Made by a program: the position numbers and the translations under genes | DNA from: Candidatus Gastranaerophilales bacterium | Lineage (GTDB): Bacteria; Cyanobacteriota; Vampirovibrionia; Gastranaerophilales; Gastranaerophilaceae | DNA length: 64,000 nucleotides | Assembly (NCBI GenBank): GCA_944325735.1 | Contig: CALVBI010000001.1 | Coordinates: forward strand, 62,001 to 126,000 | Direction of reading: 5' to 3' | The notes under the pieces: generated by a model | Seen by the model: only the letters and a program-made list of their open reading frames with translations | What the model was told of the DNA's origin: nothing | Databases searched by the model: none | Part shown: positions 1 to 64,000 of the stretch, one piece after another | How the letters are laid out: every line of letters starts with the position of its first letter | Position numbering within the stretch: the first letter of the stretch is position 1

Positions 1-1202
1 GACATTCTTTCTAAGATGATAGGAGCTTTTTCGTCACATAATGTATCACCTGTAGTAGTATCTTTCAAACCTACTGCTGCACAGATATCACCTGCGTAAA
101 CTTCTTGTTCTTCAAGTCTTTGATCAGCATACATACGAACTAATCTTGCAATACGTTCTTTTTTACCGTTAGTAGCATTTAATACATAAGAACCAGAAGT
201 GATTACACCAGAATATACTCTTAAGAAAGTTAAACGACCAACATAAGGGTCTGTCATAACTTTAAATGCTAAAGCTGAGAAAGGTTCATCATCAGAAGAA
301 TGTCTTTCAGTTTTTGTACCATCTTCTAATTCACCTTCAATAGCTTTTACATCAACTGGTGATGGCATGTAATCTACAACGTTATTCAATAACAATTGAA
401 CACCTTTGTTTTTGAAAGCTGTACCACAGCATACTGGTACGATTTTGTTTTCGCAAACAGCTTTTCTTAAACCAGCTTTTAATTCTTCAATTGTAATTGA
501 ATCTGGATCTTCGAAGTATTTTTCCATTAAAGCATCGTCTTCAGAAGCAATAGCTTCAACCATTGCATCATGATATTCTTTAGCTTTATCTGCTAAATCT
601 GCTGGAATTTCTTCTTCTTTAATATCAGTACCTAAATCGTTTGTATAGATTTCAGCTTTCATTGTCATCAAATCTACAAGACCGTTAAATTTATCTTCAG
701 CACCAATAGGTAATTGAATAGGAACAGCATTTGCACCTAATCTGTTTTTAATTTGGTCAACAACTCTGAAGAAATCAGCACCTGTTCTATCCATTTTGTT
801 AACGAATACCATACGAGGTACTTCATATCTGTTAGCTTGTCTCCAAACTGTTTCTGATTGAGATTGAACACCGCCTACTGCACAGAATACAGCTACAACA
901 CCATCTAATACACGTAATGAACGTTCAACTTCGATTGTGAAGTCAACGTGACCAGGTGTGTCGATAATGTTGATTTGGTGACCTTTCCATTCAGCAGTAA
1001 CAGCAGCTGATTGAATTGTGATACCTCTTTCTCTTTCTTGTTCCATGAAGTCTGTTACAGCAGCACCATCATGAACTTCTCCGATTTTATGTGTTTTACC
1101 TGTGTAAAACAAAATACGTTCAGTTGTAGTGGTTTTACCGGCATCGATGTGAGCGGCAATACCAATGTTTCTGATTTTTTCTAATGGAGTTTTTCTTGCC
1201 AT
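1..1202 (-). CDS. fusA: Elongation factor G, C-terminus cut by window edge
   Basis: EF-G is the cytosolic GTPase that drives tRNA-mRNA translocation on the ribosome. The minus strand reads open for 400 codons from the ATG at 1202-1200 to the left edge, so only the N-terminal part is present. The G domain is complete: P-loop AHIDAGKT (residues 17-24), DTPGH (81-85) and NKMD (135-138), then the start of domain II. A Shine-Dalgarno-like AAAGGA lies about 10 bases upstream. In many bacteria fusA follows rpsL-rpsG. Here the next gene upstream is uppS on the opposite strand, so this copy starts its own transcript. The identification is secure from motifs and full-length colinearity. Confidence 0.97.
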
Positions 1203-1300
1203 TTTTGTCTTTTCCTTTTTTATATTGTGTACATCGCTATTATATTTTTAGCCTCATTAAAAATTATCACACAAACATGTATTTTTACAAAACAATTTGT

Positions 1301-1328
1301 TTGTAATTTTTAATATTTGCAATATAAT
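1301..1328 (+). promoter_or_regulatory. Promoter of uppS, leaderless type
   Basis: TTGTAA (1301-1306), a 16-base spacer, and TATAAT (1323-1328). The -10 ends exactly 7 bases before the ATG at 1336, so transcription should start at or next to the start codon. Inferred from spacing only. Confidence 0.6.
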
Positions 1329-1335
1329 TAGGATT

Positions 1336-2064
1336 ATGAAAACTCAAGAAAAAGATTTAATTACAGCTGAAATTGTAAAAGAAACAAATTTAGAACACAT
1401 TGCAATTATTATGGATGGTAATCGCCGTTGGGCAAAGGAAAAGAATTTGCCGTCTGCAATGGGACATAAAAGAGGTGTAGATGCCCTAAAAACAACTTTA
1501 AGAGCCTGCAAAGATTTTGGTATCAAATATCTTACAGTCTATGCTTTTTCTACGGAAAATTGGAAAAGAAAAAAAGAAGAAGTTGATTTTTTGATGGAAC
1601 TTTTAGCGATTACTCTTACGAACGAGCTTGCTGAAATGCATTCAGAAGGTGTTGTAATTAGTTTTATCGGTGATATTTCAAAATTAAGTGACAAACTCCA
1701 AAAAATATTAGCAAATTCTGTAGAAACAACAAAAAATAATACAGGAGTGCATTTGCAAATTGCATTTAATTACGGTGCAAGAGACGAAATAGTTCATGCC
1801 GTAAAATCGATTATTGCAAAAGGTGTTAAATATGAAGATGTGACAGAAGAAATGATTTCCGAAAATCTTTATACAAAAAATATTCCTGATCCTGATTTGT
1901 TAATTAGAACAGGGGGAGAAAAAAGAATATCAAATTATCTTTTATGGCAAATTGCATATTCCGAAATATTAGTAACCGATGAATATTGGCCGGAATTTGG
2001 ACGTGATCATCTTGCAAGAGCTGTAGAAGAATTTAAAAACAGACAAAGAAGATTTGGGAAATAG
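1336..2064 (+). CDS. uppS: Isoprenyl transferase (undecaprenyl diphosphate synthase)
   Basis: Condenses isopentenyl diphosphate onto farnesyl diphosphate in cis to make the C55 lipid carrier for peptidoglycan and O-antigen precursors. The 242-residue product has the family hallmarks: IIMDGNRRWA with the catalytic Asp (residue 27), the VYAFSTENWKR block, and the C-terminal DPDLLIRTGGE...SNYLLWQIAYSE block. I chose the ATG at 1336 rather than the in-frame TTG at 1297, because that stretch has no family match and contains the promoter. It is transcribed divergently from fusA. Length is normal for the family. Confidence 0.96.
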   Translation: MKTQEKDLITAEIVKETNLEHIAIIMDGNRRWAKEKNLPSAMGHKRGVDALKTTLRACKDFGIKYLTVYAFSTENWKRKKEEVDFLMELLAITLTNELAEMHSEGVVISFIGDISKLSDKLQKILANSVETTKNNTGVHLQIAFNYGARDEIVHAVKSIIAKGVKYEDVTEEMISENLYTKNIPDPDLLIRTGGEKRISNYLLWQIAYSEILVTDEYWPEFGRDHLARAVEEFKNRQRRFGK

Positions 2065-2069
2065 ATTAT

Positions 2070-2158
2070 AAGAAGGCAAGAGGACAGGCTATTTTCAAGA
2101 GTGATTTCATCACATTCAAAAACTATAACAACTTGACATCCTGTCCTCAAAACTTCTT
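2070..2158 (+). other. Nested inverted repeats between uppS and rdgB
   Basis: The gap holds a layered fold. Outer arms AAGAAG/CTTCTT are at 2070-2075 and 2153-2158. A perfect 9-base stem GAGGACAGG/CCTGTCCTC is at 2080-2088 and 2140-2148. A small inner hairpin GTGAT-TTC-ATCAC is at 2101-2113. No T-run follows, so it is not a standard terminator. It could be an mRNA-stability or regulatory element of a uppS-rdgB transcript, or an intergenic repeat. Confidence 0.5.
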
Positions 2159-2188
2159 TAAAGCTTGTTAATCAAAGGATATACATAT

Positions 2189-2776
2189 ATGAAACAAACA
2201 ATTGTATTTGCAACCGGTAATGCACATAAATTAAAAGAAATTCAAGAGATCGTAAAAGATACAGATATTGAATTTATTCTTCCAAATGAAGGTTTTAATC
2301 CGATTGAAAACGGTGAAACTTTTGAAGAAAATTCTTTAATAAAAGCGAAGGAAGCTGCAAGAGTAAGTGGGAAAATATCTTTAGCAGATGATTCAGGTCT
2401 ATGTGTAGATGCCTTAAACGGAGCTCCTGGAATTCATTCTGCTCGATATGCTGACACCCCACAAGCAAGAATTGATAAACTTTTAAATGTAATTAATTGT
2501 GAAACAAACAGAAATGCAAAATTTGTATGTGCTATGACTCTTGTAGATAAAAATGGGGATATCTTATTTCAAACACGAGGGGAATGTCTTGGAAAAATTG
2601 CAGAAAAACAGTCAGGTATTAATGGTTTTGGATATGACCCTATTTTCCTTACTAAAGATACTGATTATAAATTAACTATGGCAGAAATGTCTGAAGAAGA
2701 AAAAAATGAAATATCTCACCGTAGCAGAGCGCTAAGAAAAGTTCTGGCATATTTGCAAGTTAAAAATCTCGGTTAA
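2189..2776 (+). CDS. rdgB: XTP/dITP diphosphatase (RdgB/HAM1 family)
   Basis: House-cleaning pyrophosphatase that hydrolyses non-canonical purine triphosphates (dITP, XTP) to monophosphates, keeping them out of DNA and RNA. The 195-residue product starts with the family N-terminus VFATGNAHKLKEI, followed by LADDSGLCVDAL (substrate/metal loop) and GINGFGYDPIF. The ATG at 2189 is preceded by AAAGGA at a good distance; the earlier in-frame TTG at 2165 lacks one. Lies 124 bases after uppS on the same strand and may be cotranscribed through the folded gap. Confidence 0.95.
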   Translation: MKQTIVFATGNAHKLKEIQEIVKDTDIEFILPNEGFNPIENGETFEENSLIKAKEAARVSGKISLADDSGLCVDALNGAPGIHSARYADTPQARIDKLLNVINCETNRNAKFVCAMTLVDKNGDILFQTRGECLGKIAEKQSGINGFGYDPIFLTKDTDYKLTMAEMSEEEKNEISHRSRALRKVLAYLQVKNLG

Positions 2777-2787
2777 GGATTAATTAG

Positions 2788-2848
2788 CTGGATTGCTTCG
2801 CATTCGCTCGCAATGACCATAGATGTCATTCTGAACTAGTTTCAGAAT
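2788..2848. repeat. Intergenic palindromic repeat after rdgB
   Basis: Two adjacent hairpins: ATTGC/GCAAT arms at 2792-2796 and 2810-2814, and a perfect 8-base stem ATTCTGAA/TTCAGAAT at 2828-2835 and 2841-2848. The wording (GGATTGCTTCG... CTCGCAATGAC, GTCATTCTGAA) resembles short dispersed palindromes I recall from intergenic DNA of several host-associated bacteria. Only one copy is in the window, so its repeat status is recollection, not shown here. Confidence 0.45.
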
Positions 2849-2915
2849 CTATAATAAAAAAATAGCCCCTGAAATAAATTCAAGTTGACAAGTTTTATTA
2901 TGACGAAAGTAATGA

Positions 2916-2953
2916 CAAAAAAAAAAGACCGGCGTGAAAAGATTTTCCGGTCT
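2916..2953 (-). terminator. Rho-independent terminator of the pilin-like gene
   Basis: On the minus strand, AGACCGG (2953-2947) pairs with CCGGTCT (2932-2926), followed by a run of at least eight T. It sits 37 bases past the stop of the gene at 2990. Confidence 0.8.
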
Positions 2954-2989
2954 ACAAAAAGATTCGATTTATTTATATACAAGTTTTTA

Positions 2990-3676
2990 TTATTTGCTAT
3001 ACAATACAGCCTTTGCAGCAGATGTTTTTGGTACAATTGTCTGATCATAAAAATAGACAGGGTATATATCTGTAGGATTTGTTACTTGACAGCTATCTGC
3101 ACCTGTGCCACCAGCTTGACCTTTATCGCATTTTACTACTTTATTTGGGGCTTTTATTCCATTAACATCAATATATCCTTCACATTTTTTTGGAGTATCT
3201 GCTAATGTTTCATCTATAGTGCAATTCACTGCACTTGCAGCTTTATATGCAAACATAATTCCATCGTTAAAGAATATAAAACGGTCAGCATCTGTTATAA
3301 TTTTTTCTTCCGCATCTGCACTTGCAGCAGCAGTTTCTTTTGGGGCATAAGCTGTAGTTCCATCTGCTAATTTAGGTGCTGCTGTTTCTGTTCTTACAAC
3401 ATTCATTCTTTTTTCAAATAGAGATTTTAATGTATTTGTTCCTCCTGTTTCTGCTTCTAAATCAGCAAAGTTCCATTCATCTAGTGCTACGTTAAGTGTA
3501 ACAGCTTGAGAAATAGCGGATAATGCTTTTTTGTATGCTGCTTTATACTGTGCACCATTTGTTTGGTTCATCAATGTAGGCATAGTCATAGCTGCAACTA
3601 CTCCGATAATACCCAACGTAATCAATACTTCAGCTAATGTAAAGCCATCTCTAATGTTTGATAATCTCATAATCAT
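2990..3676 (-). CDS. Type IV pilin-like protein (pseudopilin)
   Basis: A secreted, membrane-anchored pilin-like subunit. The N-terminus has a short basic leader ending in DG, then the prepilin peptidase signature FTLAEVLITLGIIGVV with Glu at mature position 5, and a hydrophobic helix. The rest (to 228 residues) is a globular domain rich in Ala/Thr/Asp with a few cysteines, which I cannot assign. Three starts are possible (GTG 3682, ATG 3676, ATG 3670). ATG 3676 or 3670 fits best with the AAAGGTGG ribosome site. No pilus assembly gene is adjacent. It may be a minor pilin, a competence pseudopilin or an adhesin. Unlike the two other pilin-like genes here it has no G tract. Confidence 0.85.
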   Translation of the reverse strand: MIMRLSNIRDGFTLAEVLITLGIIGVVAAMTMPTLMNQTNGAQYKAAYKKALSAISQAVTLNVALDEWNFADLEAETGGTNTLKSLFEKRMNVVRTETAAPKLADGTTAYAPKETAAASADAEEKIITDADRFIFFNDGIMFAYKAASAVNCTIDETLADTPKKCEGYIDVNGIKAPNKVVKCDKGQAGGTGADSCQVTNPTDIYPVYFYDQTIVPKTSAAKAVLYSK

Positions 3677-3712
3677 TTCCACCTTTCTTATTTGTATACA
3701 TGAATATTATAC

Positions 3713-3753
3713 GATATATATATCAATTTGTCAATATTATTGATGTATATATC
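3713..3753. promoter_or_regulatory. Candidate operator between pilin-like gene and HTH gene
   Basis: GATATATATATCAAT (3713-3727) and ATTGATGTATATATC (3739-3753) form a 15-base inverted repeat with one mismatch and an 11-base spacer. It sits midway between the divergent pilin-like gene and the HTH gene, where a regulator would control both. The region is very AT-rich, which raises the chance of accidental symmetry. Confidence 0.45.
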
Positions 3754-3798
3754 ATTATATCATTTTAAACTTGTCTATATATTTTATTAGAGGAATAA

Positions 3799-4128
3799 AT
3801 GAAATTAGATAAAGAAATAATTGGGAAGAAAATTCGTCAAATTCGTGTAGAAAAGGGTATTTCGCAAGAAGCTCTTTCTGAAAAAATTGATATTTCTCCA
3901 CGCCATATGTGTACTATTGAAAATGGGAATTCGTTTCCTTCGATAGAAACTTTTGTACGAATTGCACAAATTCTTGATATAGATATCAATGAATTTTTTA
4001 ATTTATCCCCTAATACTAACGATGCACTTAGAGAAGAAATTTATAATTTGGTTCAAACCTCGACAATTAAGGAACTTTATCTAATTAAAGATATAATTAA
4101 TTCTATTCACTCGAATAGAAAGTTATAG
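3799..4128 (+). CDS. XRE-family HTH transcriptional regulator
   Basis: A 109-residue DNA-binding protein. Residues 8-65 form a Cro/C1-type helix-turn-helix (IGKKIRQIRVEKGISQEALS ... ISPRHMCTIENG ... FVRIAQILDIDINEFF). The C-terminal 40 residues look like a small helical dimerisation tail. RBS AGAGGA. Transcribed away from the pilin-like gene, with a candidate operator between them, and followed by the efflux operon 104 bases downstream, so it might regulate either neighbour. The tail resembles the relic at 19260, suggesting several regulators of this type in the genome. Confidence 0.9.
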   Translation: MKLDKEIIGKKIRQIRVEKGISQEALSEKIDISPRHMCTIENGNSFPSIETFVRIAQILDIDINEFFNLSPNTNDALREEIYNLVQTSTIKELYLIKDIINSIHSNRKL

Positions 4129-4162
4129 TTTAAACAGTAGGGCTATTTTATATTTATTTTTA

Positions 4163-4191
4163 TTGACATGGGGTATCTTTGATAGTAATAT
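4163..4191 (+). promoter_or_regulatory. Strong sigma70-type promoter of the efflux operon
   Basis: TTGACA (4163-4168), a 17-base spacer, TAATAT (4186-4191). This is one of the best housekeeping promoter matches in the window. It places transcription start near 4198, about 35 bases before the start codon. Confidence 0.85.
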
Positions 4192-4217
4192 AATTGTTGC
4201 AAAAACAACATAATTAT
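4190..4217 (+). promoter_or_regulatory. Inverted repeat at the efflux operon start site
   Basis: ATAATTGTTG (4190-4199) faces CAACATAATTAT (4206-4217), symmetric apart from a 2-base insertion. It overlaps the end of the -10 box and the expected transcription start, the usual place for a MarR/TetR-type repressor operator. It could also fold as a leader hairpin. Confidence 0.45.
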
Positions 4218-4232
4218 GACTAGGGAGAGATA

Positions 4233-5411
4233 ATGAAAAAAAATATAATAATATTCTTGTCTGTAATAATAGGCGCAATACTTTTGCGTTATGGATTTTC
4301 AGCATTTTCTAGCTTTATGCAAAGTAAAAATATGATGAATAAACCGGCCCCAAGTGTGTCAGTGCAAGAAATTAAAAATGAAAGTGTAATCAGAAGTTTT
4401 GAAGCGCCTGGTAGGGTTGTATCTAAATATCGAGTAGATGTGCTTGCTCGTATTTCAGGATATTTGCAAAAAAGTTATTTTAAAGAAGGCGATTATGTAA
4501 AAGCCGGACAGGTATTATTCTTAATAGAACCTACTGAATACTCAAACGCAGCAAATGTTGCCGGTGCAAATGTAAAAAATTTAAAAGCACAACTTGTGTA
4601 TGCAGAAAAACAATTAGCTCGTGCTGCAGAACTTGTAAAAAAAGATTATATAGCTAAAGCACAATATGATCAATTATTATCTCAAAGAGATGCTCTAAAA
4701 GCTCAATTAGCTTCAGCTCAAGCTGCTTATAACGATGCTAACAGAAATCTTGGATACACAAATGTAAAATCCCCAGTTAATGGTAAGGTTGGTATTATAA
4801 ATGTTACTGTAGGGAATTACGTAACTCCAACTTCAGGTCCTTTAACAACAATTAACAGTACAAATCCTATTTATGTAACTTTCCCTCTGGATTCAAATGA
4901 TTTTCAAATCTTAGCAGATGCAGATCAAGCTAATAATAAAAATAGAAAAGTTGAATTAATTCTTGGAGGTGGACGTAAATATCCGCTTAATGGGGTACAA
5001 GATTTCCAAGACAACAAAGTTGATCAATCAACAGGTACTGTAACTATGAGAGCAACATTTGAAAATCCTAATAATGAATTAATTCATGGAGAATTTGTAA
5101 CTGTTAAATTATATTCAAATAATCCTGTAGAAGTTCCAGTTGCACCTGTTACTGCAGTTCTTGAAAACCAAGCAGGTAAATATGTCTATAAGCTTGATGA
5201 AAACGATATTCCTCAACTAACTTATGTAAAAGTAGGTGAACAATCTGGTGATAATTGGATAATTAACGAAGGATTGAAAAAAGGTGATCGTATAGTAATT
5301 GAAGGTTTACAAAAAGTCACTCCTGGTAAACCTGTAAAAATAATTTCTCAAGAAGAAATGATGAAATTGAAAAAAGAACAAATTACAGAAAATAAAAAAG
5401 AAAATAAATAA
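4233..5411 (+). CDS. RND efflux periplasmic adaptor (membrane fusion protein, AcrA type)
   Basis: Periplasmic adaptor linking an inner-membrane RND pump to an outer-membrane channel. 392 residues: an N-terminal membrane anchor (4-20), a biotinyl-lipoyl half (VLARISGYLQKSYFKEGDYVKAGQVLFLIEP), an alpha-helical hairpin rich in Ala/Gln/Leu (about 105-170), the second lipoyl half (YTNVKSPVNGKVGIINVTVGNYV), a beta-barrel domain, and a membrane-proximal domain with VAPVTAVLENQAGKYVYKL. No lipobox, so the anchor is probably an uncleaved helix. First gene of a three-gene operon with its own promoter. Confidence 0.94.
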   Translation: MKKNIIIFLSVIIGAILLRYGFSAFSSFMQSKNMMNKPAPSVSVQEIKNESVIRSFEAPGRVVSKYRVDVLARISGYLQKSYFKEGDYVKAGQVLFLIEPTEYSNAANVAGANVKNLKAQLVYAEKQLARAAELVKKDYIAKAQYDQLLSQRDALKAQLASAQAAYNDANRNLGYTNVKSPVNGKVGIINVTVGNYVTPTSGPLTTINSTNPIYVTFPLDSNDFQILADADQANNKNRKVELILGGGRKYPLNGVQDFQDNKVDQSTGTVTMRATFENPNNELIHGEFVTVKLYSNNPVEVPVAPVTAVLENQAGKYVYKLDENDIPQLTYVKVGEQSGDNWIINEGLKKGDRIVIEGLQKVTPGKPVKIISQEEMMKLKKEQITENKKENK

Positions 5412-5433
5412 TAAATATATAAAATAAAGGGAT

Positions 5434-8400
5434 ATGATGGAAAAAGAAAAAACAGGCAATTTATTTATAAAACGACCAAAACTAGCTATCGTAATATCAT
5501 TAGCAATTATGCTTGCAGGTATGTTAATGATTACGGCATTACCTTTGGAAGAATACCCCTCAATTACCCCACCTCAGGTAGTTGTAACTGCGACATATGC
5601 AGGCGCAAGTTCTGACGTTGTAGAAGATACTATCGCAGCACCGGTTGAAGCCCAATTAAACGGTGTTGAAGATATGATTTATATGTCATCAACATCTCAA
5701 AACGGTCAATATCAATTGACTTTATATTTTGAAATCGGTTCTGACCCTGATATGGCTGTTGTAAACGTTCAAAACCAATTGCAATTGGTTACTCCTCGTT
5801 TGCCTGAAGAAGTTAGAAGATATGGTCTATCTGTAAAAAAATCAACCGGTGGTCCCGGTTTGATGATGATTTCTATTAATTCTCCAACAAATACATATGA
5901 TTCTTTATATATTGCAAACTATGCATCTATTTTTATTAAAGATGAACTTGCACGTATTAAAGGTGTAGGTAAAGTTCAAGTTTTCGGTTCAAAAGATTAT
6001 TCTATGAGAATTTGGCTTGATGCAGCTAAAATGGCAAACCTTGGAGTTTCTGTATCTGAGGTTAATTCTGCAATTCAAAAACAAAACACTCAAGTTCCTG
6101 CAGGTGATTTGGGTGTTGAACCTATGAAAAATAAGCAGATGATTAAGCTTACAATGAGAACAAAGGGGAGATTGAAAGATGTATCTGAATTTGAAAATAT
6201 TATTGTTCGTTCAAAAACAGACGGTTCTCAGATCAAATTAAAAGATATTGCAAGAGTAGAATTAGGTGCAGAAAGCTATTCATATTTCTCTAGAATTGGC
6301 GGTAAAGATACTGCAATGATTTCAGTAAGTCAATTGCCAGAAGCTAACGCAATTGATTTGTCTAATAAAATCAGAGCAAAAATGGAAGAATTAAGTAAGA
6401 GCTTCCCTCAAGGTATTGAATACAAAATACAACGTGATGAAACAGAATTCGTTAGAGAATCAATTAAAGAAGTAATTAACGCAATTGCTTTAGCTATCGT
6501 ACTTGTAGGTATTGTAACTTATATGTTCTTAGGTAGTGCAAGAGCTGCTTTAGTTCCATTCTGTGCAATTCCTGTATCATTAATCGGGGTATTTATATTC
6601 ATGAATATTCTCGGGTTTTCTATAAACCTGTTAATTCTATTTGCCTTGGTACTTGCAGTAGGTCTGGTTGTTGACGATGCAATTGTTGTATTGGAAAACA
6701 CACAAAGACACATTCAAGAAGGTAAAAATCCTGTAGATGCAACAGAAGTTACGATGAAAGAGGTATTTGGAGCTGTTCTTGCAACGTCTTTAGTATTAAT
6801 GGCGGTATTTGTTCCGGTTTCTTTTATGTCAGGTATTACTGGACAAATGTTTAGACAATTCGCTTTATGTATCGCTTCATCAATAGGTTTATCTACATTA
6901 GTTGCACTTACTTTAGCACCTGCTTTATGTGCAATGATTTTAAAATCAGGTGAAGAAAAAGCCGACTTTGAATTTATTCAAAAATTCGATGATTGGTTTA
7001 ATAATGTAAGAGATAAATATTTAGATGGTGTAAAAATATTTATTGATTCCCCAAAAATTACGATTAGTTTGTTTGCAGGAATTATAATTTTTACATCAGT
7101 AATGTTTTATTTGATTCCAAAAGGTTTCTTACCTACAGAAGATAAAGGAGCTGTTTTCTCTCAAATTCAATTACCTGACGGATCTTCTGCTTCTAGAACA
7201 GAAATGGTCGCTGCTGAAGTTGAAAAAAGAATTTTGAATATTGATGGTGTTGATACAACGATTACTCTTGTAGGTTATTCAGGGGAAAATACAGCACTTA
7301 TTGTTGCGCAGCTAAAAGATTGGTCAGAACGTAAAAGTAAAGACCAGTCAATGCAGAGTATATTAACTAAAATTAAAAAGGAATTTGCAAATTATCCATC
7401 TGCAACAATTGCATCATTCTCTCCTCCTTCTATTTCAGGTTTAGGTATGTTCGGTGGTTTTGAATACCAATTACTTGATAAAGGAGATAGAACTCCTCAA
7501 GAATTATATGATGAAGCTCAAAAAATTATTGGAGAAGCTAACAAAAATCCGGCTTTCCAAATGGTATACACTTCATTCACAGCTGATTTACCGCAATTAT
7601 TAATTAAAATAGATGAAGATAAGGCACTTGCTCAAGGAGTTGATATTTCTGAAATTTACAGTGCATTATCAGGATATTTCGGAAAATCTTATGTAAACGA
7701 CTTTAACAAATATGGTCGTGTATACCGTGTATATTTACAAGCAGACTCGGAATTCAGAGAAAAACCTGCAGATATTAACAAAATTTATGTAAAAAACAGA
7801 TTAGGTTCTATGGTTCCGTTATCATCTGTAGTTACTATAAATAATATTGTAGGACCATATAGTTTGACAAGATTTAATATGTATCCCGCAATAACAATTA
7901 ACGGTCTTGCAAGAAATGGAGTAAGTTCCGGTCAAGCAATGACTGAAATGGAAAATCTTTCAGATACAGTTTTACCTAAAGATATGGGATATGCTTGGTC
8001 TGGTAGTTCTTTACAGGAAAAAGAATCTAGCGGACAAATTGGTCCGATATTAGCAATGTCACTTGTATTTATTTACTTATTCTTAGTAGGTTTATATGAG
8101 AGCTGGATGTTGCCTATTGCAGTATTATTAATTTCTCCTGTAGCTTTGGTTGGTGCATTATTCTTCCAATATGTCTCAGGATATTCTCTTGATTTGTATT
8201 CTCAAATTGGGCTTGTTATGTTAATTGGTTTGTCTACAAAACAAGCAATTTTAATTATTGAATTTGCCAAAGATGCTCATCAATCCGGTATGAGTATCAA
8301 AGATTCTGCTATGCAGGCTGCAAAATTGAGATTCAGAGCGGTTATGATGACAAATATCGCATTTATCTTAGGTCTATTACCTTTAGTATTTGCAAAAGGT

Positions 8401-8565
8401 GCCGGTGCTGCTAGTAGAAATTCTGTTGGTATGACAGTATTTGGCGGTATGATGGCTGTTGCGTTCATCGGGACCTATTTAGTTCCGGCGTTTTTCGTAA
8501 TGGTTGAAAACTTTAAAATCTATATTGGTCAAAAAGCTAAGACTTTGAAAAAAAAGGATAACTAA
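5434..8565 (+). CDS. RND multidrug efflux pump, HAE1/AcrB family
   Basis: Proton-driven inner-membrane trimer exporting hydrophobic or amphiphilic compounds. 1043 residues, normal length. TM1 is at 14-34. The TM4 proton-relay pair is seen as VGLVVDDAIVVLEN, and the TM10 lysine as GLSTKQAILIIEFA. Two large periplasmic loops follow TM1 and TM7, and a region like the switch loop (SPPSISGLGMFGGFEYQL) is present. Two ATGs (5434, 5437) follow AAAGGGAT. Starts 22 bases after the adaptor gene; its stop touches the ATG of the channel gene. The substrate cannot be told from sequence. Confidence 0.96.
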   Translation: MMEKEKTGNLFIKRPKLAIVISLAIMLAGMLMITALPLEEYPSITPPQVVVTATYAGASSDVVEDTIAAPVEAQLNGVEDMIYMSSTSQNGQYQLTLYFEIGSDPDMAVVNVQNQLQLVTPRLPEEVRRYGLSVKKSTGGPGLMMISINSPTNTYDSLYIANYASIFIKDELARIKGVGKVQVFGSKDYSMRIWLDAAKMANLGVSVSEVNSAIQKQNTQVPAGDLGVEPMKNKQMIKLTMRTKGRLKDVSEFENIIVRSKTDGSQIKLKDIARVELGAESYSYFSRIGGKDTAMISVSQLPEANAIDLSNKIRAKMEELSKSFPQGIEYKIQRDETEFVRESIKEVINAIALAIVLVGIVTYMFLGSARAALVPFCAIPVSLIGVFIFMNILGFSINLLILFALVLAVGLVVDDAIVVLENTQRHIQEGKNPVDATEVTMKEVFGAVLATSLVLMAVFVPVSFMSGITGQMFRQFALCIASSIGLSTLVALTLAPALCAMILKSGEEKADFEFIQKFDDWFNNVRDKYLDGVKIFIDSPKITISLFAGIIIFTSVMFYLIPKGFLPTEDKGAVFSQIQLPDGSSASRTEMVAAEVEKRILNIDGVDTTITLVGYSGENTALIVAQLKDWSERKSKDQSMQSILTKIKKEFANYPSATIASFSPPSISGLGMFGGFEYQLLDKGDRTPQELYDEAQKIIGEANKNPAFQMVYTSFTADLPQLLIKIDEDKALAQGVDISEIYSALSGYFGKSYVNDFNKYGRVYRVYLQADSEFREKPADINKIYVKNRLGSMVPLSSVVTINNIVGPYSLTRFNMYPAITINGLARNGVSSGQAMTEMENLSDTVLPKDMGYAWSGSSLQEKESSGQIGPILAMSLVFIYLFLVGLYESWMLPIAVLLISPVALVGALFFQYVSGYSLDLYSQIGLVMLIGLSTKQAILIIEFAKDAHQSGMSIKDSAMQAAKLRFRAVMMTNIAFILGLLPLVFAKGAGAASRNSVGMTVFGGMMAVAFIGTYLVPAFFVMVENFKIYIGQKAKTLKKKDN

Positions 8566-9987
8566 ATGTTGTTGAAAAGAATAATATTATTAAGTTTAAT
8601 AATAAGTTTTATAAATATAAATACCTCTTTTGCCTATGACATAGGGAATGAAGTTAATGAAAAAGAATACCCTTCTGCTGATACAGTATTACCAAAACAA
8701 AATGCAAAAGCTGATTTTATAATAGAAGGCTCTATTGAAAAAAATATAGACATGACCTTGGATAAATGTATAGAATTAGCACTAGGAAATAATCCTCAAA
8801 TAAATGCAGCTTTTCATGATATATTAGCCTCAGATGCTAGAATCAAACAAGTATGGTCAAATTATTTTCCACAAGTCAGCTGGCAGACAGGTTACACTAG
8901 AATAAGACAATTACAATTGTCAGATGCTTTAGGGAAAAACCTTACATTCAACTACTATATTCTAGGGCAAGTCACACTACAGCAAATGTTATATGACTTT
9001 GGGGTAACTCAAAACCAAGCAACTATTAAACGTTTGGATTATGAAGCATATAAAACAACTCTAGGCGCAACTATTAATGATGTTATTTATCAAACAAAAG
9101 ACGCTTATTATAACCTTTTATATGCCTTTGAAAATAAACGAGTAGCAGAAGATACCGTAAAAAAATTCGAAATGTTTTACAATCAAGCAAAAGCATTTTA
9201 CGAAATTGGTATGAACCCAAAAGTTGACGTAACTATTGCTGAAGTTAATTTAAGTAATGCAAAATTACAATTAATACAAGCTGATAATGCGGTAAATCTT
9301 GCAGTCGCAAGATTAAATAACGTAATGGGAGTACCTTTTATTGATAAATACAATGTCCAAGAACGCTTGAAATACCAACCTGTAGATATAACTTTTAATC
9401 AATCAATAGAAATTGCAAGAGATGCAAGACCTGAATTAAAATTAGCAGAATTAAAAGTTGAAAGTGCAAATCAAACGCTAAAACTTGTAAAAAAATCATA
9501 TTTCCCAACTTTGTCAATTGAAGGTCAATTACAAGTAGGTGGAAAAAGCTGGACTTCAAATCACGGTTATAACCTTGGCGGATATTTGAATTTTCCAACT
9601 GTCAACGGTATGTTGATTAAAAATGAAATTCAAGAAGCAAGATACTTGTATGACAAAGAAATAGCAAACGCAAAAAATACCCAAAACCAAATCTATCTTG
9701 AAATTCAAAATGCATACTTAATGCTTGAAGAAAAGAAAAATCAAATGCCTGTTGCAATGCTAGGTGTAAAACAGGCTAAAGAAAACTATGAATTATCATA
9801 TGGAAGATACAGAGTAGGTGAAGCAAATCCTACTGAATTAAAAGATGCACAAATTAATTATCAGCAAGCTCAGTTGAGTTATTATAATGCTCTTTATCAA
9901 TATAATTCTGCAAAAGCGTCGCTTGAAAAAGCTATAGGTAAAAACCTTGCATCTAATACATCAGATATTGTTGAATTAGGGAAATAA
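8566..9987 (+). CDS. TolC-family outer-membrane efflux channel
   Basis: Outer-membrane/periplasmic trimeric tunnel that completes the tripartite pump. 473 residues with a signal peptide (about 1-23, ending in NTSFA). Two internally similar halves of long amphipathic helices follow, as in TolC: LDKCIELALGNNPQINAAFHDILASDARIKQV starts the first and FNQSIEIARDARPELKLAELKVESANQTL the second. The C-terminal repeat ends in SYYNALYQYNSAKASLEKAIG, a typical TolC ending. The start codon follows the pump stop codon directly, so translation is probably coupled. Confidence 0.94.
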   Translation: MLLKRIILLSLIISFININTSFAYDIGNEVNEKEYPSADTVLPKQNAKADFIIEGSIEKNIDMTLDKCIELALGNNPQINAAFHDILASDARIKQVWSNYFPQVSWQTGYTRIRQLQLSDALGKNLTFNYYILGQVTLQQMLYDFGVTQNQATIKRLDYEAYKTTLGATINDVIYQTKDAYYNLLYAFENKRVAEDTVKKFEMFYNQAKAFYEIGMNPKVDVTIAEVNLSNAKLQLIQADNAVNLAVARLNNVMGVPFIDKYNVQERLKYQPVDITFNQSIEIARDARPELKLAELKVESANQTLKLVKKSYFPTLSIEGQLQVGGKSWTSNHGYNLGGYLNFPTVNGMLIKNEIQEARYLYDKEIANAKNTQNQIYLEIQNAYLMLEEKKNQMPVAMLGVKQAKENYELSYGRYRVGEANPTELKDAQINYQQAQLSYYNALYQYNSAKASLEKAIGKNLASNTSDIVELGK

Positions 9988-10090
9988 ATATTTTAACAAA
10001 TGTTAACATTGTTCTTTCAAAAAAAGCAATTTTTTTAACTCGATATACTTTATATATATGTAAGAGATAAATAAAGAGAGAGAAAAGAAA

Positions 10091-10375
10091 ATGTTACCAA
10101 CAACAGCTGAATCAAATAATAATACAAGCGGTAATGGACAATTTGGAGCTTTAACAAGAAGAAAAAAACAACAAACAGAGCACAAAGAGTTCAATATCGA
10201 AGATTATAACTATCTTGCACAAACAGATAGAAGAATGCGTTTCAATAATTCAAAAGACCCAATCTATTATGTATTTGATGTTATTGAAAACCGACCAATC
10301 TCAACTTTGGCAAAAGAATTCGTAAAAGATTCATTCTTTGAAATAACAAATTTTGTATCACAAGTCGTTAGATAA
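10091..10375 (+). CDS. Small hypothetical protein, 94 aa
   Basis: I do not recognise this protein. It is hydrophilic and soluble-looking with no signal peptide or TM segment. The first 25 residues are rich in Asn/Thr/Gly and probably disordered, followed by a basic RRKKQQ stretch and a region with DYNYLAQTDRRMRF and VFDVIENRPIS. A purine-rich leader (AGAGAGAGAAAAG) precedes the ATG, and it has its own terminator, so it is probably a real monocistronic gene. Confidence 0.65.
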   Translation: MLPTTAESNNNTSGNGQFGALTRRKKQQTEHKEFNIEDYNYLAQTDRRMRFNNSKDPIYYVFDVIENRPISTLAKEFVKDSFFEITNFVSQVVR

Positions 10376-10407
10376 TCAATAGGAAATTAGGAAAAAGGAA
10401 TATTTAA

Positions 10408-10435
10408 AAGATGGTACTATAAACCATCTTTTTTT
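10408..10435 (+). terminator. Rho-independent terminator after the 94-aa protein gene
   Basis: AAGATGGT (10408-10415) pairs with ACCATCTT (10423-10430) around a 7-base loop, followed by a T-run to 10435. Confidence 0.85.
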
Positions 10436-10506
10436 ATTGCTAAAATAATTATTTCTTCATATTTTTATTTTTGCTATAATTAATTAGGAAAAAGAAAGGT
10501 TATGCT

Positions 10507-11508
10507 ATGAAAGAAAGAATTGTATCAGGAATGAGGTCCACAGGAAAATTACACTTAGGACACTATTTAGGTGTAATCCAAAATTGGGTAAAATTGCAAC
10601 ACGAGTATGAAAGTTATTTCTTTGTAGCAGATTGGCACGCTCTTACAACAAAATATGATAAAACAGAAAATTTAAAACAAGATGTAAAAGATGTTGTAAT
10701 AGATTGGCTGGCTTGCGGAATAGACCCTAATATATCAACAATTTATGTACAATCACTTGTACCTGAAATTGCAGAATTAAATATATATCTAAGCATGGTA
10801 ACTCCGCAAAACTGGGTAGAACGTGACCCGACCTTAAAAGATATGGCAAAAATATTACGCACCAAAGAAGGAGCTAATTCTCAAATTAGCTATGGCTTAA
10901 TGGGATATCCTGTATTAATGAGTGCTGATATTATGATGTTTAATGCAACGGCAGTACCGGTAGGCATAGATCAGGTGGCACATATCGAAATCACAAGAGA
11001 TATTGCAAGACGTTTTAATAATATATACAAAACAGATTTCTTCAAAGAAGCAAAACCTCTATTAAATCATTGCTCATTAATTTGCGGTCTTGACGGAAAC
11101 AAAATGGGTAAATCTTTCCAAAACGATATTAAAATTTCTGACACAGAAGAAGTAACTGCTAAAAAAATAATGACAGCAATTACTGACCGTAGCAGAATGA
11201 GAAAAGATGATCCAGGCCACCCTGATGACTGTGAAGTAGCATTTAAATATTGGAAAATATTTGCAGAAGAAAATGAAATAGAAACTGTAAAATGCGAATG
11301 CGAAAAAGGACTAAGAGGCTGTGCCGATTGTAAAAGACAATTAGGCAAATTAATTAACGAAAAATTTGCTCCAATCAGAGAAAAAAGACGTTATTATGAA
11401 GCACACCCAGAAGAAGTTCAAAAAATCATCCAAGAAGGCTCAGCAAGAGCTCGTACAGAAGCGCGCAAAGTATTAACAGAAGTAAGAAATATAATCGGAA
11501 TGTACTAA
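10507..11508 (+). CDS. trpS: Tryptophanyl-tRNA synthetase
   Basis: Class I aminoacyl-tRNA synthetase that charges tRNA-Trp in the cytosol. 333 residues, normal for the bacterial enzyme. Motifs: SGMRSTGKLHLGHYLG (HIGH-type), DWHALTTKY, the VPVGIDQVAHIEITRDIARRFN block, and GNKMGKS (KMSKS-type). Near the C-terminus is a cysteine cluster CECEKGLRGCADCKRQL (four Cys in CxC-x6-CxxC spacing) that may bind zinc. Upstream is an extended -10, TGCTATAAT ending at 10480, and AAGAAAGG serves as ribosome site. Confidence 0.96.
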   Translation: MKERIVSGMRSTGKLHLGHYLGVIQNWVKLQHEYESYFFVADWHALTTKYDKTENLKQDVKDVVIDWLACGIDPNISTIYVQSLVPEIAELNIYLSMVTPQNWVERDPTLKDMAKILRTKEGANSQISYGLMGYPVLMSADIMMFNATAVPVGIDQVAHIEITRDIARRFNNIYKTDFFKEAKPLLNHCSLICGLDGNKMGKSFQNDIKISDTEEVTAKKIMTAITDRSRMRKDDPGHPDDCEVAFKYWKIFAEENEIETVKCECEKGLRGCADCKRQLGKLINEKFAPIREKRRYYEAHPEEVQKIIQEGSARARTEARKVLTEVRNIIGMY

Positions 11509-11516
11509 AAAACGTC

Positions 11517-11639
11517 AGGCAGACACAATGATAAACGGAGTAGTTGTATCTGCCTGTAATCCGCGACTATGACTTTTGCCTGCGGGTTATTAAATTTTTA
11601 TATTCAATTTGTTTCATAAAAATAGCCGTTGTTCACGGC
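11517..11639 (+). ncRNA. Candidate structured RNA downstream of trpS
   Basis: The 346-base stretch 11509-11854 has no gene. Its first part holds three consecutive hairpins. A: AGGCAGA-C-ACAA (11517-11528) with TTGT-A-TCTGCCT (11544-11555), 11 pairs and one C-A mismatch around a 15-base loop ATAAACGGAGTAG-like. B: TAATCCGC (11557-11564) with GCGGGTTA (11582-11589), 8 pairs including one G-T. C: GCCGT (11625-11629) with ACGGC (11635-11639). These GC-rich patches stand out in AT-rich surroundings. A T-rich stretch after hairpin B could end a short RNA. I matched it to no riboswitch or sRNA family I know. Confidence 0.4.
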
Positions 11640-11790
11640 CAATCTCATATTTGGTAAAAGGTTAATGTGTGTGTAGGAGAAAATAAAGAAAAAGAAAATG
11701 GTTTATATTTTATGTATTCCACATGTATAGATATCCTAAACATATACCGAATATATATATTTACAATTGTTAATATAACCCATTTTAATA

Positions 11791-11835
11791 CTTGAAAAAT
11801 TGCAATATAAACATTTTTCAAGTAAAATGTTTATA
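11791..11835 (+). promoter_or_regulatory. Two mutually exclusive hairpins in the lptB leader
   Basis: CTTGAAAAAT (11791-11800) pairs perfectly with ATTTTTCAAG (11813-11822). TATAAACATTTT (11806-11817) pairs perfectly with AAAATGTTTATA (11824-11835) around the loop TCAAGT. Bases 11813-11817 belong to both stems, so only one can form at a time. The pair ends 19 bases before the lptB ATG, just before its ribosome site. This looks like a leader switch; a DNA operator is an alternative. Confidence 0.5.
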
Positions 11836-11854
11836 AGAATAGAAGGGGTATGCA

Positions 11855-12580
11855 ATGAGGATTGAAGCTAAAAATCTGATTAAAATATACGGTGACAGAA
11901 GTGTTGTAAATGACGTTTCTTTTGATATAAACAAAGGCGAAGTTGTTTGCTTATTAGGTCCTAACGGGGCTGGGAAAACTACAACATTTTATATGGTAGT
12001 GGGACTTGTAAAACCAAATAAAGGACATATTTTCTTAGATGGTGAAGATATTTCCTGCTGGCCTATGAATGAGCGTGCAAAAGCCGGTATAGGCTATCTC
12101 CCTCAAGAAGCATCAATTTTCAGAAAATTGTCTGTTGAAGATAATATAAAACTAGTTTTGGAAATGAACGATAAATTAACTGTAAATGAGAAAAAACGAA
12201 AGTTAGAAGAACTTTTAACAGAATTCGGTATTTTAAAATTACGCTCATACGCAGCAGTATCACTATCTGGAGGAGAAAGAAGAAGGGTAGAAATTGCAAG
12301 AGCATTGGCTGCAAGTCCTGATTTCATGCTTTTGGACGAACCTTTTGCAGGTATCGACCCTATCGCAATTGGGGATATTAAAGACAACATTAAAAAGATT
12401 TCAAAAGAAAAAGGTCTTGGGGTACTAATTACAGACCACAATCCAAAAGCTACATTATCTATTACAGATAGAGCCTATGTAATCTTTGATGGTAAAATTA
12501 AAATTCAAGGTAAAAGTGTTGATGTTGCGAATGACCCTGTTGCAAAAGAATTTTATTTAGGAAAGGATTTTACATTATAA
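11855..12580 (+). CDS. lptB: LPS export ABC transporter ATP-binding protein LptB
   Basis: Cytosolic ATPase of the Lpt machine that extracts LPS from the inner membrane. 241 residues: Walker A GPNGAGKTTT, Q-loop YLPQEASIFRKL, ABC signature LSGGERRRVEIARAL, Walker B FMLLDEPFAGIDP, and switch His in VLITDHNP. The PQEASIFRKL wording is typical of LptB rather than of other ABC ATPases. RBS GAAGGGG. Its stop overlaps the ATG of the permease by one base (TAATG), consistent with the two forming a complex. Confidence 0.96.
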   Translation: MRIEAKNLIKIYGDRSVVNDVSFDINKGEVVCLLGPNGAGKTTTFYMVVGLVKPNKGHIFLDGEDISCWPMNERAKAGIGYLPQEASIFRKLSVEDNIKLVLEMNDKLTVNEKKRKLEELLTEFGILKLRSYAAVSLSGGERRRVEIARALAASPDFMLLDEPFAGIDPIAIGDIKDNIKKISKEKGLGVLITDHNPKATLSITDRAYVIFDGKIKIQGKSVDVANDPVAKEFYLGKDFTL

Positions 12581-13695
12581 TGAAATGGTTTCCTAAAATC
12601 ACAATTTACGATAAATACATATTTAATCAGGTAATGATGGCAACTTTTGTTGCAATCTTATTATTTACAGTTGTATGGATTGCACCTGAAATGCTTTTAA
12701 ATACAATCAAAAAAACACTTGCAGGTGATTATGGAGTAAAAACCGCCATACTTGTAATCTTTTATGAATTACCTAAAATCCTTGGGAAAGCTTTCCCTGT
12801 AGGGTTACTTTTAGGTACTTTATTTACATTCGATAAATTAAGCAAAGATTCAGAACTTACAATATTCAGAGCCGTAGGACTTTCCTTCCAAAGAATTATA
12901 GCACCGGTACTGGCATTAAGTCTTATAGTTACTTGGCTTTGTTTTGTTACCTGCGATAAACTAATTCCTTATTCTGTAAACAAAGCAGGAGCATTAAAAG
13001 GCGGTTACATTTCAACTCAATATATCTATACTCAAAAAGATAAAAACAATATTCCAACACAAGCCGTAATTGTATCAAAATTTTCAAAAGACACAATGTA
13101 CAATGTAATTGTACTTGATTTTTCTCCTAAAAAGTATACAGATGTCCACCAATTACAAAACATTTATTATGCAAAAACAGGTAAAAATTTTCCTGATAAA
13201 TGGGAATTATATGACATAACAAGGTATGATATCTCAAATGACGGCATATTCACTGAAATAAATAAATATCCTAAAATGGATATCTTGCAAGGAGAATCAG
13301 CTCAAAACGCATTCATTTTAATGACATATTCAGTAAAAAAAGAACGTGAAATAACTAACCACGATTTACACAATTATATCAAACTTCTAAAAAAAGAAGG
13401 ATTAGATGAAGAATACCGATATATGCTAAATAAATATCTGCAAAGATTTTTCCACCCGTTTGTATGCGTATTGCTTGCAATTATGGGAGCATTATTAGGA
13501 TTCAGTAAACCTAGAGAACAAAGATTGGTAGGATTTACTATTGCCATCGGATCTATATTTTTATACTATATTACTCTTCCATTTTTCGATTTGTTGGCAG
13601 AAAAAGGAGTATTACATCCGTTCATTACTGCAATCTTCCCACCATTTGCATTTCTTTGTGCAATAATCGCATTTTACAAGTCAAAGGATTTATAA
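12580..13695 (+). CDS. LptF/LptG family LPS export permease
   Basis: Inner-membrane permease of the Lpt system (YjgP/YjgQ family). 371 residues with three hydrophobic segments in the first 120 residues (IFNQVMMATFVAILLFTVVW; VLALSLIVTWLCFVTC), a periplasmic beta-jellyroll-like middle, and a final block of three TM segments from about 290. The coupling motif SKDSELTIFRAVGLSF is present. Only one permease gene is here, whereas proteobacteria use an LptF-LptG pair. Either a homodimer forms or the partner is elsewhere. Translationally coupled to lptB. Confidence 0.93.
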   Translation: MKWFPKITIYDKYIFNQVMMATFVAILLFTVVWIAPEMLLNTIKKTLAGDYGVKTAILVIFYELPKILGKAFPVGLLLGTLFTFDKLSKDSELTIFRAVGLSFQRIIAPVLALSLIVTWLCFVTCDKLIPYSVNKAGALKGGYISTQYIYTQKDKNNIPTQAVIVSKFSKDTMYNVIVLDFSPKKYTDVHQLQNIYYAKTGKNFPDKWELYDITRYDISNDGIFTEINKYPKMDILQGESAQNAFILMTYSVKKEREITNHDLHNYIKLLKKEGLDEEYRYMLNKYLQRFFHPFVCVLLAIMGALLGFSKPREQRLVGFTIAIGSIFLYYITLPFFDLLAEKGVLHPFITAIFPPFAFLCAIIAFYKSKDL

Positions 13696-13696
13696 T

Positions 13697-14497
13697 ATGA
13701 AAAAACTTTTAATTTTACTTCTTGTACTGTTTATTTCGTCAAATATTGTAAAAGCAGGGGTTTCACCAATTGAAGTCACATACAATGACGGAATATATGA
13801 AATTGCTTTAAAAGGTGAAAAAATCAAAAAACGAGTAAAATTTATAAGCTCAGATAGCCTTATTACAAATAAAGAAGCTCACCAACGTGCAAAAGCAAAA
13901 TTAACAGTAAATGCAGGATACTTTGATCCTGAAAATCAAAAATCAATCTCATATATAGTAACTGATAGAAATACAACAGATGATCCTTTAGTAAATGAAA
14001 ATTTACTAAGAAATCCGTTTTTAATGAAAAATTTGGATAAAATTATTAATCGTACAGAATTTAGAGTTGTAGAATGCGACAACGGGAAATTTCACTACGA
14101 AATTGTTCCTCACAAAAGTTCTGTAGACTTTGGCTGTAATATAATAACTTCTGCCCAAGGCGGACCTTTGGTATATCCTCAGCTAAGACTGGAAGAAGAA
14201 GCATTCATTGTAAAAAAAGACGGAGAAGTAATAAGAGAAAGTTGTTCAGTCTTACATAAAACCTCAAGAACAATCATAGGTCTAAAAAATGGCGAAGCAC
14301 GTATTTTAATCATTACAGACGAGCATCCTATGGATATGTATGAAGTCCATGAATATGTAAAAAAACTTGGCTGGGATAGAGCAATGGCTTTTGACGGGGG
14401 CAGTTCAACATCAATGAATTATTTAGACAAATACAACATAACCTCTGTAGGCGATGGCGCTGGCAGAAGTTTAAAATCATTTTTAATCGTTAAATAA
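13697..14497 (+). CDS. Secreted phosphodiester glycosidase-type protein (NAGPA domain)
   Basis: 266 residues with a signal peptide (about 1-20). The body matches the NAGPA / exopolysaccharide-biosynthesis domain: TVNAGYFDPENQKSISYIV, AQGGPLVYP, TSRTIIGLKNGEARILIITD, MAFDGGSSTSMNYL and the ending GAGRSLKSFLIV. Such domains cleave sugar-phosphodiester bonds; the natural substrate here is unknown. It starts 1 base after the LptF/G stop, so it shares the lpt transcript and may act on envelope glycans. That role is inferred from context. Confidence 0.9.
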   Translation: MKKLLILLLVLFISSNIVKAGVSPIEVTYNDGIYEIALKGEKIKKRVKFISSDSLITNKEAHQRAKAKLTVNAGYFDPENQKSISYIVTDRNTTDDPLVNENLLRNPFLMKNLDKIINRTEFRVVECDNGKFHYEIVPHKSSVDFGCNIITSAQGGPLVYPQLRLEEEAFIVKKDGEVIRESCSVLHKTSRTIIGLKNGEARILIITDEHPMDMYEVHEYVKKLGWDRAMAFDGGSSTSMNYLDKYNITSVGDGAGRSLKSFLIVK

Positions 14498-14504
14498 TAA
14501 AAAT

Positions 14505-14536
14505 AAAAGCTCAGAAATTCTGAGCTTTTATTTTTT
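14505..14536. terminator. Bidirectional terminator between convergent genes
   Basis: AAAAGCTCAG (14505-14514) pairs with CTGAGCTTTT (14520-14529), with T-runs on both sides. It closes the lptB operon on the plus strand and the SIMPL-gene operon on the minus strand. Confidence 0.88.
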
Positions 14537-14555
14537 CTATATTTTTATAATAATT

Positions 14556-15296
14556 TTATTTTACAAAATAACTAGCATTGACATTTGCGTATACTTTTAC
14601 AACACCACTTTCAATAGTTGTAGAAGATGCACCTGCTTCTGCTGAATCCATTGCTTTATTAGCCATCATTAAACGATATTGAGGACGTACGCTGTTATTA
14701 GGGCTGCAGCTTACATCCATAGAACGAATACCAGTAATTGTTGTTGGAACAGCTTTTGCAATAGCATTTGCTCTAGCTGAAGCTTTTTTTACAGCAGTTG
14801 ATAATAATTCATTACATTGAGCTTCATAGTTTGAAACTGAAAATACTAAACTATTAACATTAGTAGCACCTAATGAAATAGCTGTATCAATCATTGAACC
14901 AACTTTATCAATTGATTTTGTACGAACTATTATTGAATTTGAAACTTGGTATTTATCAAAGTTTCTTTTACTGCCAGAATATGAATAAATAGGAGACGCG
15001 TTAAAATCAGCAGTCTTAATATAATCTCCATTTGCGGTATTAATTTTTGATTTCAAAGCAGAAATAACTTTATCTGAAATTTCTTTATTTTCTGCAGTTG
15101 CTTTTTGCATAGATTTTGAATCAAATGTGGTAACAGCAATTGATACCTCTGCAATATCAGGCGCAATATCAGCATTTGCTGATGTATTAATAGAAATATA
15201 ACCTCTTTCTATTGATTCTGAAATTGCTTGAGAAGAAAGAGAGGCACAGCCTAAAATTAAACTTAGCAATGTAATCGATAATAAAACTTTTTTCAT
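14556..15296 (-). CDS. SIMPL-domain (DUF541) putative lipoprotein
   Basis: 246 residues. The N-terminus has a hydrophobic signal with a lipobox-like LILGC (cysteine at 17), so it is probably a lipoprotein; cleavage after SSQA is the alternative. The body is a SIMPL domain: GYISINTSANADIAPDIAEVSIAV at the start, regular A-x-x-x-N-K-E-I-S helices, and the ending VVKVYANVNASYFV. SIMPL proteins are periplasmic and of unclear function. Its ATG overlaps the stop of the upstream membrane protein gene by 4 bases. Confidence 0.86.
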   Translation of the reverse strand: MKKVLLSITLLSLILGCASLSSQAISESIERGYISINTSANADIAPDIAEVSIAVTTFDSKSMQKATAENKEISDKVISALKSKINTANGDYIKTADFNASPIYSYSGSKRNFDKYQVSNSIIVRTKSIDKVGSMIDTAISLGATNVNSLVFSVSNYEAQCNELLSTAVKKASARANAIAKAVPTTITGIRSMDVSCSPNNSVRPQYRLMMANKAMDSAEAGASSTTIESGVVKVYANVNASYFVK

Positions 15297-15718
15297 ACAT
15301 TCTCCTTTTCTTTTTCTGATTTTTCCTCAGATTTATTTACTTTTTCAACAGGTTTTACATCACCTGATTTTAAAATCATAGAATTTATTGCCTGTTGAGT
15401 TTGAGACTGAATTTTCATACGTTCCAAAAGAGTTTTCATTTCTTTTTCACTTAATCTGTCAGGAGTTTTGAAAGCAACAAGGAATTTTTTTCTGTCATTT
15501 ACAATGAAACCAGAAATAGCAACAATTGCCCATAGCAATAAGCCTTGCCATTCACAAATAAGCGGGATTGATACATACTGAGCAGCAAAATTCCAAGCTT
15601 TCATAGCAACAATTGCGGGAAAACCAATAAATCCTGCTGCAAGACAAGTTGCTGTAAAAATTACAATCAAAAGCCCGCGTATACCTGATATTTGAATAAT
15701 TCTTGTATTTCTTTTCAT
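15293..15718 (-). CDS. Hypothetical membrane protein, 141 aa
   Basis: Not recognised. Two hydrophobic segments (about 12-36 and 48-73) with a short cysteine-containing loop, then a charged cytosolic tail with a helical stretch (LSEKEMKTLLERMKIQSQTQQAINSM) and a Lys/Glu-rich C-terminus. It lies 5 bases after the ligA stop and overlaps the SIMPL gene start, forming ligA - membrane protein - SIMPL. A partnership with the SIMPL lipoprotein is only inferred from the overlap. Confidence 0.75.
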   Translation of the reverse strand: MKRNTRIIQISGIRGLLIVIFTATCLAAGFIGFPAIVAMKAWNFAAQYVSIPLICEWQGLLLWAIVAISGFIVNDRKKFLVAFKTPDRLSEKEMKTLLERMKIQSQTQQAINSMILKSGDVKPVEKVNKSEEKSEKEKENV

Positions 15719-15723
15719 AAATC

Positions 15724-18577
<2,854 letters not shown>

Positions 18578-18632
18578 TTGTCCTCTCCTTTTTTGTCTGA
18601 ATTTGATATAAAAATATTTTATCACAAAAAGC

Positions 18633-18660
18633 TTGCTTTTTTAAACTAAATCATTAAAAT
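18633..18660 (+). promoter_or_regulatory. Promoter, leaderless type, for gene at 18668
   Basis: TTGCTT (18633-18638), a 16-base spacer, TAAAAT (18655-18660), then exactly 7 bases to the ATG at 18668. No ribosome-binding sequence lies between, so the mRNA is predicted to be leaderless. Confidence 0.6.
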
Positions 18661-18667
18661 AGAAAGT

Positions 18668-19231
18668 ATGAAAAAATTACTACTGATTTTGCTTATTATG
18701 TTTTTTGGAGTATGCACCTATGGAGCAGAAACAGATTATGAACAAATATACAGAGATTTAGAACCTGCTGATTTTTCATATGTTCACGATATTGACCCGG
18801 GAGAAATGTATGATACTCAAAATACATCTTGGTCACCATACCCATTATTTAGACTTACATCACCCTTATTTTTTAAAAATACAACAATTGAGCCTGGATA
18901 TTATCTTTTAACACCAAGAGAACATAAAGGAAATTGGTATGTATTATTCAAAGAACAAGGCAAAGTAAAATATATAATCCCTGCATACAACAGAGAAATT
19001 GTTCCTATGGGATTTTATGATGAAAACTTACCAAAAGCTAAATTAACACCGTCTCAAAAATTCCATATAAAATTCTTGGATTTTGTAGGGAAACACATAA
19101 AAAGTTCTCAAAGAAAACCTGCACCTAACACTTTTTTAGAAACAACTGATTTGGAAAACAATTTCATATCAATAATAATATATTGGGGAGATTACAGGTA
19201 CTATATGGTTTTACGAACAATTAAATTATAA
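18668..19231 (+). CDS. Hypothetical secreted protein, 187 aa
   Basis: Not recognised. A clear signal peptide (LLLILLIMFFGVCTYG, cleavage near residue 20) leads to a mature domain rich in aromatic residues and Pro (YEQIYRDLEPADFSYVHDIDPGEMYD; PGYYLLTPREHKGNWYVLFKEQGKV; IIYWGDYRYYMVLRTIKL at the end). The end looks like beta strands. Predicted periplasmic or surface. Transcribed divergently from speB. Confidence 0.72.
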   Translation: MKKLLLILLIMFFGVCTYGAETDYEQIYRDLEPADFSYVHDIDPGEMYDTQNTSWSPYPLFRLTSPLFFKNTTIEPGYYLLTPREHKGNWYVLFKEQGKVKYIIPAYNREIVPMGFYDENLPKAKLTPSQKFHIKFLDFVGKHIKSSQRKPAPNTFLETTDLENNFISIIIYWGDYRYYMVLRTIKL

Positions 19232-19259
19232 AAAGTAATAATCAAAAATTTTAATTTAA

Positions 19260-19403
19260 AATGTCCAAATCTCAGATTTATTCTTTTTTGAACATAAAAA
19301 ACCAAAAGATGCACTTATTAATGAAATGAATGAAATATTCCAAAGTGCATCTGATGATCAAATTCAACTTATTTATAAAATAGTAAAAGCTATTAACTTT
19401 TAA
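19260..19403 (+). pseudogene. Relic of an XRE-type regulator (C-terminal third only)
   Basis: After a stop codon at 19257-19259 the plus strand reads 47 codons: NVQISDLFFFEHKK, then PKDALINEMNEIFQSASDDQ, then IQLIYKIVKAINF and a TAA stop. This has the layout of the last HTH helix and C-terminal tail of the regulator at 3799 (its equivalents are INEFFNLS, NDALREEIYNLVQ and IKDIINSI). No start codon or HTH motif precedes it, since the secreted-protein gene ends 29 bases upstream. I read it as the leftover of a deleted regulator gene. Confidence 0.6.
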
Positions 19404-19780
19404 GAATTTTCTTCATCTTCTGAATCTTCGTCTTTTTTAATTTGCTCTAATACCATATTAGCCATCTCTTTAGCAATAATACGCTGAGTATCAGCTGGAC
19501 AGTTTTGCAACATATTCATAGCTGTTCTTAATGTAGAATCAATGTCATACCAACGACCTTTTCTGTTATCATCAAGTCCTGAACCTACTGCATTGATAAT
19601 ATCTTCTACTGCTTCAAATTTTTCATCTTCAATATTGTGTTCGATAATAATTTTAATCAAATTTAAAGCAATTCTAATCTGAGTTTCATCATCAGTTTCT
19701 TCTAAAGTTTTTACAGCCTGAGATAAAACAGGGTCTTTATCATACCAACGTCTATGTTGATTTGTGTATTCTTCTTTCAT
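19400..19780 (-). CDS. Hypothetical protein with two RWYD repeats, 126 aa
   Basis: Not recognised. Soluble, acidic and helical. It consists of two copies of a 40-45 residue unit: RRWYDKDPVLSQAVKTLEE ... QIRIALNLIKIIIEH (about 10-50) and GRWYDIDSTLRTAMNMLQ ... TQRIIAKEMANMVLEQ (about 74-115). Shared residues are R-W-Y-D-x-D, a leucine/alanine pattern and a terminal hydrophobic helix. The tail is Asp/Glu-rich. RBS AGGAGAGG is strong. Overlaps the HTH relic by 4 bases at its 3' end. Confidence 0.75.
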   Translation of the reverse strand: MKEEYTNQHRRWYDKDPVLSQAVKTLEETDDETQIRIALNLIKIIIEHNIEDEKFEAVEDIINAVGSGLDDNRKGRWYDIDSTLRTAMNMLQNCPADTQRIIAKEMANMVLEQIKKDEDSEDEENS

Positions 19781-19844
19781 AATGCCTCTCCTTATACCTA
19801 TAGAATAAGACTATTATGAATGTTTTTCTATAATATGTCAAGAC

Positions 19845-20123
19845 CTAGCCTTGCTTGAAAGTAACACCTTTAGTACCTTTAGGATACTCCCAACCTAAGG
19901 AAGCACTCTCACATGCTATCCTGCAAGCTCCGCATTCTAAGCAATTTTCATAATTCACAATTAATTTTTGCATATTTTCATCCCACTCATAAACTCCTGC
20001 AGGACAAATTGTTGTACATATTTTAGACTTACAAACTCGACAACATTCTTGTACAGGTTGCAAATGTGATTTTGTATCTGGTGTATATTTTACGGTATAT
20101 AATTTATCTTCTAAATCACTCAT
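19845..20123 (-). CDS. fixX: Ferredoxin-like protein, FixX family
   Basis: Small iron-sulfur protein that pairs with FixC in electron transfer from an electron-transfer flavoprotein to quinone or ferredoxin. 92 residues with two cysteine sets, ECCRVCKSKICTTICPAG and CLECGACRIAC, and the FixX-type ending GWEYPKGTKGVTFK. I chose the ATG at 20123, which overlaps the fixC stop in ATGA; an in-frame ATG at 20141 is possible. Directly follows fixC. Confidence 0.88.
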   Translation of the reverse strand: MSDLEDKLYTVKYTPDTKSHLQPVQECCRVCKSKICTTICPAGVYEWDENMQKLIVNYENCLECGACRIACESASLGWEYPKGTKGVTFKQG

Positions 20124-21427
20124 TTTATCAAAATACTCCATAATAATTTAACAGCAGTCCAAAAATCTTTGAATAAATCCGATATTTTTCTATCTGTGAA
20201 AATACTTTTTATAAACTTATGATATTTCTCTCTTTTTGGAACGCTGTCAACTGACGTAAACATTTCAAAGAAAGAATTAATTTTCTTAGGATAATAACCT
20301 AAAAATTCCTCAACTCTTTCTTGAATTCCACCCATTAAATCTTGGTAAGTTCTCAAATCTTTAATAATAAAAGAATTTTCCAATTCTTCCTGATAATGAG
20401 AAAGAGCTGTTTCTGAAAAATCCTGTTTACCTAAAGCGATTACTGCAGTTTCACCTGCAAGTTTTCCTGAAATCATCGCTAAATTTGTACCTTCCCAATG
20501 CATATTATTAACAAACATAGCAGCGTCACCACATACCATAACCCCTGCACCAAATAGTAACGGAACTTTTTTATATCCGCCCTCAGGTATTAAATGAGCA
20601 GAATATTCCATCAATTCACCATCTTTTATCAAAGGTGCAATTTCTGGGTGAGATTTCAATTTATCTAACAGATCATAAGGTCTTATACTTTTTTCAATAA
20701 GCTCACTTAAAGTAACACCTAAGCCTATACTTACTGAATTTTTGTTTGTATACAAAAATCCCAAACCTAACATTCCAAGCATAGGTCCGCCAAAGATTTC
20801 ATAAATACAACCCTCATCATCATTTACATGAAATCTTTCATTTATAACTTCTTGAGGAAGTTTTATAACCTCTTTTACGCTCAACGCAACATCTTCAGGG
20901 GACAAATCTCCTCGAAGTCCAATTTGTTTTGCTAATAATGAATTTACACCGTCAGCTAAAACCACTATATCGGAATAATATTCTTCCAATTCAGTTCTCA
21001 CACCTTTTACAAAACCGTCTTGGACTATCAATTCTCTAACCACAGTTTCTTCTACTAAAATAACACCAGCTTTTTTAGCCTCATCAGCCATCCAACGATC
21101 AAATTTCCCCCTGATAACAGTGTAGCTAACAGGATTTTCATGTCGTTTTTTATAAGAGATAACTGTTGCATCTTCTTCGCCTAACAATGCATATTTATGT
21201 TCAATATTTTTTCTTTCTAAAGGCGCATTCTCTTCAAAATCAGGAAAAATTTCACGTGTAGGCTGAGCATAAATTGCACCACCAAAAACATTTTTACTAC
21301 CTGAGAATTTTCCTCTTTCTATTAGAATAACTTGTTTCCCTGCTCTTGCAAGTGTAATAGCACAAGAAATACCAGCAGGACCTCCACCTACAACTATAAC
21401 CTCTGTTTTATTTTCTTGATTTTCCAT
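20120..21427 (-). CDS. fixC: FixC-type FAD-dependent electron-transfer-flavoprotein dehydrogenase
   Basis: Flavoprotein of the ETF-quinone oxidoreductase / FixC family. 435 residues: N-terminal Rossmann fold VIVVGGGPAGISCAITLARAGKQVILIERG, SKNVFGGAIYAQPTREIFPDF typical of FixC, the second FAD motif GAGVMVCGDAAMFVNN, and a C-terminal helical part. In FixABCX systems FixAB (ETF) bifurcates electrons from NADH. No fixA or fixB is in this window, so the ETF must be encoded elsewhere or the pair has another donor. Coupled to fixX by a 4-base overlap. Confidence 0.9.
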   Translation of the reverse strand: MENQENKTEVIVVGGGPAGISCAITLARAGKQVILIERGKFSGSKNVFGGAIYAQPTREIFPDFEENAPLERKNIEHKYALLGEEDATVISYKKRHENPVSYTVIRGKFDRWMADEAKKAGVILVEETVVRELIVQDGFVKGVRTELEEYYSDIVVLADGVNSLLAKQIGLRGDLSPEDVALSVKEVIKLPQEVINERFHVNDDEGCIYEIFGGPMLGMLGLGFLYTNKNSVSIGLGVTLSELIEKSIRPYDLLDKLKSHPEIAPLIKDGELMEYSAHLIPEGGYKKVPLLFGAGVMVCGDAAMFVNNMHWEGTNLAMISGKLAGETAVIALGKQDFSETALSHYQEELENSFIIKDLRTYQDLMGGIQERVEEFLGYYPKKINSFFEMFTSVDSVPKREKYHKFIKSIFTDRKISDLFKDFWTAVKLLWSILIK

Positions 21428-21502
21428 AATCGCCCCGATAATATAAATAAACTATACAATCAAAACTATACATCAAATTTTATTCATTGTAAAATAGTTA
21501 AT

Positions 21503-22018
21503 ATGATAATTACAGCAGGCAAATTTAAAGGACAAAAAGTAATTGCTCCTGATGAAAATATTACAAGACCTACATTATCAAAAGTTAGAATGAGTATTTT
21601 TAATACACTCCAAGCATTAATTGATTTTGACGGAAGCTCATTTCTTGATATGTATGCAGGTTCTGGCATTATGGGATTAGAAGCTCTTTCAAGAGGGTTT
21701 TCAAATGTCTGTGCAATAGAAAAAAATCCTAAAGCTGCTAAAATTATCAAAAATAATTTCCTTAAATTCACCCCTAAACCTGAATTAATAATAGGTGATA
21801 GTTTAAAAATTGCACCTAAATTAGAAAATAAATTTGATGTAATCTATATTGATCCGCCTTATTTTTCAGGCATCTATGAAAACAGTCTGGGAGCTATCAA
21901 AAACATATCTTCAAATATTGTAATCTTAGAACATGTCACAGATGTTGATTTTTCTAATTTTGAATTAATCAAACAAAAAAAGTACGGAGATAAATTAATA
22001 ACATTTTTGAGAAAATAA
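21503..22018 (+). CDS. rsmD: 16S rRNA (guanine966-N2)-methyltransferase RsmD
   Basis: SAM-dependent methyltransferase that modifies G966 of 16S rRNA. 171 residues: start IITAGKFKGQKVIAPDE, TRPTLSKVRMSIFNTL, SAM motif FLDMYAGSGIMGLEALSRG, and the catalytic DPPY (DVIYIDPPYFSG). I chose the ATG at 21503: the upstream in-frame stretch overlaps fixC and has no match. A TAAAAT at 21490-21495 ends 7 bases before the ATG, again suggesting a leaderless message. Confidence 0.93.
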   Translation: MIITAGKFKGQKVIAPDENITRPTLSKVRMSIFNTLQALIDFDGSSFLDMYAGSGIMGLEALSRGFSNVCAIEKNPKAAKIIKNNFLKFTPKPELIIGDSLKIAPKLENKFDVIYIDPPYFSGIYENSLGAIKNISSNIVILEHVTDVDFSNFELIKQKKYGDKLITFLRK

Positions 22019-22055
22019 AAAAACAGAGCCGATAATAATCGACTCTGCCTTTTTA
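22018..22055. terminator. Bidirectional terminator between rsmD and HU gene
   Basis: CAGAG-C-CGAT (22024-22033) pairs with ATCG-A-CTCTG (22038-22047), one mismatch. A T-run follows on each strand (seven T on the minus side). Confidence 0.85.
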
Positions 22056-22069
22056 TTTATAATTCAAAC

Positions 22070-22342
22070 TTATTTTACTAATTCTTTGAATTTTTTACCA
22101 GCTGAGAAAGCAGGAACTGTTTTAGCAGCAATTTTCAAAGGAGCACCAGTTTGTGGGTTTCTACCAGTTCTAGCAGCTCTTTTACGTGGTTCGAATGTAC
22201 CGAAGCCAACTAATGTAACTTTTTTACCTTTTGAAACAGTTTTTTCAATAGTTTCTAATGTAGCTGCAATAATGTCAGCTGTAGCTTTTTGAGAAACTTT
22301 TGCTTTCTTAGATACTTCTTTTACTAATTCTTCTTTGTTCAT
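22070..22342 (-). CDS. hup: HU-family DNA-binding protein
   Basis: Nucleoid protein that binds and bends DNA as a dimer. 90 residues, exact family length. N-terminal dimerisation helices MNKEELVKEVSKKAKVS, the core VTLVGFGTFEPRKRAARTGRNP with the proline-tipped DNA-binding arms, and the ending PAFSAGKKFKELV. RBS AAAGGAGG is near-perfect. Transcribed from a good promoter about 80 bases upstream, leaving a leader of roughly 70 bases. Confidence 0.97.
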   Translation of the reverse strand: MNKEELVKEVSKKAKVSQKATADIIAATLETIEKTVSKGKKVTLVGFGTFEPRKRAARTGRNPQTGAPLKIAAKTVPAFSAGKKFKELVK

Positions 22343-22422
22343 TATGAACCTCCTTTTACCTTGTGCATACAGTAATAGACCATTTACTCTCTCTTATGCA
22401 TGCTCTTGTCTCGACAAAAATT

Positions 22423-22450
22423 ATTATACCATTTTATTTGAATTTGGCAA
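22423..22450 (-). promoter_or_regulatory. Promoter of the HU gene
   Basis: On the minus strand TTGCCA (22450-22445), 16-base spacer, TATAAT (22428-22423) preceded by TGG. The predicted leader contains a small palindrome TTGTC-GA-GACAA-like near 22415. Confidence 0.7.
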
Positions 22451-22490
22451 GTGTTTTTCAAAAAAAATATATATGAATTTAAAACATACA

Positions 22491-22517
22491 TTGCCTTTCG
22501 GGGTTACGAGAAGGCAA
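22491..22517. other. Hairpin after the SpoIID-domain gene
   Basis: TTGCCTT-TCG (22491-22500) faces CGA-G-AAGGCAA (22507-22517) with one bulged base. On the minus strand the T-run comes before rather than after the stem, so it is not a classic terminator. It may mark the 3' end of the SpoIID-gene mRNA. Confidence 0.4.
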
Positions 22518-22542
22518 AAACATACTAAAATAAACCGAAACA

Positions 22543-23415
22543 CTAATTATAAGATTTAGAATCAACACGCGCAAATTTAACATCTTTATAAAAATACTGC
22601 AAAATTTGATAAGCATTATAACCTTGATTAGCAAGATTATTAGCACCATGTTGAGACATTCCTACACCATGCCCGTTTTTTTTGACATTATCATCAAAAG
22701 ATGGTACCGATCTTAAATAAGGAAGGCTTGAACCCCAACTGTCAACATTTGTCTGTCCACCTGCTGATGCTGAATAATAAGCATTGATGACTTTCATATT
22801 ATATGTAAGTACAATTCCCTTAGTTTCATCAACCGCATAATTTGTATCAGGAGTTTCTTTCGACGCACCGCCATATGCCTGATCTTCAGGAGTGTCTTTT
22901 AAATCATAACCATATCTTGCCCTTTTTCCTAAATTAGCAAGCGCATAACTTCTAGCAGCTATCGCTTGAGCCTTATGAGCTTCTGTTGCCCAGCTGGAAG
23001 GCATTTCAGATGGTACAACGCCTTTAATATAATCTTCTAACGGAACATTATTAATAACAGTTAGTTTTCCGTTTTTATTTTGAATCATTATAATTCCACG
23101 GTACCATTTTCCTTTTGCACTGACAAAACCAGGACTTAACGGCTTTATTACAATATTATCAGAATTAATTTTATAATAAGTTCCATTATATAAAATAGCC
23201 ATTAGATTATGATAAGGTTTAATTTCATAACCTTTCATAGCATCTAAATCACAAATAGTATGATTAGTATTTGCATCAATAATAGTTCCTTTAACAGAGG
23301 TTCCAATAGCAGAAGCTGTCACTTCAGTTTGTAGTCCTATTTTTATCGCAAAACTCGGGCTTGCAAATACAATGTTAAATAATAAAATTGCAAATAATAA
23401 TACTATCTTTTTCAC
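22543..23415 (-). CDS. SpoIID/LytB-domain protein, secreted
   Basis: Predicted periplasmic peptidoglycan-acting protein; SpoIID domains are lytic transglycosylases that cleave stem-less glycan strands. About 290 residues: signal peptide, then NNVPLEDYIKGVVPSEMPSSW, AHKAQAIAARSYALANLGKR, the substrate-loop block DTPEDQAYGG, YSASAGGQTN and NGHGVGMSQHGANNLANQGY. All SpoIID blocks are present in order, including the Glu in VPSEMP. The start is uncertain: an ATG at 23436 lies upstream of a TATAAT (23427-23422), so I prefer the GTG at 23415, 6 bases past that -10. Confidence 0.88.
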   Translation of the reverse strand: MKKIVLLFAILLFNIVFASPSFAIKIGLQTEVTASAIGTSVKGTIIDANTNHTICDLDAMKGYEIKPYHNLMAILYNGTYYKINSDNIVIKPLSPGFVSAKGKWYRGIIMIQNKNGKLTVINNVPLEDYIKGVVPSEMPSSWATEAHKAQAIAARSYALANLGKRARYGYDLKDTPEDQAYGGASKETPDTNYAVDETKGIVLTYNMKVINAYYSASAGGQTNVDSWGSSLPYLRSVPSFDDNVKKNGHGVGMSQHGANNLANQGYNAYQILQYFYKDVKFARVDSKSYN

Positions 23416-23449
23416 ATAACTATTATAACACATCAATCAATAAAGATGC

Positions 23450-24082
23450 TTAAGCCATTTGATTGATTTTTTTAGGATTTTTCAAATCTAATGAAGCTTT
23501 TACTCTGTCAGAAAAATCTTCCCCAAACTTTTGTCCTACGGCATAAGATCCCATAGAACCACCGACAAATATCAGGCCTTTAACAACTGCCCCGACTTTT
23601 CCTCCCAATTTATGTTTCTCAACATATTCAAATACAGGTTTCATCATCTTTTTATCAGCTAAACTTTTCATTCCTGATTTAAATTCTTTAGAATTTGCAA
23701 CCTTATCATAATATAATTTTATTAGTCCTTCACCTGTAAACATTGTAGTTAAAGCAGCAGCCTCTGTAATACCTGTACCAACTTTATCTTCTGCCATAGC
23801 TGTTTTTATAACACTTGATGCACAAATTAAAGGATTTACATTATCTATCGCAAATTTTGTAACTTTTCCGGCATATTCAAAAGCCTTATTTTGTTTTGCT
23901 AAATCAGAAAATACACTCAAAGTACTTCTTGCAGCATTAGCAGCTAAACCATCATACTTTGCTACTTCTTGAACAAGTCCTGCAGTCTGACCTAAAGTCA
24001 CAGCACCTCGACCAATATCACCGTTTTTGGTTTTATCGGCATTTCTATATGCAAATATTCCTGATGCTACTGCACTGAACAC
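23450..24082 (-). CDS. Hypothetical protein, 210 aa, Ala/Gly-rich
   Basis: Not recognised. GTG start at 24082 preceded by AAAAAGGTGA. Mostly small and hydrophobic residues in amphipathic helices (TLGQTAGLVQEVAKYDGLAA; LICASSVIKTAMAED; VVKGLIFVGGSMGSYAVGQKFG). The last could be a membrane-associated helix, but no segment is a clear transmembrane span and there is no signal peptide. Lies 34 bases upstream of the SpoIID gene on the same strand. Confidence 0.65.
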   Translation of the reverse strand: MFSAVASGIFAYRNADKTKNGDIGRGAVTLGQTAGLVQEVAKYDGLAANAARSTLSVFSDLAKQNKAFEYAGKVTKFAIDNVNPLICASSVIKTAMAEDKVGTGITEAAALTTMFTGEGLIKLYYDKVANSKEFKSGMKSLADKKMMKPVFEYVEKHKLGGKVGAVVKGLIFVGGSMGSYAVGQKFGEDFSDRVKASLDLKNPKKINQMA

Positions 24083-24185
24083 AATAATTCACCTTTTTAC
24101 TACACTACATGTATATAAAGTATTTTTATTTATTAAAATTGCATCATTTAAAAAGGAATTTTACATTTGTAACAATAATTATTTA

Positions 24186-25072
24186 CTAGTCATCTTTGCA
24201 AGAATGAGCTTTATTCCAACCAAGTTTTTCAGGGCAATAAAAATAATCCATATTTTCATTAGTCAAAACCCACGCTGTACAGGCTTTCCCTAATCTCCCA
24301 GAAGGAACATCCCACCTGCAATCTCTAGGGAATTGAGCTTGATTTCCATTTGTAATACGTGTATTCCCCTCTGGCCATAAATACTGTCCTAAAGAAGATT
24401 CTGATGTTAAATAAAAATTAAAAATATCATACCCCCATTCATTCTTACCTCGCTTTCCATTTATATCTACCACCAAACCACCACCATCAGCAGCACAAAG
24501 TTTATAAGGATAATACCATTCAGCGTAACAACCTGGTCTGTTTACAGATACATACCAAACTGTTCCATCAGTCAAAAATAAACTTATATAACCTTTAAAA
24601 GGACTGTTTTCATACGCACAATACTTATCAGAGGAACTACCTGGATACGCTGCATTGCAAGTTCTTGTTACATTTAAATATGGCTTTACATTCTTCACAA
24701 AAATTTCTGTAGCTTCTTGAGTAGTCATATCAGGATTAAACCAAACATCAGGTGTTCCAGATTCCGCAACTGCAGAAATTAAAGCTTGACGCATTATGCT
24801 TGTTTGTTTTTTTAGCTGTGTTACAATTACCTTTTCCTGATATTTCCGAATCATTGGAGCAACCGTCAACATAGCAACAACAGAAATAATCCCAAGAGTG
24901 ATAAGAACCTCTGCTAAAGTAAATGCTGCTTTCGATAAAATTTTATATATAGGGGAAAAGTCAAATTCAACATCACTAAAATCTTTAAATGCTCGTTTTA
25001 AGCTGTAAGTGCCCCCCCCCCGACGGGATTTTTTACTAGCTTTTTAAACTCTTCAAACATACATCTATTCAT
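24186..25072 (-). CDS. Type IV pilin-like gene interrupted by a G10 tract (probably phase-variable)
   Basis: From ATG 25072 the minus strand encodes MNRCMFEEFKKLVKNPV, then ten G (25021-25012). With ten G the frame meets a stop four codons past the tract (ALTA-stop). With 8 or 11 G it continues through GTYSLKRAFKDFSDVEFDF and SPIYKILSKA into the pilin signature AFTLAEVLITLGIISVV, then a 228-residue globular domain rich in aromatic residues and cysteines that ends at 24186. No ATG, GTG or TTG lies in frame between the tract and the pilin signature, so the ten-G state should be off. Residue -1 of the cleavage site is Ala rather than Gly. A TATAAT lies at 25101-25096. It resembles the gene at 49588. 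Confidence 0.8.
25012..25021. repeat. Homopolymer C10 (G10 on coding strand)
   Basis: Ten consecutive C on the plus strand inside the 5' coding part of the pilin-like gene. Runs this long are prone to slipped-strand length change; the reading frame depends on its length. Confidence 0.95.
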
Positions 25073-25148
25073 ACACCAAGTTTAACATATTGGAAATTAT
25101 ATTTCAACAAAAATTACTTTTGAACTTTTAACTTTATTTTTCGTTATA

Positions 25149-25176
25149 TTGATAATACAAAAAAAACTGTTATAAT
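25149..25176 (+). promoter_or_regulatory. Promoter, leaderless type, for gene at 25184
   Basis: TTGATA (25149-25154), 16-base spacer, TATAAT (25171-25176), then 7 bases to the ATG at 25184 with no ribosome site. Confidence 0.65.
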
Positions 25177-25183
25177 ATTAATT

Positions 25184-25768
25184 ATGAAAAAAATACTGAT
25201 ATTATTTGGATTATTATTAATAACTCCTTGTGTCAATTCAGCAGAAATCCCTAATATACAATTAGAAATGCGGGATTATAGTGAAATAACAATCCCACAA
25301 GGCACATTTATTCCTGTTATGAATACACAGGAAATATCTACACAGACTTGTTCTGAGGGGTATAAAGTAAAATTTATTGCAACAAATGATTTGTATATGC
25401 ACGATACAAATATAATTCCAAAAGATACAGAATTTTACGGTTACATAGAAAAAATAAACGCACCAGTTATTGGCACAAATGCCGCAATGAAAATCAGAAT
25501 AAGCAAAATGATATATTCAGATGGATATGAAACCCCTATAAAAGGCTATTTATATACATCCAATAACAACCTATTTGGTGGAGAAATATCAGAACCTGTA
25601 AAATATGAAAAAATGGCACAAAGGCAACAAAGAGTAAAAAGGACTACAATACAATTACGTCCTTCTTACGAAAGAAAAATGGGAAATCATACTGTAATCC
25701 CAACAGGTTCAAATGAAATAATAATTTTGACAGCTCCAGCTATAGTAACTCATACTGTTACAAATTGA
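25184..25768 (+). CDS. Hypothetical secreted protein, 194 aa
   Basis: Signal peptide (about 1-19, ending VNSA). The mature part has a strand-rich pattern: EITIPQGTFIPVMNTQEIST, NIIPKDTEFYGYIEKI, AAMKIRISKMIYSDGYETPIKGYLY. This 'tunable pore/entry value' layout resembles the beta domain of VirB10/TrbI-like proteins and of the next gene, though much weaker. The C-terminus (NEIIILTAPAIVTH) mirrors the ending of the neighbour (SAIELILTQPITV). Probably a diverged paralog of the next gene; function unknown. Confidence 0.7.
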   Translation: MKKILILFGLLLITPCVNSAEIPNIQLEMRDYSEITIPQGTFIPVMNTQEISTQTCSEGYKVKFIATNDLYMHDTNIIPKDTEFYGYIEKINAPVIGTNAAMKIRISKMIYSDGYETPIKGYLYTSNNNLFGGEISEPVKYEKMAQRQQRVKRTTIQLRPSYERKMGNHTVIPTGSNEIIILTAPAIVTHTVTN

Positions 25769-25827
25769 CTTAATATAGGTTATAAATTAAAATAGTAAGA
25801 ATATTAAAATAAGAAGAAAGGTAAATT

Positions 25828-26574
25828 ATGAAAAAAACATTTGGATTATTTATGACAACTGCATTGCTTTTATCAACAAGCATATCTTATGCAGCACCAA
25901 ACTTTGGTTATAGCCAAAATAACCCAGCACCTTTATATCAACAGAATTATTACCCAACTCAAACATTAAGCGGAAATCAAACTTTAAAAGGTAGTGTAGT
26001 TACAGTACCTGCAGGTCAAAGTATTCCTGCAGTAGTCACAACTCCATTAAATTCTGCAAATTTAACTCTTGGGCAAAATGTAACATTAGCACTAGGCTCA
26101 GATTTTTACTATAACGGTAATTTAATTGCACCGGCTGGTAGTTCAATTACAGGCTCTGTACTTGAAGTTTCAAAAGCAAAACATGGCAGTATGAATGGTA
26201 AATTATTAGTAAGATTTACCCAAATAGTAACTCCATATGGTATTCAAATCCCAATTTCTGCAGTAATAAAAACAAATGATAATACAGGAATTTTAGTCGG
26301 CGGAACCAAAATGGATGTAGCTAAAGATTATGGTAAAGATGTTGCAGTAGGAGCAGGAGCAGGTGCCCTTGCAGGAGTAATCATATCACCACTTGCAGGC
26401 GGTGATATCGGGAAAGGTACAGCACTAGCTACAGCAGTAGGAGCAGGCGGCGGACTTGTAAAGTCAATTTGGGATAAAGGAAACGATGTTGAAATTCCTG
26501 CAAATTCTGCAATAGAATTAATACTTACCCAACCGATTACTGTAAATCCAACAATGTTTAACAACAATTATTAG
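25828..26574 (+). CDS. Secreted protein with a VirB10/TrbI-like beta domain, 248 aa
   Basis: Signal peptide (about 1-22, SISYA). The body has VPAGQSIPAVVTTPLNSANLTLGQNVTLALGSDFYYNGNL-type text (given here only as a pattern), APAGSSITGSVLEVSKAKHG and LLVRFTQIVTPYGIQIPISAVI, which recalls the C-terminal beta-barrel of VirB10/TrbI proteins. A glycine-rich hydrophobic segment (VAVGAGAGALAGVIISPLAGG) follows, then the ending NSAIELILTQPITV. No secretion-system genes are adjacent. It sits just before the tonB operon and may be an envelope scaffold. RBS AGAAAGG. Confidence 0.7.
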   Translation: MKKTFGLFMTTALLLSTSISYAAPNFGYSQNNPAPLYQQNYYPTQTLSGNQTLKGSVVTVPAGQSIPAVVTTPLNSANLTLGQNVTLALGSDFYYNGNLIAPAGSSITGSVLEVSKAKHGSMNGKLLVRFTQIVTPYGIQIPISAVIKTNDNTGILVGGTKMDVAKDYGKDVAVGAGAGALAGVIISPLAGGDIGKGTALATAVGAGGGLVKSIWDKGNDVEIPANSAIELILTQPITVNPTMFNNNY

Positions 26575-26585
26575 TACATCGGGTA

Positions 26586-26617
26586 ATAATTTTATTTTTG
26601 GTTTAAAATAAAATTAT
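26586..26617 (+). promoter_or_regulatory. Perfect 13-base inverted repeat before tonB
   Basis: ATAATTTTATTTT (26586-26598) and AAAATAAAATTAT (26605-26617) pair perfectly around 6 bases. The second arm runs into TATAAT (26615-26620), a likely -10 for tonB. It can serve as an AT-only terminator of the previous gene, as an operator, or both. Confidence 0.5.
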
Positions 26618-26636
26618 AATGCGATTAGATAAAGAT

Positions 26637-26662
26637 AGGGGAGCAATACGGAATAGCCGTAT
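26637..26662 (+). promoter_or_regulatory. Shine-Dalgarno separated from tonB start by a hairpin
   Basis: AGGGGAG (26637-26643), then a hairpin ATACGG-AATAG-CCGTAT (26646-26662), then 11 A-rich bases to the ATG at 26674. The same order with the same ACGG/CCGT core occurs before exbD at 28567. The stem would bring the ribosome site near the start codon, so folding could set translation. Confidence 0.55.
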
Positions 26663-26673
26663 AAAAGAAAATA

Positions 26674-27867
26674 ATGTCACTATTAGGAAAATATACAGAT
26701 AATTTTTTAGAAGAAGATAACTTTGATGAACAATCAAGTTATACAACACCTGCAGTCTTAAAAGATGATGAAGATATTAGCTTAAAAAAATCGATTTTGA
26801 TTTCAGCAATTCTTCACCCGACTGCTATAGGTGTATGGACATTAGTATTGTTAATTCTTTCATTTATGGGAATCACATTCAAAATTTTTGAAAAACCAAA
26901 ACCAAAAGTAAATGATATAGAATTCGTACTTGTAGATAAAGAAGAAACTCCTATAAATAAAAAGACACCATATCGTGCAGATATAAATTCACGAGCAGGG
27001 GGGCATCACGACCCCACAAGAAAGGTATCAATGCCATCACCTGCCCCAGGTGCTCCTCAACAAGCTGCGAAATCAGCACCTGCTAAAGCAGCTCCTAAAA
27101 AACAAGCTGCACCGCAAAATCCTTTACAAAAAATTGTAAAACAAGTAACACAACAGGTACAGCAAGCACCTGCACCTAAAAAGGCAACAAGTCAACCTGC
27201 TCCGGGGCCTAAAGCTCCTCAAGCAGCAAGACCGGCACCACCGACTGCACGACCATCTTTAAAACCGCCAACAACTCCACGCCCAATAGCAAAACCATCA
27301 TCAGCATTCACTGTTCCGGTTCCCAAAGGCGGGACTGGTAGCGGAAGATATTCGACAGGCCCGATTAGCGGATCAGGCACATCTGCTAAAGGCGGTGGAG
27401 GTGGAGGAAGCACTTCTTCAGGAAGTGGCAGATATGCACCTGCTCCATCATTAGCTCCTACAGGAGGTTCAGGCAGTAAACTTGCTAAAGGCGGAGGAGG
27501 AGGCACTGGCGGATATGGAAATCCTGGTCCTGGAAATCCAAACGGCAGACCTGGAATTGATGCAATCAGAGAACCTGATTTCGGTCCATACATGAGAGAA
27601 TTACAAAGACGTATCAAAATGAACTGGGATCCGCCAAAAGGAAATGAAAGCAAACGCGTTGTACTACTATTTAAAATTGCAAAAGACGGAAGATTATTAT
27701 CTTGCAGTGTATTCAAATCTTCAGGACTTCCTGGAGCAGATAAGGCAGCAATAAATGCAGTACAAGCAACAGCACCTTTCAGACCACTTCCAGCGGAATT
27801 CAAAGGATCAAGTATTGATATCCAATTTACATTTGACTACAACGTATTTGGAGCATCAGGATACTAA
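26674..27867 (+). CDS. tonB: TonB-family energy transducer
   Basis: Inner-membrane protein that passes proton-motive force from ExbB/ExbD to outer-membrane receptors. 397 residues: about 45 cytosolic residues, one TM segment (about 50-72, TAIGVWTLVLLILSFMGITF), a long Pro/Ala/Lys then Gly/Ser-rich periplasmic spacer (about 105-290), and a C-terminal TonB domain (YMRELQRRIKMNWDPPKG ... VLLFKIAKDGRLLSCSVFKSSG ... APFRPLPAEF). The long cytosolic N-terminus and the glycine-rich rod are larger than in E. coli TonB. First gene of tonB-exbB-exbD-exbD. Confidence 0.92.
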   Translation: MSLLGKYTDNFLEEDNFDEQSSYTTPAVLKDDEDISLKKSILISAILHPTAIGVWTLVLLILSFMGITFKIFEKPKPKVNDIEFVLVDKEETPINKKTPYRADINSRAGGHHDPTRKVSMPSPAPGAPQQAAKSAPAKAAPKKQAAPQNPLQKIVKQVTQQVQQAPAPKKATSQPAPGPKAPQAARPAPPTARPSLKPPTTPRPIAKPSSAFTVPVPKGGTGSGRYSTGPISGSGTSAKGGGGGGSTSSGSGRYAPAPSLAPTGGSGSKLAKGGGGGTGGYGNPGPGNPNGRPGIDAIREPDFGPYMRELQRRIKMNWDPPKGNESKRVVLLFKIAKDGRLLSCSVFKSSGLPGADKAAINAVQATAPFRPLPAEFKGSSIDIQFTFDYNVFGASGY

Positions 27868-27914
27868 AATAAATAAAAACGTAAATAACATTATGAAAAA
27901 AAGAGGATAAAATT

Positions 27915-28562
27915 ATGGAACTATTATGGAAATCAATTCAAATGGATTGGCCGGTATTATTACCAATTTTGGTATGTTCAATATTGGTAGTAGGTGTTGT
28001 TATTAACAGATTTTCTTATTACAAGAAAAACAAAAGAGATGTTGTATTGTTTATTCCAAGATTGCAAAAAGAACTTGTAAAAAACAATCTTGAAGGTGCA
28101 CAAAATCTTGCAATACAATGTGGTGGTGTAATTGGAGAAGTAACAGAAGAAGCTGTTAGAATTTTCTCTGAACAAAAAAACGGATTTTCAAGATCTTTTG
28201 ATATTGCAGCATCATTAGCAGCAAGAAAACTTGAAAGCCATTTAACTATCTTAGGTACAATCGGTGGTGTAGCACCATTTTTAGGTTTGTTTGGTACTGT
28301 TGTAAGAATTCTTTTCACATTCCAAGATTTAGCAGCTCAAGGTAACCAATCAGCAGCAGTTGCATCTGGTATTGCATCAGCATTGATTGCTACAGCATTC
28401 GGTCTTGGTGTTGCGATTGTTGCAGTTATCTTCTACAACTCTTTCCAATCAATCGTAAAAAGATATGAAGATGACTTCCAATTAATCAAATTATTATTCT
28501 TAAGTTTTGTAGATTCTAACGACGAATCAACAACTCCAAGTAATGCAAACATTTCATTATAA
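27915..28562 (+). CDS. exbB: ExbB/TolQ/MotA-type proton channel protein
   Basis: Inner-membrane proton channel subunit energising TonB. 215 residues with three TM segments: about 13-31 (VLLPILVCSILVVGVVINRF), about 110-135 (TILGTIGGVAPFLGLFGTVV, the conserved pore helix), and about 150-175 (ASALIATAFGLGVAIVAVIF). RBS AGAGGA. Lies 47 bases after tonB and before two exbD genes. Confidence 0.94.
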   Translation: MELLWKSIQMDWPVLLPILVCSILVVGVVINRFSYYKKNKRDVVLFIPRLQKELVKNNLEGAQNLAIQCGGVIGEVTEEAVRIFSEQKNGFSRSFDIAASLAARKLESHLTILGTIGGVAPFLGLFGTVVRILFTFQDLAAQGNQSAAVASGIASALIATAFGLGVAIVAVIFYNSFQSIVKRYEDDFQLIKLLFLSFVDSNDESTTPSNANISL

Positions 28563-28566
28563 AAAG

Positions 28567-28597
28567 AAAGGAGATTACGGTAAAAATATTGCCGTAA
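28567..28597 (+). promoter_or_regulatory. Shine-Dalgarno separated from exbD start by a hairpin
   Basis: AAAGGAG (28567-28573), then TTACGG (28575-28580) paired with CCGTAA (28592-28597) around 11 bases, then 13 bases to the ATG at 28611. Layout and core match the element before tonB. Confidence 0.55.
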
Positions 28598-28610
28598 GCG
28601 ACACAAGAAA

Positions 28611-29066
28611 ATGGGAATGAAAACCAATAAAGGGAAAGATGCCCTTTTTACAGAGATTAATATAACTCCGTTAACAGATATTTTCTTAGTTCTGTTGATT
28701 ATTATGATGGTTGTCGCACCGACTTTCCAATCAAATGACAGTTCTATTACTGTTCCTGAAATTAACAGCGGAATTTCTATTGAACAGAAAAATGCTACTG
28801 TTTCAGTAACAAAAGAAGGAAAAATGTATTTGAACGGAACTCCTGTAACTGAAGATAATTTAACTAATGAATTAATTACACTGAAAGCTCAGCTTGAAAA
28901 ACCTGAACTTGTTGTAAAAGCTGATGAAAGAGTTAAAAGTGCAAAAATTATGGAAATTATGAATTCAGCACAAGATGCAGAATATAAAAAGCTAATCGTT
29001 GCAGGTGAACCTCTAAGTAAAAAAGAACAAAAAGATTTAGAAGAAAAATCAACCAGACGCAGGTAA
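28611..29066 (+). CDS. exbD: ExbD/TolR-family protein (first copy)
   Basis: Single-span inner-membrane partner of ExbB. 151 residues: cytosolic NITPLTDIFLVLLIIMMVVAPTF with the essential TM Asp (in PLTDIF), then a periplasmic domain (SITVPEINSG; VTKEGKMYLNGTPVTEDNL; LVVKADERVKSAKIMEIMNSAQDA). The C-terminal 20 residues are highly charged (KKEQKDLEEKSTRRR), unlike the second copy. ATG 28611 or 28617 may be the start. Confidence 0.92.
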   Translation: MGMKTNKGKDALFTEINITPLTDIFLVLLIIMMVVAPTFQSNDSSITVPEINSGISIEQKNATVSVTKEGKMYLNGTPVTEDNLTNELITLKAQLEKPELVVKADERVKSAKIMEIMNSAQDAEYKKLIVAGEPLSKKEQKDLEEKSTRRR

Positions 29067-29071
29067 ATAAA

Positions 29072-29461
29072 ATGAGCAGAAATCGTGACACATTTAATGA
29101 AATAAACATAACACCTTTGACAGATATCTTTTTAGTTCTGTTAATCATTATGATGGTAATAGCTCCAATGCTTGATCAACAGGGACTTAATTTAACCGTT
29201 CCAGAAAATGTTGCTCAAGAACAACAGCAAAAAGAAACCAAAATTATGACAATAATGGTTGATGCTGGCGATAAATTCTATTTAGACGGCGCAGAAATTC
29301 CTGCTGATAAATTAGAAAGCACAATAAAATCACAAGCTTCAAATTACCCCGATGGTTTGATGATTAGAACCGATGCGGATTCTTCTCACGGGGCAATGGT
29401 AAAAGTTATGGACAGTGCCAGAAATTCAGGTATTACTGCAATTTCTGTTGATCAAATCTAG
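29072..29461 (+). CDS. exbD: ExbD/TolR-family protein (second copy)
   Basis: 129 residues, paralogous to the gene just before it: INITPLTDIFLVLLIIMMVIAPML carries the TM Asp, followed by NLTVPENVAQE, YLDGAEIPADKL and LMIRTDADSSHGAMVKVMDSAR. Five bases separate it from the first copy. Two adjacent exbD genes suggest a hetero-oligomeric ExbD or two separate complexes sharing one ExbB. Its last 4 bases overlap the convergent small gene. Confidence 0.92.
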   Translation: MSRNRDTFNEINITPLTDIFLVLLIIMMVIAPMLDQQGLNLTVPENVAQEQQQKETKIMTIMVDAGDKFYLDGAEIPADKLESTIKSQASNYPDGLMIRTDADSSHGAMVKVMDSARNSGITAISVDQI

Positions 29462-29643
29462 ACATTCCAAGAAGGATTTTCTCCATCAGCTACTTCGAAG
29501 AATTTTTGCATTTTTTCAGCAACAGTTCTGTTATCATCGTCTTTGTGAGGAAAAATACTGTTAGGTTTAGTCATATCAACAGTCGCCATTGAATCTAATT
29601 TGTTTACTTTTTCTTTAATAGTTTCAAAATTTATTATTTTCAT
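29458..29643 (-). CDS. Small hypothetical protein, 61 aa
   Basis: Not recognised. Soluble and charged, with an N-terminal helix (KIINFETIKEKVNKLDSMA) and a middle rich in Asp/Asn/Lys (SIFPHKDDDNRTVAEKMQKFFEVAD). AGAGAGAG precedes the ATG at 29643, giving modest support for translation. Convergent with and overlapping exbD by 4 bases. Confidence 0.5.
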   Translation of the reverse strand: MKIINFETIKEKVNKLDSMATVDMTKPNSIFPHKDDDNRTVAEKMQKFFEVADGENPSWNV

Positions 29644-29841
29644 ATAAAATCTCTCTCTTGAATATATAAAAAATTTCTTAAATTAGAAATTTCAAAACCA
29701 TTTTATTTATTTACAATTCTTTAAAATTTTACATAGAAATAAATTTGGAAAACTACACTTTTATGCATTTATCCATATAGTATTTTTTCAATTTTTAAGT
29801 TATAATAAACTTACGTTTTAAAGAAAGTGAGAGGTCATCTT

Positions 29842-31749
29842 ATGAATAAAAGTCAAACTACGGGAATGTATATCGTCCTAGCAATTGTAATAATACTTTT
29901 TGCATCTTCTGTATTTTTATCAGAACCTGCTGTTAAAATTCAAGAAATTTCATATTCAAACTTTATTGAAAAATTGAATAATGATGAATTTCAAACCGTA
30001 GAAAAAGCTGACGACTTTTTAATTGCAACCCCAAAAGCTCAACCAAAAGCACAAGAAGAAAAAACAGTAAAAACACTTGCTCCAAGTGCTGAAAATCCTT
30101 TTGGGACAATAGAAAAGAAACCTCAAACAATCAAATATAAAGTTTTAACCCCAGCTTTCGATCCAGATTTAATGCATAGATTAAGCGAATCAAAAGCTGA
30201 TGTAAAAGTAACTCGTGCAACTGATTCATCTAAACTTTTAGGCAACGCCCTAAGTTACTTATTACTTCCGATATTATTTATCGTATTTTTAGCAGTAATG
30301 GCAAAAAGTATTCAAGCAGGCGGCTCTCAAGCAATGTCTTTTGGAAAAAGCAAAGCTAAAATGCTTCTTGATAGCAAAGTTAAAACAACATTCAAAGACG
30401 TAGCAGGTATAGATGAAGAGAAAAAAGAACTTGAAGAAATCGTTGATTTCTTGAAAAACGGTGATAAATATATTAAATTAGGAGCCAAAATTCCTAAAGG
30501 CGTACTTCTTGTAGGCCCTCCTGGAACTGGTAAAACATTAATGGCAAAAGCTGTTGCAGGCGAAGCAGGCGTGCCATTCTTCTCAATAAGCGGTTCAGAC
30601 TTCGTAGAAATGTTCGTAGGTGTAGGTGCCAGCCGTGTAAGAGATTTGTTTGACCAAGCTAAAAAACATCAACCTTGTATTATATTCATAGATGAAATTG
30701 ATGCAGTAGGTCGTCAACGTGGAGCTGGTATGGGAGGCGGTCACGATGAACGTGAACAAACTCTTAACCAATTGCTTGTAGAAATGGACGGTTTTGACGA
30801 AAATACAAATATTATCGTTATCGCTGCAACTAACAGACCTGATATTTTAGATAACGCATTATTAAGACCAGGTAGATTTGACAGACAAATTTATATCAAT
30901 GCTCCTGATGTAAGAGGCAGAGAACAAATCCTAAAAGTTCACGCTAAAAACAAACAATTAGAACCTGAAGTTGATTTAAAAACTCTTGCAAAACGTACAC
31001 CAGGTTTTACAGGTGCTGATTTACAAAACTTGCTTAATGAAGCTGCACTACTTGCTGCAAGAAATAACAAAGACAAAATTTCAATGAGCGACATTGACAA
31101 TTCTATTGATAGAGTAATCGCAGGTATCGAAAAGAAAAGCAAAGTAATGACTGATGAAGACAAAGAATTAACTTCATATCACGAAGTAGGTCACGCACTT
31201 TTAGCTAAATTACTAAAAGATGCCGATGAATTACACAAAGTATCAATAATTCCTCGTGGATATGCATTAGGGGTAACTTGGACAAAACCTAAAGATGAAA
31301 AAGTTCACACTAACAAAGCAAAACTTCTTGCACAAATCACAGTATCATTAGGCGGACGTGCTGCTGAAGAAATCGTTTACGGTAAAGACAGAGTAAGCAC
31401 AGGCGCATCTCAAGATTTGATTAACGTAACTAATATCGCAAGAAAAATGGTCACAGCTTGGGGGATGTCAGATAAATTAGGCAACATGGCATATGGCAAA
31501 AACCAAGAAAACGTATTTATGGGCAGAGATTTTGGTCACCAAAGAGATTACTCTGAACAAGTTGCATTCGAAATTGATGAAGAGATGAAAAATATCGTTG
31601 ATTCTAAATATGAAGAAGCTAAAAGACTTTTGAGCGAAAACAGAGATATGCTTGAAGCAATTTCAAAAGAACTTCTTGATAAAGAAACTATCGATTCAGA
31701 TGAATTCCAACAAATAATGGATAGAGTACAAAGTGAAAGACAAAGTTAA
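29842..31749 (+). CDS. ftsH: ATP-dependent zinc metalloprotease FtsH
   Basis: Membrane-anchored AAA+ protease for quality control of membrane and short-lived cytosolic proteins. 635 residues: TM1 near 8-27, a periplasmic domain carrying an unusual Lys/Ala/Pro insertion ([19 protein letters not shown]), TM2 near 135-152, Walker A GPPGTGKT, Walker [12 protein letters not shown], second region of homology [19 protein letters not shown], and zinc site HEVGH. ATG 29842 follows GAGAGG; an in-frame GTG at 29827 is less likely. TATAAT at 29801-29806. The next gene starts 17 bases before its stop. Confidence 0.96.
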
Positions 31750-32404
31750 ATATATTCTTGAATTGCCAATCCAAGAGGCAGAAAAAAAAATTAATGAAGA
31801 CTGTGATATTTTAGGTCTTAAATTTACGGAAGATATAGAAAAAGGGATAGAAGCTTTTAAAAAGCTTCTTCCTTGTATTGAAAAACCTATTATGCTAATC
31901 GGCTCTGGAGATGATGAAATTGATATCAAACTTTTGCCTGAACTAATGAAACTTTTAGATAGAGAATGCATTATAGGAATTGCGAACGAAAAGAATTATA
32001 AACAAATCGTTCCTGATGTAATAAAAGGAAATCATACTCTAATTATTAGAACTCCAATTGACATAAATTTAGCAAAAGAGATGAATATCCTAACATCAGA
32101 TATGGGATTACCACTAGATAAAATTTTTATTGACACAGATATTGGCGGATTAGGCTACGGGTTTGAATACGGATATAGCATAATGGAAAAAATTAAACTC
32201 GAAGGTAAATCAGGTGATAAATATTTGAATATGCCAATTATATCTTTTGCAACTGTCGAAACTGCAAAAACTAAAGAAGCAAAAGATAAAGACCTTGCAC
32301 TATATCTTGAAATCACATCAGCTGCAGCTGTAAAAGCAGCAGGTGCAGAATATATAGTTTTGACGAATCCTCAAAGCTATAAAACATTAAAGGAGCTTGA
32401 ATAA
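31733..32404 (+). CDS. Corrinoid iron-sulfur protein small-subunit-like (AcsD/CdhD family)
   Basis: 223 residues resembling the TIM-barrel small subunit of the corrinoid iron-sulfur protein, which carries methyl groups in the Wood-Ljungdahl pathway. The strongest match is the C-terminal half: [42 protein letters not shown] and [23 protein letters not shown]. It is about 90 residues shorter than acetogen versions I know. It starts inside the end of ftsH (17-base overlap) and its stop overlaps the next gene (ATGA). No CO dehydrogenase, acetyl-CoA synthase or methyltransferase gene is in the window. Confidence 0.82.
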
Positions 32405-33525
32405 TGACAGAACTTTCAGGATTACAAATATTCAAATATCTGCCTGCTGCAAAAAAAGCCGAACACACAAACTGCAAAGAATGCGGCTGTCCAACCTGCA
32501 TGGCTTTTGCCCTGAAACTTGCAAAACACAATATTGAAATAGAAAAATGTAAATATTTCCCAGATACCCTAAAAGAAATTTATGAACAAAATTCTAAACA
32601 ACCGCAAAAAACTATTGAAATAAACGGAGTTAAAATTGGCGGAGAAAACGTTCTATACAGACATGAAAAAACTTTCATAAACAAAACTGCAATCGGGATA
32701 ATAATTGACCTTGCAAAACCTGACTGGCAAAATAAATATAACCAAGTTAAAGAGTTTGAAATTACACGAGTAAATGAGCACCTGAAAGTCGATTTAATTA
32801 TTACAAAAAACGGCTCATTACCTGATTGTATTACATATGAAGAATTCCAAAAACTTTCAATAAAAGAAATTGATGATACAGATTTTACAAACACATCAAA
32901 TGAATTGATTGAAATAAGAAAAAAAGCAGTCCTTGAAAAAGATGAAAATTTTTCAAATCCTGTCTGCGTATATTTCAAACACACAGAAAATTTAAATCTG
33001 CTTTGTGCTAAAGCATCATATTATATTTGCAAATATGCAAATATGCTTATTTTTGAAGACTTTGATAAAAATCTTTTAACATCACTAATGATGCTAAGAC
33101 AAAACATCTTTACAGACCCGCAAAAACCATTACAAGTGGAATCAAAAATATATGAATTTAACAACCCTGATGAAAATTCATTGATATTTATGACAACGAA
33201 CTTTGCGCTTACATTTTTTGCTGTGGCAAACGAACTTGAAAGTCTGCCTGTTCCATCTTATCTAATCGTTACACCTGCTGAGGGAATGAGCGTTTTGACA
33301 GCTTGGTCAGCAGAAAAATTTACAGCCAAGATGGTTGCAAAAACTCTGAAAAAATTTGATTTTGCAAATAAAGTTAAAAATCGCAAAATAATAATCCCTG
33401 GACTGCTTGCCCATATGAAAGATGAACTGCAAGAAGAAATCAAAGATTTTGAAATCGTTGTAGGAACAGTCGAAGCCTTTGCAATTGGAGATTTTGTAAA
33501 AAATTTAAAGATTAATCAGGAGTAA
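32404..33525 (+). CDS. Corrinoid iron-sulfur protein large-subunit-like (AcsC/CdhE family)
   Basis: 373 residues. The N-terminal 4Fe-4S module is intact: GLQIFKYLPAAKK ... NCKECGCPTCMAFALKLAKH ... KCKYFPD, four Cys in CxxC-x4-C ... C spacing. The middle is a TIM-barrel-like domain, and the C-terminus has the cobamide-binding type block PAEGMSVLTAWSAEKFTAKM, IIIPGLLAHMKDELQEEI and FEIVVGTVEAFAIGDFVK. Shorter than the roughly 445 residues of acetogen proteins. It forms a coupled pair with the preceding subunit. Likely role: corrinoid-bound methyl or one-carbon transfer, inferred. Confidence 0.85.
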   Translation: MTELSGLQIFKYLPAAKKAEHTNCKECGCPTCMAFALKLAKHNIEIEKCKYFPDTLKEIYEQNSKQPQKTIEINGVKIGGENVLYRHEKTFINKTAIGIIIDLAKPDWQNKYNQVKEFEITRVNEHLKVDLIITKNGSLPDCITYEEFQKLSIKEIDDTDFTNTSNELIEIRKKAVLEKDENFSNPVCVYFKHTENLNLLCAKASYYICKYANMLIFEDFDKNLLTSLMMLRQNIFTDPQKPLQVESKIYEFNNPDENSLIFMTTNFALTFFAVANELESLPVPSYLIVTPAEGMSVLTAWSAEKFTAKMVAKTLKKFDFANKVKNRKIIIPGLLAHMKDELQEEIKDFEIVVGTVEAFAIGDFVKNLKINQE

Positions 33526-33715
33526 ACTCTAATAAATCAGAAACTTTGCAGTTGAAATATTTGCACAACAAATCAAGTGTCTTGGCATCATAAGCACTGG
33601 TTTTATTATTTCTCCACCTTGATATTGTATTTCTGCCAATTCCTGTTTGTATAGCAATATCCTTTGCCGTAACTCTATTTTGCCAAATTAAATCATCTAA
33701 TTTACAAGTAATCAT
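33512..33715 (-). CDS. Small Cro/C1-type HTH regulator, 67 aa
   Basis: A single helix-turn-helix domain (LDDLIWQNRVTAKDIAIQTGIGRNTISRWRN, then DLLCKYFNCKVSDLLEF), the size of YozG-like regulators. Its last 14 bases overlap the CFeSP large-subunit gene. On the minus strand TATAAT (33728-33723) ends 7 bases before the ATG, so the message is probably leaderless. A palindrome lies 60 bases upstream at the promoter of the divergent small gene; the likely logic is that this protein binds it. Confidence 0.87.
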   Translation of the reverse strand: MITCKLDDLIWQNRVTAKDIAIQTGIGRNTISRWRNNKTSAYDAKTLDLLCKYFNCKVSDLLEFTPD

Positions 33716-33745
33716 AATAAAATTATAAATTTATTTTAATCATCT

Positions 33746-33795
33746 TGACAGTTTGCACCTTACATGATATTTTATGCACTATATATAGTGCATAA
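33746..33795 (+). promoter_or_regulatory. Consensus promoter with palindromic operator
   Basis: TTGACA (33746-33751), 17-base spacer, TATTTT (33769-33774), overlapped by the inverted repeat TTATGCAC (33773-33780) and GTGCATAA (33788-33795) around an AT-only centre. The operator-like repeat covers the expected transcription start, and the small HTH gene is divergent from it. Confidence 0.7.
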
Positions 33796-34001
33796 TGTTA
33801 AAGAAGGTTTATGGTTTTATGATTCATTGGATTTTAGATTTTACTGAGGAGTTTGACAGATGTTTATTTTTTACAGTTAAAAAGATTTTTTTATACAATA
33901 TATTAGCACAACTTGAAAATACAGTGCCTGATAATACAATCTACCAACTTAAAAATTGGCAGTATGATTTAGCTGATATTATAGAACTTTATTATCCATA
34001 G
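33795..34001 (+). CDS. Small hypothetical protein, 68 aa (start uncertain)
   Basis: Not recognised. Reads MLKKVYGF then MIHWILDFTEEFDRCLFF, TVKKIFLYNILAQLE and NWQYDLADIIELYYP. No signal peptide. Amphipathic and aromatic-rich. The first ATG (33795) is inside the palindrome with almost no leader; the in-frame ATG at 33819 has GAAGG 11 bases upstream and may be the true start. The strong promoter and the divergent HTH gene argue that it is real and controlled. Confidence 0.55.
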   Translation: MLKKVYGFMIHWILDFTEEFDRCLFFTVKKIFLYNILAQLENTVPDNTIYQLKNWQYDLADIIELYYP

Positions 34002-34034
34002 CAAAAAATTTTATGTTCATACGTTATTGGTGAT

Positions 34035-34421
34035 ATGGAAATTCAAAATATACATAACAAACAAAATTTTAACGGACTTTATTTAAAAAATGTTACCCCA
34101 AAAGTGCAAAAAGCACTTGAAGACTCACCTGCAATTCAAAAATTAAGCCAAAACTATGACGTATTTATAAAACAGTATCATCAAAAAACTCAAAAAAGAT
34201 ATGGGACATTGCTTAACTATGGACTAGCATACAAAGTAAAAGAAATTGTTCCTAATTTATTTCATAAAAAATCCCAATTTAACAAAAAATGCTATTCAAA
34301 TTTTGTCCTTGACCCATATGCATTTCCAAATAAAAGAGCAATAGATAAAGTAATTGAAGAAGATTTGATAAAAGAAGCTGAATTAATAAATATGAATTTT
34401 TTCAAAGACTATCTTAAATAA
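34035..34421 (+). CDS. Hypothetical protein with N-terminal NFNG motif, 128 aa
   Basis: Not recognised. Starts MEIQNIHNKQNFNGLYLKNV, then a helical Lys-rich domain (PKVQKALEDSPAIQKLSQNYDVF; LAYKVKEIVPNLFHKK; AIDKVIEEDLIKEAELI). The first 15 residues share an (I/V)x(N)FxG pattern with the proteins at 39711, 62312 and 62836. No classical signal peptide. The 3' end overlaps fliR by 8 bases. Confidence 0.68.
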   Translation: MEIQNIHNKQNFNGLYLKNVTPKVQKALEDSPAIQKLSQNYDVFIKQYHQKTQKRYGTLLNYGLAYKVKEIVPNLFHKKSQFNKKCYSNFVLDPYAFPNKRAIDKVIEEDLIKEAELINMNFFKDYLK

Positions 34422-35193
34422 TTTTTGAAAAAGATAAGAAGTAATCAGAAATAATATTTACAAGCATTGGCAAAATCCATACCATGATTGCCGCACCCAA
34501 TACAGGCTTGAATAAGAAGCTTAATTGGAAAACGTTTACCTGCGGTGCAGTCTTAGAGATTACACCTAAAATAATATCCTGTCCTAATGTTGCCAGCAAA
34601 ATAGGAGATGCAATTTGCAATCCCATAAACAAAACATTTGATGACAATTGCACCATATAATCCATATTTACAAGCTGCTGTAAAGGGATTAACGTAGCAT
34701 CAAGAGGAAATATTTGGAAACTGTGAATAAAAGCTGTCAAAAGCCAATATACACCGCCTAATTGAATAAAAATAATCAATCCCAGTAATTGAAAACACTT
34801 ACCGACAATTGACACCTGAGAAGAAGTCGTAGGATCCAATACCATAGCAGAAGACAAGCCCATTTGCATGTTTACCATATCACCGCCTGCATCTACTGCC
34901 AATAAAATTAATTGAGCAATATAACCAATCATTGCACCTACCACAACATTCAACAAAATTGAAAGAGCAAATGATTCTTTAATAATATGAACATCAGGTT
35001 TGGTGACAGATGTCAAAATTATTGTCAAAAGAAAAATCAAGCCCAATTTCACCATACTTGGTATTTCTTTTCTATTGAATACAGGAGCAAGCCTAAAAAA
35101 TCCTAAAAGTCTTGCAAAAACAAAAATTCCTGCAGCTAAATAGGCATTCATCATAGGGAACATCTTCATCAATTCAGAAATAATCTGATCCAC
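34414..35193 (-). CDS. fliR: Flagellar-type export apparatus protein FliR
   Basis: Core subunit of the flagellar type III export gate. 259 residues with six or so TM segments, the family block AAGIFVFARLLGFFRLAPVFNRKEIPSMVKLGLIFLLT, and the C-terminal LSFLFKPVLGAAIMVWILPML. Last gene of the fliO-P-Q-R run; its start overlaps the preceding gene stop by one base. FlhB/FlhA are not in the window. Confidence 0.93.
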   Translation of the reverse strand: MDQIISELMKMFPMMNAYLAAGIFVFARLLGFFRLAPVFNRKEIPSMVKLGLIFLLTIILTSVTKPDVHIIKESFALSILLNVVVGAMIGYIAQLILLAVDAGGDMVNMQMGLSSAMVLDPTTSSQVSIVGKCFQLLGLIIFIQLGGVYWLLTAFIHSFQIFPLDATLIPLQQLVNMDYMVQLSSNVLFMGLQIASPILLATLGQDIILGVISKTAPQVNVFQLSFLFKPVLGAAIMVWILPMLVNIISDYFLSFSKII

Positions 35194-35561
35194 TATTTAT
35201 CACCCCCTCTAATATCAGGCGGAGGCAAAATTTCCACAGGTTCATCAGGGGTATCTAATGGGAAAAAGACAAAATCATCGCCGTTTGTAAAAATTGTCTT
35301 ATCAGGAGTTGCCTGAACTTTTACAACAACATCTTTGTCATACAATTTTACGGTAATTTCAGCATTACCCTCTTTTTTTACTTTTACAATAATAGTATCT
35401 TTATTATTATCTATTGTAAAAAAAGGAACAACTGATACAATACTTTCATCACTTGAAGATACACTTTTTACTAGGAAATCAGACGTGAATATATAATCTT
35501 CAAAAGCACATGCCTGAAGCGGGATTAAAATTATTGAAAGTATCAATATCAGTTTTTTCAT
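35193..35561 (-). CDS. Secreted protein resembling the secretin/pilus N-terminal domain, 122 aa
   Basis: Signal peptide (about 1-18, LQACA; a lipobox-like PLQAC is possible). The mature domain SDESIVSVVPFFTIDNNKDTIIVKVKKEGNAEITVKLYDKDVVVKVQ (described in pieces: SDESIVSVVPFF, NNKDTIIVKVKK, EGNAEITVKLYDKDVVVKV) matches the pattern of the T2SS/T3SS pilus N-terminal domain seen at the start of CpaC-like secretins, where it binds other envelope parts. It is unusual between fliQ and fliR. The C-terminus is Pro/Asp-rich. Role inferred: periplasmic accessory of the export apparatus. Confidence 0.65.
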   Translation of the reverse strand: MKKLILILSIILIPLQACAFEDYIFTSDFLVKSVSSSDESIVSVVPFFTIDNNKDTIIVKVKKEGNAEITVKLYDKDVVVKVQATPDKTIFTNGDDFVFFPLDTPDEPVEILPPPDIRGGDK

Positions 35562-35564
35562 TTA

Positions 35565-36053
35565 TTAACGTCCTAGAATTTTATTAGTTTCTACAAAATT
35601 AGGTTTAGGCATAGGAGTCTGAGGACTTGCATAATACTTTGTTTTTTGCTGTTGATCAATAAATGGAACCTTACCAGGATTCTTCATTAATTCATTCATT
35701 GTCGGCTGATTTTTGAATTTATCATTCATTTCATGTTCAAAAGGAGTTGTATATTTATAATAATCAGCAGGCAAAACATAGGCATCATTTTTTGACACCA
35801 AATTAAACGCCATAGCCATACCGTCCACCATAAATCCCTTTAACATATTTATGAAACCGATACCACCAATTACAATTACTAAAAATACACCTAAAATCTT
35901 TGGTGCAGCTGCAATAGTTTGTTCCTGTACCTGAGTAACAGCTTGTAAAATACCTACAACAAGACCGATGCCTGCTGCGACAAGTACACAAGGCATTGAG
36001 ATTGCAAGCATTATTAAAAATCCTTTTGCTAAGTATTCAACTAAAACTTCCAT
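35565..36053 (-). CDS. fliQ: Flagellar-type export protein FliQ with a long C-terminal extension
   Basis: Residues 1-88 are a normal FliQ: two TM helices (LIMLAISMPCVLVAAGIGLVVGILQAVTQVQEQTI pattern; ILGVFLVIVIGGIGFINML). FliQ proteins usually end near 90 residues. This one continues to 162 with a Pro/Lys/Asn-rich tail (NDAYVLPADYYKYTTPFEHE; VPFIDQQQKTKYYASPQTP) of no family I know. The tail may sit in the periplasm or cytosol depending on topology. The pilus-N-domain gene follows 3 bases later. Confidence 0.92.
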   Translation of the reverse strand: MEVLVEYLAKGFLIMLAISMPCVLVAAGIGLVVGILQAVTQVQEQTIAAAPKILGVFLVIVIGGIGFINMLKGFMVDGMAMAFNLVSKNDAYVLPADYYKYTTPFEHEMNDKFKNQPTMNELMKNPGKVPFIDQQQKTKYYASPQTPMPKPNFVETNKILGR

Positions 36054-36129
36054 TTTTTATCCTCTTTATAGACTTTTGTTATTGTAAATTTTCTTTGTTC
36101 TAAAGCTTTTGCACCTTTGCTATTATTTT

Positions 36130-36771
36130 CTAATTGTAACTTGTGACAAGCCCTTGAACTATCAGTGCCCAACCGTCTACTGCAATAAATATCAGCAGTT
36201 TAAACGGCAAAGAAATAATCGTAGGCGATAACATAAACATACCTAGTGCCAATAATATGTTTGCAACTACCAAGTCCAAAACAATGAATGGGACAAAGAT
36301 TATAAAGCCGATTTCAAAAGATGTTTTTAACTCACTTATAATAAATGCCGGGGCTACCTGCCAAACTGTAATTTCTTCAGGATTTTTAGGCGGTTGTCCT
36401 TTTGTAGCTTCTATGAAAAAGGCTAAATCACTTTCCCTTGTCTGTTTCATCATAAATTCTTTAAGAGGTTTAGAACCCTCGTTTATGGCTTCTACAATAT
36501 TTTGATTTTTATGGTACGGAACTGAACCCATCTCATACATTTTTTGAAATGTTCCACCCATTGTATAAAATGTCAAAATCATTGCAAGTCCCACAATTAC
36601 AATAGAAGGAGGAACTTGTTGAGTACCCATTGCAGTTTTCAACATTGAAAACACAATTACAAATCTCAAAAAACTTGTCATACAACAGAATACTAACGGT
36701 ATTAAAGAAAATACCGTCATCAGTATCAACATTTGTAAAACTGGGTTCATATCTCTTATTATAGTGTCCAT
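36130..36771 (-). CDS. fliP: Flagellar-type export protein FliP
   Basis: Export-gate membrane protein. 213 residues; family blocks include VFSMLKTAMGTQQVPPSIVIVGLAMILT, FMMKQTRESDLAFFIE, VAPAFIISELKTSFEIGFIIFVPFIVLDLVV and MFMLSPTIISLPFKLLIFIAVDGW. The cleavable signal sequence found in enterobacterial FliP is absent. RBS AGAGGGA. A 76-base gap with no visible feature precedes fliQ. Confidence 0.95.
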   Translation of the reverse strand: MDTIIRDMNPVLQMLILMTVFSLIPLVFCCMTSFLRFVIVFSMLKTAMGTQQVPPSIVIVGLAMILTFYTMGGTFQKMYEMGSVPYHKNQNIVEAINEGSKPLKEFMMKQTRESDLAFFIEATKGQPPKNPEEITVWQVAPAFIISELKTSFEIGFIIFVPFIVLDLVVANILLALGMFMLSPTIISLPFKLLIFIAVDGWALIVQGLVTSYN

Positions 36772-36782
36772 TTTATATCCCT

Positions 36783-37196
36783 CTATATATTATTTATTAT
36801 ATTTTTAAATACTTTCTTTTGAGCTGTAGTTCTTTGACCTCTTGGGAAATCCACAATTGTCGGCAAATCATCTACACTGCAATTTGTGTTAGTTCTTAAA
36901 ACAGAAGATGATGAAGATACAACTTCATTTTTTTGAACAGGTGAATTATCATCTAATTTTGAAATTAAAGAAGTTCTGCCAACATCAGATGCTACAAGAA
37001 ATCTTTCTTGTCCTGCTCTTACCACAAATAACTCTTTTCTTGGTCCAAGACTTATACATTCTTCTACATTTAAAAATTTTGATCTTGAAGTACTGCAATA
37101 AGAAAATTTTTTATACACAAAAACTGCTAAGAATATTATTCCTACCATTGCTGCTGTGTATACTATGAAATTTACTAAATATCCACTCATTTCCAT
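36783..37196 (-). CDS. fliO: FliO-like flagellar assembly protein
   Basis: 137 residues: N-terminal TM helix (VNFIVYTAAMVGIIFLAVFVYKKF) and a small cytosolic domain with the FliO pattern LNVEECISLGPRKELFVVRAGQERFLVASD, then a Ser-rich linker. FliO assists FliP assembly. Its presence argues that the cluster is flagellar rather than a virulence-type secretion system, which lacks FliO. Confidence 0.82.
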   Translation of the reverse strand: MEMSGYLVNFIVYTAAMVGIIFLAVFVYKKFSYCSTSRSKFLNVEECISLGPRKELFVVRAGQERFLVASDVGRTSLISKLDDNSPVQKNEVVSSSSSVLRTNTNCSVDDLPTIVDFPRGQRTTAQKKVFKNIINNI

Positions 37197-37243
37197 ATCC
37201 TCATTTAATACTTCAACAAAACTTTTTAATATTAAAAAAGCTA

Positions 37244-38434
37244 TTAAATATCATCATCCTCAAGTTCAAAATCGCTATAATCAAATTCATCTTCTTCTGA
37301 ATTTTGAGCTTGAGCAACAGGAGCTTCTTCTTGGAATTCCATGTTACTATCATCAAAATCTGCAGCTTGAGCATCAGACATTTCATCGTTTTGAATTGGT
37401 GCAGCCTGATTATTTTGAGCCTTAGGAGCTTTTGCAATAACTTCATCGATTTTTACACCGTATCTGTCATTTACAATTACTAATTCTCCGCGAGCTATCG
37501 GTTTATTTTCTACACTCAATGTTACTTTATTATCATAAATAGATGTCAGGTCTACAACCAAACCTTTTTCAATACTTTTCAACTCTCCAAGAGTAATTTT
37601 AACAGTATCAAATTGAGCATCCATCTCAACTTCAATACTATCCCAAAGATTAGTATTTTCTCCTGCCATTTCTTCATTTCCTCCGTCATTATCCACTGGC
37701 ATTACCAGTCCCAAGTTTGGGTTTATGTTTATATTTGTTTCATAATCCTTGAACTTTAACACCATATGCTTTGTGTCACTGTTATCAAATACTACGATAT
37801 CATCTACTTCAATATTTTTTATATCGATTAATTTAAACTTCGTAGATCCGACTTTTACAGCAACATCAATCACACTTGATGAAAAATCACCATAATCAAA
37901 CTTATCACTTTTTGAAGTTACAACTTCAGGGGCTAAAAGCTCATCAGGTAAAGTAATAATAAATTTTGCAACGGCATTAGTATCAACATCTTTTAATAAA
38001 AATGTTAAATGTACAACATCAAAATTTGTACGTTTTAATGATGGTGGGGCTTGTGTTAAAAATTGGGAAGTTGCATTAAACATATAATCATTAAATGCCG
38101 TAATGATTTTTGCTTCTAAATCTGTTAATTTATTCAAATTAAATCTTGAATTAGGTTTGCCCAAAGCTCTATCTAAAATTATCCCTATTGCTTTTTCAGA
38201 AGTTCTGAAAAACATATCGTGCAATTTATCTATACGTATTTTTGTTACAAAATACGCATCTTTATCCATTAATGTATTAATATTTTTGCTTATACCAATT
38301 AAAATAAATTTTAATCCAGGTAGAAAGAATTCATCACTTGAAGCCTGTACGACAGGCGGATAAGCGTTAGAAAACCAATTGTACTGCGCGTACAATTCTT
38401 TATAATCTATTGAGTTGATTTTTTCGTTTCCCAT
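37244..38434 (-). CDS. Double SpoA-domain protein (FliM/FliN or SctQ-like switch/C-ring protein)
   Basis: 396 residues. The N-terminal 190 residues have weak resemblance to the FliM/CheC region. Two SpoA (surface presentation of antigens) domains follow: about 192-255 (VIDVAVKVGSTKFKLIDIKN ... DDIVVFDN) and about 268-340 (IEVEMDAQFDTVKITLGELKSI ... VNDRYGVKIDEVI, the canonical FliN-type ending). A disordered acidic tail with many Asp/Glu and Gln finishes the protein. Flagellar FliM and FliN carry one SpoA each, while the T3SS protein SctQ carries two. First gene of the fliO-P-Q-R run. Confidence 0.8.
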   Translation of the reverse strand: MGNEKINSIDYKELYAQYNWFSNAYPPVVQASSDEFFLPGLKFILIGISKNINTLMDKDAYFVTKIRIDKLHDMFFRTSEKAIGIILDRALGKPNSRFNLNKLTDLEAKIITAFNDYMFNATSQFLTQAPPSLKRTNFDVVHLTFLLKDVDTNAVAKFIITLPDELLAPEVVTSKSDKFDYGDFSSSVIDVAVKVGSTKFKLIDIKNIEVDDIVVFDNSDTKHMVLKFKDYETNININPNLGLVMPVDNDGGNEEMAGENTNLWDSIEVEMDAQFDTVKITLGELKSIEKGLVVDLTSIYDNKVTLSVENKPIARGELVIVNDRYGVKIDEVIAKAPKAQNNQAAPIQNDEMSDAQAADFDDSNMEFQEEAPVAQAQNSEEDEFDYSDFELEDDDI

Positions 38435-38571
38435 TTTTTAATTTTCTATCCCTTATTCAAGTCTGTAATGATGAGCTTTCCCCATAAATACAATAGAATA
38501 ATTATATAAACTTCACATCAATCATTTAATGGATATTTTGCAAAAATCAAATTTCTTTATAAAATATATGT

Positions 38572-39660
38572 ATGCCAAAAAATGTTTACATACATATTCC
38601 TTTTTGCAAATCAAAATGTAAATACTGCTCTTTTATTTCATTTCCTAAACTTGAACAAAAAGAGAATTATTTAGATGCTTTGAAAAAAGAAATACACCAA
38701 AATTATAAAAATGAAATTCTTAATACGTTATATTTTGGAGGGGGGACTCCATCATTACTAACTCCAGAAGAATTTAACGATTTAATAAAAATATTTAATA
38801 CAAATAAAAATACAGAAATTACAGCAGAACTCAACCCTGAAAATATTACTTTGGAATACTTACAAAAATTAAAAGCCTCAGGTGTAAACAGATTAAGTTT
38901 CGGCTGTCAAACTTTTAATGATAAAATTCTAAAAATTATTGGAAGAAGGCACCTTGCAAAAGATGTTATATCAGCTGTAAATCAAGCTCAAAGAACTGGT
39001 TTTGAAAATATTAGTATTGACTTTATATACGGATTACCGGAACAAAAATTATCTGATTTTGAAAATGATTTACAAAAAGCTATCAGTCTTAATATTCAGC
39101 ACATATCACTTTATGGCCTAAAAATTGATGAAGATTGCTATTTTGCCAAAAATCCGCCAGAAAATCTTCCTGATGAAGATACTCAAGCTGATATGTATTT
39201 AAAGGCTATTAAAATTCTTGAAAAAAATAATTTTGAACATTACGAAATAAGTAATTTCGCAAAATCAGGCTATGAATCCAAACATAATCTTAACTATTGG
39301 GACAATAACACATATTATGGATTTGGCGTAGCTGCTCATGGATATGAAAATGAAACCAGATACTTTAATACCGCAAATTTAGATGAATATATAAATAATC
39401 CGTTGCAACACAAATCTTCTCATAAATTGACAAAACAAGAACAATTAGAAGAAGAAATATTTTTAGGATTTAGAAAAATGGCAGGAATAAATATTAAAAA
39501 AATTAATAAGAAATTTAATATAGATTTCCTGAAAAGGTACGCCAATACTATTGATAAGTATGTTTATTATAAGTATCTTTCTGATACTAATACAGGATTT
39601 AAGCTCACTAATAATGGTATTTTAATAAGTAACACTATTTTATCTGAATTTTTAGAATAA
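38572..39660 (+). CDS. hemW: Radical SAM heme chaperone HemW
   Basis: Radical SAM protein of the HemN family; HemW acts in heme delivery rather than as coproporphyrinogen oxidase. 362 residues: VYIHIPFCKSKCKYCSF (CxxxCxxC plus the adjacent Phe typical of HemW), LYFGGGTPSLL, SFGCQTFNDKILKIIGRRH, FIYGLPEQ, HYEISNFAKSGYESKHNLNYW. The extra N-terminal cysteine of true HemN is absent. A -10 (TAAAAT 38560-38565) ends 6 bases before the ATG. Confidence 0.92.
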   Translation: MPKNVYIHIPFCKSKCKYCSFISFPKLEQKENYLDALKKEIHQNYKNEILNTLYFGGGTPSLLTPEEFNDLIKIFNTNKNTEITAELNPENITLEYLQKLKASGVNRLSFGCQTFNDKILKIIGRRHLAKDVISAVNQAQRTGFENISIDFIYGLPEQKLSDFENDLQKAISLNIQHISLYGLKIDEDCYFAKNPPENLPDEDTQADMYLKAIKILEKNNFEHYEISNFAKSGYESKHNLNYWDNNTYYGFGVAAHGYENETRYFNTANLDEYINNPLQHKSSHKLTKQEQLEEEIFLGFRKMAGINIKKINKKFNIDFLKRYANTIDKYVYYKYLSDTNTGFKLTNNGILISNTILSEFLE

Positions 39661-39691
39661 AAAAAGCTCGTTTTATAAACGAGCTTTTTTT
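39661..39691. terminator. Bidirectional terminator after hemW
   Basis: GCTCGTTT (39666-39673) pairs with AAACGAGC (39677-39684), flanked by an A-run and a T-run. Serves hemW and the convergent gene at 39711. Confidence 0.9.
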
Positions 39692-39710
39692 AAATTATAT
39701 TTCATTATAA

Positions 39711-40439
39711 TTATTTATTTTCACCTTCTGGTTTTACTTCGCTTTCAGCTTTTGCTTCTGCCTTTGGAGCTGCTTCACCTTCAGCTTTCACTTCGCCTTC
39801 AGGTTTTGCTTCAGCTTTTGGTGTAGCTTCACCTTCTGCTTTCACTTCGCCTTCAGGTTTTGCTTCAGCTTTTGGTGTAGCTTCACCTTCTGCTTTCACT
39901 TCTCCTTCAGCTTTTGTTTCTGCTTTTGGAGCAGCTTCAGTTTCTGGTTTTACTTCACCTTCAGCTTTTGTTTCAGTTTTTGGTTTTACGTCTCCTTCAG
40001 GTTTTACATCAGTTTCTGGTTTCTTTACATCTGGAGCATCAGTTTTAGGTTTTCCATCTACATCATCAACTTTGTTGCCTCTAATTTTATTCCAAAGTTT
40101 TTCTCCACTTTCACCGATATCCACAAAGAAGTTTTTAACCTTACCTAAGAAGCCAAGTTCTTTACCTTCTTCTGCTACTGCTCTTGTTAATGCTTTTTTA
40201 CCTACTGCAATACTTAAACCTACATAAGTTGCTGCTAATAAACCAACAATTGTACCAATTATTGCAGGAGCTTTACTTTTTTTCTTTTCTACAGGTGCAC
40301 CTTCTTTTTCAAAAGAATCAGCAGGAGCTTCAGCTTTAGGTGCTTGTGTTGTAAATTTACCTGGAGAATTAATTAAATCTTGAGCATTCACAGGTGCTGC
40401 ATCACCACGGAAATTTACGTTAGAAACAGAACTTATCAT
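39711..40439 (-). CDS. Membrane protein with NFRG start and repetitive acidic tail, 242 aa
   Basis: Not recognised. Starts MISSVSNVNFRGDAAP (the (I/V)xFxG-type motif), a disordered stretch, one TM helix (about 59-80, APAIIGTIVGLLAATYVGLSIAV), a helical part (FFVDIGESGEKLWNKIRGN), then about 120 residues made almost only of Lys, Glu, Ala, Pro, Gly and Thr, with an 18-residue repeat of the type PKAEAKPEGEVKAEGEAT. The tail could span periplasm or peptidoglycan. RBS AAAGGAGG is strong. Confidence 0.75.
   Translation of the reverse strand: MISSVSNVNFRGDAAPVNAQDLINSPGKFTTQAPKAEAPADSFEKEGAPVEKKKSKAPAIIGTIVGLLAATYVGLSIAVGKKALTRAVAEEGKELGFLGKVKNFFVDIGESGEKLWNKIRGNKVDDVDGKPKTDAPDVKKPETDVKPEGDVKPKTETKAEGEVKPETEAAPKAETKAEGEVKAEGEATPKAEAKPEGEVKAEGEATPKAEAKPEGEVKAEGEAAPKAEAKAESEVKPEGENK
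39718..39987. repeat. Tandem 54-bp repeats in the tail of the 242-aa protein
   Basis: Five units of 54 bases start at 39718, 39772, 39826, 39880 and 39934; the second and third are nearly identical, the outer ones diverged. Each encodes 18 residues, so copy-number change would keep the frame and alter tail length. Confidence 0.85.
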
Positions 40440-40683
40440 TTTGGAAAACCTCCTTTTATTACCAATTATCTATTTTAACTTATTTTTTCGTCACTTTATC
40501 AGAGATTGAGACCTACTATAATCTACATACACTGATTAATACACACTAAGATTAAAACGACTGACAAATTTATTTTGTCCGAAAAAATATCCTTTTTCAA
40601 TATTTGTTACAAAAATTTACAATTAAATTGGAATATTTTTTTTTTGAGTGTCATCTTATTGAATAGAAGAGGAGAATTTTAAC

Positions 40684-43600
40684 ATGGTAACAGAACAAGA
40701 AACATTAATTTACATAGAAGATCAGGACAAAAAAGATGCAAGCGTTGCTGCAAATGCTTTTGCTCATAAAGATACAAAAAATAGAGCATATATAAACACT
40801 CTAGGAGCAGATTTGGCTCTTAAATATTTAGCTTCTGAAAATATTGATGTTTCTGATGTTTACAACATTCATTCTATTAAAAAAATTCTTGAAGAACTTG
40901 ATATTTCAGACATCATGCTACCTAACATTCATATTGATGTAAGAGTAGTTTTCGACGAAAACGTAATATTTATTCCAAAATCTCACTTTGAATACAATAT
41001 TGAGCCTGATATTTATCTTGTTTTCAACTTAGCAAAAGATTTTTCTCATGTTAAATTCCTCGGATTTTTCGAACCAAGATTAATTAATAAAAACAATGCT
41101 AATGATAAATATTATTTCATTGAAAAAGAAAAATTAAATTCAGTAGTAGACTTGAAAAAATATATTGAATCTCATAAAGGAAATACTAAAGAGACATTAT
41201 CTCAAGAAGATATCGAAAACTCTGAAAGAATTATTATCTCAATGGCTGATAATGATATCTCAGAAAATGACAAAAAATATCTAATCAAACAACTTACAAA
41301 AAGTGCAGAATTAAGAGATAAATTCATTGAATATGAAAACTTTGAAACATTATCATATAGAGCAATGACCGATCCTCAAATTGAGAGAAAAGAGATCGTA
41401 GATCTATCATCAGTACAAGAAACTAAAGATATATCATTAACTGATGAATTAGACAATATGAATACTGCCAATATTGAAGAAATTGCAAACGAACCAAATG
41501 AAATAGAAAATTCTTCTAGCACATCAGAAATAAATAACGAAGATTTGGTTCCAATCAATGAATTTTCAGAAATAAACCTTGAACCTATTGATAATATTGA
41601 AAATATAACTATTGAAGATAATATAAATAATGATACTACTACTCCGGACTTGAAACCACTAGAAGACATTGGAGGAGCAATTGCTGGAGGAATTGCCGCT
41701 GGAGCAACAGCTGCTGCAGCTGGAGAAATATTAAATGTTGCAGAAACTGCTGATACTGCGTTAAATATTACTGATACTGCTCTTAATATCATAGATTCAG
41801 GAGTTGAAATTGCTAAAGATCTCATAACAGATGCACCAAAAGAAATAAATCCAATTTCTTTTGACAATATTGATACATCCGCAATTGATAATATACAAAA
41901 CCTTGATGAAAATATTAAAGAAGAAACAATCTCTTTAGAAGATGTTAAACTTCCGGAAAAAACAGAAAACACTGATTATATTGATAAAATTGAAAATAAA
42001 ATATCATTTGATGACATAGAAACCAATAATATTCTTGAAGAGCCACTGCCATTTAATATGGATGAAGAAAAAATATCTTTAGACGATATAGATACTTCAA
42101 ATATAATGAAAACTGAAGAAAATAATTTTGAAGCAGAAACATTGTCTTTAGATAATATAGATACTTCTGCTATTGAAAACATGAACAATATTGATTCTGA
42201 AGCTATTGAGAATACAATATCCCTTGATGATATCAATATTAACGAGAATAATGAAAAATTAGCCCAACCTCTTGATATAAATATAGAAAATGATACACTA
42301 TCTTTTGATAATATTGACACTTCAAGTATAGAAAATATCACAGATATTAATGATCAAGATATTGACAATACTATATCTTTTGACAATATCGAAGAACCTA
42401 ATAACAATTTAAATAATAATATTGAAGATAATTTAAATAATTCTACAATTTCATTTGATGACATTCAACTAGATTCTAATGAAAATGAAATTGTAGATAA
42501 TATACAAAACCAAAATGAAGATAATATTGATATGAGTGATTTTATGGATGATACTATGTCTTTGGACACTGAATCTTCTGAAAACACCAATTTACTAGAA
42601 AATATAAACGAACCAGACAATTTAAATTTAAACAATACTACTGATAATTTTGTAGAAAATTTAAATTCAGACAACGGTATTGAGGATGATATCAATTTTG
42701 ATGAACTTTCTAATATAGATTCAGAACCTCTTGAATCAACAATTGAACCAGAAATAGTAGAAGACCCTATCGAAAATACAGAAGCTCATAACAACGATAG
42801 TTTTGGCAAAAACCTTATGGAAAATTTATCAGCCGACAATCTTGATGACATTTCAATTGAAGATTTAGGCATAGATGAAAATATCCCTCAAAACAATGAA
42901 GATATTTCATCAAATGATTTATTATCACAAATTGATGATATTTTAAATTCTCAGCCAGTAGTAGAAGAAACTCAAAATAACACAATTTCACAACAAGATA
43001 TAAGCAACGATATTGAATCACTGGGAAATAACACAGAATTTGAAGATATTCAAGATATTTCAGAATTAGCAACTATAGATGATACTCTAAATAGCTCTAT
43101 AGATACAACAGACCACATATCTGAAGATGCAAATTCTGGGCTAATTACAGATAACGAATTTGACCCAAATAATGAATTATTAAACAATAATATTGAAAAT
43201 ACCTCAATTGATGATTTACTAAACTTCGATGATAGTTCAGACACTAATTTTGAAGAAGAAAATAATGCATCAGAAGAAGATAATATTGGTGTTTTATTTA
43301 ATGATACAGACCCAACATCAGATGTAGAATTAGATGAAATAAATCAAAACTATAATCAAGAACCAGAACAACCTCAAATTCCAGGTGCTGCATTATTAAA
43401 TAATAAAAGTAAAACCCAAAACAAAAAATTAATTCTTGTTGCAGCTGCACTTGTCACAGTAATTGCTGCAGCATCTGCAGTTATGGTATTTAAACCTAAA
43501 AATGATACCACTGCAGATATTGAACCTATCAAAACAGAATCTGCTAAAAATGCCATAACCCCAGAAAATACAAATAGTCAAACAGATGAAAGTACAGAAA

Positions 43601-44061
43601 ATATTCTTGCGACAAATGCACCAGAAATTAATAAAAATGAAACTAAAAATATCCAAAAAACACAACCAATATCAGAATTAAAAAACACTCCAACTAAACC
43701 AAAACAATCTGCGGAATCATATATTAGTGTCAATAAATTAGTCTGGGATGTCCCAAGCAATCTATCTTACAGCAGTAAATTCCAAAATTATCTAAGAACT
43801 GCAGGGAAAAGTATAAAATTATCATTGTCAGCAGACTTATTATTGGCAAAAGAATATGCATACACAAACCAAGTAAAAGTAAATGTAAAATTAAGTAAAA
43901 ATGGTAGTGTACAAGATGCAAAAGTCTTATCAAGCAGTGGTTCAACAGAAATTGATAACATTGTGTTACAATCTGTTAAAGATACTTTAAATGTCGTAAA
44001 ACCGCCTGTAGACGAGATTAAGACCCCAGATTTCAATTTGAGTCTTATCATATACTTTTAA
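40684..44061 (+). CDS. Large transmembrane protein: DUF1822-like N-terminus, repeat linker, TonB-type C-terminus
   Basis: 1125 residues. Residues 30-140 match the pattern of the cyanobacterial DUF1822 family: RAYINTLGADLALKYLASEN, then VRVVFDENVIFIPKSHFEYN and FSHVKFLGFF. A very acidic Asn/Asp/Glu/Ile linker (about 245-900) contains some eight degenerate copies of (I/L)S(F/L)D(N/D)I(D/E)TS about every 25-40 residues, plus a Gly/Ala patch near 325-345. One TM helix (about 914-937) follows, and a periplasmic TonB/TolA-type domain (about 1015-1125: VKVNVKLSKNGSVQDAKVLSSSG). Topology: N-terminus in, C-terminus out. RBS AGAGGAG. Precedes a sigma-like gene. Confidence 0.75.
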   Translation: MVTEQETLIYIEDQDKKDASVAANAFAHKDTKNRAYINTLGADLALKYLASENIDVSDVYNIHSIKKILEELDISDIMLPNIHIDVRVVFDENVIFIPKSHFEYNIEPDIYLVFNLAKDFSHVKFLGFFEPRLINKNNANDKYYFIEKEKLNSVVDLKKYIESHKGNTKETLSQEDIENSERIIISMADNDISENDKKYLIKQLTKSAELRDKFIEYENFETLSYRAMTDPQIERKEIVDLSSVQETKDISLTDELDNMNTANIEEIANEPNEIENSSSTSEINNEDLVPINEFSEINLEPIDNIENITIEDNINNDTTTPDLKPLEDIGGAIAGGIAAGATAAAAGEILNVAETADTALNITDTALNIIDSGVEIAKDLITDAPKEINPISFDNIDTSAIDNIQNLDENIKEETISLEDVKLPEKTENTDYIDKIENKISFDDIETNNILEEPLPFNMDEEKISLDDIDTSNIMKTEENNFEAETLSLDNIDTSAIENMNNIDSEAIENTISLDDININENNEKLAQPLDINIENDTLSFDNIDTSSIENITDINDQDIDNTISFDNIEEPNNNLNNNIEDNLNNSTISFDDIQLDSNENEIVDNIQNQNEDNIDMSDFMDDTMSLDTESSENTNLLENINEPDNLNLNNTTDNFVENLNSDNGIEDDINFDELSNIDSEPLESTIEPEIVEDPIENTEAHNNDSFGKNLMENLSADNLDDISIEDLGIDENIPQNNEDISSNDLLSQIDDILNSQPVVEETQNNTISQQDISNDIESLGNNTEFEDIQDISELATIDDTLNSSIDTTDHISEDANSGLITDNEFDPNNELLNNNIENTSIDDLLNFDDSSDTNFEEENNASEEDNIGVLFNDTDPTSDVELDEINQNYNQEPEQPQIPGAALLNNKSKTQNKKLILVAAALVTVIAAASAVMVFKPKNDTTADIEPIKTESAKNAITPENTNSQTDESTENILATNAPEINKNETKNIQKTQPISELKNTPTKPKQSAESYISVNKLVWDVPSNLSYSSKFQNYLRTAGKSIKLSLSADLLLAKEYAYTNQVKVNVKLSKNGSVQDAKVLSSSGSTEIDNIVLQSVKDTLNVVKPPVDEIKTPDFNLSLIIYF

Positions 44062-44098
44062 TTATGCTATAATGTGGTAAGAACAAGGAAACCTAGTA

Positions 44099-44668
44099 GT
44101 GGAATTAGCTCAAGATAAAATAGATTTAATAGAAAAAATTATAAAAAGTGATAAAAAATTCGCAAACAACGAAGATTTGTTTGATGACTTTTTTAATGAA
44201 ACCTGTAAACGTTCTTTTTTAATCGTTAAAACAGTAAGTTCTGATGTTACATTAGAAGCTTATCTTAAAAAAATTGCAACAACTTCTATTTTAAATGTCT
44301 TAAAAAGTGAAGGTCGATTAAGAAGAACCAGAAGCGGTTATATGTCTACAAAAGAAGCACCTATTGAAACTGTTGCAAAACAGGATTCATTAGATTATTC
44401 TAAAATTGAAGTAACATATGAACCTGTAGATATCCAAGACACTCCGGAAGATTTAGCAATAAAAAAAGAAATTTTACAAAAGATTGTAGATACAGTATAT
44501 GAAATTGATACAAATTCTCCTGACAAAAATTACTTAAAACTTTATGATTTAAGATATGAAAAAGGAATGACTCAAAAAGAAATTGCAGAAGAATTAAATT
44601 TATCTCAATCAGAAGTTTCAAAAAGATTATTTAAGCTTATGGAAAAAGTAAAACAAGCTTTTAATTAG
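44099..44668 (+). CDS. Sigma-70-like (ECF-size) transcription factor
   Basis: 189 residues from a GTG start. A region-2-like helix set (LEAYLKKIATTSILNVLKSEGRLRRTRSG) and a clear region-4 HTH at the end (LYDLRYEKGMTQKEIAEELNLSQSEVSKRLFKLMEKVKQAF), with a linker between. Region 2 is diverged, so it might be a sigma factor or a sigma-derived regulator. A TATAAT with extended TGC (44065-44073) and TTATCA 17 bases upstream give it an own promoter in the 37-base gap after the DUF1822/TonB gene. Confidence 0.75.
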   Translation: MELAQDKIDLIEKIIKSDKKFANNEDLFDDFFNETCKRSFLIVKTVSSDVTLEAYLKKIATTSILNVLKSEGRLRRTRSGYMSTKEAPIETVAKQDSLDYSKIEVTYEPVDIQDTPEDLAIKKEILQKIVDTVYEIDTNSPDKNYLKLYDLRYEKGMTQKEIAEELNLSQSEVSKRLFKLMEKVKQAFN

Positions 44669-44680
44669 GATTTTGAAATA

Positions 44681-47647
44681 ATGAAATGTCCAATATGCAA
44701 AAAAACAATTCCTGATAATGCGCTTAAATGTCCATATTGCCAAGCTCGTACAGGATTAATTTGTAAAAATTGTAATACAGTAAATTCAATATTTGATTTT
44801 ACATGCAAAAATTGCGGAACAGAAATATTAAAAAAATGTCCTAATTGTAATAGCGTAAATCTTCCAAATGCGACAAAATGCAGAAAATGCGGTTACACAT
44901 TCAAAAAACCAACTCCTATAATTGAAGAAAAAGAAATTAAGTTAGAATATCCCGCAAATCTGATATCTCAACAAAGTGCCAAAAATATATTAATAAAAGG
45001 CATACTTTCATATGATAAAAAAATTCTATCATTAAGCGGAGAAAAGGGGATTGGTAAAACCCTTGTACTAAAAGCTATTATGCACGAATTAAAGCCTAAA
45101 AATTTTTCTTGGCTTTATGGGAAATGTACACCTATCACCCAACTAACTCCAGCAGGGTTAATTCAAGATATTTTGTTAAATATTTTCAAATTGCCTAATT
45201 TTTGTTTAAATAATTTGCAATTTAAAAAAGATGCATCTAAATATTTCAAAAATGAATTTCCACAACTAAATAATAATGAAATATTTGATCTTATAAATTT
45301 CTTATACCCTCATAATGAAGGCACTTTTGAGGATATAGTTGCAGCTAAAAATAAAACTTTTAACTTTTTAAATAAAATATTTGATAAAATCATAGAAAAT
45401 AATAAATTCATAATAGTAATTGATAACTTTGAATTTATAGACGGATTTTCATACGAATTTATCAGTCGTTACATAAAAAAAGATAATGTATGGAATGACT
45501 TAAAATTCCTGCTCATATACAATGAACCAAAACCGGCAAAAGGATATTTCTATTTTCCATCAAAACAAAATGAAAATATATATTTAGATGTCGGAATTGC
45601 TCCAATTGAATTTAAACAAATTAATACACTTTTAGACCAAAAAGTAAAAAAAATAGAAGGTTTCCCTCAATTAAATAAATTTGAATTACAAGATATTTAC
45701 AAAATAAGTAAGGGTAACCCTTCTTATATCAATCATGCATTAGACTTATGTTTTGATTGCCAACTCAGTGACCAACAGTTTGAAATTGCTACAACTTTTT
45801 CAGGATTACTTGAATTCAGACTTGCACTATTAGCACATATCAATCCTATTGCATATAATATTTTACTTGGTTCTGCAATTATCGGAGATAAGATTAATAT
45901 GAATCTTGTCAAAGAAATTTTTGAAGTAAACGACAAAACTTTTAGAGATGTTATGATATACCTAAAAAAAATGGATTACATAACTCCTATTAATGAAATA
46001 TATTGTGAATTCAGCTCATTATCTTTATGGGAAACAATCATAAAAACAGCTAAAAATGATGAAAACTACAAAGAAATTAACAAAAAAATATTCACACATT
46101 TAACAGGTTTTACACTAAATTCTCATGCTATTTTAGGAATTATTGCACAAAACTTAAAACAACCAGAACTAGCACTTGATATTTGGACAAAAAACACAAG
46201 ATATGCATCATATATAGGTGATTTAAATCTATATGCAATATCCCAAAAGCAATCTATGGCATTAATAAATGAATTTGATGAAACTCAAACTCTAAAAATT
46301 CGATATAATATTTCAGAACGATTAGGCAAATTACTGGCAAATTCAAACCCAATGGAAGCAATCGAGTACTTGCCTGATGCAATCTCTAATGCTGAAGCTG
46401 TAGGCAACAGTCCAAAAGAAATTGAATTATTAGCTTATCTTGCATCTTGTTGCAGAAAAACAGGAAATTATTTTGGAGAAGTTGAATGTGTAGATTCTGT
46501 TCTCAAAAAAGTTAAACCAGAAAATATACTCGATACAGCACTTCTTAAAACAACAAAATTAAATGCATTATTAAATATCGGAAACAGCGGTCAAATCATA
46601 AATATGATTGATACTGAAATAATGCCTGTACTCGATCAATATTTTAATAAAAAACATGATCCAAAAGATCCCCAATTACAATTCATGTATGAAACTTGGC
46701 TAAAGACATATTTAACACTTGCCAACGCATTAGTTATACAAGGGAATGACAGATCTTTTGAAATTTTAACGATTTTATTCGACATAATAGACAGAAATCA
46801 AATTCAAGACGAATTGTTCATATGCAAATGTAAACTAACTCTTGCTTTTGCTAACACAATGAAAGGAAATTTCAAAGCTTCAGAACAAATGCTTGAGGAA
46901 GTCTTAAAATCTTATCGTGAAAATATAATGGATAATGAAACAATTTTAAGATGGAATTTTATAAATATCATAAATAATTTCTTTAGGAAAAAATATGATG
47001 GAATTCAGGAAGACATGTTCCAAATAGTTACATTTGCAAATAACAATGGCGACAACTTTACAAAAAATATTCTAAAAACATTACTTGGTAAAGTATTTAA
47101 AGACAATGATAACTCTAAACAAGCAATGGAAATATATAACGACCAAATTGCTTATTTTGCAAAAGAAAAAATGGCTCTTGGAGCACTTTTAACTTGGTAT
47201 TTAATAGCTGACACTACATTAGTTACAGAAGGTCCTGAAAATGCACGAGAAATAGCAGAACAAGCTCTTGAAGTAGCACAAAATCCAAAAATTGATAACT
47301 ATTTCTTTAAAATTCTTTTAAAAATGGTAATAGCAAAATGTGCTATTACAACTTCTGATTTTGAAACAGCAAAATTAAATATAGAAAGTGCAATTTCGAT
47401 TGCAAAACAATTTAATTTAAATGATCTACTATCAAGATTATATATACTATACGGTAAATATTTCCAAGAACTGGGGCTAATCAAATCTCCTGAACAAAAT
47501 GATTATCTTCAAGGTGCACAAAAAATGTATGAATCAGCAGAAGAATTAATTAAACAAACTAAAAATGCTTCTGTAAATTCTGATTTGAAAAAATCTCAAA
47601 AAGCACTTTCGACATTTTGTATTATGAACAATATAAAAATATCCTAA
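44681..47647 (+). CDS. Zinc-ribbon / ATPase / TPR signalling protein, 988 aa
   Basis: N-terminal 75 residues carry three zinc ribbons (CPICKKTIPDNALKCPYC; CKNCNTVNSIFDFTCKNC; CPNCNSVNLPNATKCRKC). Next comes a STAND-like or AAA-like ATPase: Walker A SGEKGIGKTLVLK (about 120), Walker B FIIVIDNFEFIDG (about 245), and a winged-helix-like region (about 400-450). The C-terminal 500 residues are helical repeats of TPR type, as in AfsR/MalT-like regulators and the AAA part of some adenylate cyclases. No output domain is visible. Starts 12 bases after the sigma-like gene stop, so the two are almost certainly coexpressed. Confidence 0.75.
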   Translation: MKCPICKKTIPDNALKCPYCQARTGLICKNCNTVNSIFDFTCKNCGTEILKKCPNCNSVNLPNATKCRKCGYTFKKPTPIIEEKEIKLEYPANLISQQSAKNILIKGILSYDKKILSLSGEKGIGKTLVLKAIMHELKPKNFSWLYGKCTPITQLTPAGLIQDILLNIFKLPNFCLNNLQFKKDASKYFKNEFPQLNNNEIFDLINFLYPHNEGTFEDIVAAKNKTFNFLNKIFDKIIENNKFIIVIDNFEFIDGFSYEFISRYIKKDNVWNDLKFLLIYNEPKPAKGYFYFPSKQNENIYLDVGIAPIEFKQINTLLDQKVKKIEGFPQLNKFELQDIYKISKGNPSYINHALDLCFDCQLSDQQFEIATTFSGLLEFRLALLAHINPIAYNILLGSAIIGDKINMNLVKEIFEVNDKTFRDVMIYLKKMDYITPINEIYCEFSSLSLWETIIKTAKNDENYKEINKKIFTHLTGFTLNSHAILGIIAQNLKQPELALDIWTKNTRYASYIGDLNLYAISQKQSMALINEFDETQTLKIRYNISERLGKLLANSNPMEAIEYLPDAISNAEAVGNSPKEIELLAYLASCCRKTGNYFGEVECVDSVLKKVKPENILDTALLKTTKLNALLNIGNSGQIINMIDTEIMPVLDQYFNKKHDPKDPQLQFMYETWLKTYLTLANALVIQGNDRSFEILTILFDIIDRNQIQDELFICKCKLTLAFANTMKGNFKASEQMLEEVLKSYRENIMDNETILRWNFINIINNFFRKKYDGIQEDMFQIVTFANNNGDNFTKNILKTLLGKVFKDNDNSKQAMEIYNDQIAYFAKEKMALGALLTWYLIADTTLVTEGPENAREIAEQALEVAQNPKIDNYFFKILLKMVIAKCAITTSDFETAKLNIESAISIAKQFNLNDLLSRLYILYGKYFQELGLIKSPEQNDYLQGAQKMYESAEELIKQTKNASVNSDLKKSQKALSTFCIMNNIKIS

Positions 47648-47668
47648 AATAAAAACTTAAATAATAAA

Positions 47669-47701
47669 AAAAGTCATCTAAAATAATTTAGATGACTTTT
47701 T
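47669..47701. terminator. Bidirectional terminator after the three-gene unit
   Basis: AAAAGTCATCTAAA (47669-47682) pairs perfectly with TTTAGATGACTTTT (47687-47700) around ATAA. It separates the 988-aa gene from the convergent GGGtGRT gene. Confidence 0.9.
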
Positions 47702-47721
47702 ATGTTTAATAAAGCAAATAA

Positions 47722-48726
47722 TTATTTGCGAAGAGCACCATCAACAGCAACTGCAACTGCAACAGTAGCACCTACCATTGGGTTGTTACCCATACCAATG
47801 ATACCCATCATTTCAACGTGAGCTGGAACAGATGAAGAACCTGCGAATTGAGCATCACCGTGCATTCTACCCATAGTATCAGTCATACCATAAGAAGCAG
47901 GACCAGCTGCAACGTTATCTGGGTGTAATGTTCTACCAGTACCACCACCAGATGCTACTGAGAAGTATTTTCTATCATTTTCATAGCACCATTTTTTGTA
48001 AGTACCAGCTACTGGGTGTTGGAAACGAGTTGGGTTAGTTGAGTTACCAGTGATTGATACATCAACACCTTCGTGAATCATAATTGCAACACCTTCAGAT
48101 ACATCATCTGCACCATAGCATTTTACTTTAGCTCTTTCACCGTCAGAGAATGCTTGTTCTTTAACGATTTTTAATTCGCCAGTTTTGTAATCATATTTAG
48201 TTTCTACAGATGTGAAACCGTTAATTCTTGAGATTACATAAGCAGCATCTTTTCCTAAACCGTTTAAGATAACTCTTAAAGGATTTTTTCTAACTTTGTT
48301 AGCGTTTCTAGCAATACCAATTGCACCTTCAGCAGCTGCAAAAGATTCGTGACCTGCTAAGAAACAGAAACATTGAGTTTCTTCTCTTAATAACATAGCA
48401 GCTAAGTTACCATGACCTAAACCAACTTTTCTAGTGTCACCAACTGATCCTGGTACACAAAAAGCTTGTAAGCCTTCACCGATTAAACTAGCAGCTTCAG
48501 CAGCATCTTTAGCGCCTTTTTTAATAGCAATAGCTGCACCTAATGTATAAGCCCATACAGCATTTTCAAAAGCGATAGGCTGAATACCTTTAACGATAGC
48601 ATCAACGTCAATACCGTTTGATAAACAAAGTTCACGAGCTTCTTCTAAAGATTTGAAGCCATATTCTGGAAGAACTTTATTCAATTTTGCTTGACGTCTG
48701 TCTTGTCCTTCAAATTTTACTGTCAT
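47722..48726 (-). CDS. GGGtGRT protein
   Basis: 334 residues; contains the family-defining SGGGTGRTLHPDNVAAGPASYG near 265 and the conserved ending VEMMGIIGMGNNPMVGATVAVAVAV. This is a conserved family of unknown biochemical function, usually next to a NifU/IscU-like scaffold gene, as here. It has no signal or TM segment and is probably cytosolic. Codon use and a clean RBS suggest good expression. It lies 94 bases downstream of its partner gene. Confidence 0.9.
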   Translation of the reverse strand: MTVKFEGQDRRQAKLNKVLPEYGFKSLEEARELCLSNGIDVDAIVKGIQPIAFENAVWAYTLGAAIAIKKGAKDAAEAASLIGEGLQAFCVPGSVGDTRKVGLGHGNLAAMLLREETQCFCFLAGHESFAAAEGAIGIARNANKVRKNPLRVILNGLGKDAAYVISRINGFTSVETKYDYKTGELKIVKEQAFSDGERAKVKCYGADDVSEGVAIMIHEGVDVSITGNSTNPTRFQHPVAGTYKKWCYENDRKYFSVASGGGTGRTLHPDNVAAGPASYGMTDTMGRMHGDAQFAGSSSVPAHVEMMGIIGMGNNPMVGATVAVAVAVDGALRK

Positions 48727-48820
48727 TTTATTTTCCTCTTAATTATTTTAATACTTATTCTGAAATTATTTCAGGCTTTATTAATAAGCTAAATTGCTTT
48801 GCCTACAAATATAAAAACGA

Positions 48821-49525
48821 CTATTCAACTCTTGGGTCGATTTTCTTAACAGCATCAGCAAATCTGCCATATGTTCCTGTAAATTTTTCTAAAGCTTCTT
48901 TAGGATCAACACCTTTTTTAACAGCTTCCATAAATTTACCCAAGTTAACAAATTTATAGCCGATGATTTCATCGTTTTTGTCTAAGCCTAATTCTAAAAC
49001 GTATCCTTCAGCAACTTCTAAGTATCTAGGTCCTTTTTGTTTAGTTGAGAAAATAGTACCTACTTGAGAACGTAAGCCTTTTCCTAAATCTTCAAGACCA
49101 GCACCTACAGGAAGACCGTTATCAGAGAAAGCAGTTTGAGTTCTACCATAAACGATTTGTAAGAATAATTCTCTCATAGCAACGTTGATAGCATCACAAA
49201 CTAAGTCTGTGTTAAGAGCTTCCAAAATAGTTTTACCAGGAAGGATTTCACCAGCCATAGCAGCAGAGTGAGTCATACCTGAGCAGCCTAAAGTTTCAAC
49301 TAAAGCTTCTTGAATGATACCGTCTTTAACATTAAGAGTTAATTTACAAGTACCTTGTTGTGGTGCACAGCATCCGCAACCGTGTGTTAAACCAGAAATT
49401 TCTTTAATTTCTTTAACTTTTGTCCAATCTCCTTCTTGAGGAATTGGAGCAGGTTCGCCTTTTACGCCTCTTTTGACGCAGCACATTTGTTCTACTTCAT
49501 GTGTAACTTGTATACGATCCAACAT
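48821..49525 (-). CDS. NifU/IscU-like iron-sulfur scaffold partner of GGGtGRT
   Basis: 234 residues. An N-terminal extension with MCCVKRGVKGEPAPIP, the cluster HGCGCCAPQQGTC, then an IscU/NifU-N-like fold (LTLNVKDGIIQEALVETLGCSGMTHSAAMAGEIL; KTILEALNTDLVCDAI) with several cysteines placed to bind iron-sulfur. Families annotated 'iron-sulfur cluster assembly scaffold' beside GGGtGRT have this shape. Its real role is unsettled; pairing with GGGtGRT suggests a shared complex. Confidence 0.88.
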   Translation of the reverse strand: MLDRIQVTHEVEQMCCVKRGVKGEPAPIPQEGDWTKVKEIKEISGLTHGCGCCAPQQGTCKLTLNVKDGIIQEALVETLGCSGMTHSAAMAGEILPGKTILEALNTDLVCDAINVAMRELFLQIVYGRTQTAFSDNGLPVGAGLEDLGKGLRSQVGTIFSTKQKGPRYLEVAEGYVLELGLDKNDEIIGYKFVNLGKFMEAVKKGVDPKEALEKFTGTYGRFADAVKKIDPRVE

Positions 49526-49587
49526 TTTCTATACTCCCTTCGGTTATATACAAGAAATATTTTACGTGCTAAAAAGGCTTAGTCAAG

Positions 49588-50456
49588 TTACCAGACACCA
49601 CCACGCCATCTTTTTTTTACTTCATCAAATGGCAGGTGTAAATAGTCCATATTATGATATCTCACTATCCAAAATCCGCAAGAAGATCCAGCATGCCAAC
49701 CATGAGAATCTTTAACATCACAATAATTTGCAGTATCAGTCCACCAACGTTGATAATATCCAGGTTTTATACGTTCTTTTTTGACAGCATCAAAAGAAAA
49801 TGCAAATTGGTCTTTACCTAACGTATTTGGACCTTTTTTAGAATTTATATCTACCATAAAATCGCCCAAAAAATGAGCTAACACAATACATTCTCCAGAT
49901 TTTAAACTTACTGCTGGGCGTGCTCTATATGTTCCATTAGAATTAGAGCTATATGGAGTTTTATCTAAATAATAAGACTTTTCTGGCCAGCAATTATATT
50001 TTCGAGTATTATCCCAATTATCATTTTCAGGAAGATAAGCTTGATTTACCTCAACATATGGTTTTATCATATATTCATATAAATTTTTTCTTTCGGATAA
50101 AGTTGAATCAGGTTTACCATCTCCTGAATTTATAGTAATAGTCGCACCTGACCAATTTTCAAACGTACCATATTCTTCTTGAACACGTCTATACGCATTA
50201 TCCAAAATTGAATACACACGTAAATAAGATGTTGTCCATACTTTTTCATTATGACGAGCTATTAATGTCGGCATTGTCATTGCAACAACAACACCAATTA
50301 TACCTAATGTTATTAATACTTCTGCTAGAGTAAAGCCATATTTATGATGTTTAATATCACTAATATAGCATTTTTTATTTAAGTTTTCGACACCGCAAAA
50401 GCCTTGTGGAGTAAGCTCTAAATTGCCCCCCCCCCGAATATTCTTAATCCAATCAT
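49588..50456 (-). CDS. Type IV pilin-like gene with a G10 tract in its leader (probably phase-variable)
   Basis: The best start is ATG 50456, preceded by AAAGGAG (50469-50463) at 6 bases. It reads MIGLRIF then ten G (50435-50426). With ten G the frame stops after AI; with 8 or 11 G it runs through NLELTPQGFCGVENLNKK, then YISDIKHHKYG, into FTLAEVLITLGIIGVVVAM and a 200-residue domain ending at 49588. In the ten-G state a weaker ATG at 50514, without a ribosome site and inside a palindrome, is in frame, so some expression is possible. The domain has TYRARPAVSLKSGECIVLAHF and DINSKKGPNTLGKDQFAF, as in many pilin-like proteins. Confidence 0.82.
50426..50435. repeat. Homopolymer C10 (G10 on coding strand)
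   Basis: Ten consecutive C inside the leader-coding part of the second G-tract pilin-like gene. It has the same length and equivalent position as the tract at 25012-25021. Confidence 0.95.
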
Positions 50457-50479
50457 AAACTACTCCTTTCTTATAAAAC

Positions 50480-50516
50480 AAATGGTCTGTTATAAATAAA
50501 TTATAACAGACCATTT
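50480..50516. terminator. 16-base perfect palindrome, terminator and/or operator
   Basis: AAATGGTCTGTTATAA (50480-50495) pairs with TTATAACAGACCATTT (50501-50516) around ATAAA. On the minus strand it follows the pentapeptide-repeat gene and is trailed by TGTTTTAT, so it can act as a weak terminator. It also holds a TATAAT (50505-50500) suited to the pilin-like gene, so an operator role is possible. Confidence 0.6.
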
Positions 50517-50547
50517 TAACATTTTCAATAATTTAAATTTTTATAAA

Positions 50548-51081
50548 TTACCAATCAGAAGAAACTGTTTCTTCTTCATCATCTTGCAATGCTGACAAAT
50601 CTCTATGACTTGTTACGTCAAAATCTTCTGGCAACATGTCATCATCAGGCCATATAGTATCTTCATCATAACGGCTTGCATGAAGATTTACAGATGATGT
50701 TAAATCTGAATTTGATAAATCAGTTTCTGACAAAATACATCCTGCCATATCAGCATCAGAAAAATTACAATATGTCATTTCTGCATAGCTGCAATCTGCA
50801 CCTGTTAATAACGCATCAGTAAAATCGCATTCCAAAACTCTTGCACGAGTAAAGTCAACTGATGTTAAATCTGTATTGCTAAAGTTTACAAAAGAAAGAC
50901 TGCAATCTGCAAAAGAACTTGAATTCAAATCAACGTCAGAAAAATCAATTTCTGAAAGGTTAATATTTGAAAAATCAACTTCAGAAAGATCTACCTCATC
51001 TTGCTCCGCTTTCCACTCATTAAATTTCTCGGGGTTCTTTCTTAACAATTCTACTAATTCTTCTTTTGTATAATCTATCAT
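50548..51081 (-). CDS. Pentapeptide-repeat protein, 177 aa
   Basis: A right-handed beta-helix protein. Residues 30-130 are made of A(D/N)LXX-type repeats with Phe/Leu at the centre (VDFSNINLSEIDFSDVDLNS; FADCSLSFVNFSNTDLTSVD; CNFSDADMAGCILSETDLSN). A helical cap (MIDYTKEELVELLRKNPEKFNEW) precedes it and an acidic tail with WPDDDMLPEDFD follows. Such proteins are common in Cyanobacteria, with mostly unknown roles. Last gene of the signalling operon that begins at 55653. Confidence 0.88.
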   Translation of the reverse strand: MIDYTKEELVELLRKNPEKFNEWKAEQDEVDLSEVDFSNINLSEIDFSDVDLNSSSFADCSLSFVNFSNTDLTSVDFTRARVLECDFTDALLTGADCSYAEMTYCNFSDADMAGCILSETDLSNSDLTSSVNLHASRYDEDTIWPDDDMLPEDFDVTSHRDLSALQDDEEETVSSDW

Positions 51082-51106
51082 TTTATCTCCTTATATAATT
51101 TATGTG

Positions 51107-51727
51107 TTAATTTTTTACAAGATCAGCTTGCATAGCAAGCAATACTGCTTGAGTTCTGTTAGCTACCTTTAGTTTTTTAAATATACTGTTTAAATGAGTT
51201 TTCACTGTAACTTCTTTCACAAACATTTTATCTGCAATCTGTTTATTACTTTCCCCTTTTGCGACCATTTGTAACACTTCTTTTTCTTTTGAAGTTAAAA
51301 GATCAATAGGGACTTGTGATTGAATAACATCTTGAGATATTTCTTTTTGACGAACAGAACGTCTTAGCACTGCTTCCATTCTTGCTAAAAGATTTGGAAG
51401 AACAAAAGGCTTCACAATATAATCGTCAGCACCGATTTTTAAGCCTGTAACCATTTTCTGGTCTTCATTAACAGCTGTAAGCATTATTACAGGTAAATGT
51501 TTTGTTTTTTCATTTTTACGGATAGCTTTTAAAGTATCCCATCCGTTCATATTAGGCATCATAACATCAAGAAGTACAATGTCAAATTTGTTACTGTCAT
51601 TTGCAAGTTCTTTCAATGCCTGAACTCCATCAAGCGCCACTGTTACTTCATATCCGTAAAAAGGCAGAGCATCTTTTAAGTATTTGGAATTGTCATCAAC
51701 CAAAAGAACTTGTGTCAATTCTGACAT
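51107..51727 (-). CDS. Response regulator, receiver plus LuxR-type HTH (PhoB-like receiver)
   Basis: 206 residues. Receiver domain with VLLVDDNS, phospho-acceptor Asp in DIVLLDVMMPNMNG (about 54), MLTA and the Lys in DDYIVKPF. The C-terminus is a LuxR/NarL HTH (LTSKEKEVLQMVAKGESNKQIADKMFVKEVTVKTHLNSIFKKL). The receiver style (VKPF) is of the OmpR type while the output is LuxR-type. Lies 24 bases after the other response regulator. No kinase is in the operon. Confidence 0.93.
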   Translation of the reverse strand: MSELTQVLLVDDNSKYLKDALPFYGYEVTVALDGVQALKELANDSNKFDIVLLDVMMPNMNGWDTLKAIRKNEKTKHLPVIMLTAVNEDQKMVTGLKIGADDYIVKPFVLPNLLARMEAVLRRSVRQKEISQDVIQSQVPIDLLTSKEKEVLQMVAKGESNKQIADKMFVKEVTVKTHLNSIFKKLKVANRTQAVLLAMQADLVKN

Positions 51728-51751
51728 TTGTTATAATCCTTTTATTTTTAT

Positions 51752-52399
51752 CTATACAATATTGTGTTTTAGGGCTTTTAATGCAGCTTGTAATCTGTCA
51801 TCAACTTCTAACTTTTGCAAAATATTTGCAACGTGAGCTTTTGTAGTATTTATACTTATCACAAGAATTTGTGCAATTTCCATATTGCTATATCCCTCTG
51901 TCATAAGTTTTAAAATTTGAGCTTCACGAGAGGTTAAATCGTAATCTTTTCTATTATTGTCGTTATCAAAAGACGGAGAATTTGTTGTTGCTTTCAATAC
52001 AATATGCGCAATACTAGGATCAAACCAAGCAGCACCATCTGCAACTGAACGAACAACTTCCACAAGTCTTTTGGGATTAATTTCTTTTGAGCAATATGCA
52101 TTTGCTCCGGCTTTCAAGCTGTTCAAAACTTCTTTTTCATCATTATGAGAAGTTAATATAATGATTTTTACATCTTTATTTGAAGAACGAATTTGTTTTG
52201 TAGCTTCAATACCATTCATATTAGGCAAGCCTAAATCCATAATTATTAAATCAATTTGGTTATCATTAAATAATTGAATTGCATTTTCTGCAGAATCTGC
52301 TTCATAAATATTTTCGATAAAATCAACACCTTCAAAAGTTGTTTTTAGCCCAAATCTTGTCAATTCGTGATCTTCTACTATTAGAATGTTTTGTTTCAT
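51752..52399 (-). CDS. NarL/LuxR-family response regulator
   Basis: 215 residues. Receiver: ILIVEDHELTRFGLK, phospho-acceptor Asp in LIIMDLGLPNMNG (about 55), ILTSHN, and KEINPKRL in place of the usual K-P motif. LuxR-type HTH: LTSREAQILKLMTEGYSNMEIAQILVISINTTKAHVANILQKL. The ATG overlaps the stop of the TPR gene by 4 bases, so it is translated with it. Probably phosphorylated by a kinase encoded elsewhere. Confidence 0.93.
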   Translation of the reverse strand: MKQNILIVEDHELTRFGLKTTFEGVDFIENIYEADSAENAIQLFNDNQIDLIIMDLGLPNMNGIEATKQIRSSNKDVKIIILTSHNDEKEVLNSLKAGANAYCSKEINPKRLVEVVRSVADGAAWFDPSIAHIVLKATTNSPSFDNDNNRKDYDLTSREAQILKLMTEGYSNMEIAQILVISINTTKAHVANILQKLEVDDRLQAALKALKHNIV

Positions 52400-53931
52400 A
52401 TATTTAATTCCTCTTTTGCCGGTACATAATCAGGATTTAATAATAACGACTTTTTAAAATATTTTTCTGCTATTTGTTTCATTCCCTGATTTTTTGCAAT
52501 CAATCCTTGATAATAATAATATCTAAAATCTTTTTCGTCAATATAATTTGCTACACCCAAGTAATTCTTTGCTTCCAAATAATTTTGACGTTCAATTGAT
52601 ACACGCCCTAAATCTATCCAAGCATCTTTAAAATCAGCATTTATAGCTATTGCTTTTTTAAGATATGCTATTTCTTTTGATTTATCAGTGAGAGCTATTT
52701 TATAATATGCAAGATAGCAGTCTGAATATGTTCTTAAAATTCTCTCATAGATTTCTACTGCTTTTTTCTCTTTACCTAATTTTTCATATGTTTGAGCAAC
52801 TTTTACAGAATACATTGAAGATGTTTTATTATTAGATTCTGCATCTTTGTAATACTTCAAAGCTTCTTTATAATCTTTATTTCTATAACTCAAATCACCT
52901 AAAACAGATAGAGATAGATAATTATTACTATCTAATTTGTGAGCTTTCATTGCAGTATCTTGAGCTTTTTCATAATCTTTCATATCAAAATATACTCTTG
53001 ACATTAATGCATAGACATCTTTATTATTTTTCTTTTTATTTGTTAAAGCGCTCTGTAAAGTTCTGATTGATTTTGCAAGTTCTTTCTCATAGTAATAATA
53101 ATATCCTAAATGGTACATTTTTTTAGAATAATCTTTTTCTGATTTATAAAGCACATATTGCTCTAATGAATTAACTTTTCTTATAAAATCAGTAGAATAT
53201 AACTTTTGAGATCTGATATATTCAATCATTTTTAAAGCATTTTTAGGCTTTTTTCCTTGCGATAAAATTTCAGCTTTTAACTTTTTGTAATTCAAGTTTT
53301 GAGCATTCATTTTAATTGCATTATCGATATATGTATTTGCATTTATAATATCATTTGACTTTAAATAACCTAAAGCTGCAATATAATTAGCATAATCGGA
53401 TTGAGCCAATAACGTTGTATTTTTAACAAGCTCAGCAGTAGCTTCTCTACTTTGATCATTATAGATTATATTAGAAAAAACTTCTCCCAAATATATTTCA
53501 TCATCAACTTTTAATTTTTTTGTCGGGAAATAATACACATTAATATCCCCAACTAAAAAGTCTGATAATTCTTTGTCATCAATTTTTGATGCTGCAAGAT
53601 TTGACAAATTAAAAAAGCCAATATCTGCCATGTTTTCAGCCATTTTCATATAGGCATAATCATTTTTATCCATTGTTTCAATAAGGATTTTAAAATCCAT
53701 ATATGCAGACTTGACATTACTTTGCATAAATCTGTCAAATGCAATTACATATTGGTTATGCACACTATTATGAGTAAGAGTGGCTTTTTTTATAGGCAAA
53801 GCTATTGTATTTACAGGCATTTCCTGAGGTGAAAGAGGATTTGCAGGCTGAATAGCATCATACCCCTCTTGTGCAAAAGCACAAGTTGTGGTAAATGCAA
53901 TTATAGCAAGTAAATATAATAATTTTTGCAT
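52396..53931 (-). CDS. Secreted TPR-repeat protein, 511 aa
   Basis: Signal peptide (about 1-20, TTTCAFA). The mature protein has at least eight TPR or SEL1-like helical repeats, clearest in the C-terminal half (ALMSRVYFDMKDYEKAQDTAMKAHKL; LSVLGDLSYRNKDYKEALKYYKDAE; VKVAQTYEKLGKEKKAVEIYERIL; and the last PDYVPAKEEL). Exported TPR proteins act as scaffolds. The odd mix of a periplasmic scaffold between a GAF-HD-GYP gene and two response regulators suggests a sensing role, inferred. Confidence 0.88.
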   Translation of the reverse strand: MQKLLYLLAIIAFTTTCAFAQEGYDAIQPANPLSPQEMPVNTIALPIKKATLTHNSVHNQYVIAFDRFMQSNVKSAYMDFKILIETMDKNDYAYMKMAENMADIGFFNLSNLAASKIDDKELSDFLVGDINVYYFPTKKLKVDDEIYLGEVFSNIIYNDQSREATAELVKNTTLLAQSDYANYIAALGYLKSNDIINANTYIDNAIKMNAQNLNYKKLKAEILSQGKKPKNALKMIEYIRSQKLYSTDFIRKVNSLEQYVLYKSEKDYSKKMYHLGYYYYYEKELAKSIRTLQSALTNKKKNNKDVYALMSRVYFDMKDYEKAQDTAMKAHKLDSNNYLSLSVLGDLSYRNKDYKEALKYYKDAESNNKTSSMYSVKVAQTYEKLGKEKKAVEIYERILRTYSDCYLAYYKIALTDKSKEIAYLKKAIAINADFKDAWIDLGRVSIERQNYLEAKNYLGVANYIDEKDFRYYYYQGLIAKNQGMKQIAEKYFKKSLLLNPDYVPAKEELNI

Positions 53932-53937
53932 AAAAAA

Positions 53938-55653
53938 TTAACAACCCTCTCTTTTATTTATATTCCCTGAATAATAAAAATTAAACAAGTCTGCTACATG
54001 TCTTTGCTCATCTGTAACATTTTCACCTACTATAAAATCTCTTATATTAAGTAAATTATAATGGCTTAACAGTTCGCAATCTTCATCTTTGAAACAATTA
54101 TGATTTTCTGTTAAAAATACTCTGATAATTTTATCAACAGATATCTTTAAAAATGTATCAACTAAATTTCCATCAAAATGTTTATCTTTTCCTGATAATA
54201 AAATATCAATAACATTTTGAATAGGCATTTTATCACGATAGTGACGTTTTGATGTAATTGCATCAAATACATCTGCAACAGCTAAAATCCTTCCACCATA
54301 AGGGATATTTTCACCGCTTAAATGTCTATAATAGCCTGAACCGTCATATTTTTCATGGTGAGAGCAAGCAATTTCCGTAATTGTTTTGAAATCTTGTGAC
54401 ATATGGATTTTTTCCAAAATATCATGAGTAATTCTTACATGTTCCTGAATATGTTTATATTCATCATCTGTAAGTTTACCTTCTTTTTGCAAAACAGAAT
54501 CACGGATACCAATTTTACCTATATCATGCAATATAGCCGCTTTTTCTACTAATTCTTTGAATTTTCCATCACAACCTAATTCATCAACAAGTAGCATTGA
54601 ATACAGTTTAACTCTGCTTGAATGACCGGCTGTAATTTTATCTCTGGCATCGATTGAGGTTGCTAATGTATCAATAAAGCTTTCAAACAGTTCTTTTTGT
54701 TCTTTGTATAATTCTTTTTGCTGTTCGAATAATTGCGCATTTTCTAAAGCAATAGAAGCACTACCTCCTATTGCAGCTAGTAAATCTTCATCGCCTTTAG
54801 TAAAGACTCCATTTAATTTATTCAAAACTTGAAAAGCACCGATAATTTCCTGATTGTTATTTTTTATCGGCATACACAAAATAGTTTTCGTACGATAACC
54901 GGTTTCTTTATCAATATCCGGATTAAATCTTGAATCATTATAAGCATCAGGAATATTTAAAGGCTCACCTGTCTTTACAACATAACCTGCTAAACCTCTA
55001 TCTGCTGGAAATCTTATTTCCTGACTATCCATTCCTAAAGCGACTTTACTCCAAAGTTCATTTTTTTCTTTGTCGTACATAAAAACTGTACATCTGTCAG
55101 CTTGAATAGCAATTTTTGTTTCTTCTGCAATAACTTTTAACAAAACATTTATATCAGTTACTGCAGTGATTGAACGACCAATTTTTACAAGTGATACCAA
55201 TGGGTCACTTTTTATAGGTAATGTAAAATCTAGTCCATTTCTAATTTGTTTAATTCTAGTTAATACGTAACCTATAATAGATAATTCATCTCCATGATCA
55301 ATAGAAATATTTTTAGCATTCTCAAAATGGATTAATGCGACATCTTTCATCCCTTCACCAAAACAAATTGTACCTTGAGCATATTCATAAACAATTTTTG
55401 CGGTACTACTTTTCGAATATTCTGCCATATATTTAGCATCATGAAGAGATTTTAAAGATTCATTATAATTATTTTTATCAAGTAAATACTTGGACAAACC
55501 TAAAAGACTAAGTGCTATAGAAATTTTATCCACAGCATTACTTTTATTTGCAGATTTTTCTATCTTAGAAAATAAATCGATTGCATTTTCATAATCTTTA
55601 TCTTCTAACTGCATCAAACCTTTTTTAATACTATTCAAGTCACACTTAACCAT
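53938..55653 (-). CDS. GAF plus HD-GYP-type phosphodiesterase, 571 aa
   Basis: Three parts: a TPR-like helical N-terminus (about 1-140), a GAF domain (about 165-310: LLKVIAEETKIAIQADRCTVFMYDKEKNELWSKVA described in pieces), and an HD-GYP domain (about 335-515) with GHSSRV, ILHDIGKIGI, HHEKYDGSGYYRHLSGENIP and ADVFDAITSKRHYRD. The HD metal residues are intact, but the GYP triplet reads GYY. HD-GYP proteins hydrolyse cyclic di-GMP. It heads a five-gene operon. Start: TTG 55668 or ATG 55653; I took the ATG. Confidence 0.9.
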   Translation of the reverse strand: MVKCDLNSIKKGLMQLEDKDYENAIDLFSKIEKSANKSNAVDKISIALSLLGLSKYLLDKNNYNESLKSLHDAKYMAEYSKSSTAKIVYEYAQGTICFGEGMKDVALIHFENAKNISIDHGDELSIIGYVLTRIKQIRNGLDFTLPIKSDPLVSLVKIGRSITAVTDINVLLKVIAEETKIAIQADRCTVFMYDKEKNELWSKVALGMDSQEIRFPADRGLAGYVVKTGEPLNIPDAYNDSRFNPDIDKETGYRTKTILCMPIKNNNQEIIGAFQVLNKLNGVFTKGDEDLLAAIGGSASIALENAQLFEQQKELYKEQKELFESFIDTLATSIDARDKITAGHSSRVKLYSMLLVDELGCDGKFKELVEKAAILHDIGKIGIRDSVLQKEGKLTDDEYKHIQEHVRITHDILEKIHMSQDFKTITEIACSHHEKYDGSGYYRHLSGENIPYGGRILAVADVFDAITSKRHYRDKMPIQNVIDILLSGKDKHFDGNLVDTFLKISVDKIIRVFLTENHNCFKDEDCELLSHYNLLNIRDFIVGENVTDEQRHVADLFNFYYSGNINKREGC

Positions 55654-55755
55654 TTTTTGTTTTCTCAATCCATATAAAACTTTTTTACAACTGTATGTTT
55701 TTATTGTACAATATTTTTGAGAATATTACAAATTTTTTTATTAAACGGAGCTTGT

Positions 55756-56442
55756 ATGGAAAAGATTACAATATTAATCCCTGTATATAACGAAGTTAAC
55801 ACTTTGGATAAAATTTTAGAAAAAGTAGAAAAAGCAAATTTTTGCGGCTTACAAAAAGAAATTATTTTAATAGATGATTATTCTACAGACGGAACAAAAG
55901 ATCTATATTCAAAATACCCATACAAAGTTCTGTACCACGAATATAATCAAGGTAAAGGTGCTGCTCTTAGAACAGGTTTTAAAGAAGCAACCGGAGATAT
56001 TATAGTTATTCAAGATGCTGATTTAGAATACGATCCTGTTGACTATGAACCGTTAATCCAATTAATTTTAGATGGCAAAGCAGATGTTTGCTACGGTTCA
56101 AGACTATCTGGCGGAAAGCCTTCAAGATCATTCATGTTCCACCATTTGCTTGGCAATAAATTCCTTTCATTGCTTACAAATATCCTATATGGTTCAACTT
56201 TGACTGATATGGAAACTTGTTACAAAGCATTTAAAGCTGATTTTATAAAAGGAATTGAAATTAAATCAAACAGATTTGATTTTGAACCTGAAATTACAGC
56301 TAAAGTCTTAAAAAGAGGCGCAAGGTTATATGAACTTCCTGTCTCATATTATGGAAGAGAATTTGCAGAAGGCAAAAAAATAACTTGGAAAGACGGAATT
56401 CATGCTATAATCGCACTAATAAAATTCAGATTTATCGACTAA
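55756..56442 (+). CDS. Family 2 glycosyltransferase (polyprenyl-phosphate type)
   Basis: 228 residues from the ATG at 55756 after ACGGAG. GT-A fold features: ITILIPVYNEVNTLDKIL, IILIDDYSTDGTKDL, QGKGAALRTGFKEATGDIIVIQDADLEYDP (DxD), and GSRLSGGKP. It resembles dolichol-phosphate mannosyltransferase-like enzymes (TDMETCYKAFKADFIKGI) and lacks a C-terminal TM pair. Probably transfers a sugar to an undecaprenyl or other lipid phosphate. Transcribed divergently from the HD-GYP operon. Confidence 0.9.
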   Translation: MEKITILIPVYNEVNTLDKILEKVEKANFCGLQKEIILIDDYSTDGTKDLYSKYPYKVLYHEYNQGKGAALRTGFKEATGDIIVIQDADLEYDPVDYEPLIQLILDGKADVCYGSRLSGGKPSRSFMFHHLLGNKFLSLLTNILYGSTLTDMETCYKAFKADFIKGIEIKSNRFDFEPEITAKVLKRGARLYELPVSYYGREFAEGKKITWKDGIHAIIALIKFRFID

Positions 56443-56474
56443 AAATCTTATAATCTCAAAACAAAGGGGGTAAA

Positions 56475-57311
56475 ATGAAAAAGATTTTATTATCACTATT
56501 TTTAGCAGCATCACTTGCTGTACCATCATTTGCAGCTACTTGGAGTGCTGTAGATCGAGTACCTACAATAGGCAAACAAGTTTTATCAAAAAACAGCTTG
56601 CCTTCAAACACTAAATTTGTAGTTACAGAAACAGAAGTTGCAAACAGCACTTCTAATGCTAACAATGAATTGTACATTAACAAAACAAATTTAAGTTACA
56701 CAGGTAACGACAATGAAGTTGCTGCAGTAATAGCTCAAGAAGTAGGAGCTTTAATTAATGCAAATGCTTCTAAGAAAAAATTAGTTTCAAACCTAACTTC
56801 AGCAATTGCTGGAAGTTTCATTGATACATCTTTAGAGACAACAGCATTAGCAGCAAATGAATTAACTCTTAATAATATGTCAGAAAAAGACCAAATGAAT
56901 GCAGATATTACAGGTGTTGATTTAATGATTCAAGCAGGATATAACCCACTTGCAATGATTGTTGTATTAGGCAAAATGCCTGGTTCTACAATGGATCTAT
57001 TAAAAAGTCAACCAAACAACTTTAAAAGAACAATGTATATCTATGATTATCTTGCATACAACTATCCTTCAAAAGTAAAAGCAGGATACAACTGTCAAGA
57101 ATACAAAAATTTCCTTGCATATATTCAACCTACAATTGACGAACGTAATGCAGATAAAAAGAAATTAGAAAAATTCAAAAAAGAACAAGCTAAATTAAAA
57201 AAAGAAAGAGCTCAACAAATTGCTAAATACAAAGCAACAGGCGGCTTAAACGGCTGGGATGCATCTTATACAATACTGAAAACATTATCAGAAAATGCAG
57301 AAACAAAATAA
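56475..57311 (+). CDS. Secreted M48-like protein with lost zinc site, 278 aa
   Basis: Signal peptide (1-20, VPSFA). The core has the M48 metallopeptidase layout: NELYINKTNLSYTGNDNEVAAVIAQEVGALINAN and MNADITGVDLMIQAGYNPLAMIVVLGKM. In active M48 peptidases the first reads H-E-x-x-H and the Glu before ADxxG completes the zinc site. Here it is AQEVGA (87-92) and NAD (142-144), so both His ligands and the Glu are replaced. The C-terminal 50 residues are a charged coiled coil (KKKLEKFKKEQAKLKKERAQ). It is probably a pseudoenzyme or chaperone-like periplasmic protein. Confidence 0.8.
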   Translation: MKKILLSLFLAASLAVPSFAATWSAVDRVPTIGKQVLSKNSLPSNTKFVVTETEVANSTSNANNELYINKTNLSYTGNDNEVAAVIAQEVGALINANASKKKLVSNLTSAIAGSFIDTSLETTALAANELTLNNMSEKDQMNADITGVDLMIQAGYNPLAMIVVLGKMPGSTMDLLKSQPNNFKRTMYIYDYLAYNYPSKVKAGYNCQEYKNFLAYIQPTIDERNADKKKLEKFKKEQAKLKKERAQQIAKYKATGGLNGWDASYTILKTLSENAETK

Positions 57312-57317
57312 AAAATA

Positions 57318-57344
57318 AAAACCTCCTTAAAAAGGAGGTTTTTT
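57318..57344 (+). terminator. Rho-independent terminator after the M48-like gene
   Basis: AAAACCTCCTT (57318-57328) pairs with AAGGAGGTTTT (57332-57342) and a T-run follows. The next promoter starts 2 bases later. Confidence 0.88.
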
Positions 57345-57345
57345 A

Positions 57346-57374
57346 TTGACAGTATATAAAACGAATGCTAAAAT
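57346..57374 (+). promoter_or_regulatory. Consensus promoter of the zinc-ribbon pair
   Basis: TTGACA (57346-57351), 17-base spacer ending in TGC (extended -10), TAAAAT (57369-57374). Start codon at 57403. Confidence 0.8.
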
Positions 57375-57402
57375 TAACTCAAATAAAACAAAGGAGCTTT
57401 AT

Positions 57403-57921
57403 ATGAGTGATACAATAGAACAAATAGAATGCCCCGCATGCGGAAAAGTAATGCACAAAGTTCCAATGAGCGAAAGCGGAACTATGATTGATATATGTCT
57501 AGACGGCTGTGGAGGAATTTTCTTTGACGGACAAGAATTAAAACATTTTGATGAACAAAATGAAAATATAGAAGAAATTGAAAAAGCAGTTGAAGGAAAA
57601 AATTTTAACAAAACAGATGAATCTCAAACTAGAATTTGCCCTGTATGTGGAAATAAAATGGTTAAAAATTCCGTTAGCATAAAAAACGAAATAACTATTG
57701 ATGAATGTTATAACTGCGGATCCAAATTTTTTGATCACGGAGAATTAACAAAAATGCGTGAGCAATACCCTACAGAAGAAGATAGAAGACAAGATTTTTT
57801 AGCATCTGCTTATGCTCAATTCGGAAAAGAAATTGACAAACTTGAACTTGAACATAATATGCATCTTGCAAATCGTTCAAAATTTTTAAAATTTATTGAT
57901 AAATTATTCATAGGAAGATAA
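57403..57921 (+). CDS. Double zinc-ribbon (zf-TFIIB) protein, 172 aa
   Basis: Two zf-TFIIB modules: ECPACGKVMHKVPM ... DICLDGCGGIFFDGQEL (about 8-45) and ICPVCGNKMVKNSV ... DECYNCGSKFFDHGEL (about 73-110), each with CPxCG and C-x2-3-CG pairs to bind zinc. A C-terminal helical tail ends in KFIDKLFIGR. Such proteins are cytosolic and of unknown role. ATG 57403 follows AAAGGAG; the in-frame upstream codons are promoter. Next to its paralog. Confidence 0.88.
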   Translation: MSDTIEQIECPACGKVMHKVPMSESGTMIDICLDGCGGIFFDGQELKHFDEQNENIEEIEKAVEGKNFNKTDESQTRICPVCGNKMVKNSVSIKNEITIDECYNCGSKFFDHGELTKMREQYPTEEDRRQDFLASAYAQFGKEIDKLELEHNMHLANRSKFLKFIDKLFIGR

Positions 57922-57923
57922 AA

Positions 57924-58466
57924 ATGACAGATTCTCAACAAGATATGAAATGCCCTGCTTGTGGGAGTGAAATGCAAAAAGTCTTTATTCCTAATAAAGG
58001 AATTAATATTGATGTATGTTCTCAAGGCTGTGGCGGGATTTATTTTGATAACAAAGAAATCCAAGAATTTTCTTCTGCTGATGCAAACTTGACTGACATA
58101 ACATCATTACTTGAAAATAAAAATTTTATGCCGGTAGATCCAAAACAAACAAGAATTTGTCCTGTTTGTGGAACTCCTATGGCTAAAACATTCGCTTTTG
58201 GAATTGAAATAGACACCTGTTACAAATGCGGTGGAATTTTTCTTGATTATGGAGAATTTGAAAGAGTCAGAACTCATTTTAAGAAAAAAGAAAAAGTCCA
58301 ACCAATAAATCTCAATACCAATAATGACATTGATATTGAACAATTTTTGAAAGAAGCACAACAAGAAGAATTTTGTTCAAAAATAACAAATAGTCGTCTT
58401 AATTCATTGGCTGGATTTTTAGATACTTTATGCAGAAACATTTATTACAGAGGCCATAGATACTAA
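57924..58466 (+). CDS. Double zinc-ribbon (zf-TFIIB) protein, 180 aa, paralog of previous
   Basis: Starts 2 bases after the preceding stop. Same build: KCPACGSEMQKVFIP ... DVCSQGCGGIYFDNKEI and ICPVCGTPMAKTFAFGIEIDTCYKCGGIFLDYGEF. The C-terminal tail differs (NDIDIEQFLKEAQQEEFC). It is clearly a tandem duplicate with diverged tail. Its last 39 bases overlap the 3' end of the convergent phosphomutase gene. Confidence 0.88.
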   Translation: MTDSQQDMKCPACGSEMQKVFIPNKGINIDVCSQGCGGIYFDNKEIQEFSSADANLTDITSLLENKNFMPVDPKQTRICPVCGTPMAKTFAFGIEIDTCYKCGGIFLDYGEFERVRTHFKKKEKVQPINLNTNNDIDIEQFLKEAQQEEFCSKITNSRLNSLAGFLDTLCRNIYYRGHRY

Positions 58467-59810
58467 TTTATCTTTGCTGTCACTTTCAAAATAAATTCTT
58501 AAAAGAGGCTCTGTACCGCTTGGACGAATAAGTATCCAACTTGCATTGTCTGTAAAATACAATTTTACACCGTCTTTTGTATCAATGTTTTTAACCTGAA
58601 AATCTCCAATTTTAGTTTTATTTTTGTATTCTTCCAATATTGGCTTAATTTCATCAACATTATCGAGACGTTTATCAATTCTATCATTATAGAATTTACA
58701 GCCGACAAAATCATATAATTCTTTTTGCAAATCAACTAAAGATTTATTTTCATAAGCCATAGCTTCTAAAATAAGTAAATTTGCAAGGATACCGTCTTTT
58801 TCAGGAATATGTCCTTTAATACTCAAACCACCTGATTCTTCTCCGCCGATAATAGGGTTATATTTTCTCATTGCTTCACCAACATGCTTGAACCCTACAG
58901 CAGTTTCAATAACTTCAACACCTAACTTTTCTGCGACTTTATTTAATAAAAGACTTGCCCCTACAGTTTTTACAAGTGATCCTGAATAGTTTTTATGTTT
59001 TCTTAAATGCATCAATAAAATTGCAATAATCTCATTTGGAGATACATATTCACCATTTTCATTAATCACGCCAAATCTGTCGGAATCTCCATCATTTGCA
59101 AATCCAACAGAATTAGGAGTTAATTTTACTTTTTCAATTAATTCTTTTAAATATTTAGGCTTCGGCTCAGGCATTCCACCGCCAAAATTCACATCATGGA
59201 ACATATGTAAACTATCATATTTAATTCCATGATTATCTAATAATTTGTCAAAATACCCTATACTTGCAGCGTAAAGCCCATCAAAAATAATATTTTTATC
59301 AAAATTTTTAATCTTTTCAAAATCAATAATTTTTTCAATATGAGCAAAATAATCTGGAGAAAAATTATAATTTCTAACCTTACCCACTCCTTGAGATTTA
59401 AAAGGCAAACTTAAATTATATACAAGCTCATCAGTAATATCAGATGTCGCAGGTCCTGCATAATCAGGAATAAATTTTATCCCTAAATATTCAGGCGGAT
59501 TATGAGAGGCTGTGAACATAACTGCACATGCATTCAAATGTTTCGCATTATACGCCAATACCGGAGTTGGAATAATTTTGTCTGATAACAAAACTTCAAA
59601 ACCATACTCACTCAATTGATTAGCTGTCTGTGATGCGAATTCAAAAGCCATATTTCTCGGATCATAACCTACTATGATTTTTTTATCCAATCCGAAATTG
59701 TCAAAGACATATTTCCCAATAGCTTTTGTAACAGTTCTTACATTTTCTTCATTAAAATCTTTTCCTACAACAGCTCTCCAGCCATCTGTTCCAAATTTAA
59801 TTTCACTCAT
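58428..59810 (-). CDS. Phosphoglucomutase/phosphomannomutase family protein
   Basis: Interconverts hexose 1- and 6-phosphates. 460 residues, normal length. Blocks: KFGTDGWRAVVGKDFNEENV at the N-terminus, the phosphoserine loop MFTASHNPPEYLGIKF, metal-binding GFANDGDSDRFGVI, the sugar loop GGEESGGLSI, and the phosphate loop IRPSGTEPLLRIY. Glucose, mannose or glucosamine specificity cannot be told from sequence. RBS TTGAGG. Divergent from pheA. Confidence 0.93.
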   Translation of the reverse strand: MSEIKFGTDGWRAVVGKDFNEENVRTVTKAIGKYVFDNFGLDKKIIVGYDPRNMAFEFASQTANQLSEYGFEVLLSDKIIPTPVLAYNAKHLNACAVMFTASHNPPEYLGIKFIPDYAGPATSDITDELVYNLSLPFKSQGVGKVRNYNFSPDYFAHIEKIIDFEKIKNFDKNIIFDGLYAASIGYFDKLLDNHGIKYDSLHMFHDVNFGGGMPEPKPKYLKELIEKVKLTPNSVGFANDGDSDRFGVINENGEYVSPNEIIAILLMHLRKHKNYSGSLVKTVGASLLLNKVAEKLGVEVIETAVGFKHVGEAMRKYNPIIGGEESGGLSIKGHIPEKDGILANLLILEAMAYENKSLVDLQKELYDFVGCKFYNDRIDKRLDNVDEIKPILEEYKNKTKIGDFQVKNIDTKDGVKLYFTDNASWILIRPSGTEPLLRIYFESDSKDKLVSMASVINVSA

Positions 59811-59870
59811 TTATCTTGCCTCAATATTTTATTCTGTTATAATCATATTAAAAATAAGGAGTAATCGCAA

Positions 59871-60743
59871 ATGTTAAATTTAGAAACTGTAAAAACAATA
59901 GCATATCTTGGACCACAAGCATCATTCACCGAAATGGCAAAAGATCATTTTTGTAAAAAATTTAACATTAGTGCATACCCAACTCCACTTCAAACAATCA
60001 GACAAGTTGTTGAATATGTAGATGATACACCAGATTCATTAGGAGTTCTTGCAGTAGAAAATTCAATTGAGGGAACTGTAAGAGAATCATTAGACAACCT
60101 TATGACTACAAAAAATCCTAATATTAGAATTCTTGATGAGCATTTTATGCCTATACACCATTGTCTTTTAGCAAGAACTACAGAATTTTCATCAATTACA
60201 GGAGTAATATCTCATCCGCAAGCTCTTGCTCAATGTCAAGATTTTATACATAACGAAATGCCTTTTAATGTAAATATTATAGAAGCACCAAGCACTGCAG
60301 AAGCTGCAAGAAGCCTTCAAAACTATAATCTTACATATGGTGCTATCGGAAGCAAAAAAACTGCTGAAACTTATAATTTAAACGTTTTAAAAGAAAATAT
60401 AAATGATGATAAAAGTAATCAAACAAGATTTATTTTAATTGGGGATTTTGAAACTGAAGAAACAGGCAATGATAAAACCTCTATGGCTTTTTCTACAGAA
60501 AACAAACCTGGTGCTTTGTTAAATGTATTAGAAATTTTTATGCAAAATAACATAAATCTTTCTTACATTGCATCAAGACCTTCTAAAAATAAATTCGGTG
60601 AATATATTTTTATAGTAAATTTTGATGGACACATCCATAACCCTAAAATTATGGAAACTATAAAACAAATTAAAGAAAAAACTACATATATAAGATTTTT
60701 CGGATCATACAAAAAAAGCAAAGCTATTGTTCTTGAGCAGTAA
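59871..60743 (+). CDS. pheA: Prephenate dehydratase
   Basis: Converts prephenate to phenylpyruvate in phenylalanine synthesis. 290 residues: prephenate dehydratase domain IAYLGPQASFTEMAKDHF, LAVENSIEGTVRESLDNL, VISHPQALAQCQDFI, GAIGSKKTAETYNL, TRFILIGD; then an ACT regulatory domain with NKPGALLNVLEIFMQNNINLSYIASRPSKN, including the ESRP-type block (here IASRP) for phenylalanine feedback. No chorismate mutase domain. RBS AAGGAG. Confidence 0.95.
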   Translation: MLNLETVKTIAYLGPQASFTEMAKDHFCKKFNISAYPTPLQTIRQVVEYVDDTPDSLGVLAVENSIEGTVRESLDNLMTTKNPNIRILDEHFMPIHHCLLARTTEFSSITGVISHPQALAQCQDFIHNEMPFNVNIIEAPSTAEAARSLQNYNLTYGAIGSKKTAETYNLNVLKENINDDKSNQTRFILIGDFETEETGNDKTSMAFSTENKPGALLNVLEIFMQNNINLSYIASRPSKNKFGEYIFIVNFDGHIHNPKIMETIKQIKEKTTYIRFFGSYKKSKAIVLEQ

Positions 60744-61068
60744 CAAAAGCAATCGCTTTTGTTCTGTCATGAGATAAACTTAATTGAAAAATAATATTTT
60801 TATCAATTTGTTTTAAAATACGAATTTGCGGACAATGTTTTTCATTATGAAAAACTTCAATATCTTTGTATGAAACATTTTCAACATCTAATGCAGTAAG
60901 AGCTTTTACAACAGCTTCTTTCGCACAAAAACGAGCAGCTAAATGACTTTCAGGTTTAGAATATTTAAAACAATATTCTAATTCCAAAGCAGTAAATACT
61001 CGATTTAAAAAATCCTCAGATTTTCCCTTAAATCTTTCTATATCTTCAATATCAACACCAATTGCCAT
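60724..61068 (-). CDS. acpS: Holo-[acyl-carrier-protein] synthase
   Basis: Transfers 4'-phosphopantetheine from CoA to acyl carrier protein. 114 residues: MAIGVDIEDIERFKG (metal Asp in GVDIED), AARFCAKEAVVKAL (Glu ligand), and LSLSHDRTKAIAFVTAQ at the end. Convergent with pheA, overlapping it by 20 bases. TAAAAT with extended TGC (61083-61075) ends 6 bases before the ATG, another leaderless-type start. Confidence 0.95.
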   Translation of the reverse strand: MAIGVDIEDIERFKGKSEDFLNRVFTALELEYCFKYSKPESHLAARFCAKEAVVKALTALDVENVSYKDIEVFHNEKHCPQIRILKQIDKNIIFQLSLSHDRTKAIAFVTAQEQ

Positions 61069-61178
61069 AAAAAAATTTTAGCACAACATTGACGAATTTT
61101 GCAATCACGTGGTATAATTAATTATTCAAACGCCTTTTTAAAATACATTTTTCATTAAATTAGTCAGAAAGGAAATTT

Positions 61179-61856
61179 ATGACTAATTCAATGATACCTT
61201 ATTCTTTCATCCCTGGCACAAAAGCCAAAGCAGGAGAAGTGAATGCGAATTTCATTGCTCTTGCAGATGTAATTGATGCTAACAAAGCATCTGCATCTAG
61301 TGATATAGAAGATATTAAGGAAATCCTGAATACTAAAGCTGATAAAACAGAACTAATAAATGAACATACAGTAACTGAATCTGATACAGATTTAAATGAT
61401 TACAAAACAAAAGGGACTTATATATTTTCTGCTACTTATAAACCTAAAAATATCCCAAAAGGTGAAGCTGGAATGCTTTTAGTAACCGGCGATGAAAAAT
61501 CAACAATTAAACAAATATGGTTTTGTGAAGAAGAAAATTCAGAAATTTTTAATAGAAATTTTTCTGATAATACTTGGTCAGATTGGCTCTCAAATTGTGG
61601 GATTATAAAAAAAGAAAATTTAGGCTATCTTAAATTATCTAACGGATTAATTATACAATGGGGTGGAGCAACCAGTTCAAGTGTAACATATCCTATTGCT
61701 TACGAAACTTTTGTTTGCCCAATTTTTAGTAAAACAGGTTACAATCCAACTGCTGAAAGAAGTGATACAGGATTCACTCGATATTCTCTTACCGGATTAG
61801 AAGTAGGTAGTAGCGGATTATTTCAAAGTATGAATTGGATTGTAATTGGATACTAG
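61179..61856 (+). CDS. Phage tail-fibre-like protein
   Basis: 225 residues. N-terminal region PYSFIPGTKAKAGEVNANFIALAD resembles tail-fibre baseplate-proximal segments; a coiled-coil (DIEDIKEILNTKADKTEL) follows, a pyocin-knob-like middle (LNDYKTKGTYIFSATYKPKN; GMLLVTGDEK; NTWSDW), and a gp53-like tip domain (LSNGLIIQWGG ... TYPIAYETFVCPIFSKTGYN ... NWIVIGY). These parts occur together in phage tail fibres. No capsid, tail tube or integrase gene is nearby. RBS AGAAAGGAAA. Confidence 0.78.
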   Translation: MTNSMIPYSFIPGTKAKAGEVNANFIALADVIDANKASASSDIEDIKEILNTKADKTELINEHTVTESDTDLNDYKTKGTYIFSATYKPKNIPKGEAGMLLVTGDEKSTIKQIWFCEEENSEIFNRNFSDNTWSDWLSNCGIIKKENLGYLKLSNGLIIQWGGATSSSVTYPIAYETFVCPIFSKTGYNPTAERSDTGFTRYSLTGLEVGSSGLFQSMNWIVIGY

Positions 61857-61872
61857 TTTAAAAGGAGATATA

Positions 61873-62283
61873 ATGAAATATTACGGAACTAAAAATAATA
61901 AAGATTACGGATTTTATTTAGAAAAATTTGACAATTCTATAGAAATCACAGATGAATATTGGAATGAATTATTAAAAGAACAAGCTCTTGGGAAAATTAT
62001 AATTCCATTTGAAAATAATGTAATCGCCATAGATGAAAAAGAATATTCATATGAAAACGACAAATGGATTAAATTATCAAATGAAGAAGCTAATACTAAA
62101 CAATTAAAAATTCAAAATGCGATAAGAGAAAATGAAATCCTATCACAATTAGATGAATTGGACAAAAAAAGAATTAGAGCTATTGCAGAACCTTCATTAA
62201 AAGATGAAAACACAACTTGGCTTGAATATTATAATTCTCAAGTTACAGAATTAAGAAAAGAATTAGCGGAAATTACAAAATAA
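61873..62283 (+). CDS. Tail-fibre assembly-like protein, 136 aa
   Basis: Starts MKYYGTKNNKDYGFYLEKFD; the middle has PFENNVIAIDEKEYSYENDKWIKLSNEE; the helical end LDELDKKRIRAIAEPSLKDENT and YYNSQVTELRKELAEI resembles the common C-terminus of tail-fibre assembly chaperones and DUF4376-like proteins (chiefly 'IRAIAEP ... WLEYYNSQVTELR'). ATG 61873 follows AAAGGAG. It directly follows the fibre gene, as chaperones do. The family call is moderate. Confidence 0.65.
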   Translation: MKYYGTKNNKDYGFYLEKFDNSIEITDEYWNELLKEQALGKIIIPFENNVIAIDEKEYSYENDKWIKLSNEEANTKQLKIQNAIRENEILSQLDELDKKRIRAIAEPSLKDENTTWLEYYNSQVTELRKELAEITK

Positions 62284-62313
62284 AAAAAGACCGGTTAAAA
62301 CCGGTCTTTTTTT
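62283..62313. terminator. Bidirectional terminator after the tail-fibre pair
   Basis: AAGACCGGTT (62288-62297 region) pairs with AACCGGTCTT (62299-62308), with an A-run before and a T-run after. The same AGACCGG core is used in the terminator at 2916-2953. Confidence 0.9.
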
Positions 62314-62830
62314 ATTCTTGAAAATACCTTTCCATAATCCGTTGAATAACATTATTTATTTTTTTAGCACCATTTTTTGCATTCTCAGGCATATGAAATT
62401 CTGTAGATGTTAAATCATCTATTTCTTTATCTATAAAAAGAGATTTATTAAAATAATCAGAATTCAAATACTTATCATCACACACAAATTTTGAATCTTT
62501 TTTATTGAATATTTTTCTAGTAATTCTTGCAAGTTCAGTAAACATAGGTAATGTTTCATCATTTACTTCAAGAAGATTATTATTTACCGCAATAGCAGCT
62601 TCATCAGGCATTGAATATGTATTAACATTCAAAAAATTATCTTTGAGAGGATTTATATAATCTTTTTTATCCAAATTACTTCTTTTCATTGCTCGTTGAA
62701 ATCTGTGTAAATCTTTACCGGTGAGTTCAGCGTTTAACCAACTTTCTTCAGTAAAAAAATCCTCACAACTTTTAAATCTTTCAGCGAAATGACTCACATT
62801 TTTTATACCAGTAAAAGAAATTTTATCCAT
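62312..62830 (-). CDS. Hypothetical protein with FTG start, 172 aa
   Basis: Not recognised. Starts MDKISFTGIKNVSHFAERF. Helical, with NNNLLEVNDETLPMFTELARITRKIF in the middle and NVIQRIMERYFQE at the end. It matches the adjacent gene over its whole length in pattern (LLEVNDETLPMF versus LLDVNDDNLPMF). No signal peptide or TM segment. A GGAG lies 10 bases before the ATG inside the end of the upstream gene. Confidence 0.72.
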   Translation of the reverse strand: MDKISFTGIKNVSHFAERFKSCEDFFTEESWLNAELTGKDLHRFQRAMKRSNLDKKDYINPLKDNFLNVNTYSMPDEAAIAVNNNLLEVNDETLPMFTELARITRKIFNKKDSKFVCDDKYLNSDYFNKSLFIDKEIDDLTSTEFHMPENAKNGAKKINNVIQRIMERYFQE

Positions 62831-62835
62831 TTTTA

Positions 62836-63396
62836 TTAAACTCCAAAATACATGTTCATTAAACCTTGTACAAAATCATTTACATACTGCGCAAAACTTT
62901 TAGAATTTGCAGGGGAAAAAACAGAATCTAATACTTCTTCTTTATTAAGAGTATTAGGTAAATTCTTCTTGAATGAAACCCCATAAATTAAAGTATTATC
63001 AGCCATATATTTTTTATAATCATTATTAACAATCATATTTTTATAATTCATTCCAACAATACGTTTAGACAATTTTGCAATGTATGAAAACATAGGTAAA
63101 TTATCATCATTCACATCGAGCAATTTACCATTAACATATAAAGCAGAATTCTTATTATTAAATTCATCCGAAATACATTCAATATTTAAAACATCAGGAG
63201 ATATTGAATTTTTAAATTCATCTGAATTATTTGAAATTCTCTTCAATACATTTTTAAAATTAGAAAAATCCTGCCCATTATAATCATCTTTCAATACCAT
63301 TGAAAGACTTCTTGATATTGTATTCTCTTTTCTTGAAAACCCTACACCTGCAATATTACTTATGCCAGTAAAATTTATATTACTTACTTTATCCAT
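62836..63396 (-). CDS. Hypothetical protein with FTG start, 186 aa, paralog of the next gene
   Basis: Not recognised. Starts MDKVSNINFTGISNIAGVGF, with GKLLDVNDDNLPMFSYIAKLSKRIV and the ending YVNDFVQGLMNMYFGV. It is a tandem paralog of the gene at 62312, 5 bases downstream. I chose ATG 63396; TTG 63402 is in frame just upstream. Divergent from tyrS. Confidence 0.72.
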   Translation of the reverse strand: MDKVSNINFTGISNIAGVGFSRKENTISRSLSMVLKDDYNGQDFSNFKNVLKRISNNSDEFKNSISPDVLNIECISDEFNNKNSALYVNGKLLDVNDDNLPMFSYIAKLSKRIVGMNYKNMIVNNDYKKYMADNTLIYGVSFKKNLPNTLNKEEVLDSVFSPANSKSFAQYVNDFVQGLMNMYFGV

Positions 63397-63477
63397 ATCC
63401 AAAGGAAAAACCGTAAAAATTTTTTTTTGCGTGTGATATAATTATTTTACAGAAATTAATAATAATTGGAGAAAAAA

Positions 63478-64000
63478 ATGGTTGAAATAAGAAAAGAATT
63501 TATTGAACAAGCAAAACATTTAACAAGAAATGCTGAAGTTTTACCTGGCGGAATTGAAGAATTAGCAATCAAATTACAACATTCACACGATACAAACACT
63601 CCTTTGAGAGTAAAATTAGGGATGGATCCTACAAGACCTGACCTACACCTTGGTCATACTGTTGTAATGAGAAAATTAAGAGAATTCCAAAGTCTTGGTC
63701 ATAAAATTGTTTTGATTGTAGGCGGAGCAACAGCAATGGTAGGAGATCCTTCAGGCAAATCCGAAACTCGTCCTGCTTTGACAAAAGAACAAGTTGAAGA
63801 AAACGCAAAATCTTATTTCGATCAAATGTCAAAAGTATTAGATGTAAGTGATGCTGAAGTTGTAAATAATGCTGATTGGCTTCATAAAATGAGTTTTACT
63901 GACTTGTTAAAATTATCAGCACAAGTAACAGTTGCTCAAATGATGACAAGAGATGACTTTGCAAAAAGATATGCAGATGGACGTCCAATTTCAATCCACG
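63478..64000 (+). CDS. tyrS: Tyrosyl-tRNA synthetase, C-terminus cut by window edge
   Basis: Class I synthetase charging tRNA-Tyr. 174 codons are visible before the right edge. Motifs: LRVKLGMDPTRPDLHLGHTVVMRKLREFQSLGHKI (HIGH-type PDLHLGH) and LIVGGATAMVGDPSGKSETR; the KMSKS loop lies beyond the edge. The absence of the N-terminal Cys-rich start and the RVKLGMDPT wording point to the TyrRZ-type enzyme. TATAAT at 63437-63442 and TTGGAG as ribosome site. Confidence 0.95.
   Translation, partial: MVEIRKEFIEQAKHLTRNAEVLPGGIEELAIKLQHSHDTNTPLRVKLGMDPTRPDLHLGHTVVMRKLREFQSLGHKIVLIVGGATAMVGDPSGKSETRPALTKEQVEENAKSYFDQMSKVLDVSDAEVVNNADWLHKMSFTDLLKLSAQVTVAQMMTRDDFAKRYADGRPISIH

Follow-up and report, generated by a model that had tools for sequence, protein, structure and literature searches.

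The locus studied here has a described counterpart in cyanobacteria, where EACC2-caspase genes have as neighbours a gene for a DUF1822 protein (called a TPR protein in that work) and one for an ECF sigma factor; the authors link the EACC2-caspase proteins to immunity (PMC8195603). Class I anti-sigma factors, by definition, carry their anti-sigma domain (ASDI) at the N-terminus, and about 44% of these domains lack the zinc motif, so that zinc-free forms are common (PMC7406223). In type III-E CRISPR, Csx30 inhibits an ECF sigma factor and a CHAT protease relieves the inhibition (PMC10028731).

Here we describe a three-gene unit, P1-P2-P3, of Candidatus Gastranaerophilales, found within a stretch of 64,000 nucleotides (the window, to which coordinates given without a locus name refer). 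An earlier note on this DNA had reported three tightly packed genes, and open reading frames were found accordingly: P1 (40684-44061, 1125 aa), P2 (44099-44668, 189 aa) and P3 (44681-47647, 988 aa) all lie on the + strand, separated by 37 and 12 nt. P1 comprises a DUF1822-like domain, an anti-sigma domain, an acidic linker, a transmembrane (TM) helix and a TonB_C-like periplasmic domain; P2 is an ECF-type sigma factor; and P3 combines zinc ribbons, a STAND NTPase and a TPR superhelix. A bidirectional terminator-like hairpin at 47668-47701 closes the unit. The downstream flank is GGGtGRT, and the genes 5' of P1 (37244-40439) encode a FliN-like protein, an oxidoreductase-like ORF and a repeat protein. 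The first of these (37244-38434) lies near the unit in many relatives; its product has a FliN/SctQ C-ring domain (FliMN_C 73 bits) and represents, in this lineage, a switch protein of the type III or flagellar kind.

As in the cyanobacterial EACC2 neighbourhoods (PMC8195603), DUF1822 here adjoins an ECF-type sigma factor and a third signalling protein. The two arrangements differ in that, in the cyanobacterial loci examined, DUF1822 is full length (370 positions) within a protein of 313-475 aa that has no TonB end, and in that the third gene is CHAT-CHASE2, trypsin or nSTAND-WD40 rather than P3. No caspase or CHAT-type domain was found in P1-P3, and the flanking genes are likewise of other types. 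In the cyanobacterial loci that we examined the sigma gene adjoins DUF1822, with TIGR02937 scores of 109 bits (L122) and 106 bits (L125) and weak to no matches in the others. The pairing of DUF1822 genes with sigma genes in Cyanobacteria that the earlier note mentions is thus real in these loci, yet already published (PMC8195603), and it is plausible that the pairing is ancestral. The three-part form seems to be undescribed; the literature search found no description of an anti-sigma/TM/TonB protein joined with a zinc-ribbon STAND protein, in line with what the earlier note had stated.

The domains of P1

The N-terminus of P1 bears out the proposed cyanobacterial-type DUF1822-like start (residues 9-156; 40708-41151, + strand). 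Scanned alone, it matched PF08852 with 34.7 bits (E 1.3e-8; gathering cut-off 25 bits), and in a profile search of the genomes DUF1822 of P1 again exceeded the cut-off. Scanning the N-terminus alone was needed, for full-length P1 against Pfam listed no DUF1822. The match covers profile positions 1-155 of 370, not a full-length domain, and the remaining stretch of the profile is replaced in P1 by the anti-sigma domain. An AF2 model of residues 1-236 (pLDDT 94.2, pTM 0.89) predicts an alpha/beta fold for residues 7-165, whose best structural neighbours by VIA are nearly all of PD-(D/E)XK type: Hjc resolvases (Z 8.2, rmsd 3.1 over 110), SPARDA (8.1) and 2eo0 (7.9), followed by DpnI, NaeI and HincII. 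Because a Z of 8 is near background for models such as this, and because Foldseek on residues 1-236 returned no match with E < 0.001 and none that was confident for the DUF1822 part, we treat this likeness as a lead only. By eye, the acidic residue of the (D/E)xK motif is absent, the place being taken by I-P-K in the window and P-P-E in many cyanobacteria; going by the modelled fold, a binding role would therefore be likelier than a nuclease.

Directly after the DUF1822-like domain lies an anti-sigma domain (residues ~175-236; 41206-41391, + strand) that the first reading of this DNA had missed. An alignment of 58 homologues identified the segment as an anti-sigma zinc-finger type domain in relatives. 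Of 61 P1 homologues, 25 have Hx3Cx2C at the same alignment position, and zf-HC2 scores over its Pfam cut-off of 22.2 bits in six relatives (L147 23.2, L075 23.0, L077 24.5, L143 30.9, L149 23.1 and L161 31.3 bits). In the tree of N-domains the zinc-bearing P1 rows form one group (support 100/98). The window P1 segment itself has no Pfam match and no Hx3Cx2C; in its clade the zinc ligands have been lost, HxxxCxxC having become QLTKSAEL with Q, S and L at the ligand positions. Searched against the PDB, the alignment profile found the RsiW anti-sigma factor (E 5.5e-4) and, more weakly, DdvA. The model of window residues 175-236 matched RsiW (VIA Z 7.2) and MucA (Z 7.2 and 6.8), and Foldseek gave a match to 8z6g (prob 0.84, rmsd 0.9).

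The P1 family thus has an ASDI-type domain, a three-helix bundle of zf-HC2 type, but about 165 residues of DUF1822-like domain come before it. Because the ASDI is internal, we suggest that P1 works like a class I anti-sigma factor without filing it as a standard member of that class. As with RsiW-SigW, MucA-AlgU and RseA-RpoE, an ECF-type sigma factor is encoded beside a protein that crosses the membrane once and carries a three-helix anti-sigma domain in the cytosol, and an ECF-type promoter precedes the operon. Unlike these class I pairs, the anti-sigma domain lies behind DUF1822, is followed by an acidic tether of ~670 residues and a TonB_C-like end, and is accompanied by a third gene for a zinc-ribbon STAND NTPase. 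Very probably, P1 and P2 are an anti-sigma and sigma pair.

Composition, hydropathy and profile matches bear out the remainder of P1 as previously outlined, namely an acidic repeat linker, one TM helix and a TonB-type end. The low-complexity linker (residues ~237-905; 41392-43398, + strand) is 27% D/E, 2% K/R and 16% N over its ~670 residues and holds eight S(F/L)D(D/N)I motifs. Its length and charge vary with gene order: where P3 is adjacent the median linker is 589 aa with a net charge per residue of -0.26 (n=39), versus 99 aa and a near-neutral -0.06 where it is not (n=19). The p-values (5e-7 and 5e-8) overstate this contrast, which is largely one evolutionary event. Loci L158 and L075 are exceptions to the trend.

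A single TM helix (residues ~914-937; 43423-43494, + strand) leads to the TonB_2/TonB_C-like periplasmic domain (residues 1059-1111; 43858-44016, + strand), which scores over cut-off for TonB_2 (28.9 bits; cut-off 22) and TIGR01352 (28.0 bits; cut-off 27.1). These matches, and a complete TonB-ExbB-ExbD-ExbD operon at 26674-29461 of the window, would be expected if P1 were a TonB-type energy transducer that contacts outer-membrane receptors, with a regulatory cytosolic part and the sigma factor as a passenger. We consider this very unlikely. The SxxxH motif for coupling to ExbB/ExbD is absent from the window helix and from all 58 P1 TM helices, of which three contain any His; no Plug domain of TonB-dependent receptors was found in the genome, which already has a normal TonB beside ExbBD; and P1 carries an anti-sigma domain. 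Lacking both an SxxxH helix and a Plug partner, P1 is not an energised TonB, and its TonB_C-like end would most plausibly serve for sensing or anchoring in the periplasm. The proposal of the earlier note that a periplasmic or cell-wall signal passes through P1 to the sigma factor is thereby modified: the route from membrane to sigma factor is well supported, through the anti-sigma domain, but the end is not a working TonB. The arrangement recalls FecI-FecR/TonB cell-surface signalling in combining an ECF sigma factor with an anti-sigma factor in the membrane and with periplasmic parts related to TonB, from which it differs in that the genome has no Plug receptor and the TonB_C-like domain lies within the anti-sigma protein itself. 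Across the genome, TonB_2 exceeds its cut-off repeatedly (12 matches in all), several times in a 523-aa frame (G000:C1:379784-380830).

The sigma factor P2 and the promoters of the unit

P2 had been called sigma-70-like, and profile searches agree: it matches TIGR02937 (sigma70-ECF) with 71.4 bits over residues 20-187 (cut-off 42.9) and Sigma70_r4 with 35.2 bits, the region 4 HTH occupying residues ~149-187. A NEDL motif, similar to the EDL motif in region 2.2 of ECF sigma factors, is present in 50 of 54 P2 relatives. The window protein has a short sigma2-sigma4 linker and no region 3. The region 2 family PF04542 is absent among the Pfam matches shown for P2, and phmmer searches of the PDB with single P2 and single P3 gave nothing useful. 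In the g14 relatives, an inserted acidic stretch of some 260-400 residues comes between sigma2 and sigma4 of P2. Such insert-bearing ECF-like sigma factors are encoded at L094:6897-8645, L095:6497-8320, L098:6842-8272 and L160:3889-5346, and their acidic repeat insert resembles the acidic linker of P1.

We identified two promoters within the unit. An ECF-type promoter, GGAATATTTT-N9-TGTCATCT, lies 54 nt before P1 (40630-40656, + strand) and is a second feature that had been missed. GGAAT and GTC are typical ECF promoter elements; at N14, the spacing from GGAAT to TGTC is a little shorter than usual for such promoters. Upstream of it, alignment of the relatives' upstream regions revealed a conserved block TTTTTCAATATTTGTTACAAAAATTTACA (40592-40621, + strand) that includes the near-palindrome ATTTGTTACAAAA and is common to P1 and the divergent gene 39711-40439. 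This divergent gene encodes a protein with EGEVKAEGEATPKAEAKP-type repeats, and the block GTCAAAATAAATnnATCAGTCGTTTT upstream of it (reverse strand; 40540-40600), within the same regulatory region as P1, is kept in relatives.

With 0-2 mismatches, GGAATATTTT-N9-TGTMATCT was present before P1 in 31 of 36 trio loci, and on either side of the tree, but in none of 16 standalone P1 loci and in none of seven loci from the clade whose P2 is degenerate or carries an acidic insert. The genome from which the window comes contains a single exact copy, the one 54 nt before P1, and no other site with 0-1 mismatch; two sites have two mismatches (L171, L172). Across 60 family genomes, 36 promoter sites were found with at most one mismatch against two for a reversed control, and coordinate comparison placed all but about four of the 36 before P1. 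The motif searches of the own genome and of the 60 family genomes found no further promoters of the P1 type. A candidate second P2 target common to G049, G046 and G293 was rejected: in the one of these that was examined, G293 (L209), the site falls within a gene for a response regulator encoded on the opposite strand. In every group in which P2 has become detached or degenerate the promoter before P1 is missing; P2 therefore probably drives expression of its own operon, and the comparison of upstream sequences supports autoregulation of P1-P2-P3 as the likely arrangement.

The same distribution bears on whether P2 is still a sigma factor. The absence of PF04542 from the matches shown and the long acidic inserts in the g14 relatives would suit a sigma-derived DNA-binding or scaffold protein that is controlled by P1 and P3. 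We regard such a change of function as improbable, because the TIGR02937 match extends over residues 20-187, NEDL is so widely retained, and loss of the ECF-type promoter coincides exactly with degeneration or detachment of P2. We therefore continue to treat P2 as an ECF sigma factor. Its own promoter, claimed earlier, is also borne out: a sigma70-type TTATCA-N17-TATAAT with TG before the -10 lies before P2 (44045-44073, + strand), and most of the trio loci and relatives likewise have the extended -10.

The STAND NTPase P3

For P3, described in the earlier note as a STAND/AAA-like ATPase with three zinc ribbons and TPRs, Pfam, model and fold matches all agree. Residues 1-73 contain three CxxC-CxxC zinc ribbons, residues 96-460 an NTPase with a winged helix and residues 478-988 a TPR superhelix, and Pfam finds the zinc ribbons, AAA_16 and TPR_12. 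Among homologues the zinc-ribbon cysteines are nearly invariant and the GK of Walker A is invariant. The model (pLDDT 88.5) matches the PH0952-type STAND-TPR protein 6mfv (E 3e-11), MalT 8bob (1.9e-7), Apaf-1 and Avs3; by VIA, the NB-ARC of NRC1 (8bv0) aligns over 96-460 with Z 20.1, MalT 8bob with Z 21.0 and, over residues 610-982, MalT domain III with Z 24.1. P3 therefore has the P-loop NBD, winged helix and superhelical repeats of STAND proteins. It shares these three parts with MalT and PH0952-type STAND-TPR proteins (VIA Z 20-24) and differs from them in its N-terminal triple zinc ribbon, in having no LuxR-type DNA-binding end and in lying beside a sigma factor. The suggestion that P3 is a nucleotide-dependent switch fits the STAND fold, whereas its tie to P1 and P2 consists of strict linkage and co-conservation.

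In a clade in which the three genes are dispersed, P3 (L162-L167, L169) has ~170 extra residues between the zinc ribbons and the ATPase. By eye these suggested a degenerate class III nucleotide cyclase, a candidate that was rejected as Pfam and PDB profile searches found nothing.

The proposed circuit and its distribution

Taking these results together, the explanation that we favour, at a probability of roughly 0.7, is that P1 is an anti-sigma factor, P2 the ECF sigma factor that it releases, the operon subject to feedback and P3 a STAND control protein. P1, anchored in the membrane, would hold P2 there through the domain that follows DUF1822. The signal to P1 would come either through its periplasmic TonB_C-like domain or from the cytoplasmic side, by way of the DUF1822 domain or P3. 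P2, once freed, would transcribe P1-P2-P3 from the GGAATATTTT-N9-TGTCATCT promoter, forming a feedback loop, and the separate sigma70-type promoter would give a basal supply of P2 and P3. The TPR superhelix of P3 may bind a ligand or partner, with the zinc ribbons as the output end, and P3 would most likely control sigma release or activity. Comparisons of sequence and structure established which domains are present, that the genes are linked, and that there is a promoter motif that occurs together with an intact P2; from these we infer P1-P2 binding, sigma release, the use of this promoter by P2 and the whole role of P3.

Nearly all loci retrieved from the family show P1, P2 and P3 in this order on one strand, so the neighbourhood reflects more than chance. 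P2 was found in 109 of 117 family genomes, the weakest matches being possibly other sigma factors, and DUF1822 in 115 of the 240 genomes examined from the class, a single one of which lies outside this family. On one branch of the tree (L142-L157) the unit is split, with P1 alone, P2 elsewhere and P3 at a third place, and all three parts are still kept. Together with the g14 inserts, this split means that linkage and the standard sigma form are not always kept.

This distribution also bears on a possible role in conflict or programmed cell death, of the STAND/EACC2 kind, in which the sigma factor would launch a defence response. Such a role would draw on the STAND NTPase with its TPR sensor and fold matches to Avs3 and Apaf-1, on the company that cyanobacterial DUF1822-sigma genes keep with immunity-linked EACC2-caspase proteins (PMC8195603), and on the type III-E CRISPR protease system, which likewise frees an ECF sigma factor from an inhibitor (PMC10028731). 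In that Csx30 - CASP-sigma system, as proposed here, a dedicated inhibitor holds an ECF sigma factor and a third protein acts on the inhibitor, but P1-P2-P3 has no CRISPR and no CHAT protease, and its putative inhibitor is a membrane protein; the likeness is one of logic. No defence-model match was obtained for P1 or P3, the unit has no protease or nuclease effector, the neighbourhood is the same over nearly all family genomes, unlike mobile defence islands, and the split clade retains every part. Defence is thus an unlikely function for the unit, and we retain the sigma/anti-sigma circuit as our reading.

More tentatively, and with less than even odds for the reading as a whole, DUF1822 N-domains may be a phylum-wide anti-sigma part, a nuclease-like fold turned binding module, and the DUF1822-ECF sigma pair an ancient module with an exchangeable controller. 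In photosynthetic cyanobacteria the controller would be a CHAT/CHASE2, trypsin or nSTAND protein, whereas in gut Gastranaerophilaceae a zinc-ribbon STAND NTPase would act on a sigma factor that a very long acidic tether holds at the membrane.

The favoured circuit would assign a definite function, open to testing, to DUF1822, a large family of cyanobacteria that the literature scarcely mentions, and would link a MalT/Apaf-type STAND switch with a sigma factor and its anti-sigma factor. It also points to an apparently family-wide ECF sigma circuit in the gut order Gastranaerophilales, for which our literature search found no paper on sigma factors. Because the promoter sequence is in hand and the protein segments are defined, each main step lends itself to laboratory experiments.

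In two single genomes a gene of the unit is broken into two reading frames, P3 in L068 (7544-11250) and P1 in L069 (7723-11975), possibly through frameshifts or assembly errors.
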